64,000 bases of DNA from Strigops habroptila (lineage: Eukaryota > Chordata > Aves > Psittaciformes > Psittacidae): contig NW_022651108.1 of NCBI RefSeq assembly GCF_004027225.2, forward strand, positions 146,112 through 210,111. Direction: 5' to 3'. The translations under genes and the position numbers were made by a program. Positions within the stretch are counted from its first letter, which is position 1; each line of letters starts with the position of its first letter. Below, piece by piece: positions 1-64,000 of the stretch. Under the pieces are notes generated by a model. That model did no database searches. It was given only the letters and a program-made list of their open reading frames with translations, and was not told the DNA's origin.

Positions 1-945
1 CCATCGCCGTCGCCTTTAGGCCCGGCGGCGGCCAATAGCAGCTCCACGTTGGTGGGCAGCACGTCCCGGGACGGGCTGATCAACCGGTACAGGTCGCACG
101 TGATCTTGTCCTTGGCGCGGCCGCCGGCGCTGGCGCCGCTCACGAACACGCAACCGGGGCGACCGGTGCCGCCGGCTTCGGTGGCGGCGCCGGCGCGCGG
201 CTCGCGGCCGCTGGCGATGCGGAAGGCGATGCGGACCTCACCGGGCGCCGCCGGTGCTGCCGCCGCCGCCGCCGGGCATTCGGCGCCGGGCCGGCACAAG
301 CCGTTGGGTCTGGCGGCGCCGTCGCGGTGCCGCGACTCGAAGTGGGCGACGGCTTCGGCCACGCGGCTGCAATCGGCGGCGCTCGGCGCTTTGGCGTCGC
401 CGCCGCTCGGGGCCTCCACCAGCACCGGGGGGAAGCTTTGCAGCGCCAGCGCCGTGCGCTGCTCCACCAGCGCCACCATCTCCGCCACCGACACCAGCTC
501 GGCGGCTTCACCGGGCAGCGGCTCCTCGTCGGCGCCGACCGCGCTCGGCTTCGCCTTGGCCGGGTCGTGGCAGCGCCGGCGCCGCTTGGCTTTGGAGCTG
601 TCGCTGCCCCAGTTGCCTTTGACCTTCATGGTGCTGGCGCGGGCGCCGGCGCCGCACTGGTGCGCCACGAAGAACGCCACCTTCTCCTTGGTGTTGCCGG
701 GCTTGATGACGTACCACGTGTCCAGCAGCACCCGGCCCTCCTCCGACGCCGGTGCCGGTGGTGCCGGTGGTGCCGCGGCGCCGGTGCCGGTGCTCGGGGG
801 GGGGCGGCGTGTTCTCGGTGTGGCGGCAGGACGGGCTGAAGGGTTTCTTGGCGGCGCCGGGGCCGGCGCATGGCTTGTTCTGGCTGTAGGTGCCGAAGGG
901 CCGCGGGCACCAGAGCTGCAGCTGTGGGAAGGCGTTGGGCTCCAT
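1..945 (-). CDS. FBXO46: F-box only protein 46, N-terminal part, cut by the window edge, one frame break
   Basis: Substrate-recognition subunit of an SCF (SKP1-CUL1-F-box) ubiquitin ligase by family. The F-box is near the C-terminus in the family and would lie left of base 1, so it is not seen. Translation starts at the ATG at 945-943, five bases inside an exon whose acceptor AG is at 952-951. The opening LQLWCPRPFGTYSQN is diagnostic. Further down come DTWYVIKPGNTKEKVAFFV, a basic KAKRRRR segment, EMVALVEQRTALALQSFP, GEVRIAFRI and KDKITCDLYRLISPSRD, all in human FBXO46 order. About 315 codons are present. The first ~47 codons and the rest are in different frames; the switch falls at the nine-G run 796-804, and removing one base joins them. 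The coding region is a single exon in mammals, so an intron there is unlikely. Identity is secure; only the frame is in doubt. Confidence 0.93.
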
Positions 946-1035
946 CAGGGCTGCATGGCACTGCCGGGGCGGCCACCGCGGCGCCGGCGCTGCCGGGACG
1001 AGAGGGCTGTTAGTGCGGCTGCTGGGGCCGGTGCG

Positions 1036-1760
1036 GGGCTGCTGGGGCCACTGTGGGGCTGGTGGGGCTGGTGTGGGGCTGGTGTGGGGCGTGTGGGGCC
1101 GGTGTGGGGCTGGTGGGGCTGGTGTAGGGCTGGTGTGGGGCCAATATGGAGCTGGTGGGACCATTATGGACCCAGTATGGGGCTGGTGGGACCAGTGTGG
1201 GCCCAATGTGGGGCTGATGTGGGGCCGGTGTGGGGCTGGTGAGACCAGTGTGGGGCTGGTGTGGGGCTGGTGAGACCAGTGTGGGGCTGGTGTGGGGATG
1301 GTGGGGCTGGTGTAGGGCTGGTGTGGGGCCAATATGGAGCTGGTGGGACCATTATGGACCCAGTATGGGGCTGGTGGGACCATTATGGACCCAGTATGGG
1401 GCTGGTGGGACCAGTGTGGGCCCAATGTGGGGCTGATGTGGGGCCAGTGTGGGGCTGGTGGGACCAGTGTGGGCCCAATGTGGGGCCGGTGGGACCAGTG
1501 TGGGGCTGGTGTGGAGCTGGTGGGGCTGGTGTGGGGCTGGTGGGACCATTATGGACCCAGTATGGGGCTGGTGGGACCAGTGCTGGCCCAACATGGGGCT
1601 GGTGGGACCAGTGTGGGGCTGGTGTGGGGCTGGTGGGGCCAGTGTGGGGCTGCTGGAGCTGGTGTGGGGCCGGTGTGGGGCTGACGTGGGGCTGCTGGGA
1701 CCACTGTGGGGCTGGTGGGGACGGTGTGGGCCCATATGGGGCTGTGGGTCCCGCTGTGGG
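1036..1760. repeat. Minisatellite upstream of FBXO46
   Basis: Tandem copies of a roughly 15-base unit resembling GTGTGGGGCTGGTGG, with longer variants containing GGGACCATTATGGACCCAG. It fills the stretch between the first FBXO46 coding exon and its promoter region, probably inside the 5' intron. Long open frames here are repeat artefacts. Confidence 0.9.
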
Positions 1761-1779
1761 TCCCATGGGGTGACCCCGC

Positions 1780-2600
1780 TGCCCCCCCCAACACACTCAC
1801 CCCGCGCCCCGCCCCTTCTCAAGCCCCGCCCCTTCTCAAGCCCCGCCCTCCCCGCAGAGGCCACGCCCCCTCCCCTCTCCCTGCCCTTAAAGCGGCCGCG
1901 GCGCGAACAGCGCCAGGCCCCGCCCCTCCCTGAGCCGCCACGCCCCTTTCCCCACCGCGCCGACCAATCAGTCAGCCGCGTTCGGGCCATGCCCATATAT
2001 GGACGGTGGCAGCGCGGTGGGCCTAGGGGGCGCGGAGGGGGCGTGGCCTACGCCGAAGGGGGCGTGGCCAGCGCTGGAGGGGGCGTGGTCATGGAGGAGG
2101 GGGCGTGGCCACGTGTCCCCGCCCGCCCCGGTCCCGCGTGGGCCCGGCCGGTGCCGCCCCCCCCCCGCCCCGGGGGGGTAACGGGAGAGCGGGGGGGGGG
2201 CTCCGGTGACCCCGGTGGGTGGCGGGAGGCCGGGCCTATAGAGACACCCCCCACACACACACACCACCCACCAAGCGCCATCCCCGGGGCCCGGCGGCCG
2301 GTACCGAGCGCCGCGGCAGGGCCTACGCGGCGCCCCCCCCCGCCCCGCGCTCCCCGAGCCCCGGGGCCCCGCCCGGTGCCGCCGCCCCTCCCCCGCTCAC
2401 CGGGCAGGTGCCGGGCGCGGCCGCTCCGCCTCTCCGCGCCGCTTCCGGGGTGCCCCCCCGCGCATGCGCACACACGCGGCGCAGCGCGCCTGCTCAGCCG
2501 CGAAGGGGATGATGGGAGTTGTAGTTCGCTTTGGGGTGCCGGGGGGGTGTGTGTGTTGTGGCGGGGACTCCGCGCATGCGCGGTGAGCGTGAGGGAGCCC
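1780..2600. promoter_or_regulatory. CpG-rich promoter block, probably of FBXO46
   Basis: Non-tandem CpG-rich DNA upstream of FBXO46. Visible elements are a CCAAT box at 1964-1968, a perfect CArG box CCATATATGG at 1993-2002 (SRF site), four GGGGCGTGGCC boxes at about 2038-2112, palindromic NRF1 sites GCGCATGCGC at 2460-2469 and 2572-2581, and between them a ZNF143-type motif (minus-strand AACTACAACTCCCATCATC) at about 2508-2526. This is typical of housekeeping, often bidirectional, promoters. FBXO46 is the likely target; no gene is recognised leaving in the other direction. Confidence 0.65.
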
Positions 2601-3003
2601 AGTGCCCCCCCACTGCCCCCCCAGTGCCCCCCCACTGCACCCCAGTGCCCCCCCACTGCATCCCCAGTGCCCCCCCAGTGCCCCCCCCGTTGATTTCACA
2701 GGACTCACAGTGTCACCACGTGTATTTTTAGGGTCCAGAGCTGGGGACACCCCCCTGAGACCCCCCCCCCAGCACCCAAAGGTGTCAACGGCCCCCCCCT
2801 CCATATCCCCCCCGACCCCCCCAAAGACCCCCTTAACCCCACCCCAGCACCCAAAGCTAACAGGGACCCCCCCCAATCCCTCCCCAGCACCCCAAGACCC
2901 ACTGACCCTGCTCCCCAGCACCCACAGGTATAGTGGGACCCCCCCCCCCAGCACCCCAATGCATTGGGGACCCCCCCCCCAGCCCCGCTGCCCCCCCCCC
3001 CCC
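2600..3003. other. C-rich spacer downstream of GIPR
   Basis: Runs of CCCCCC with CAGTGCCCCCCCACTG-like and CCCCAGCACCCA-like repeats. No coding exon or polyadenylation hexamer for GIPR could be identified here. Confidence 0.6.
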
Positions 3004-6000
3004 TCAGCAGACGCTCTCGGCCCCCGGGTGCCCCCCGGTACCGGGGGGGGGCTGCGGTCGCTGCTGCCCCCCCACGGCCACGTAGCGCCGGGCCCCACGG
3101 GGGGGGCCCCGGGGGGGGCGGCGGGGGGGGCAGGGGCCAGCGAGGCGACAGCGCTGCCACCCGCGGCGCACCTCGGCCTGCACCTGCGACACAGCGACAC
3201 TCAGCGGCACGATAGGGCACGACAGGGCACGACAGGGCACGACTGGGCACGACAGGGCACGATAGGGCACGATAGGGAACGATAGGGCACGATAGAGAAC
3301 GGCAGGGAACGATAGGGCACGACAGGGCGCGATAGGGCTCGATAGGGCGCGATAGGGCATGATAGGAAACGATACGGAGCCCCCCCCCCGGGTCACACCC
3401 CACCCCCAACGCACCTCCTTGTTGACGAAGCAGTAGAGGACGCTGACAACGAGGCCCTGGAGGGGGGGGGGGGGGTATGTCGTGATACATCGTGCACACC
3501 CCTCGTTGCAAGAGCGACCGCCCCATTGCACTCCCATGTCCACCCATGAGGCCCCATATCCCCATGGCCCCATGGCCCATGGCCCCATGCCCCATATCCC
3601 ATACCCTATACCCCACACCCCACATCCCACACCCCATATCCCCATATCCCACACCCCGTACCCCATAGCCAACACCCCATATCCCATACCCCACACCCCA
3701 CACCCCACACCCCATACCCCATACCCCATACCCCATATCCCCACCCCCCACCCCACACCCACACCCACACCCCCATCCCACACCCGCACCCCACACCCCC
3801 CCACGCCCCACACCCCACACCCACACCCCATATCCCCATATCCCATACCCCATACCCCATATCCCACACCCCACACTCCCCACCCCCACCCCCACCCCCA
3901 CACCCACACCCCACACCCCATACCCCACATCCCACTCCCCACACCCCACACCCCACACCCCATATCCCCATATCCCCATATCCCATATCCCCACCCCACA
4001 TCCCACACCCCACACCCCCCACCCCCCACCCCACACCCCATATCCCCATATCCCATACCCCATACCCCATATCCCACACCCCACATCCCATAACCAACAC
4101 CCCATATCCCCATATCCCCACCCCACACCCCACACCCCACACCCCACGCCCCCCACCTCCACACCACACCCCACATCCCACACCCCGTACCCCATATCCC
4201 ACGCCCCACACCCCCCGCCCCACACCCCACACCCCATATCCCCATATCCCCATATCCCATACCCCATACCCCATATCCCACACCCCACATCCCATAACCA
4301 ACACCCCATATCTCACACCCCATATCCCACACCCCACAACCCCACCCCACACCCCCCACACCACACCCCCCACCCCACACCCCAAACCCCACACCCCATC
4401 CCCATACCCCACACCCCGTACCCCATAACCAACACCCCATATCCCATACCACATATCCCATACCCCATACCCCACCCCCCACACCCCATATCCCCATATC
4501 CCACTCCCCATATCCCCATATCCCACACCCCCCACCCCACCCCCCGCCCCACACCGCTGCCCCCGGCCCTGCCTGTGAGGACGACAGCAGCACTTGCAGG
4601 CAGAGCCGCACCAGCCGCAGGGGCCCCCCCCCCGGGCCCGTCCCCGGCCAGAGCAAAGGCCACTTCGTGCACCCCCAGCAGCGGGATCAGCGTCAGCGTG
4701 GACCGGGCCAGCCTGGGGGGGGGGGGGGGGCACGATGGGGACCCCCAGGGGCACCCCAGAGACCCCCCGGCAGCCACAGGGACCCCCCCCACGGAACCAT
4801 TTCAGACGGGGACCCACTATGGGGGATGTGGTTTGGGATGGGGAACCCCCCAATGGGACCCCCATGGAGATGGGGACCCCCCCAGGGATCCGTTTTGGAT
4901 GGGGACCCCCCAAATGGGACACCCTTGGGGATGGGGACCCCCCTCAAGGACCCATTTCAGATGGGGACCCACTATGGGGGATGTGGTTTGGGATGGGGAC
5001 CCCCCCCAATGGGACCCCCTTGGGGATGGGGACCCCCCCAGGGATTCGTTTTGAATGGGGACCCACTATAGGGGACACGCTTTGGGATGGGGACCCCCAC
5101 AATGGACCCATTTCGGATGGGGACCCAGTATAGGGGACGCACTTTGGGATGGGGACCCCCCCAAGGACCCATTTTGGATGGGGACCCATTATGGGGGATG
5201 TGGTTTGGGATGGGGACCCCCCCAGGGATCCGTTTTGGATGGGGACCCCCCCAATGGGACACCCTTGGGGATGGGGACCCCCCCAAGGACCCATTTTGGA
5301 TGGGGACCCACTATGGGGGATGTGGTTTGGGATGGGGAACCCACCAATGGGACCCCCTTGGGGATGGGGATCACCCCCAAGGACCCATTTTGGATGGGGA
5401 CCCACTATAGGGGACATGCTTTGGGATGGGGACCCCTCCAATGGGACACCCTTGGGGATGGGGACCCCCCCCAAGGACCCATTTTGGAAGGGGACCCACT
5501 ATAGGGGACACACTTTGGGATGGGGACCCCCCCAAAAGACCCATTTCGGAGGGGGACCCACTATAGGGGACACACTTTGGGACAGGGACCCCCCCAACGG
5601 AACCCTTTTGGATGGGGACACGGTTGGTGACAGGGACCCCCCCAAGGGACCCATTTTGGATGCAGACCCCCCCCCCCCGCCCCGGGCACACCTTTGAGGA
5701 TGGGGACCCTTTATGAGGCCCACCTTTGGGGCTGGGGACCCCCAATATCCCCCCCCCCCTTGCCCCTGGTGCCCCCACCTGACCCTGGTGTCCCCCCTGG
5801 ACACTTGGTGCGCCCGGACCTTGGCCACCAGGATGCGGACGATGCGGATGAAGACCACGAAGTTCACCTGAGGACACGGGGACCACAGCAGTGACCCCCC
5901 CCCGCCCCCCAAATATATGTGGGTCCCCCCCCCCCCCCAACCCCATGTCCCACCGTCACCCACCGCCACGGCCACCAGGATGGGGCAGCGGATGATCCAC

Positions 6001-9000
6001 CACACCGCCGGCTTCTCGTTCCTCTCCCAGCATCTGCCATGGGGGGGGGGGGTCACCGGGGTCCCCCCCCCCGGGCACCCCAAGGTGATAATGTGGGGGG
6101 GGGGGGGGTCTGGTGGCCTCACCCCTCGTTCTCGTAGAGGTACCTCACCACCACCCATGGGACCACGAAGAGCACGGGGGCACCTGGAGGGGGGAGGAGG
6201 TTGTGGGGATATGGGGGGATGTGTGGGGTGTGGGGTGTGGGGTGTGCGGTAGGGAATATGGGGTATGGGATATGGGGTGTGGGGTATGGGGTGTGGGGTA
6301 TAGGGTGTGGGGTGTGGGGTATAGGGTGTGGGGTGTGGGGTGTGGGGTGTGGGATATGGGGTATGGGGTGTGGGGTATAGGGTGTGGGGTGTGGGGTGTG
6401 GGGTGTGGGGTAGGGAATATGGGGTATGGGGTGTGGGGTGTGGGGTAGGGGGTGTGGGGTGTGGGGTATAGGGTGTGGGATATGGGGTATGGGGTGTGGG
6501 GTATAGGGTGTGGGGTGTGGGGTATAGGGTGTGGGGTGTGGGGTATGGGATATGGGATATGGGATATGGGGTGCGGGATATGGGGTATGGGGTATGGGGT
6601 GTGGGGTATGGGGTATGGGATGTGGGGTATGGGGTATGGGATATGGGGTATGGGGTGTGGGGTATGGGATATGGGGTATGGGGTATGGAGTGTGGGGTAT
6701 GGGATATGGGGTACGGGATATAGGGATATGGGGTATGGGGTTTGGGGTGTGGGGTGTGGGGTGTGGGGTATGGGATATGGGATATGGGGTATGGGGTATG
6801 GGGTATGGGATATGGGGTATGGGATATGGGGTACAGGGTATGGGGTACGGGGTATGGGGATATGGGGTATGGGGTATGGGATATGGGGTACGGGATATAG
6901 GGATATGGGGTATGGGGTGTGGGGTGTGGGGTGTGGGGTATGAGGATATGGGGTATGGGGATATGGGGATATGGGACATGGGGCTATGGGATATGGGATA
7001 TGGGATGTGGGGCTATGGGATATGGGCTATGGGATGTGGGGCTATGGGACACAGGGATATGGGCTATGGGGCTATGGGGCTATGGGACACAGGGATACGG
7101 GATATGGGACATGGGGCTATGGGACACAGGGATATGGGATATGGGCTATGGGGCTATGGGGACATGGGGACATGGGGCTCACCCCAGCCGAGGAGCAGGA
7201 ATGCCGGGAGGCAGCGCTCGCCGGAGAAGGCCGCCAGCACCAGCAGCTTGTGCAGGAAGAGCCCCTCGGCCAGCAGCCACCCGTAGTTGGCTCCCACACA
7301 GTACTGGGTGATGGCCTGCGCCAGGCGGCACCCGGCCACCGCCTGCACCGCGCCGCCGGCACCCACACCGGCACCCGCACCCGCACCCGCACCCGCACCC
7401 GCACCGGCGTGGGGAGGAGCAGGGCATGGAGGGGCAGGGGCACGGAGGGGCAGGGGCATGATGGACCAACGTCAGGATGGACCGATGTCATGGAGAACCA
7501 ACACCAACATGGACCAACGTCATGTTGGCCAAGTCCCCCCCTTGCATCCCACCATCCTGCCCCATGGCTCCCCCGATGGCTACCCCATGGGTCCCCCCAT
7601 GGTTTCCCCTATGGTTCCCTATATGGTTCCCACATAGATCCCCAATGTCCTCCCCACGGATCCCCCATGTCCTCCCAATGTCCCGCCCATGGTTCCCCTC
7701 ATGGATCCCCCATGGATCCCCCCATGGTTCCCCCCATGATCCCCCCATGGTTGCCCCCATGATCCCCACCGAGTTCCTCCCATGCCCCCCACATGATTCC
7801 CCCATTGTTCCCCCCATGGATCCCCCCATAGCTCCCACATGATTCCCTCCATAGTTCCCCCCATGCCCCCCAAATGATTCCCCCATTGTTCCCCCTATGG
7901 TCCCCCCCTAGTTCCCCCCATGGCCCCAACATGATTCCCCTATTGCTCCCCCCATGGTCCCCCCCTAGTTCCCCCCATGCCCCCAACATGATTCCCCCAT
8001 GGATCCCCCCATGGTCCCCCCGTTGTTCCCCCCATGCCCCCCACATGATTCCCCCATGGATCCCCCCATGGTCCCCAAATAGATCCCCCCATGCCCCCCA
8101 CATGATTCCCCCATAGTTCCCCCCATGCCCCCCCCACATGATTTCCCCATTGTTCCCCCCATGGTCCCCCCCTAGTTTCCCCCCACATGATTCCCCCATG
8201 GATCCCCCCATGGTCCCCCCATTGTTCCCCCCATGGTCCCCCATAGTTCCCTCCATGCCCCCCACATGATTCCCGCATTGTTCTCCCCATGGATCCCCCC
8301 ATAGTCCCCCCCTAATTTCCCCCATGCCCCCCACACGATCCCCCCATGGTCCCCCCATAGTTCCCGGTCCCCCCCGGTCTCCCCGCGCCGCGCACCTCGT
8401 GGCGCAGCCCGTGCAGCGGGTGCCCGGCCCCGGCCCGCAGGCGGCGCTGCAGCAGCGCGTCCCGCGTCAGGATGGCGCCGGCGCGAAGCACGAAGGACAC
8501 GAACAGGTTCGCGTGGATGAAGTTGCGGGTGCAGCGGAGGCGCCTGAGCAGCACCGGGGGGGGGGACCCCACCGTGGGTGCCCCCCCTCACTATGGGTGC
8601 CCCCTCACTATGGGTGCCCCCCTCACTATGGGTGCCCCCTCACTATGGGTGCCCCTCACTATGGGTGCCCCTCACTATGGGCACCCCTCACTATGGGCGT
8701 CCATCGCTATGGGTGCCCCCTCACTATGGGTGTTCATCACTATGGGTGCCCCCTCACTACAGGTGTCCATCACTATGGGTGCCCCTCACTATGGGTGTCC
8801 ATCACTGTGGGCGTCCATCACTATGGGCGCCCCCTCACTATGGGCGTCCATCACTGTGGGTGACCCTCACTATGGGTGTCCATCACTATGGGCACCCCCT
8901 CACTATGGGTGTCCATCACTGTGGGTGCCCCTCACACCCATGGGTGCCCCCCTCACTATGGCCATCCATCACTACGGGTGCCCCTTCACTATGGGTGTCC

Positions 9001-12000
9001 ATCACTATGGGTGCCCCTCACTATGGTTGTCCATCGCTATGGGTGCCCCTCACACCCATGGGTGCCCCCTCACTCCCATGGGTGCCGGGTCGGTACCTGA
9101 AGAGCAGCAGCAGCAGCAGCGCCAGGACCAGGGCGACGAGGGACAGGGAGTAGCCGATCGTGTAGAGCAGCCGGAGCTGCTCCAGCAGCCAGGCCTGGCG
9201 CTGGGGACATGGCACCGGGGACATGGCACCAGGGACATGGCACCGGGGACATGGCACCGGGACCAGGATCACGGCACCGGGACCAGGGACATGGCACCGG
9301 GACCAAGGACACAGCACCGGGACCAGGGACATGGCACCGGGACCAAGGACACAGTACCAGGACCAGGGACATGGCACTGGGGATACGGCACCGGGACCAG
9401 GGACACGGCACCGGGACCAGGGACAGGGCACCAGGACCATGGGCACGGTATCAGGACCAGGGGCATGGCACCGGGGACACGGCACCGGGACCAGGGTCAT
9501 GGCACTGGGACCACGGACATGGCACCGGCACCGGGGACACGGCACTGGGACCAGGGACATGGCACCGGGGACACAGCAACGGGACCAGGGACATGGCACC
9601 GGGGACACGGCAACGGTACCAGGGACATGGCACCGGGGACATGGCACTGGGGACATGGCACCAGGACCAGGGGACACGATCCGGCACCACAGGGACACAG
9701 CCTGGAGTTTATGGCATGGGATGGAGGAACATGTGAAGAAGGAACATGGGATGGGATGGAGGAACATGGGATGGAGGAACATGGGATGGAGGAACATGGG
9801 ATGGCACAGAGCAACACGGCACAGAGGAACACGGGATGGGATGGAGGAAGATGGGATGGGATGGAGGAACATGGGATGGGATGGAGGAACATGGGATGAG
9901 CTGGAGGAACACGGGATGGGTTGGAGGAAGATGGGATGAGCTGGAGGAAGATGGGATGAGCTGGAGAAACACGGGATGGGTTGGAGGAAGATGGGATGAG
10001 CTGGAGGAACACGGGATGGGATGGAGGAAGATGGGATGAGGTGGAGGAACACGGGATGGGATGGAGGAAGATGGGATGAGCTGGAGGAAGATGGGATGAG
10101 CTGGAGGAACACGGGATGGGATAGAGGAAAAATGGGATGGGATGGAGGAAGATGGGATGAGCTGGAGGAACATGGGATGGGATGGGGGAAAAATGGGATG
10201 GGATGGAGGACCATGGGATGAGGTGGAAGAACACGGGATGAGCTGGAGGAAGATGGGCTGACGGCGCCGGGACGCGGCACAGCGCACGGCACAGCATGAC
10301 ACGGAGCAAGGCGGCGCGGAGCTGCACGCTCCGGCGCATCCCAGCATCCCCCCGCACATCCCACGCTGCCTCATCCCGCCTCATCCCGCCACATCCCGGC
10401 GCATCCCAGCACGGGGCACGGCAGCGTGACACAGCCCAGCGTGGCAGCTCCAGCTTGCCGCGGCACCCCCCGGCGTGCCGGCACCCCCCGGCGCTCCATA
10501 GCTCCCTATAGCTCCCTATAGCCCCCTATAGCCCGCCCCGTAACCCCACCTGCAGCGGCTGCTCGGGCGCGGTGTCCTCGCACTGTCCATGGTCCTGCCA
10601 CGGCCGCCCGGTGCCGTCGGTGACCCAGCGCCCGTCGGGGCCGCAGCGCCGGAACACCAGCCCCCCCTGCACTGCAGCCGGTGGCACCCCACGGGGGTGG
10701 CACCCATCGTCATCCCCCCCATTGGGTGCCCCATAGGTGTGACACCCGCGAATGTGGCACCACCCCCCCTATGTCCATGCCGTCCATGGATGTGACACCC
10801 ATGCATCACCCATGTCCATGTCACCCACAGCCATGGCCCCCCCACGGTAGTGTCACCCATGGGCACCCCATGTCCATGGCCCCCATGTCCATGTCCCCCC
10901 ATGTTCATGTTCATATGCCCCATGCCCCTGGCCCCCCATCTCTCCCCATGTCCATGCCCATGTCCCCCCATCTCTCCCCATGTCCCCCCATGTCCCCCCA
11001 TGCCCATGTCCCCCCATCTCTCCCCATGTCCCCCCATGTCCCCCCATGTCCACGGCCCCCCATCTCTCCCCATGTCCCCCCCATTCCCCCCATGCCCATG
11101 TCCATGCCCCCGGCGGGGGGGGTACCTCGGTGGTGCCAGGGCAGGTAGGGGGGGCAGGGGACGCTGGCGGTGCTGTTGGGGGGCGCGTCCCCCCAACACG
11201 CGTACATGTCGAAGCTGCGGTTGCAGACGGGCCCTGGGGGGGTGCCGCGGGTCAGGGGGGGCCCTGGGGGTGTCACCGACATCCCCCCCCCCCAACCCCG
11301 TGCCGGGGCTCACCGGGGGCCGGCGGGTCAAGGCGCAGGCGCAGCTCACAGGCCTGGCGGTACCGGAGCCACGCGGCCAGTGTGGCGCGGGCAGAGCGCT
11401 CCTGTGGGGACACAGCCATGGGGAGAGCAACATGGGGACACCACCATGGAGATATCAGCATGGGGACATCAGCATTGAGTGACCACTATGGGGACATCAA
11501 CAATGGGGACACCACCATGGGGACACCACCATGGGGATATCAGCATGGGAACATCAGCACTGAGTGACCACTATGGGGACATCAACATGGGGACATCAAC
11601 ATGGGGACATCAACATGGAGACACCACCACGGGGACAGCAATGAGTGACCACTACGGGGACATCAATGGGGACACTGCCATGGGGACACTGCCATGGGGA
11701 CATCAACATGGGGACACCACCATGGGAATATCAGCATGGGGACATCAGCATTGAGTGACCACTATGGGGACATCAACATGGGGACATCAACGTGGAGACA
11801 CCACCATGGGGACAGCAATGAGTGACCACTATGGGGACATCAATGGGGACATTGCCATGGGGACATCAACATTGAGTGACCAGTAAGGGGACATTGACAA
11901 TGGGGACACCGCCATGGGGATATCAACGTGGGGACATCAACATGGGGACACCACCATGGGGACATCAACGTGGGGACATCAACAACGGGACACCACTATG

Positions 12001-12236
12001 GGGCTACCAGTATGTGGACATCAATATGGGGACACCACCATGGGGGCATCAACATGGGGACACCGCCATGGGGACACCACTATGAGGACACCACCATGGG
12101 GTCATCAATATGGGGACACCATGACTGCAGCCACCCCCTTGGGACACACAGACACACACTTGGGGGTCCCGGCTCTCACCTCTGCCCCACGCAGGACCCG
12201 GTGAAGCAGGGTGGGGGCCGCTGCCCAGTGCCCCAT
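3004..12236 (-). CDS. GIPR: Gastric inhibitory polypeptide receptor (class B GPCR), 13 coding exons
   Basis: Plasma-membrane receptor for the incretin GIP; the family couples through Gs to cAMP. Exons in transcript order: 12236-12180, 11401-11314, 11233-11126, 10671-10550, 9200-9097, 8543-8396, 7342-7183, 6183-6123, 6033-5964, 5867-5779, 4712-4573, 3456-3415, 3183-3004. All join in phase, and the 61, 70 and 42 bp exons are hallmark class B sizes. The hormone-binding ectodomain keeps six cysteines (in QACEL, VCNRS, ACWGD, PCPPY, RRCGP, QCEDT). Then come TM1 [19 protein letters not shown]2 [19 protein letters not shown]3 [48 protein letters not shown] and [20 protein letters not shown]. About 455 residues, ending ESVC (human, from memory: 466, ending ESYC). 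Exon 11 carries a one-base frame break in the C run 4624-4633 and ends in a GC donor. The first exon (weak signal peptide) is the least certain. Paralogues GCGR and GLP1R are less likely given the neighbours and tail. Confidence 0.93.
3190..3375. repeat. Decamer tandem repeat in the last GIPR intron
   Basis: About 18 copies of a 10-base unit GGGCACGATA, with variants GGGCACGACA and GGGAACGATA. It begins directly beside the acceptor of the last GIPR exon. Confidence 0.9.
3590..4550. repeat. CCCCATA/CCCCACA array in GIPR intron 11
   Basis: Nearly pure array of CCCCATACCCCATATCCC and CCCCACA units covering about 960 bases. The C-rich strand is plus, so the GIPR transcript is G-rich here and has many GGGG tracts able to form quadruplexes. 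It is the reverse complement of the array at 6225-7180. Confidence 0.93.
4790..5690. repeat. GGGGACCC minisatellite in GIPR intron 10
   Basis: Sub-units of about 30 bases built around ATGGGGACCCCCC, alternating with GGACCCATTTTGG and CACTATGGGGGATGTGGTTT. They are arranged in a higher-order pattern of about four sub-units. Confidence 0.9.
6225..7180. repeat. GGGGTATGGGGTGTG array in GIPR intron 7
   Basis: Array of GGGGTATGGGATATGGGGTGTG units, changing after about 6960 to GGCTATGGGACACAGG variants. Its sequence is the reverse complement of the intron 11 array at 3590-4550. Confidence 0.93.
7490..8370. repeat. CCCCCATGATTCC array in GIPR intron 6
   Basis: Imperfect tandem copies of CCCCCATGATTCCCCCATGG and CCCCCATAGTTCC. 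A short run of the hexamer CGCACC lies just upstream of the exon 7 acceptor at about 7366-7406. Confidence 0.88.
8572..9090. repeat. CACTATGGGTGCCCC array in GIPR intron 5
   Basis: About 30 copies of a 16-18 base unit CACTATGGGTGCCCCT, with interspersed GTCCATCACTATGGGC variants. Confidence 0.9.
9201..10262. repeat. Two adjacent minisatellites in GIPR intron 4
   Basis: From 9201 to about 9695 the unit is close to GGGACATGGCACCGGGACCA (about 20 bases). From about 9715 to 10262 it is GGGATGGGATGGAGGAAGAT alternating with GGGATGAGCTGGAGGAACAC. The change between unrelated families is abrupt. Confidence 0.9.
10690..11110. repeat. CCATGTCC array in GIPR intron 3
   Basis: CCCCCATGTCCATG and CCATCTCTCCCCATGTCC units fill the intron between the second and third ectodomain exons. 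Confidence 0.85.
11425..12130. repeat. GGGGACATCAACAT array in GIPR intron 1
   Basis: Units of about 15 bases, GGGGACATCAACATG and GGGGACACCACCATG. A longer-period motif containing GAGTGACCACTATGGGGACA recurs about six times. Confidence 0.9.
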
Positions 12237-12247
12237 GGCAACAGCTC

Positions 12248-12670
12248 CTGGGGGGGGGGGTGTCAGCACCGTGTGTCCCTTGTCCCCCCCCCAATGTCCC
12301 TTATCCCCCCATGGCCCTTGTCTCCCCCCCATGGCCCTTATTCCCCCCCCTTCACCCCTCAATGTCCCTTGTCCCCCCTCCCCCATGTCCCGGTGCCACC
12401 CCCGGTGTTCCTTATCCCCCCCACGTCCATTGTCCCCCCCCATGTCCCTTGTCCCCTTCTCGTCCCTTATCACCCCCCTTGTCCCTTATCACCCCCCCTT
12501 TGTCCCCCCCATGTCCCGGGTCCCCCCGGATCCCCCCCGTTCTCCGGTACCGGCTCGTCGCGGGGCTCCGCCGCCCTCGGGGCACCGGCACCGGCGGCAC
12601 CGCCCCGGGATGGGCGGGGGACGGGGGGGGGGCTCTGGTGGAGCAACGTGATCCGGGGAGGGGGGGGGGC
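12248..12670. promoter_or_regulatory. Pyrimidine-rich then GC-rich upstream region of GIPR
   Basis: Upstream of the acceptor at 12249-12248 lies CCCCCCATGTCCCTT-type sequence, then about 90 bases of non-repetitive GC-rich DNA at 12,540-12,640. The latter is the best candidate for the GIPR leader exon or promoter. No TATA box or confident start site was seen. Confidence 0.35.
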
Positions 12671-14160
12671 ACCCGGCAGGGTCCCAGTGTCACCATGGGG
12701 GGTCACAGTGTCACCATGAGGGGTCCCAGTGTCACTATGGGGGGTCCCAGTGTCATTTAAGGGGGTCCCAGTGTCATTTAGGGGCGTCCCAGTGTCACTA
12801 AGGGGGTCCCAGTGCCAATTAAAGGGGTCCCAGTGTCATAAGGGGGTCCCAGTGTCACTAAGGGGGGCCCCAGTGGTCACTAAGGGGTCCCAGTGCCAAT
12901 TAAAGGGGTCCCAGTGTCACTAAGGGGGTCCCAGTGTCAATTAAAGGGGTCCCAGTGTCGCTATGGGGGGTCCCAGTGTCATTTAGGGGGGTCCCAGTGT
13001 CACTAAGGGGGTCCCAGTGCCAATTAAAGGGGTCCCAGTGTCACTATGGGGGGTCCCAGTGTCATTTAGGGGGGTCCCAGTGCCACTAAGGGGGTCCCAG
13101 TGCCAATTAAAGGGGTCCCAGTGTCACTTAAGGGGGTCCCAGTGTCATTTAGGGGGGCCCCAGTCTCAATAATGGGGTCCCAGTGTAACTTAAGGGGGCC
13201 CCAGCATCACTAACGGGGTTCCCAGTATCACCCAGGGCGTCCCAGTGTCACTTAGGGGGGTCCTGGTGTCACTATGGGGGTCCCAGTGTTACTCAAGAGG
13301 GTCCTAGTGTCACTATGGGGGTCCCATTGTCACTTGGGGGGGTCCCAGTGTCACTATGGAGGTCCCAGTGCCCATTAAAGGGGTCCCAGTCCCACTTAGG
13401 GGGGTCCCAGTGTCAATTAAAGGGGTTTCAGTGTCACTTAGAGTGGTCCCAGTGTCACTGTAGGGGTCCCAGTGTCACTATGGGGTCCCCAATGTCACTA
13501 TGGGGTCCCCGGTGTCACTATGGGGGTCCCAGTGTTACTCAAGGGGGTCCTAGTGTGGGATTTCCATTTTCACTATGGAGATCGCAGTCACTTAATGGGT
13601 TCCCAGTGTGAATTGGGACCCCCTTAAGTTACACTGGGACCCCCTTAGTGACACTGGGACCCTCCTAAATGACACTGGGACCCTCATAGTGACACTGGGA
13701 ACCCACTATGGGGGGTCCCAGTGTCATTAATGGGGTCCCAGTGTCACTGTGGGTGTCCCAGTGTTACTTAGGGGGGTCCCAGTGTCATTAAGGGGGTCCC
13801 AGTGTCACTAAGGGGTCCCAGTGCCAATTAAAGGGGTCCCAGTGTCATAAGGGGGTCCCAGTGTCACTAAGGGGGGTCCCAGTGGTCACTAAGGGGTCCC
13901 AGTGCCAATTAAAGGGGTCCCAGTGTCACTAAGGGGGTCCCAGTGTCAATTAAAGGGGTCCCAGTGTCATAAGGGGGTCCCAGTGTCACTTAGGGGGGTC
14001 CCAGTGCCAATTAAAGGGGTCCCAGTGTCACTAAGGAGGTCCCAGTGTGATTAAAGGGGTCCCAGTGCCAATTAAAGGGGTCCCAGTGTCACTATGGGTG
14101 TCCCAGTGTCACTTAGGGGGGTCCCAGTGTCATTAAAGGGGTCCCAGTGTCCCTATGGGC
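12670..14160. repeat. 1.5 kb minisatellite between GIPR and OPA3
   Basis: About 70 copies of a roughly 20-base unit, GGGGTCCCAGTGTCACTAAG, with TTTAGGG and CAATTAAAGG variants. A short inverted stretch lies at about 13,615-13,700. It separates two genes transcribed away from each other. Confidence 0.93.
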
Positions 14161-14189
14161 GCCCCAGTGTCCCATGGACACCGCAGCGG

Positions 14190-14407
14190 GGGGCGTGGCC
14201 AGCTCGGGGTGGGGCGTGTCCAGCTCTTTGGGGGGCGTGGCCAATACGGTTGGGCCGTATCCTAGCAACGGGGAGGGGGAGGCGTGGCCTATCCCAGGAG
14301 GGGGGGGGGGGGGGGCGTGTCCTTTTCGCGGCGGGAGGGCGGGAAAGCGCGCGTCCTCCCGCCCCGCGCGTCGCGCGCGCTCTGACGTCAGCCGCCCGGC
14401 GCGCGCG
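14190..14407 (+). promoter_or_regulatory. OPA3 promoter with CRE
   Basis: CpG-dense sequence directly before the OPA3 start. It has GGGGCGTGGCC-type boxes at about 14,193-14,330 and a full cAMP-response element TGACGTCA at 14383-14390, only 17 bases before the ATG. The leader must therefore be very short if this CRE acts from upstream. Confidence 0.65.
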
Positions 14408-16837
14408 ATGGTGGCGGGCGCGTTCCCGCTGGCGAAGCTGCTGACGCTGGGCGCGCGCCAGCTGAGCCGCCCCCTGGCGGCGCGCATCAAGGCCGGGGCG
14501 CGCGCGAGCCCCTTCTTCCGCACGTGCATCTGCCTCCCCCCCGCGCAGCGTGAGCACCGGGAATGGGGGGGGGGGCATCGGGAATGGGGAGGTCACTGCG
14601 AATGGGGAGGGACACCCGGAATGGGAGGAGGGCACCAGGAAGGGGGTGGTGTCAGTGGGAATGGGGGGGGAGCAACCGGAATGGTGGGGTGTCATTGGGA
14701 ATGGGGGGTCATTGGGAATAGGGGGGTGTCACTGGGAATGGAGTGGGGGCAACGAGAATGGAGGGGGGCAACAGGAATGGGGGGTCATTGGGAATAGGGG
14801 GGTGTCACTGGGAATGGGGGGGGCAACAGGAATGCAGGGGGGCACCGGGAATGGGGGGGGGTCATTGGGAATGGGGAGGTCACTGGGAATGGGGAGGGAC
14901 AGCGGGAATGGGAGGAGGGCACCAGGAATGGGGTGGTGTCAGTGGGAATGGGGGGGGGGCAACCGGAATGGTGGGGTGTCATTGGGAATGGGGGGTCATT
15001 GGGAATAGGGGGGTGTCACTGGGAATGGGGAGGGGCAACGGGAATGGAGGGGGGCAACAGGAATGGAGGGGGACAACAGGAATGGGGGGTCATTGGGAAT
15101 AGGGGTTGTCGCTGGGAATGGGGGGGGCAACGGGAATGGAGGGGGGCACCGGGAATGGGGGGGTCATTGGGAATGGGGGGGTCACTGGGAATGGGGGGGG
15201 ACACCGGGAATGGGGGGGACACCGGGAATGGGAGGAGGGCACCAGGAAGGGGGTGGTGTCAGTGGGAATGGGGGGGCAACGAGAATGGTGGGGTGTCATT
15301 GGGAATGGGAGAGGGCAGTGAGTATGGGGAGGGGTGTCACTGGGAATGGGGGGGGCAACGAGAATGGAGGGGGGCAACAGGAATGGAGGGGTATCATTGG
15401 GAATGGGGGTGTCATTGGGAATGGGGTGGCATCGGGAATGGGGGGGTGTCATTGGGAATGGGTATGGGGGGGTCATTGGGAATAGGGGGGTGTCACTGGG
15501 AATGGGGGGGGCACCGGGAATGAGGGGGGTGTCATTGGGAATAGGGGGGGGTGCCGGGAATGGGTATGGGTGGGTCATTGGGAAAGGGAGAGGGCAGTGG
15601 GTATGGGGGGGGGGTGTCAGTGGGAATAGGGGGGTCATTGGGAACGGGGGGGACACATCGGGAATGGGGGGGGTCATTGGGAAAGGGAGAGGGCAGTGGG
15701 TATGGGGGGGTGTCAGTGGTTACGGGGGTGTCACTGGGAATGGGAGGGGGGCACCAGGAAGAGGGGGGTGTCATTGGGAATGGGGGGTCATTGGGAATGG
15801 GAGAGGGCAGTGAGTATGGGGGGGGGTTTCAGTGGTTATGGGGGGGTCATTGGGAATGGTAGGAGGGCACCAGGAAGGGGAAGGTGTTATTGGGAATAGG
15901 GGTTCATTGGGAAAGAGTGGGTACCATTGGGAATGGGAAAGGGCAGTGGGTATGGGGGAGTCAGCAGGAATGGGAGGAGGGCACTTGGAATGGGGTGGTG
16001 TCATTGGGAATAGGGGGTCAGTGGGAGTGGGAGGGGTCAGTGGGTATGGATGGGGGCATTAGGAATGGGGGGGCATTGGGAATGGTGGGGGCATCGAGAA
16101 TGGGAGGGGGCAGCAGGAATGTGGGGGGTGTCACTGGGAATACGGGCTCAGTCAGTGGAGGGTATCAGAGCGTTTGGGAGTGGGGGGGGCAAATAGGAAG
16201 GGGAGGAGGTCACTGTGAAGGGAGGGGATTAACAGGGCTGGAGGTGGGTCACTCTCCAGGGGGTATCACTGGGGCTGAGGCGGGGGGGGGGGGGTGTCCC
16301 CAGCCTGGGGGTGCCACCGTTGCAGTGTACCACTGGGTGGAGATGCGCGCCAAGATGCGGTTGATGGGCTTCCGCGGCGCCACCGTGAAGCCGTTGAACG
16401 AGGAGGCGGCGGCGGAGCTGGGGGCCGAGCTGCTGGGCGAAGCCATCGTGTTCGGCGTCGGGGGGCTCTGCCTCTACCTCGAGTACGCGCGGCAGGCGGC
16501 AGCCACCCGGCGCCGGGAGGAGGAGCAGGCGGCCGCCATGCGGGACCTGCGCGACCGCCTCGACCGCCTGCACCACGAGGTGGAAGCCTTGGCGGGAAAC
16601 AGGCCGCCTGGACACGCCCCCGACGGGCAAAGCCACGCCCCCAATGGGCAAAGCCACGCCCCCTCGTCGGGCTCGAACCCGCGCCCCGGTGGCTCAAGCC
16701 CCGCCCCTGGTGGCTCAAGCCCCGCCCCTGGTGGCTCAAGCCCTGCCCCTGGCGGCTCAAGCCCTGCCCCTGTAGGGTCTAACCCCGCCCCCGTAGGCTC
16801 TAACCCCGCCCCCTCCGGGGATGGCCACGCCCATTAA
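14408..16837 (+). CDS. OPA3: OPA3 mitochondrial protein with a repeat-derived C-terminal tail
   Basis: Mitochondrial (membrane-associated) protein whose human mutations cause optic atrophy with cataract and Costeff syndrome; the biochemical role is unsettled. Two coding exons, 14408-14549 and 16326-16837, join in phase 1 and give 217 residues (about 179 in human). The start [20 protein letters not shown] carries the mitochondrial-targeting segment. LPPAQ joins [18 protein letters not shown], then [19 protein letters not shown] and a hydrophobic [13 protein letters not shown] segment. A charged coiled-coil stretch with [16 protein letters not shown] follows. The last ~60 residues are not OPA3-like: HAP-rich, then GGSSPAP heptads encoded by a 21-base tandem repeat. 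The stop TAA at 16835-16837 lies inside ATTAAA. Convergent with VASP. Confidence 0.95.
14555..16230. repeat. GGGAATGGGGGG minisatellite filling the OPA3 intron
   Basis: Tandem GTCATTGGGAATGGGGGG, GGGCAACGGGAATGG and GGGCACCAGGAATGG units occupy essentially the whole intron apart from about 100 bases before the acceptor. A higher-order period of several hundred bases is visible. Confidence 0.93.
16600..16815. repeat. Coding tandem repeat at the end of OPA3
   Basis: CACGCCCCC-rich copies, then four to five copies of the 21-base unit GGTGGCTCAAGCCCCGCCCC(T), then two GTAGGCTCTAACCCCGCCCC-like copies. All stay in the OPA3 frame. The GC boxes resemble the non-coding ones scattered at gene boundaries in this window. 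Confidence 0.88.
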
Positions 16838-16838
16838 A
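16833..16838 (+). terminator. OPA3 polyadenylation signal ATTAAA overlapping the stop codon
   Basis: ATTAAA contains the TAA stop (16835-16837). A GT-rich GTGGTTGGTG element follows at 16841-16850 and a T run at about 16856-16862. If used, the 3'UTR would be only some 20-30 bases. Confidence 0.6.
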
Positions 16839-16839
16839 A

Positions 16840-17046
16840 TGTGGTTGGTGCTCACGCTTTTTTCCCCGCCTGATTTAGGGGCGGGGCTAAGAGGAGGCGG
16901 AGCTTAAGGGGTGGGGGCGTGGCCTGAGGGTTGTGAGCGGGGTCGACGGCTTGGGGGCGTGGCCTTGTGGGGGGCGGGGCTTATGCGCCAAGGGAGGGGT
17001 AAAGGTGACGCAAGGACACGGGGGGGGGGTCATGTACAAAACTGTG
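16840..17046. other. Spacer between the convergent OPA3 and VASP 3' ends
   Basis: About 200 bases with several GGGGCGTGGCC or GGGGCGGGGCTTA boxes. No coding sequence was seen. Confidence 0.6.
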
Positions 17047-17052
17047 TTTATT
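17047..17052 (-). terminator. VASP polyadenylation signal
   Basis: TTTATT on the plus strand is AATAAA on the VASP strand, about 240 bases beyond the VASP stop codon. It is the only canonical hexamer in that stretch. Confidence 0.75.
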
Positions 17053-17289
17053 TGGGGGGGGTCACCCCAAAAATAACCCCAAAAAAGGTGAAAAACTCAA
17101 AAGTGGCATAAAAAGGGCCCCCGGGAGGTCCCTGAAGTGTCGGTGGGGAGAGGGGGGCACAGTGCGGGGGGGGCTGCTGGGGCCCCCCCAAAGTGGTAAG
17201 GCACAGCCTGGGGGGGGCCCAGGGCAGTGGAATGGGGGAGGGAGGAGGTGAGACCCCCCCCACACCCCCAAATCTGGGGTCTGGGGGGG

Positions 17290-22177
<4,888 letters not shown>

Positions 22178-22744
22178 GCTGGCAGCGGGGCCTCGCTGGG
22201 GCCAGGCCGGGCCCTTCCGGTGGCGGCGACGGGGGGGGGAAGGACCGGACGGTCCCGGCCCGAGGCCACGCCCCCCCCCCCCCCGAGGCCCCGCCCCACC
22301 GGCGCCCGGTGGCTGGTGTCGGTTCCCGGTACCCGGTGCCCGGTGCCGGTTCCCGGTGTCGGTTCCTTGTTCCCGGTGCCGGTGCCCGAATCCCGGTGCT
22401 GGTTCCCTGTTCCCGGTGTCGGTGCCCGGATCACGGTTCCCTGTTCTCGGATCCCGGTGCCGGTGCCCGGTTCCCGGTGCTGGTTCCCGGTTCCCTGTTC
22501 CCGGTGTCGGTTCCCGGTGTCGGTGCCCGGATCCCGGTGCCCGGTGCCCGGTTCCCGGTTCCCGGCTCCCCTCGGTCCCGCCCCGGGCCCCGCCCGCCGC
22601 CGCCCCGCCCCCGCCGCCGCCGCCGCCCTTTGTCCGCCGCCGTTGCCGCGGGCCCCGCCATGGCGGAACGGTGATGGGCGGCGGGGCCGGCCCGAGGATA
22701 ACGGGGCCGAGGGGAACCGGGAGCCTCATGCCGGGGCCGCCGCC
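22178..22744. promoter_or_regulatory. Divergent VASP-RTN2 promoter
   Basis: CpG-rich 567-base interval between the VASP ATG (22177) and the RTN2 ATG (22745). A GGTTCCCGGTGCC array lies at 22,316-22,570 and a CCGCCATGGCGG sequence at about 22,656-22,667. On the RTN2 side a five-codon upstream frame (22660-22674, TGA) overlaps a second ATG at 22674 that runs past the main start in another frame, so upstream-ORF control of RTN2 is possible if both lie in the leader. Confidence 0.65.
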
Positions 22745-25700
22745 ATGGGGCAGGTCCTGGGCTTCGCCCACTGCAGTATGAACCGGGAACCGGGAACCGG
22801 GGCCAGGGAGGGGCGGCGGCACCGGGAGCGGCTGCGGATGGAGGGGACCGGGATGGGGACCCGCGAATGGGGGGATAGGGATGGAGAACCGGGGGGGACT
22901 GGGGATGGGGAACCGGGAACCGGGAGGTGCCGGGGATGGGGGCACCGGGAATGGGGGAGTAGGGATGGAGAACCGGGAGGGACTGGGGATGGGAGTACCG
23001 GGAATGGGGAACCAGGGACACAGGGATGGGGAACCGGGATGTTAACCGCGATGGGGGGACCGGGAGTGGCCAGGAATGGGGGTACCGTGGATGGGGAACC
23101 GGGAACGGGGAGGGACCGGAATGGGGGGGGGAACCGGGGGACTGGTGGTTCGGGAACGGGGGGACGGGGTGGGTCCGAGGTCAGGGATAACCGGGGCGGC
23201 GGCACCGGGAGTGGCCGGGGATGGGGGTATCGGGATGGATCTGCCGGGAATGCGGGTACCGGGATGGGGGGATCGGGGATAGAGGGACCGGAATGGGAGG
23301 GACCGGGGATGCAGGGACCGGGATTGATGGACCGGGAATGGGGGTACCGGGGATGGGGAGTCCGAGGGGAGCACCGGGAGTAGCTGCGGGGGCAGGGACA
23401 AGGGGTGGGGGGAGTGCTGGAGTCGGTTTGGGGGTACCGGGACACTGGGGGGGGTCCCCACGGCCCCCCCACCGCCCCTTTGCGTGTCCCCCCGCAGAAG
23501 AGGCTCCATCCACGGCCTCCACCACACCGGACTCCACGGAGGGTGAGCGGGGCCGAACCCCCCTTTGGGGGTGCAGATTTGGGGAGGGGGGAACCCCAAA
23601 ACCCCCCCCTTGACCCCCCAAAACCCCCCTCAAAGGTGGCCCCGAGGAGCCCGAGTTCCCCCCCGAGCTGCCGGCGGCCCCGGTGCCCCCCGAGGAGGAA
23701 GAAGAGGATGAAGATGGGGGGACCCCCCCTCGGACTCCCCCTCGCGAACTCACCTTCTCCTACATCACCTTTGGGGGAGGGGGCAGCGCCCCCCAAACCG
23801 AGCCGGGCCCCCGCTGCCGCCGGGACCCCCGCCGAGGGCGCCCCCCCCGCCTGGGCTCAGGGCCCCCCCCCCCGGGGGCTGGACCCCCATTTAGGGGTCA
23901 GAGCCCCCCCAAAGCGGCAAGGGGAGCCCCCGGCTCCCTCCGAGGGGCGGCTGGAGCTGGGGGGGGCCCTTCTGGGGGGGGGAAGGCCCGAGATGGAAGA
24001 GCCCCCGATGAGGCCGGGTATGGGGGGGAGGCTTGGGGGGGTCATGGGGGGGTCCTGAGGGTCCCCAAGGGGGGGTGGGGGCAATGGGGGCTCATGGGAA
24101 GGGCTTGGGGGGAGTAGTGGGGGTGTCTAAGGGGGCTGCGGGTCATTGAGGGTAACGGGGGGAGGTCCCCAAGGGGGGGTGGGGGGCTTGGGGAGTCCTC
24201 AAGGGGGGTTGGGGGCAATGGGGGGGTCATGGGGGGGGGTCTCAAGGGGAGCTGGGGGCAACGGGGGGGGTTAAAGGGGGGAATGGGGGCCTTGGAGGGG
24301 TCATGGGAGGTCCCTAAGGGGGGGGCTGGAGGCAATGGGGGGGTCCCCAATATGGACTCGGTGTCATGGGGGGGCCCCGGGAGGGTCTCGGGTCCATGGG
24401 GGGGTCCCTATAACCCTCTGACCCCCTCATTCCCTCAGCAGCCCCTCCCCAGCCCGCAGGGGGAGCCCCGCGGCCGGCCCCCCCCGCGCCCCCCCCGGAC
24501 CCCCCCTCGACCCCGGACCCTCCCCCGGCGCCCCCCGACCAATCAGCGAGCCCGGCGGGCGCTGATGTACTGGGTGAGCGGCCAATCAGCGCCCCCGGGC
24601 ACGGCGCGGGGGGGAGCTCACTGCGCGGGGGGGGCCCCGGGGTCCGGTTGCGGGGAGGACCCGGGCGGCGGCGCGGGATTGGCCGCTAAAAATAGGGGTG
24701 ACCCCCCCCCCCAGGGCCCCCCCCCGGCAGCGACCGAGGGAGCCATGGAGAGACAGGGTGGGGGGGGCACCGGGGGGGCACTGGGGGTACTGGGGGTACT
24801 GGGGGGCACTGGGAGCACTGGGGGGCACTGGGGGGGCACTGGGGGTACTGGGGGGTACTGGGAGCACTGGGGAGCACTGGGGGGGGCACTGGAGGGGATA
24901 CTGGGTAGCACTGGGGGGGTAATGGGGGTACCGGGAAGTGCTTAAGGGGATACTGGGAATCACTGGAGGCACTGAAGGGGATACTGGGGGGCACTGGGGC
25001 ATCTCTGGAGGCACTGGGAACACTGGGGGGGGGGGCACCGGTGCTGCCGTGAGTGCAGTGTGGGAGCTGCTGTACTGGGATGCACTGGGAGGACTGGGAT
25101 GCACTGGGGAGCACTGGGGAGCACTGGGGTGCACTGGGATGCACTGGGGGCAGTGGGGGGGCTCTGGGGGTCACTGCGCTGCCGTGCCCGCAGTGTGGGA
25201 GCTGCTGTACTGGGATGCACTGGGATGCACTGGGGTGCACTGGGATGCACTGGGGTGCACTGGGGCCAGTGGGGGGGCTCTGGGGGTCACTGCGCTGCCG
25301 TGCCCGCAGTGTGGGAGCTGCTGTACTGGGATGCACTGGGAGGACTGGGATGCACTGGGGAGCACTGGGGAGCACTGGGGTGCACTGGGATGCACTGGGG
25401 GCAGTGGGGGGGCTCTGGGGGTCACTGCGCTGCCGTGCCCGCAGTGTGGGAGCTGCTGTACTGGGATGCACTGGGATGCACTGGGGTGCACTGGGATGCA
25501 CTGGGGTGCACTGGGGCCAGTGGGGGGGCTCTGGGGGTCACTGCGCTGCCGTGCCCGCAGTGTGGGAGCTGCTGTACTGGGATGCACTGGGATGCACTGG
25601 GGTGCACTGGGATGCACTGGGGTGCACTGGGGCCAGTGGGGGGGCTCTGGGGGTCACTTCGCTGCCGTGCCCGCAGTGTGGGAGCTGCTGTACTGGGATG

Positions 25701-28700
25701 CACTGGGATGCACTGGGGGGCACTGGGGTGCACTGGGGGGGCACTGGGGGTCACGGTGCTGCCGTGCCCGCAGTGTGGGAGCTGCTGTACTGGGATGCAC
25801 TGGGGTGCACTGGGGTGCACTGGGGTGTGATGGGTGGCACTGGGGTGCACTGGGGATCACTGGGGGGGCACCGGGGGTGACGGCGCTGCCGTGCCCGCAG
25901 TGTGGGAGCTGCTGTACTGGCGGGACCCCGCGCGCTCGGCGCTGGTGCTGGTGTCGCTCCTGGCCGCGCTGGGCTGCCTCGCGCGCTTCAGCGCCGTCAG
26001 CGTGGGCGCCTACGGGGCGCTGGCCGTGCTGGGGGTCACCCTGCCCCGGCGCCTGCACCGCGCAGCACTGCGGGCCCTGCGGCCCCCCCCGCACCCCAGC
26101 CGGTGAGTGACCCCCAACGGCGCCCCCAGGGGCACCCCCGGGACCCCCAGAGACACCCCCATTGACATCCCCATTGACCCCCCCATCGACATCCCCATTG
26201 ACATCCCCATTGACCCCCCCATTGACATCCCCATTGACATCCCCATTGACCCCCCCATTGACATCCCCATTGACCCCCCCATTGACATCCCCATTGACAT
26301 CCCCACTGACACCCCATTGACATCCCCATTGACATCCCCAGTGACACCCCCAGTGACACCCCCAGAGACCCCCCAATGACACCCCCAGTGACTCTCCCAT
26401 CGACACCCCAGTGACATCCCCATTGACCCCCCCATTGACATCCCCAGAGACACCCCCATTGACATCCCCATTGACCCCCCCATTGACATCCCCAGTGACA
26501 TCCCCATTGACATCCCCATTGACACCCCCAGTGACACCCCCAGTGACTCTCCCATCGACACCCCATTGACATCCCCATTGACCCCCCCATTGACATCCCC
26601 ATTGACACCCCCAGAGACACCCCCAGTGACATCCCCATTGACATCCCCATTGACACCCCCAGTGACACCCCCAGAGACTCTCCCATCGACACCCCATTGA
26701 CATCCCCATTAACACCCCAGTGACACCCCTGGGACTCCCGGAGACCCCCTTGACACCCCCCATTGATACCCCCAGAGACACCCCCAGTGACACCCCCGGG
26801 ACCCCCAGACACCCCCCAGTGACACCCCCAGTGACATCCCCGGGACCCGCCTTGATGCCCCTATTGAAACCCCAGTGACACCCCCAGTGACACCCCCGGG
26901 ACCCCCAGACACCCCCCAGACGCCCCCAGTGACACCCCCGGGACCCCCAGACACCCCCCAGTGACACCCCCAGTGACACCCCCGGGACCCCCCTTGACGC
27001 CCCTATTGACACCCCAGTGACACCCCCAGTGACACCCCCGGGACCCCCAGACACCCCCCAGACACCCCCAGTGATACCCCTGGGACCCCCAGACACCCTC
27101 CAATGACACCCCAGTGACACCTCTATTGACACCCCATTGACACCCCACTGACACCCCCATTGACACCCCCACTGACATCCCCATTGACACCACCAGTGAC
27201 ACCCCAGGACCCTCGGAACCCCCCCGGGGACCCCTCCACGTCCCCCCAGACACCCTCCAGGGACACCCCAACTACCGCCCCAGGGACCCCCCCAGGGATC
27301 CCCCAATGACACCCCAGGGACCCCCAGAGACACCCCAGAGACCCCTCTGGGACACCCAGTGACGCCCTTGGGACACCCTGGTCTGGCCCAATGTCCCCAT
27401 GGGAGGTCCCAATGTCCCAATCCCCATGGTATGGATGGCCTTGATGTTCCCATGGGGCGGTCCTGGGGTCCCCATGACCCATAGCATGGGGCGGCCCTGG
27501 GGTCCCCATGACCCATAGCATGGGATGGTCCTGGGGCCCCCATGACCCATAGCATGGGATGGTCCTGGGGTCCCCATGACCCATAGCATGGGGTGGTCCT
27601 GGGGTCCCCATGACCCATAGCATGGGGTGGTCCTGGGCTCCCTGTCCCATGCGGTCCCCCGATGTCTCCATCCTCATGGGTGGTGCTGATGTCCCCATGT
27701 CCTCATGCCATGGGGTGTCCCCATCCCTGTCCCTGCCCCATAGGGCGCCGCCGGAGGCTGCAGTGGGGCTGAGCCCCGAGGAGCAGCGGCGCTGGGCCCG
27801 GCGCCTGGCCCGGCACGTCACCGCGGCCACCCGCACCCTGGCCCGGCTCTTCCTCGTGCACAGCGTCCCCGAGTCCCTCAAGGTGGGGAGGTGTAGGGAG
27901 ACATGGGGCATGGGGGGACATGGGGGATATGGGGGGATATGGGGACATGGGGAGATATGGGGAGATATGGGGACATTGGGATATGGGGACATGGGGGGGA
28001 CATGGGGAGATATGGGGACATGGGGGGATATGGGGACATGGGGAGATATGGGGACATTGGGATATGGGGACATGGACATGGGGATATGGACATGGGGGAT
28101 ACAGGACACAAGGTGATATGTGGTGACATGGGGGGACACGGGGGGACACAGGGGGACATGGGGGACATGGGGACATGGTGACATGGACATGGGGATATGT
28201 GGACATTGGGATATGGGGACATGGACATGGGGACATGGGACATGGGGTTATGGGGACATGGACATGGGGACATGGGACATGGGGATATGGGACATGGGGA
28301 TATGGGAACATGGGGATATGGGACGTGGGGGATAAGGGACACAAGGTGATATGTGGTGACATGGGGGACACGAGGGGACACGGGGGGCAGTGGGGCGCTG
28401 GGGGGTGTGGGATGCGGGTGGTGACGATGGTGCTGGTGACAACGTCGATGCCGACGGTGGCTCCGGGCACAGTTCGCCTTCTTGTTCTACCTGCTGACCT
28501 ACGTGGGGGCCGTCTGCAACGGGCTGACGCTGCTGGGAGCCGGTACGGGACGGGAATGGGAATGGGACGGGAATGGGAATGGGATGGGGACAGGATGGAC
28601 ATGGGATGGGGATGGGATGGAGTGGAGATGGGGTGGGAATAGGGATGTGATGGGGACAACAAGGGATGGAGATGGGATGGGGATGGGATGGAATGGAAAT

Positions 28701-30437
28701 GGGATGGGGATGGGATGGAATGGAAAAGGGATGGGAATAGGGATGTGATGGGGACAACAAGGGATGGAGATGGGATGGGGATAGGGATGGGATGGGAATG
28801 GGATGGGAATAGGGATGTGATGGGGATAACAAGGGATGGAGATGGGATGGGGATGGGATGGAGTGGAGATGGGATGGGAATAGGGATATGATGGGGACAA
28901 CAAGGGATGGAGATGGGATGGGGATGGGATGGAATGGAGATGGGATGGGAATAGGGATGGCATGGGATGGAATGGAGATGGGATGGGATGGGATGGAATG
29001 GAGATGGGATGGGAATAGGGATGTGATGGGGACAACAAGGGATGGAGATGGGATGGGGATGGGATGGAGATGGGATGGGAATAGGGGTGTGATGGGGATA
29101 AAAAGGGATGGGCATGGGAATGGGATGGAATGGAGATGGGATGGGAGTAGGGATGTGATGGGGATAACAAGGGATGGAGATGGGATGGGGATGGGATGGG
29201 ATGGAATGGAGATGGGATGGGAATAGGGATGGGATGGGATGGAATGGAGGTGGGATGAGAATAGGGATGTGATGGGGACAACAAGGGATGGAGATGGGAT
29301 GGGGATAGGGATGGAATGGGAATGGGATGGGGATGGGATGGAGATGGGGACATGGCATTGATGTGGGAGACAAGGGACATGGGATGGGGACAGGGACATA
29401 GAGGGATGGGAGACAAAGGACACAGGATGGGGACATGGTGCGGGGATGGGGACATGGGATGGGGATGGGATATAAGGGGTGTGTGATGGGATATAAGGGG
29501 CGTGTGATGGGATATAAGGGGTGTGTGATGGGATATAAGGGGTGTGGGATGGGGTATAAAGGGTGTGGGATGGGATAGGGATGGGGACACGGGATGGGGA
29601 CACAGTGTGACGAGGTGCTGCCCATCCAGGCGTCATCTGCGCGTTCACCTTCCCCGTGCTCTACCGGCACCACCAGGTACATGGGGGGGACATGGGGGGA
29701 CACGGAGGGACAAGGGGGTGCTGGAGCAAGTCGGGGGGTGCTTCTCTGCCCCCCCCATGTCCCCAATTGTCCCCCGTGTCCCCAGGCCCAGATCGACCAG
29801 TACGTAACCCTGGTGCGGAGCCACCTGAGCCACCTCCGGGCCAGGTCAGGGCCCCCCCGAGCCCCCAAACCACCCCCAGCACCCCAAACCCAACCCCTGA
29901 TCCCCCAAACCCACCCCCAGCACCCCAAAACCACCCCCAGCACCCCAAACCCAGCCCCAGCACTCCAAAACAAGCCCCTGGACCCCAAACCCACCCCCTG
30001 ACCCCCCAAACCAGCCCCAGCACCCCAAAACCAGCCTCAGCACCCCAAACCCACCCCCTGACTCATCAAACCACCCCCAGCACCCCAAAACCACCCCCAG
30101 CACCCCAAAACCAGCCCCTGGACCCCAAACCCACCCCCGACCCCCCAAACCACCCCCAGCACCCCAAAACAAGCCCCTGGACCCCAAACCCACCCCCAGC
30201 CCCCCAAAACCAGCCCCTGGACCCCAAACCCACCGTCTGACCCCCCAGACCACCCCCAGCCCCCCGAACCACGCCCCTGGACCCCAAACCCACCCCCTGG
30301 CCCCCCCCAACCGCTCGGGGGGGGAGGTTGTTATGGGGTGCTCCCGGGGGGGTTTGGGGCACCCCGGCCCCCCCCCAGCTCCGCTCTCCCCCAGGATCCA
30401 GGCCAAGCTCCCGAGTGCCAAAGCGAAGCCGCAGTGA
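22745..30437 (+). CDS. RTN2: Reticulon 2, long isoform, 10 coding exons, one frame break
   Basis: Reticulon of the tubular ER; the C-terminal reticulon domain inserts hairpins that bend membrane. Exons: 22745-22775, 23498-23542, 23636-24017, 24439-24573, 25901-26102, 27744-27882, 28473-28542, 29630-29676, 29786-29844, 30395-30437; about 383 residues. The start MGQVLGFAHCK joins EAPSTASTTPDSTEG, then an acidic EEEEEDEDGG stretch and RELTFSYITF, as in human RTN2. The reticulon domain begins VWELLYWRDPARS, with two long hydrophobic segments, RLFLVHSVPESLK, VGAVCNGLTLL, FPVLYRHHQ, AQIDQYVTLVRSHLSHL and the end KAKPQ. Exon 3 starts in one frame and must end in another; the shift lies at about 23,770-23,875, best at the eleven-C run 23863-23873 with one base removed. 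Exon 4 is assigned by phase and its GADVL end. Exon 5's acceptor has seven upstream near-copies. Confidence 0.92.
22780..23400. repeat. GGGAATGGGGGTACCGGGA array in RTN2 intron 1
   Basis: Units such as GGGATGGGGGTACCGGGAAT and GGGGAACCGGGA, about 17-20 bases each. They start close to the exon 1 donor. Confidence 0.88.
24018..24400. repeat. GGTCCCCAAGGGGGG array in RTN2 intron 3
   Basis: Loose tandem GGGGGTCATGGGGGG and GTCCCCAAGGGGGGG units. No coding sequence was seen. Confidence 0.75.
24745..24757 (+). CDS. RTN2: Alternative first coding exon for a short RTN2 isoform
   Basis: ATG GAG AGA CAG G, followed by GT, ends in phase 1, which fits the exon at 25901-26102 and gives MERQVWELLYWRD. 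Mammalian RTN2 has a short isoform, containing little more than the reticulon domain, that starts from its own exon at this place. The preceding CCCCCGGCAG could also be an acceptor. Inferred from position and phase only. Confidence 0.5.
24760..25890. repeat. GCACTGGG array carrying seven copies of the RTN2 exon 5 acceptor
   Basis: Tandem GCACTGGGATGCACTGGG units. Within the array a 40-45 base block recurs: GCTGCCGTGCCCGCAG followed by TGTGGGAGCTGCTGTACTGG. The post-AG positions are 25059 (variant), 25194, 25310, 25445, 25561, 25677 and 25774, and the true exon begins at 25901. Spacings are 135, 116, 135, 116, 116, 97 and 127 bases, so 251 bases is a higher-order unit. Confidence 0.93.
26140..27345. 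repeat. CCCCATTGACAT array in RTN2 intron 5, first part
   Basis: Twelve-base CCCCATTGACAT and fifteen-base CCCCAGTGACACCCC units, changing to CCCGGGACCCCCAGACACC variants. Confidence 0.92.
27450..27645. repeat. 34-base tandem repeat in RTN2 intron 5
   Basis: Five to six copies of a 34-base unit containing CATGACCCATAGCATGGG and GGTCCTGGGGTC, with starts at 27485, 27519, 27553, 27587 and 27621. Confidence 0.92.
27895..28385. repeat. GGGGACATGGGGATAT array in RTN2 intron 6
   Basis: Units GGGGACATGGGGATATG and GGACATGGACATGG. The G-rich strand is the transcribed-sense strand. Confidence 0.9.
28550..29575. repeat. GGGATGGGATGGAATGG array in RTN2 intron 7
   Basis: Higher-order units of about 90 bases combining GGGATGGGAATAGGGATG, TGATGGGGACAACAAGGG and ATGGAGATGGGATGGGG. 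It ends in a 24-base GGGATATAAGGGGTGTGTGAT family at about 29,445-29,575. The plus strand is almost free of C. Confidence 0.9.
29855..30315. repeat. CCCCAAACCCACCCCCAGCA array in RTN2 intron 9
   Basis: Units of 18-25 bases such as CACCCCAAAACCACCCCCAG and CCCCTGGACCCCAAACCCAC. Confidence 0.9.
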
Positions 30438-30543
30438 CCCCCCCCCGTGTGTCCCCCCCTGCCCCGAGGTGACAGCGGGGGGGGGAGAAGGAGGCGGGGT
30501 CCCCCCACGGCCCCCCCCCGTCCTGTGGGGGGGGTCACACTTT

Positions 30544-30549
30544 AATAAA
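30544..30549 (+). terminator. RTN2 polyadenylation signal
   Basis: AATAAA, 106 bases after the RTN2 stop codon, within TTTAATAAAGACTC. It gives a compact 3'UTR. Confidence 0.85.
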
Positions 30550-30699
30550 GACTCTTGTGACAACCGGGATGGATTTGGGGACACGGCGGGGGGGGGGGAT
30601 GGAGGGGAGGGCGCTGGGGGACCCCCGTGTCTCCCGTCGGACCCCTCTGACCCCGCCATGTGTCCCCCCGGGCCCCCTCCAGCGCGGGAACCCGGCGGC

Positions 30700-30935
30700 G
30701 CAAACCCCGCCCCTTTCCCACCCTGGCCACGCCCCCATAGGGGTCTGACCACGCCTCCCTCCCTGCTGGCCACGCCTCTTTTTTGCTCCCTCCTCCCTCA
30801 CCCCCCCCCGCTCCGTTGCCAAGGACACGGCGGTTGCCGCGCGACGTAAACACGGGACGCCGGACGTGGTGACGTCACCGGCATGGAACGCTGTCGCCGG
30901 GCGACACGCGCGTGTTTACAGCGCGGGGTGGGGGG
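30700..30935. promoter_or_regulatory. Unassigned CpG promoter-like block with CRE
   Basis: Non-repetitive CpG-rich DNA between RTN2 and FOSB. It contains CCACGCCCCC/CCACGCCTC boxes (30,726-30,778), GTTGCCAAGG and CGGTTGCCGCG (RFX X-box-like half sites, 30,824-30,842) and the palindrome GGTGACGTCACC with a full CRE at 30870-30877. No adjacent reading frame resembles a known protein. Confidence 0.5.
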
Positions 30936-32390
30936 GGAAAGAGACCGGGACAGCGAATGGGATAGAGACCGGGATAGGGACCGGGATAGGGACCGGGATA
31001 GGGATAACGGGGATAGGGACCGGGATAGGGACAGGGATATGGGGGTAGGGACCGGGATAGGGACTGGGATAGGGACCGGGATAGGGATAACGGGGATAGG
31101 GACCGCGATATGGGGATAGGGACAGGGATATCGCGATTGGGACCAGGATATGGGGATAGAGAGCGGGATATGGGGATTGGGAGTGGGTTAGGGATCGGGG
31201 TATGGGCATAGGGACCGGGGTATGGGGATAGGGACGGGGATAGGGATAACGGGGATAGGGACCGGGATGGGGACCGGGACAGGGACCGGGATACGGGGAT
31301 AGGGATAGGGATAACGGGGATAGGGACCGGGATAGGGACCGGGACAGGGAGCGGGATACGGGGATAGGGACCGGGATATGGGGATAGAGACACGGATATG
31401 GGGACACCGGGATACAGGGACATGGGAACACCGGGACACCGGGATACAGGGATATGGTGACTCCGGGACACCAGGTTACAGGGATATGGGGACACCGGGA
31501 TACAGGGACATGGGAACACTGGGACACGGGGATATAGGGACACTAGGACACTGGGATACAGGGATATGGGGTCACCGAGACATCGTGATACAGGGATATG
31601 GTGACAGGGAAACGGGGACACCGGGAGGAACACTGCCAGGAACAGGACAAAGGCAGGGACACCGGGAGAGCCCGGTCAGACCCCAGAATACCGGGATACC
31701 AGGACACCGCGGAGAGCCCGGCCGGGACCGGAGCTGGGACACAGGAGCTGGGACCGGGACCCCGGGATACTGGGACAATGGGGGGAACCCGTCCGGACCC
31801 CGAGACACCGGGACACGAGGACACCGGAATCCGGAGGGAACCCGGCTTGGACCGGGATACGGGGCTGGGAACACCGGGGAGAGCCTGGCCGAGACCAGGG
31901 TACTGGGACAATGGGGGTAACCCGGCCGGGACCGGGACACCGGCATACAGGGACACCGGGACACTGGGGAGAGCCTGGCCAGGCCCCGCCGGGATACCAG
32001 GACAGGGATACCGGGATACCGGGGGCTGCCGGCATAACAGAAAACCGGGACTGGGACATCGGGACCCGGGAGGAATCTGGCCGGGACCGGGAGACCGGAG
32101 GGAATCTGGCAGGACCCGGGCGCAGGGACAGGGACACCGGGACTGGAACGGGGAAAGGAACCCCGGGGGAGGAACGTGAGCAGGACACTGGGACACCGGG
32201 ACAACGGGGACAGCCCGGCCGGGACCGGGACACCGGGGGAAACCCGGCCCGACCCCGGAACCGAGATCACGGGAACAGCACGGAAAAGGACGGGGACCGC
32301 GGGGCTGGGAATACCGGGACACCACCGGGACACGGGGGCTGCCCCCCCCCCGGCCCCGCCCCCCCGCGCTGGGGGCGGGACTTGCCCTGA
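30935..32390. repeat. GGGATAGGGACC and GGGACACCGGGATAC arrays
   Basis: From 30,935 to about 31,390 the unit is GGGATAGGGACC (about 12 bases) with GGGATAACGG variants. Beyond that come GGGACACCGGGATACAGGGA and GGGACCGGGACACCGG-type units to about 32,290. Confidence 0.9.
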
Positions 32391-32995
32391 TGAATAAACG
32401 ACCGAGTGAAACGAATGAATGAACCGATGAATGAATGAATGGATGAGGGGGCGTGGGAACGGCCCCCCCACCTCCTCTCCCCCCCCCCCGCTGCCGGTGA
32501 CCCCACCGTGACTCAGCGCCGGTTCCCGCCGGTGACATCAGCCCCCGCTGCCCAATAACGGGATCGAGACCCCCCCACGGGAGGCTCCGGTTTGCCGGGA
32601 CCCCCGTTACGGGCCCACCCCTCCGTCCATGGACCGTGGCCCTGCACCCCGGTACCGGGACCCCACTCCCGGTGTGCGCCCCCCCGTTACCGGGACACCC
32701 CCCTCCCCCCATCCATCAGTGGGTCAGTGCCTGGGAGCGGGACACCCCCATCGCGGGACGGGCCTTTAGAAGCGGGGGGCGGGGGGTGTCACCGGGGGGA
32801 TAAAGGGTGTTTCCGGGTGGGGAGGGGTGACCGGAGGGGTTACCGGAGGGGGAAAAGGGGTCCTGGGGGAGGGGGTCACCGGGTGGGAGGGTGGGGGTCC
32901 CGGGGGGAGGGGTGCCGGGGGGGTGGTCCTGGGAAGGGTGGGGGGGTGTTACCGGGGGGTCACCGGGGAGTTACCGGCGTTGGGGCCCGGACGGT
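32390..32995. other. Intergenic DNA before the FOSB promoter
   Basis: An ATGAATGAATG stretch at 32,403-32,445, then C- and G-rich DNA with GTTACCGGGGGG runs. No gene was recognised. Confidence 0.5.
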
Positions 32996-33059
32996 TCAGG
33001 CCGTTTCTAGAACCGCGGCGGCCGTTTCTATTAATACGCGTTTTCGGCGGCGGCGGCGG

Positions 33060-33378
33060 CGGCGAAGGGATTCCCTGTGACGTCATTGCTAGGATACCAA
33101 ACAAACACTCCGAGACAAGCCCATATATGGCTAATTGCGTCACAGGAACTCCGGAGGGGGCGGGGCGAGGGATCCCCCCCGTTCCCCGCCCGTAGAGGAG
33201 CCTCTTAACGGCGGCGACGGCTCCCGGGGCTTCAGAACGACGGCGGCGACGGTGGCGGCGGCGACTGCGGGGTCCGGAGGGTCCCGGGGGTCCCGGGACA
33301 GCGGCGGCGGGGGCCGTGACGTCAGCTCAGGGGGCGGGGCCTTGCCGTATAAAGTGCCGGCGCGGCGGGCGAGCGGTT
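33060..33378 (+). promoter_or_regulatory. FOSB immediate-early promoter: two CREs, SRE, TATA box
   Basis: CRE TGACGTCA at 33078-33085, CArG box CCATATATGG at 33121-33130 (the core of a serum response element), TTGCGTCAC at 33135-33143, a second CRE at 33317-33324, GGGGCGGGGC at about 33,331-33,340 and TATAAA at 33348-33353. Transcription is expected to start near 33,375-33,385. This is the layout of FOS-family promoters, induced by serum, calcium and cAMP through SRF and CREB. Confidence 0.85.
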
Positions 33379-33419
33379 CATTCATAAAATAGCGGAGAGC
33401 GGGGGGCGAGCGGCGGTGA

Positions 33420-34135
33420 ACGGGCTCAACCGGGACTTTGCACCGGCGGAGAGGATGTACCGGGGCTCGTAACGGCTGAATCGGAGCCTGGGAAGGGATT
33501 TACCGGAGCTTGCAGCGGCTCAACGGGGACTTTGCACCGGAGATCCGGATCCTGGGGGACGGACGGACTGGGGTTGGTAGAGGCGAAGCGGGGCTTTATA
33601 TCGGATAACCGGAGCCTGGGACGGATACACCGGGGCTTATAGCAGCGAACCGGGGCTTTGTACTGGACAATCGGAGCCTGGCACGGCTGCACCGGCGCTT
33701 ATAGCAGCGGATCGGGGCTTTATACCGGACAACCAGAGCCTGGGACGGACGCACCGGGGCTTATAGCAGTGAACCGGGGCTTATAGCAGTGAACCGGAGC
33801 CTGGGACGGACCCACCGGGGCTTATAGAGGCTGCATCGGGGCTTGTAGCAGCGAATCAGAGCCTGGGACGGACGCACCGAGGCTCGTAGTTGCTCACCGG
33901 AACCTGGCTCGGACCCACCGGGGCTTATATCGGCTGCACCGGGGCTTATAGCAGCGAACTGGGGCTTTATACCGGCGAACCAGAGCCTGGGACGGGCACA
34001 CCGGAGCTTCTAGCAGCGAACCGGAGCTTTATACCGGAGAACCGGGGCCTGGGACGGACACACCGGAGCTTATAGCAGCGAACCGGAGCCTTATACCGGA
34101 CAACCGGAGCCCGGCACCCCTGCACCGGCGCCCGG
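33420..34135. repeat. Minisatellite making up most of the FOSB 5' leader
   Basis: Imperfect units of about 30-60 bases built from CACCGGGGCTTATAGCAGCG, AACCGGAGCCTGGGACGGA and GGCTTTATACCGGA. They lie between the TATA box and the ATG and so are transcribed if no leader intron exists. Confidence 0.85.
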
Positions 34136-34337
34136 CACCCCTGCACCGGCGCTCGTAGCCGCTCCCCGGCGCCTGGAGCGGCCACCCCGGCCCTTCCCCC
34201 CCCCCCCCCCCGGCTGCATCGGGACTCCTGAAGGCACCGCTGCCCGTTCCTAGTTCCGCTGCCGGGGGCGCCCCGGGATGCCGGTAGCGTGACCCGCAGC
34301 CTTGGCGCGGCGGGGCGGCCCCCGCGGCCCCGGGGCC

Positions 34338-38569
<4,232 letters not shown>

Positions 38570-40745
38570 AACGGGGGGGCCCCGGCTCACCCCCACGCAC
38601 GGGCACCTCCCCCTCCCCGGCTGGTGGCTTCTTGGGACCCTTTGCCCATGGCGGGGGGGGCGGGTTTTGGATGGGTCCAAGTTCTTCTGATGGGGTTTTG
38701 GATGGTTTCTCGGACGGTTCCTTTGAGGGGCTTGGATGGTTCTTCGAGGGTTCCTGAATGGCTTTTGGATGATGGTTCCTTGATGGTTCCTTGATGGCTT
38801 TTGGATGGTTCTTGGATGGTTCCTTGATGGCTTTTGGATGATGGTTCCTTGATGGTTCTTGGATGGTTCCTTGATGGTTCTTGGATGGTTCCTTGATGGC
38901 TTTTGGATGGTTCCTTGAAGTTCTTGGATGGTTTTTTGGGATGCTTTCGGATGGTTCTTTGATTTTTATTTTTTTTTTTGGGGGGGGATGGTTTTTGATG
39001 GTTTTTGATGGTTTTTGATGGTTTTTGATGGTTTTTGATGGTTTTTGATGGTTTTTGATGGTTTTTGATTTTGCTTTTTTGGATGGCTTCTGATTTTTAC
39101 ATATTTTTTTTTTTTTTAATGGTTTTTGATGGGTTTTTGGTTTTTTGGATGGTTTTTGATGGTTATTTTGTGGTTTTTTTAATGGCTTTTGGTGGTTTTG
39201 GTTTTTTTGGGGGGATGGTTTATGATGGGTTTTTTTTTTTTTTTTTTTTTTTGCTTTTTTTTTTTTATTTTTTTTGGGTTGTTCTTGATGGCTTTGATCG
39301 TTTTTGGATGGTTTTGGATGGGTTTTGGATGGTTTTTTGACGTTTTTTGGGTATTTCCCCCCCATTTCACTCCATTTCTCAGACGGGCTGGGCTCTCGGT
39401 GAGGTTCAAGGGCAGCTTTGCCCAGCCCTGGATGTGCTGGAGGTGTCTGTCGTGTGTCACCATCAGCGCTGCAGCGTCCCGGCTGCTTTAGGGGTGTCTG
39501 TCCCCCCGTCCCCACCATCCCAAGGGGGTTCCTGCAGCATCTCCCTGCTTCTGGAGATGGTTCCTGCCCCGTTTCCACCACCCGGGCAAGGTTTTCCATC
39601 ACCTTAGAGGTGCCCGTCCCCCATCCTCATCATCCCATGGGGCTTCCTGCAGCATCTCCATCCCTTTAGAGATGGTTCCTGCCCCGTTCCCACCACCCTG
39701 GCAAGATCCTCCATCACCTTAGAGGTACCCATCCCTGGTCCCCATCATCCCATGGGGGTTCGTGCAGCATCTCCATCCCTTTGGAGATGTCCATGCCCTA
39801 TTTCAGCCGTCCCAGGAAGGTCCCTGTGGCACTGGTGCCACCTCAGCGGTGTCTCTGCTGGTCTCTGTTGCCCTGGAGGTGCTCCCTGTGCCATCTCCAT
39901 CCCTTTGGAGATGTCCATGTTCTCTCTCCCCACCCCACGAAGGTCCCTGCATCATTTCTGTTGCTCTGGAGATGTCGGTGTCATCTCCACCACCCATGGG
40001 GGGTGCCCATGGGGCATCTCCTTCACCCTGGAGGCACCCACATAGCATCTCTGCTCCCCCTTGGAGAGTCCTTGTGGCTCCTTCATCACCCCAGAACTCT
40101 TTGTGCTGCATCCCCACCGCCCCACGGGGCTTCTTGCAGCATCTCCACCACCCCAGAGGCGCCCATGCTACGTCCCCACCATTCCATGGGGTCACTGAAG
40201 GATCCCCATCACTTTGGGGGTGCCCATGCTCCATCCCCACCACCCTATGGGGTCCTTGAAGCTTCTCCATCACTTCTGGGGTGCCCAACCCAACCTCCAT
40301 CACCTTGTGGGGGGAGGCCTTGTGCCACCTCCATGGTGTCGCCATCCCCTTGGTTGGGGGTCCCCAGCCCCATTGCTGCTGCTGGGCCCCCCCCTCGCCC
40401 TCTCCAGCACCCCCAGCATTGGGGGGGCTCCCGTCCTGCTTTTGTGTGTGTGTGTCCCCAACTGTGAAGGCCTCTGCCCCATGTCCCCTGTGGTGTCCCC
40501 TGTGGTGACCAAGCTTCGCCGCCGCCTCTGTCCATGTCCCTCCTCTTGGGTCGCGTCGCGCCGCGGGAGATGTTTAGTTTTTTATTGATGATGGATTTAT
40601 GGATCATTATGGATTATTATGGATCATTGTGGATCATTGTGCATCATTGTGGCTGTGACTGGTCCTGGGGCCAACCCCCCCGGCCCTACCGCGTCCGCGC
40701 TTCACCCATCCCAACGTGGCCAATAAAGCAGCTTCGGATCGGCCC
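38570..40745 (+). other. FOSB: FOSB 3' untranslated region
   Basis: About 2.2 kb from the stop to just beyond AATAAA at 40722-40727. It contains a GATGGTTCCTTGATGGCTTT array (38,690-38,945), a TTTTTGATGG array (38,985-39,070), long T runs with ATTTTTATT (39,090-39,270), and an A/T-rich 40,570-40,650 segment with ATTTA. The T/AU-rich stretches suit the rapid decay typical of immediate-early mRNAs. Confidence 0.7.
40722..40727 (+). terminator. FOSB polyadenylation signal
   Basis: AATAAA in GGCCAATAAAGCAGC, before a transition to unrelated sequence and the minisatellite at 40,965. Confidence 0.75.
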
Positions 40746-40964
40746 CGCGGCTCCTCTGTGCCTTGGGGAGGGAGGGCGGGATGGGGAGACCGTGGGGATG
40801 GGGACGTGGAGCTGTGGGGCGTGGGGATGTGGGGACATGGGGCTGTGGGGTAGGGAGCTTCAGGGGGACATGGGAGACTTGGCGATACAAGCCCCCCCCC
40901 CCGCTGAGCTGCGGGCGGCCACCAGGGGGCGCGAACGGATGAGGGGGGCGCAGACCTGCCCCGT

Positions 40965-41965
40965 TTAGGGGTGTCTATTTCCACTTTGGGGGTGTTTATT
41001 CCCAGTACAGGGCATCTATTCTCACTTTGGGGGTGTTTATTCCCAGTTCAGGAGCATATATTCCCAGTTTAAGGGTGTCTATTCCCAGTTTGAAGTGTTT
41101 ATTCCCAGTTTAGGGGTGTCTATTCCCAGTTCGGGGTGTCTATTCCCAGTTCAGGGCATCTATTCTCAGTTTGGGGGTGTCTGTTCCCAGTTTAGGGGCA
41201 TCTATTCCCAGTTTGGAGCATATATTCCCGGTTTAGGGGTGTCTATTCCCAGTTTGGGGCATCTATTCTCACTTTGATGGTGTCTACTCCCAGTTTGGAA
41301 TGTTTATTCCCAGTTTAGGGGTGTCTATTCCCACTTTGGGGGTCTTTATTCCCAGTTTAGGGGTGTCTATTCCCACTTTGGGGGTCTTTATTCCCAGTTT
41401 AGGGGTGTCTATTCCCAGTTTGGAGTGTTTATCCCCAGTTTAGGGGTGTATATTCTCACTTGGGGGGTGTTTATTCCCTGTTTGGGGTGTCTATTCCCAG
41501 TTTAAGGGTGTCTATTCCCACTTTGGGGGTCTTTATTCCCAGTTTAGGGGTGTCTGTTCCCACTTACGGGTATCTATTCCCGGTTTAGGGGTGTCTATTC
41601 CCAGTTTGGAGTGTTTATCCCCAGTTTAGGGGTGTATATTCTCACTTTGGAGGTGTTTATTCCCTGTTTGGGGCGTCTATTCCCAGTTTAAGGGTGTTTA
41701 TTCCCAGTTTGGGGTGTCTATTCCCAGTTTAGGGTGTCTATTCCCAGTTTGGGGTGTTTATTCCCAGTTTGGGGTGTTTATTCCCAGTTTGGGGTGTCTA
41801 TTCCCAGTTTAAGGGTGTCTATTCCCAGTTTGGGGTGTTTATTCCCAGTTTAAGGGTGTCTATTCCCAGTTTGCAGTGTTTATTCCCAGTTTAGGGGTGT
41901 CTATTCCCAGTTTGCAGTGTTTATTCCCAGTTTAAGGGTGTCTATTCCCACTTGGGGGTGTCTAT
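40965..41965. repeat. TTTAGGGGTGTCTATTCCCAG array between FOSB and EXOC3L2
   Basis: About 45 copies of a roughly 21-base unit. About fifteen copies read GTGTTTATTCCC or TCTTTATTCCC, placing AATAAA on the minus strand, the strand of EXOC3L2 approaching from the right. The first such hexamer met from EXOC3L2 is at 41925-41920. Confidence 0.92.
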
Positions 41966-41969
41966 TCCC

Positions 41970-42170
41970 CGGCGCTGACGTCAGGCTCGCAGTGATTCAC
42001 ACGGGGCACACCCCTGTGTGTGTGTGTGTGTCCCCCAAGGTCCCCCCATCCCTTCCCGACATTCCCGCCCGGCGCGGCCGCTTCCGTCCCCACGACCCTG
42101 ACCCGTTATTTATAGCCCTCGCTGCTTCCTGGCGGGAGCCGGATCCGGCACAAGCCTATTTTGGGAATGA
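41970..42170. promoter_or_regulatory. Unique island with CRE, MEF2 and CArG/ETS motifs, putative enhancer
   Basis: Non-repetitive DNA between two arrays. CRE TGACGTCA at 41976-41983, MEF2-consensus TTATTTATAG at 42106-42115, ETS-like TTCCTGG at about 42,126 and CCGGATCC at about 42,140, and a perfect CArG box CCTATTTTGG at 42155-42164. This is the combination found at stimulus-regulated FOS-family enhancers. It lies about 1.3 kb downstream of the FOSB poly(A) signal. The TATAAATAA read on the minus strand could alternatively be a TATA box. Confidence 0.5.
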
Positions 42171-42469
42171 AGGGGCTGGAAAACTGCCCCCTCCCTCACT
42201 GCCAGCCCGGGCTGGGCTGAGACCTGGCACCAGCTCGTGGCACTGATGGTGGCCAAGGGATGCGATGGTGGAGCCGCAGGGTCCCGGCACCGGTTGGGAT
42301 CCGGGTCCATCTCCATGTCCCCCCCCCCCGGGATGCCGGGAAGCGGCAGCGGGTGGATTCCTGGCCCAGCGCTGGCGCGCGGCCGCTTCCTTCCTCGCAC
42401 GAGGAGCCGCATCCTGCGCGGTGCTGGGCCCGGGGTGCGGCTGCGGGTGTGCAGAGGGAGCTGTGGGGA

Positions 42470-42975
42470 TGGGATGAAGGACGGGGATGAAGATGAAGAG
42501 GGGAGTGGGAATGAAGATGGGGATGAAGGTGGAGATGAAGATGAAGAGGGGAGTGGGAATAAAGATGGGGATGAGGATGGGGATGAAGATGAAGAGGGGA
42601 GTGGGAATGAAGATGGGGATGACGATGGAGATAAATTTGGGCTTGAGGATGAAGATTGGGAGGGGAATGGGGATGAGGATGGGGAAGGGATGAAGATGAA
42701 GAAGGGGATGAGGATGGGGAAGGGATGAAGATGAAGAAGGGGATGGGATGGGGATGAAGATGGGAATGGGAAGGAGGATGGGGATGGGATGGAGATGGAT
42801 ATAAAGTTGGGGATGAGGACAGGGATGAGTATGGGGATGGGATGAAGATGAAGAAGAGGATGAGGATGGGATGAAGATGAAGAAGGGGATGGGATGGGGA
42901 TGAAGATGGGAATGGGGAGGAAGATGGGGATGGGATGAAGATGGAGATAAAGTTGGGGATGAGGAGGGGATGGGG
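42470..42975. repeat. GGGGATGAAGATGAAGA array
   Basis: Units such as GAAGATGAAGAGGGGAGTGG and GGATGGGGATGAAGATG. The plus strand is almost without C over 500 bases. It lies just beyond the EXOC3L2 stop codon, inside or after its 3'UTR. Confidence 0.88.
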
Positions 42976-43021
42976 ATGCAGCGGTGATGGGCACTGTCGA
43001 TGCGCACCCATAGGCGCTGTC

Positions 43022-46000
43022 TCAAAGGCGCGGGCGCCGCCGGCGCAGCCGGGCCATGGGTGCGAGGCGTGGGAGCTGGAAGGGCAAACAGCGCCCGGCG
43101 CCGGGCACCGGCAGCTCAGCAAAGAACGCGCGGTGCCGCGATGGTGATGCCGGTGACAGCGGTGCCGGTGCCACGGCCCCGCCGCGCTCCAGGTCCCGCA
43201 GCACCCCCAGGATCTCGTGTCGTGCCGTGGGGCTCCGCAGCCCCCGCGCGTCCAGCACCGCCGCCACGTGCTCCCGCCTGTGGGTCACCCGTCACCAATG
43301 GGCATCAATCGGCACCAATTGCCACCAGTGGTCACCAATGGGGTCCAATGGGCACCAATGGCCTCCAATGGGACCAATGGGCACCAGTGGCACCAGTGGC
43401 CACCAATGGGCACCAGTGGACATCAATGGCCACCAAGGACACCAGTGGGACCAATGGGACCAACGGGCACCAATGGGCACCAGTGGGACCAATGGGCACC
43501 AGAGGGACCAATGGGCACCAGTGGCCACCAATGGGCACAAATGGCCACCAATGGCACTAATGGGCTCCAGTGGCACCAATGGGCACCAATGGCCACCAAT
43601 GGGACCAATGGCACCAATGGCCCCATTGGGCACCAGTGGGACCAGTGGCACCAATGGGTACCAATGGCCACCAATGGGACCAATAGGCACCAATGGCACC
43701 AATGGGCACCAGTGGCCACCAATGGGACCAACGGGCACCAATGGCCACCATTGGGCACCAGTGGGACCAACAGGCACCAATGGTCACCAATGGGCACCAG
43801 GGGGATCAATGGGCACCAGTAGGCACCAATGGGCACAAATAGCCACCAATGGGCACCAGTGGCACCAATGGGCACCAAGGGGACCAATGGCACCAACCCC
43901 ACAGTGCCGGAGATGGGGACACCCCGACGGGTGCCATCACTCACCGGACATCGGGGAAGTCCCTCGCCAGGACCCCGACCTCCATCTGCAGCGCCGCCGT
44001 GTCCTCCAGCACCAGCAGCTCCCGCAGCCGCGGCACCACCGAGTCCAGCCACGGCGAAGCCGAGTCCTGCCAGCGGCCGGGGCTCGGTCATGGGCTCCTC
44101 CGGTGTGCAGCACCCAAAGGGCACCCAAAGAGCACCCAAAGGGCACCCGAAGGGCAACCAAGGGGCAACCAAAGGGCAATCAAAGAACAACCAAAGGGCA
44201 ACCAAAGGGCAACCAAAGAGCAACCAAGGGGCATCCAAAGAGCACCCAAAGGGCAACCAAAGGGCAACCAAGGGGCACCCAAAGAGCATCCAAAGAGGAC
44301 CCAAGGGGGACCCAAAGGGCGTCCAAAAAGCACCCAAAGAGCATCCAAAGGGCAACCAAAGAGGATGCAAAGGGCACCCAAAGGACACTCAAAGCACATC
44401 GAAAAAGCATCCAAAGAGCACCCAAAGGGCAACCAAAGGACACTCAAAGGGCAACCAAAGAGGACACAAAGGGCACCCAAGGAGCACCCAAAGGGGCAAC
44501 CAAAGAGCACCCGAAGGGTAAGCAAAGAGGACCCAAAGGGCAACCAAAGGGCATCCACAGAGCATCCAAAGAGGACCCAAAGAGCACCCAAAGAGCACCC
44601 AAGGAGCACCCAAAGGGCACCCAAAGGGGTGTGCTGGGTCTTACCAGGCGGGTGAAGAGCTCGCGGAGCTGCCGGGCCTCGTCGCTGAGGCGAGCGGCCA
44701 CGCGGGCGCGGGCCTTGGCCGAGGTGCAGACCACGCGCCCCGACAGCAGCGGCCGCACGTACTCCAGCAGCACCCGGCGGTGCAGGTCGCTCACCAGCAC
44801 CTGTGGCAGCACCCATGGGTGTCACCGGCAGCGCCGGGCAGGGCGTGCACCAACGGGGACATCAGCACCCAAGCGATGGGCATCATGAGCTTGGCACCCA
44901 TGGGTGTCATCCCAACCCATGGGCGTCATCCCAACCCAATGGGTGTCATCCCAACCCATAGGCGTCATCCCAACCCAATGGGTGGGTGTCATGATGGGCA
45001 CCACCCAATGGGCACCACCCAACTCAGCACCCAATGGGTGGACACCATGAACATGGCGCGTATGGGTGCCATCCCAGCCAGCACCCAATGGATGGGCATC
45101 ATGAGTATGACACCCATGGGTGTCGTATCAAGACGCAGCACCCACCTGGTAGGGCTCGGGGTGGAGCGGGCGAAGCTTCTGGGCGAAGCTGGTGATGAGC
45201 AGCACGATGGAGTCGAAGGCGTCCGAGCTCGTCAGCCACTTGCGCTTCATCAGCTTGTTGAAGTAGGGCTGGGGTGGGGAGAGGGGCTGGCACCCAAGGG
45301 TGGCACCCAGGCAGCACCCAATGGATGGGCACCATGATGGGCACCACCCATATCAGCACCCAACTGATGGGCACTGATGGATGGGCACAATGAGCATGGT
45401 ACCCATGGGTGTCATCCCAATCAGCACCCAATGGATGGGCACCATGATGGGCAACAACCAATGGGTACCATGAGCATTGCACCCATGGGTGTCACTTTGC
45501 TCAACACCCAACTGATGGCCACCAATTGATGGGCACCATGGGCATCGCACCCATGGGCATCACCCAGCTCAGCACCCAACCAATGGGCACCATGGGCATC
45601 ACACCCATGGGCATCACCCAGCTCAGCACCCAATCAATGGGCATCATGGGCATTGCACTCATGGGCATCACCCAACTCAGTGCCCAACCAATGGGCATCA
45701 TGACCACTGCACCCATGGGCATCACCCAGCTCAACACCCAACAAATGGGCACCATGGGCATCACACCTGTGGGCATCACCCAACTCAACACCCATCGCTG
45801 GGCACCCATCACTCTCCATCTCCCACCCGTCCCAGTGCTGGCACCTTGAGGTCCTCGAAGAGGCGCTGGGTGAGGACGTGGTTGCAGCTCCGGGTCACCT
45901 TGTCCAGGGCGCCCTGGGCCTGGCGCCGCAGCTCCTCGCTCTCGGGGTGCCCGAACTGCGCCAGGCGCTCAGCGAAGCCCCTGCGTGGGGTCAGTGGGTG

Positions 46001-49000
46001 CTGCGGGACCCTGAACCCCCCCCCCCAGCACCCCCAGGGCCATGGGGCGGCCTCACCTGAACGTGGGGCAGCAGTTGACCAGGGCGATGGCGCGGCCGGT
46101 GGCACCGTCGGGTGGGGATGAGTCATTGGGTGCCTCCAGGAACCGCTCCACCTTCCGCTGGAAGCTGAAGCACCCAGGTGGGTCACCCATGGGTGCCATG
46201 GGGACCCGATGCCGTGGGGACCAACACCAGGGGGACCAGCACCATGGGGACCCAATACAATGGGGACCCAACACCATGGGGACCCAACACCATGGGGACC
46301 CAACACAGTGGGGACCCAACACCATGGGGACCAGCACCATAGGGACCCAATACCATGGGGACCCAGCACCATGGGGACCCAATACCATGGGGACCAGCAC
46401 CATGGGGACATAATACAATGGGGACCCAACACCATGGGGACCAGCACCATGAGGACCCAACACAATGGGGACCCAACACCATGGGGACCAGCACCATGAG
46501 GACCCAACACAATGGGGACCCAACACCATGGGGACCAGCACCATGGGGACCCAACACAATGGGGACCCAACACCAACACCATGGGGACCCAACACCATGG
46601 GGACCAGCACCATGGGGACCCAACACCATGGGGACCAGCACCATGGGGACCCAATACAATGGAGACTCAATACCATGGGGACCCAACATGAACACCATGG
46701 AGACCCAAAATCATGGGGACCTGGCTCCATGAAGACCATCACCAATGGGACGTGCCACCCCAGCTCTGTCCTGTGGCTCCCGTCCCCCCGTGGTGCCCAT
46801 GTTCCTGTGCCCATCCCCATGTCCCCCCTGTCCCCACGTCCCACCTATGCAGGAAGGTCACCAGCACGCCCAGCAGACTCTGCGCCATCTCCCTGCCGAA
46901 CTCGGGGGTGATCTGGGGGGCTCGTTCCACGTGGGCCCGCAGCAGCTGTGGGGACACGGCCACCATGGCCCTATGGGGTCCGCAATCACCCAGCACCACA
47001 TCCCCATGGGGTCCCCAACCACCCAGCACCACATCCCCATGGGGTCCCCACCACCACATCCCCATGGGGTCCCCACCACCCAGCAGCACCATGAGGCCGC
47101 TGTGGGGTCCATGGGGGTCCCATGGGTGCCCGTACCCCGGTGACGCGCGTGGCCAGCCCCTCCTGCAGCTCCTGGCTGGTGACCTCCTCAGCCCACGTGT
47201 CCTCACTGAGCTGCAGCTCCTGGGCCAGCGCTGCCTCCACCTTCGCCTGTGGAGGGACACCACCATGGGGACACCACCATGGGGACACCACCATGGGGAC
47301 ACCAGTGCCACCACAGTGCCCATCCCAGTGCCACCATTGAGGCCATCATCCTCCCATCCCAGTGCCACCACAGTTCCCACCATGTTCCCATCCCACCACC
47401 CATCATGACCATTATCATCTCTATCCCAGTGTCACCCTTCTTCCCATCCCAGTGCCATACCGGTACCCATCCCAGTGCCACCACTGAGGCCATCATTCCC
47501 CCATCCCAGTGTCATCCCAGTGTCATACTGGTTCCCACCCCAAAGCCACCCTGGTGCCCATCCCGGTGCCACCACCAAGGCCACCATTGTCCCCCCCTGG
47601 TGCCACCGGTGCCGGGTCCCACCTTGACGGCGCCGATGCAGCTGCTCTCGAGGCTGCGCTGGGTCTCGGGGGGCAGGGGGGGCCCCAGCGCCTGCAGCAA
47701 AGCCCCCACTTCGGGGTGTCCCAGCACCTCCCTGTGGACAGGGGGGACATGGGGGGTCGTTGGGGTGTCATTGGGGTCCCAATGGGGTGTCATTGCCATG
47801 CCAAGGGCTGTCCATCATGCCCGGGAGGGGGGGTCTGGGGTGCCCAGGTAGGGTTTGGGGTGCCCAGGTAGGGTTTGGGGTGCTGTGGGGGTCTCTGTGC
47901 TATAGGGTCTCAGTGCTATAGGGTCGCTGTGCTATAGGGTCTCAGTGCTATAGGGGTCTCAGTGCCACAGGGTCTCAGTGCTATGGGGTCTCTGTGCTAT
48001 AGGGTCTCTCTGCTATAGGATCTCAGTGCTATAGGGGTCTCAGTGCCACAGGGTCTCAGTGCTATGGGGTCTCTGTGCTATAGGGTCTCTCTGCTATAGG
48101 ATCTCAGTGCTATAGGGGTCTCAGTGCTATAGGGTTTCAGTGCTATGGGGTCTCTGTGCAATGGGGTCTCAGTGCTATGGGGGCCCTCACCAGGGGTAAG
48201 TGCTGCTACAGGGGTTCTGTGCTATAGGTGCCACTATGGGGGTCTCAGTGCTATAGGGTCTCAGTGCTATAGGGTCTCTCTGCTATAGGGGTCTCAGTGC
48301 CATGGGGTGTCAGTGCTAAGGGGTCTCAGTGATAAAGGGTCTCAGTGCTAAGGGGTCTCGGTGCTAGGGGGTCTCGGTGCTATAGGGTTTCAGTGCTAAG
48401 GGGTCTCAGTGCTAAGGGGCCTCAGTGCTATAGGGTCTCAGTGCTAAGGGGTCTCAGTGCTAAGGGGTCTCGGTGCTATAGGGTCTCAGTGCTAAGGGGT
48501 CTCGGTGCTAAGGGGTCTCGGTGCTAGGGGGTCTCGGTGCTAAGGGGTCTCGGTGCTATAGGGTCTCAGTGCTATAGGGGTCTCAGTGCTAAGGGGTCTC
48601 GGTGCTGTGGGGGCTCTCACCGGGGGTAGGTGCCGCTGTTCCACTCCAGCAGCACGTAGAGCTCGGTGACCCCGAGCGGCCGCTGCGCCGCGGCCCCGAC
48701 GCGCTGCGCCAGGGCCCGGTGGTACCCGCGGGCATAGACGGCGGCGGCGTCGTACGCGGGCGGGAAGGCGGGAGCCACGTGTCGGCGCACGGAGCGCAGG
48801 TCCTGCAGCAGCCGCGCCGCCAGCGCCGCCAGCTCCGCTCCCAGCCCGGCCCCGGCCCCGGCCGCGGCTCCCGGCGGCGCCGCCTGCGCCAGGCGCTCCC
48901 CGGCCGCCCGCGCCGCCGCCTCCTGCCAGCGCTGCCGCAGCCGCCGCGGCCGCCCCGCGCAGCCCGGCCCCAGCCGCTGGTCCGCGGCGTCCTCCTGCTG

Positions 49001-50625
49001 CAGCACCCGGATAACGGAGCGCAGCAGCGGGAAGGGGCGAGCGGCCGCCACGGCCTCGGCCAGCACGGCCCAGAGCTGCGCCAGCAGCGCCCGGTACAGC
49101 AGAGCCACGTCCCGAGCCTGGCGGCCGGGGGATGGGGACGGGGATGGGGGGGACGGGGATGGGGGGGACGGGGATGCGGCCGCGCACTCGGCTTCCAGAG
49201 CGATGATCTGCTCGTCGGCCGCCACCAGCTCCCGCCGCTGGATCAGCTCCAGGATCTCCAGCACTGGGTGAGGGACACAGGGGTGATGGCCCAGAGCTGT
49301 GTCCCTCCATGGCCCCGTCCCCATGGCCTTGCATCCCCGCACCCTTATGCCACCATCCCCATGTCTCGTGTCCCCATCCCCATGGTGTCCCCACATCCCC
49401 ATCCCTTTGCCCCCATTCCCGAGTCCCACATCCCCATGTCCCATCCTCACACAATCCCCATCTCCACGTCTCCGTGTCCCACATCCCACCCCCTTGTCCC
49501 CATCGCCATCTCCCGTTCCCACCTCCCCATGTCCCCACGTCCCACCTCCACATCCCCATGTCCCCATGTGCCATCTCCACATTCCCACATCCCCCATGTC
49601 CCCACGTCCCACCTCCACATCCCCATGTCCCCATGTGCCATCTCCACATTCCCACATCCCCCATGTCCCCATGTGCCATCTCCACATTCCCACATCCCCC
49701 ATGTCCTCATGCACACACATCCCCATCTCCATGTCCTCACGTCCCCATGTCCCATATCCCCACGTCCTCATGTCCCATCTCTAGGTCCCCACATCTCCGT
49801 GTCCTCATGTCCCATCTCCATATCCCCATGTCCGCATATCCCATCCCCATGTCCCGTGTCCCCACGTCCCCATGTTCCTACGTCCCCATGTCCCCATGTC
49901 CCATCTCCATGTCCCCATGTGCCACCTCCACATTCCCACGTCCCTCATGCCCACACATCCCCATCTCCATGTCCCACCTCCGTGTCCCCACGTCCCCACA
50001 TCCCCATGCCCCATCCCCATGTCCCCATATCCCCGCGTCCCCATGTCCCCATGTCCCCATGCCCCATCCCCATGTCCCCATACCCCATGTCCCCATGTCC
50101 CTATGCCTCATCCCCATGTCCCCATATCCCCATCTCCCCATGTCCCATCCCCACGTCCCATCCCCGCGCCCCCCTTCCCCCCTCCCTGCGCCCCATCGCA
50201 CACCCCTCACCCGAGAGCGGCTCCTTGTCCTTCCCTCTCCCGTCCGTGCCCTGCCCCGCTCCGTCCCCGTCGCCTCCGGCCGCCCCGTCCGCGCTGTCCG
50301 CGGTGGCCGCTCGCTCCGCGCCGGCCCCGCGCTGTCCCCAGGGGGTCGGCACCGCGAGCCGCAGCCAGGACCCGCGTTTGGTGCCGCTGGGCTCGTCCTT
50401 GCGGCGCCGCCGGCCCAGGTCCTCGGAGCGGCGCCGCGCTCGGGCATCGCCGCCGGGTCCCGGCCCCGGCCCCGGGGGGGCACCGCGCCGGGAGCGCCCG
50501 AACGGGCCGAGCCCCACCAGCAGCTCCAGCGTGGCGCGGCGCCGGAACCGGCTCTCGGGGCTGGCGGCGAACGGGTCCCCGGGCTCGTCCTCGTCCTCCC
50601 GCGGCGGCTTCCTCAGCAGCGGCAT
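43022..50625 (-). CDS. EXOC3L2: Exocyst complex component 3-like 2, 11 coding exons
   Basis: Member of the Sec6/EXOC3 family of tethering proteins; human EXOC3L2 is linked to exocyst-type vesicle traffic in endothelium. Exons: 50625-50211, 49263-48621, 47731-47623, 47246-47136, 46945-46845, 46164-46057, 45980-45845, 45268-45146, 44800-44645, 44066-43945, 43277-43022. They total 2,280 bases in one unbroken frame, 759 residues. The N-terminal exon ([19 protein letters not shown]) is disordered and Arg/Gly-rich. The Sec6-type helical domain follows, with [85 protein letters not shown] and [20 protein letters not shown]. The end is RLRRRRPRL. The ATG lies four bases inside an exon with an acceptor, so a leader exon exists upstream. 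Identity among the EXOC3L family rests on adjacency to MARK4. Confidence 0.88.
43290..43895. repeat. CACCAATGGGCACCAGTGG array in the last EXOC3L2 intron
   Basis: Nine-base CACCAATGG/GGCACCAGT modules in 18-27 base combinations across the whole intron. Confidence 0.92.
44105..44635. repeat. GGGCACCCAAA array in EXOC3L2 intron 9
   Basis: About 48 copies of an 11-base unit GGGCACCCAAA, with GGGCAACCAAA and GAGCATCCAAA variants. Confidence 0.93.
44815..45130. repeat. CACCCATGGGTGTCATCCCA array in EXOC3L2 intron 8
   Basis: ACCCATGGGTGTCATCCCA and ACCCAATGGGTG units; related sequence recurs in the next intron. Confidence 0.85.
45285..45835. repeat. CACCCATGGGCATCACCCA array in EXOC3L2 intron 7
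   Basis: Units of about 50 bases combining CACCATGGGCATCACACCCA and TGGGCATCACCCAGCTCAG. Confidence 0.88.
46195..46725. repeat. ACCATGGGGACCCAAC array in EXOC3L2 intron 5
   Basis: About 30 copies of a 15-17 base unit ACCATGGGGACCCAAC, with GACCAGCACCATG alternates. Confidence 0.92.
46965..47100. repeat. CACCACATCCCCATGGGGTC repeat in EXOC3L2 intron 4
   Basis: Four to five copies of a unit of about 33 bases containing CACCACATCCCCATGGGGTC, next to the exon 5 acceptor. Confidence 0.8.
47250..47600. repeat. CATCCCAGTGCCACCA array in EXOC3L2 intron 3
   Basis: Copies of CCATCCCAGTGCCACCACTG and related sequence, following a short ACCACCATGGGGAC run. Confidence 0.82.
47850..48610. repeat. AGTGCTATAGGGTCTC array in EXOC3L2 intron 2
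   Basis: About 45 copies of a 16-17 base unit AGTGCTATAGGGTCTC, with AGTGCTAAGGGGTCTC dominating the end nearer exon 2. Confidence 0.93.
49275..50165. repeat. CCCCATGTCCCATCTCCACA array in EXOC3L2 intron 1
   Basis: Units CCCCATGTCCCA and ATGTGCCATCTCCACATTCC, with a 60-odd base higher-order repeat near 49,530-49,700. Confidence 0.9.
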
Positions 50626-50639
50626 GGCCTGGGGGGGGG

Positions 50640-51350
50640 AACGGGGGTGGCACCGTGAGCCCCGAGGTGGGCAACGGGACCCCCGGGTGCGGCAACGGGA
50701 CCCAGTGTGAGGCAACGGGACCCCCGAGCGTGGCAACGGGACCCAGTGTGCGGCAACGGGACCCAGTGTGGGGCAACGGGGCCCCCGAGCGTGGCAACGG
50801 GACCCAGTGTGCGGCAATGGGACCCAGTGTGGGGCAACGGGACCCCGGAGCGTGGCAACGGGACCCAGTGTGGGGCAACGGGACCCCCGAGTGCGGCAAC
50901 GGGACCCAGTGTGGGGCAACGGGACCCACAAGCGGGACATAGGGTGACGCTATGATCCCCAATTGGTGGCATCAAGACCCCCAAGTGGGGGCACCGTGAC
51001 CCCGTTGTGCAAAGCCCTTGTGCAGCCCTTGCACGAGCATTCACACCCCACACCCCCCCGCGTGTGCAAAGCCCTTTGCACGCTCCCCACGGCCCCTGGC
51101 ACACGTACCCCTGGCACTGGTGCTGTGCTGGTGTCACTGGTGATACTGGTGCCGCGCTGGTGACACTGGTGACACTGGTGCCGTGCTGGTGACTCTGGTG
51201 CTGGTGACACTGGTGCTGGTGACACTGGTGCTGTGCTGGTGACACTGGTGCTGGTGATACTGGTGCCGCGCTGGTGACACTGGTGCTGTGCTGGTGACTC
51301 TGGTGCTGGTGACACTGGTGCCGCGCTGGTGACACCGGTGACGGTGACCA
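50640..51350. repeat. Two arrays upstream of the EXOC3L2 start
   Basis: From 50,675 to 50,940 the unit is GGCAACGGGACCCAGTGTG (about 20 bases). From 51,110 to 51,350 it is GGTGACACTGGTGCTG. Between them lies unique sequence without a recognised exon. Confidence 0.88.
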
Positions 51351-52213
51351 GAGGTTTCCTGAGGAAGCGGCCGCCCATGGCCGGGGCAGGGTCAGCCCCG
51401 GTTCCGCTGGGTCACCGGGGACGAGGGGGACACGAGGGGGACACGGGGGGGAACCCCGAGGGATGGCACCGGGGACACGGAGGTGACGAGGGGCAGGGGC
51501 ACGGGGGGACCCCAAGTGTCACAGGGGACGGGACAACGGCGGCGCAGGGGCCCCCGTTTCAGCCGGGGACGCGTCCCGGGTGCCACAAGGGGGTGGGACC
51601 TTGGTGGCACCGGGGGCTCCATGTGCCCCACGGATGGGACCCCGGGGGCCCTGGGGGACCTCATTGGTCGGTGTGGGGGGACCCCGGTGACAGAGGGGGG
51701 ACCCCTCGTGTGATGCGGGGACACGTCCTGAGGGGCACAAGGGACGCGCCGTGTCCCGGGGGGGGGGGGTGATGGCGCCGCCGGGGATCCCCCGTTTGGC
51801 CCCGGTGGCACAAGGGGACCCCCCGCGCCCACGGGCGGGCCCGACCGGCGGCACTAGGACCCGGGGGAGCCCGGCCCCGGGTTAAATCCCGCCCCTTTCT
51901 CCCCGATTGGCCAGCGCGCCAACCAATCGAAAAGGCGCCCCGCCGCTGACCCCTCCCCTTAGCAGGGAGTGGGGCGGGGCGGGCTGTCTCCATGCTTAAG
52001 CTCAGCCAATAGGAAGAGCGGACGGTGCGTTGTGATTGGCTGACAGCGCCTTATGGGCGTGGCTAGCGTGGGTATTAAAGCGCGGCTGCTTTAAGGGGCG
52101 TGGCCAAGGCGCCGTTAAGCTCCGCCCAGCGCCGGTTCCGGTTCCGGTGCGGCCCATGGCCGCCGCCGCCCGCTGAGGGCCCGGCCCGGCCCGGCCCGGC
52201 CCCGCCGGTCACG
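51350..52213. promoter_or_regulatory. Divergent EXOC3L2-MARK4 promoter
   Basis: CpG-rich region with four CCAAT boxes: inverted at 51906-51910, direct at 51923-51927 and 52006-52010, inverted at 52035-52039. GGGCGGGGCGGG lies at about 51,972-51,983 and GGGGCGTGGCC boxes at about 52,055-52,106. MARK4 begins 175 bases after the last CCAAT. Any EXOC3L2 leader exon should also lie here; none could be fixed. Confidence 0.65.
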
Positions 52214-63629
<11,416 letters not shown>

Positions 63630-63631
63630 GT

Positions 63632-64000
63632 CCGGGCCCCCCCGCGCCCCCCCCCGGGTGTCCTGCCCCCCCCCCAAACCCCCCCCGGGGTGTCCTGACC
63701 CCCCCACATCCCCCCCCCGGGGTGTCCTGCCCCCCCCCACATTCCCCCCGCCCGGGTGTCCTGCCCCCCCCAAACCCCCCCGGGGTGTCCCTGACCCCCC
63801 CACATCCCCCCCCCGGGGTGTCCTGACCCCCCACATTCCCCCCCCCGGGTGTCCTGCCCCCCCCCAAACCCCCCCCGGGGTGTCCTGACCCCCCCACATC
63901 CCCCCCCCCCGGGGTGTCCTGCCCCCCCCAAACCCCCCCGGGGTGTCCTGACCCCCCCACATCCCCCCCGGGGTTTCCTGCCCCCGCCCCCCCCCCAACC
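63632..64000. repeat. CCCCGGGGTGTCCTGACCCC array at the right edge
   Basis: About 11 copies of a unit of about 30-32 bases with CCCGGGGTGTCCTG and CCCCCACATCCCC or CCCCAAACCCC, in MARK4 intron 14. It continues past the window. Confidence 0.92.

Follow-up and report, generated by a model that had tools for sequence, protein, structure and literature searches.

The start of a reticulon exon of the Strigops habroptila RTN2 gene (exon 5 in the numbering of the first-pass annotation) is repeated seven times, with its splice acceptor, in the intron directly upstream of it. The array belongs to a published kind of event, exon stuttering. It is very likely such a stuttered exon edge and probably a functionless by-product, with the true acceptor at 25901 winning and RNA spliced to the decoy copies decaying. 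The window (the whole stretch of DNA analysed, 64,000 nucleotides) lies on a 286,977-base contig and has a GC content of 66% and a tandem-repeat content of 61.5%. All coordinates are those of the window and all features discussed lie on its forward (+) strand.

The host gene is RTN2. The spliced 190-aa product matched the Pfam Reticulon profile (PF02453) with an E value of 4.4e-34 and 118.1 bits (cutoff 31.8) over profile positions 1-155 of 157, and exon 5 alone matched with an E value of 5.8e-08 (in a genome-wide exon-by-exon Reticulon search it scored 30.1, slightly under the cutoff). Among sequences of solved structures the spliced protein found weak reticulon-4 fragment matches (E 5e-4 and 0.027), and exon 5 alone found none. 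The top structure-database matches of four neighbouring ORFs were GIPR, VASP, FosB and MARK4, and a further neighbouring ORF, presumably EXOC3L2, matched the Sec6 family below the cutoff; we take these to be the neighbours of RTN2 on human 19q13.32. Three other reticulon first-domain exons were found, all on different contigs from RTN2. With the human gene order as we assume it, the neighbouring genes and the location of the other reticulon exons elsewhere identify the gene as RTN2, as first annotated, and not RTN1, RTN3 or RTN4. Pfam matches were obtained for 5 of ten ORFs, 3 of them over the cutoff, with no match for RTN2 exons 6 and 7, the MARK4 ORFs and one EXOC3L2-like ORF when each ORF was searched alone; read-through translations of 27500-31200 and 21000-24580 gave a single weak Reticulon match.

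Upstream of the array lies the end part of a long-isoform exon (24439-24573, where 24439 is the point at which the analysis began and not the exon start), with a phase 1 donor at 24574 (GG/GTGAGC; score 3.27, all acceptor and donor scores being from an approximate weight matrix) that joins the frame ADVL-G to VWELLYW. A short-isoform first exon is predicted with its coding part, M-E-R-Q-G, at 24745-24757 (ATG at 24745) and a phase 1 donor at 24758 (score 2.51 on the approximate matrix); its start resembles that of human RTN2-C. The TATA-like element CTAAAAATAG (24686-24695), which we take to fit the MEF2 consensus, is located 49 nt before this ATG. With a short-isoform first exon predicted at 24745, each of the two likely transcripts has to be spliced across the array. 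The true acceptor (25891-25900) directly precedes exon 5 (25901-26102, 202 nt, donor 26103), which is followed by exon 6 (27744-27882, 139 nt), exon 7 (28473-28542, 70 nt), exon 8 (29630-29676, 47 nt), exon 9 (29786-29844, 59 nt) and the coding part of the last exon up to its TGA stop (30395-30437), with an AATAAA near 30544.

The exon word TGTGGGAGCTGCTGTACTGG starts at 25059, 25194, 25310, 25445, 25561, 25677, 25774 and 25901, exactly the eight positions first annotated; the seven extra copies of the first 20 exon nucleotides all lie upstream of the true acceptor. A 24-mer of acceptor plus exon, allowing up to three mismatches, occurred 8 times in the 64 kb and never in 100 dinucleotide shuffles, which bears out the tandem multiplication of a splice acceptor. 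The exon part is repeated in all seven copies, but only six of them have an unchanged acceptor decamer, GTGCCCGCAG, the leftmost (copy 1) having GTGAGTGCAG. Downstream of a CACTGGG-type intronic minisatellite (24763-25042), the copies, each with its acceptor, are located at 25049-25078, 25184-25213, 25300-25329, 25435-25464, 25551-25580, 25667-25696 and 25764-25793. Their start-to-start spacing is 135, 116, 135, 116, 116, 97 and 127 nt, so the previously described alternation of 135 and 116 holds for the first four spacings and fails for the rest (116, 97, 127). The 135-nt units of copies 1 and 3 are identical (135/135), as are the 116-nt units of copies 2 and 4 (116/116), and the unit of copy 5 differs from that of copy 2 by one substitution (115/116). 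Units 1-5 are thus near-identical inside two length classes. The left-hand acceptor has diverged, and so have unit 6 and unit 7; the last unit shows 109/116 identity to unit 2 plus 11 gap positions, and contains TGA at 25828 and at 25878.

The array includes a perfect 287-nt repeat at a 251-nt shift, as might be expected if a hard GC-rich tandem repeat had been misassembled and its copy number inflated, and Hron et al. (2026; PMC12954441) caution against technical artefacts in such introns. We regard this as very unlikely: four unit lengths (135, 116, 97 and 127) with private differences are hard to obtain from stutter alone, the seven whole-query matches of a 144-nt query all fell at the RTN2 place, among the best candidates scored, and for PHF8 the same authors confirmed the general structure in raw reads.

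We propose that a GC-rich region full of repeats underwent a local tandem expansion, which pulled the intron-exon border into the intronic minisatellite array. One founding duplication would have joined exon base 20 (CTGTACTGG) to the ACTGG of the CACTGGG minisatellite; in all seven copies the exon is left after exactly 20 bases and continues into GATGCACTGGG, and this common junction counts for a single founding event. The unit may later have been multiplied by unequal exchange, slippage or gene conversion, the latest multiplication probably involving two units together (251 nt), in keeping with the perfect repeat at that shift. Between its start and the array, the intron holds ACTGG 20 times and TACTGG 7 times, in line with the microhomology at the junction that the first-pass annotation had suggested. 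The founding intron partner ACTGGGATGCACTGGG, however, was not found in that part of the intron, which counts against the proposed origin.

Exon (or sequence) stuttering was reported from the chicken, where it strongly favours the dot microchromosomes (Hron et al., 2026; PMC12954441). The copies described there include the splice site and an exon part of 20-187 nt, number 1-44 and span 112-23,555 bp; length variability, seen in 183 of 192 assessed exon-stuttering introns, is reported as a main feature. The RTN2 array likewise consists of an exon edge and its splice site directly repeated within the adjoining intron (seven copies in the intron that precedes exon 5, starting at exon base 1 and carrying the AG acceptor), the 1143-nt intron is GC-rich (69%) and 98% tandem repeat, exon 5 is open with its reticulon frame intact, and copy number and span fall inside the reported ranges. 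It differs in that its exon part of 20 nt equals their minimum, and in its match score: when we re-ran their BLASTn step, each copy gave 20 nt and 40.1 bits, under the 42.1 bits (with a match of at least 20 nt) that they used as a noise filter and not as a definition. When the host intron was shuffled 200 times by mononucleotides, the top score was 38.2 bits. The main text of Hron et al. makes no mention of RTN2, and a literature search that included RTN2 as a term found no paper on RTN2 splicing in birds or on RTN2 stuttering.

In the other three reticulon genes found in the genome, which we read as RTN1, RTN3 and RTN4, the same exon had no upstream copies of at least 38.2 bits. Within RTN2 itself, a screen of seven further exons or parts of exons found no copies. 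A second stuttered edge was sought on both strands of the window, with filters for a repeat-free exon interior and for complexity. Many repeat edges have copies, but only 25901 coincides with an identified exon boundary (the exons of the neighbouring genes being uncurated), and at 36525-36530 and 52931, checked by eye, no coding exon was seen. A prokaryote genome collection contained no relative of the exon and viral contigs did not contain the 24-mer, both collections being without bird genomes. A search for mitochondrial cytochrome b gave three partial matches (45-63% identity) on large contigs, which are probably nuclear fragments.

The acceptors of the array and the true acceptor are the eight top-scoring of 37 AGs scored in the intron with the approximate matrix, which agrees with the stack of 3' splice sites first described. 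Local splice signals do not disfavour the decoys: on this approximate matrix six of the seven score above the true acceptor (2.61 in copy 6, four at 0.88 and one at -0.46, compared with -0.85). The branch-like motif at -21 reads GTGAC at the true site and GTCAC in copies 2-7; GTGAC is the sole local feature seen to favour the true site, and favours it weakly. Copies 3 and 4 are in frame but run into the TGA at 25828, copies 5 and 7 run into that at 25878, and copies 1, 2 and 6 shift the frame across exon 5 and stop 27 nt inside exon 6. All seven decoys lead to a premature stop 288-589 nt ahead of the last junction; the exons they would form measure 329-1044 nt. To judge from the sequence, any decoy used should yield a broken message with a premature stop, which nonsense-mediated decay would probably remove.

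The first-pass annotation had suggested that the copies could act as alternative entries into the reticulon domain or as pseudo-exons, which we consider extremely improbable even though every copy retains the VWELLYW codons. The open frame that it assigned to copies 1 and 2 exists and is shared by copy 6, but it runs from 24923 to a stop at 26108-26110 and is not the reticulon frame. Altered entry is rejected since translation from each decoy would end at a stop before any in-frame reticulon sequence. The lack of a donor scoring at least 2.5 on the approximate matrix between 24759 and 26102 makes a pseudo-exon unlikely.

Carranza et al. (2022; PMC9225289) report that the upstream of two competing acceptors at least 20 nt apart is generally preferred, so the decoys could be used appreciably. 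They might then act as poison acceptors, the number of decoys per allele tuning RTN2 output through nonsense-mediated decay; the six higher-scoring decoys (approximate matrix), the decay-triggering kind of all seven stops and the length variability of stuttering introns in the chicken all fit. We think this unlikely. The upstream preference was significantly reduced under exon definition (Carranza et al., 2022), and exon definition should favour 25901, the expected winner since no other acceptor is separated from the donor at 26103 by so short an exon; the stops bear no sign of selection, and chance alone could place them in a long out-of-frame read-through. Most likely the array has no function, its decoys being rarely used or yielding RNA that would decay.

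In intron gain by tandem genomic duplication, the duplication of an exonic AGGT makes a new intron. There, too, a duplicated splice-site sequence provides extra potential splice sites, but the RTN2 array copies an existing border into an intron and makes no new one. Intronic minisatellites (VNTRs) are a general class of short-unit, GC-rich tandem arrays prone to turnover, a description that fits the RTN2 array except that its unit carries an exon border. Competition between splice sites, with its proximity rule, is a further related system, in which duplicated sites were reportedly studied by Reed and Maniatis in 1986. The systems of splice-site competition considered by Carranza et al. (2022) share with RTN2 several acceptors of like strength and one donor; they involve ordinary alternative sites or designed constructs, whereas at RTN2 the competition is a side effect of a naturally expanded repeat.

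The array suggests that exon stuttering reaches a bird other than the chicken, and that arrays whose exon stub measures 20 nt would escape the published screen. It offers a clean natural test of how the spliceosome chooses among eight near-identical acceptors, with every wrong choice predicted to be non-productive. It is quite unlikely, but conceivable from the sequence, that an allele-variable number of acceptors sets the loss of RTN2 RNA to decay, as a mutable dial in birds, and that published screens undercount stuttering introns because short exon stubs fall under the score filter. If the decoys are used, repeat-length alleles of the RTN2 intron would be regulatory alleles.

The start of RTN2 exon 5 lies at 25901, and its sequence, TGTGGGAGCTGCTGTACTGG, recurs in the preceding intron at 25059, 25194, 25310, 25445, 25561, 25677, and 25774, exactly where the first-pass annotation had placed the copies. 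In the window, a 24-base acceptor-plus-exon word is matched eight times when as many as three mismatches are allowed, whereas 100 dinucleotide shuffles yielded no match. The acceptor GTGCCCGCAG is intact in six of the seven extra copies, the leftmost having GTGAGTGCAG instead. The distances from copy to copy are 135, 116, 135, 116, 116, 97, and 127 nt, so that the alternation of 135 and 116 described earlier holds for the first four intervals only and is broken by the last three.

The exon 25901-26102 alone matches the Pfam Reticulon family (E 5.8e-08, 33.2 bits; cutoff 31.8). The exons placed downstream (139, 70, 47, 59, and 43 coding nt) have GT-AG borders and a TGA stop, their lengths fit those of reticulon genes, and the spliced 190-residue product matches Reticulon over 155 of 157 profile positions (E 4.4e-34). 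Four neighbouring ORFs have GIPR, VASP, FosB, and MARK4 as best solved-structure matches, and another, presumably EXOC3L2, matches the Sec6 family with a score below cutoff. Since these surroundings are those of human 19q13.32, the gene is identified as RTN2. The window belongs to contig C80 (286,977 bases) of a genome of 1.149 Gb in 89 contigs, whose size, gene order, and repeat character point to a bird.

In each of the seven copies the exon sequence stops at base 20 and gives way to GATGCACTGGG. ACTGG occurs 20 times and TACTGG seven times in the intron upstream of the array, so a microhomology of 5-6 nt was at hand, in agreement with the earlier guess that ACTGG seeded the expansion. The array contains 18 instances of the exact partner, ACTGGGATGCACTGGG, which is absent from the intron upstream of the array (nearest match, two mismatches); therefore the founding intron site has been lost or altered. 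Unit 1 is identical to unit 3 (135/135) and unit 2 to unit 4 (116/116), unit 5 differs from the latter pair by one base, and a perfect 287-nt repeat is found at a shift of 251. Divergence is seen in the last unit, which adjoins the true exon (compared with unit 2, 109/116 plus 11 gap positions), and otherwise only at the left end, where the acceptor of copy 1 has changed. Most simply, a single founding junction between exon base 20 and the intron would have been followed by repeated exchange and, recently, by duplication of a two-unit block. The plus strand of 24758-25900 carries 18 G-quadruplex-type motifs over 611 of 1143 nt, a possible source of replication trouble.

Upstream of the array, 24686-24757 is likely, judging from its sequence, to be the promoter and first coding exon of a short RTN2 isoform, which the first-pass annotation lacked and which is, as a prediction, among the new elements of this case. 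CTAAAAATAG sits 49 nt upstream of an ATG at 24745, which opens M-E-R-Q (ATG GAG AGA CAG G, then GTGGGG at donor 24758), presumably mirroring human RTN2-C. Donor 24758 shares its phase with the long-isoform donor 24574. If this exon is real, both isoforms must splice across the array to reach 25901.

With a weight matrix, the eight copied and true acceptors are the best of 37 AGs scored between 24791 and 25901, the true site ranking only seventh; local acceptor sequence therefore does not silence the decoys. At -21 the true site reads GTGAC and copies 2-7 read GTCAC, a difference that may make the former a better branch point, though the evidence is weak. When the short first exon was joined to each decoy and continued through exon 10, none of the seven predicted products retained a reticulon domain, contrary to the altered reticulon-domain entry proposed earlier, and all met a premature stop. 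Copies 3 and 4 would end at TGA 25828, copies 5 and 7 at TGA 25878, and copies 1, 2, and 6 at a stop 27 nt inside exon 6. The open frame noted for copies 1 and 2 exists, but it frameshifts the reticulon exon. In all seven cases the stop precedes the last junction by 288-589 nt, and no decoy is predicted to yield a productive message. TGA 25828 and TGA 25878 both lie in the unit nearest the true exon, closing two of the three decoy frames, and the latter overlaps the branch-like GTGAC motif. No donor scoring at least 2.5 (weight matrix) occurs within the array, so the separate pseudo-exon also envisaged is unlikely.

The true site at 25901 probably prevails over the decoys. Donor 26103, the highest-scoring in the stretch (6.29, same matrix), gives a 202-nt exon with 25901 and exons of 329 to 1044 nt with the decoys. 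Carranza et al. 2022 (PMC9225289) report a preference for the nearest sites across the exon where flanking introns are large; against this, they find upstream acceptors preferred overall, significantly more weakly under exon definition. Because of that overall preference, low-level use of decoys, with the RNA then lost to decay, is quite possible.

According to Hron et al. 2026 (PMC12954441), introns of chicken dot chromosomes undergo 'sequence stuttering', with an 'exon stuttering' subtype in which an exon edge and its splice donor or acceptor are copied along the adjacent intron (115 genes are affected, with 236 introns, of which 190 are on dot chromosomes; exon parts of 20-187 nt in 1-44 copies; 183 of 192 such introns variable in length). 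The RTN2 array fits this definition; RTN2 itself is unnamed in the main text of that paper. With their BLASTn settings, exon 5 searched against its upstream intron gave seven matches of 20 nt at 40.1 bits each, below the published filter of 42.1 bits, whereas the best of 200 shuffles of the intron reached only 38.2 bits.

The corresponding exons of three other reticulon genes of this genome, on contigs C6, C4, and C50 (by our reading RTN4, RTN1, and RTN3), had no copies of at least 38.2 bits in the 2.5 kb upstream. Tandem repeats make up 0, 0, and about 0.46 of these upstream regions, respectively, against 0.98 of the RTN2 intron, and GC is 0.43, 0.41, and 0.62 against 0.69. Within RTN2, exon 5 alone among eight exons or exon parts screened has copies. 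By Tandem Repeats Finder, tandem repeats cover about 61.5% of the window, in many separate arrays with differing units. The portion of the repeat unit of CACTGGGGTG type (25206-25292) has matches on 22 other contigs as well, at more than 100 places in all; in contrast to the unit that bears the exon edge, the background minisatellite is therefore not confined to the RTN2 intron. Upstream of the FOSB bZIP exon, outside the masked tandem repeats, 35107-35265 holds a direct duplication with a spacing of 114 nt and a single mismatch within the best 26. The RTN3-like exon (L017, G000:C50:51900-55200) is on a contig of 114,670 bases and has a GC-rich, partly repetitive upstream region, in which this assembly has no exon copies over 2.5 kb; the small contig and this composition raise the possibility that a small, unstable chromosome carries a second reticulon gene.

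Judging by the main text of Hron et al., RTN2 is a new gene for exon stuttering; the sub-threshold stub and the predicted failure of all decoys to give a productive message are new as well, and so, probably, is the species. A function of the array is unproven and less likely than its being a by-product. A filter of 42.1 bits would miss sub-threshold clusters of this kind, and the RTN2 array is a real, well-preserved example of a recently described instability.
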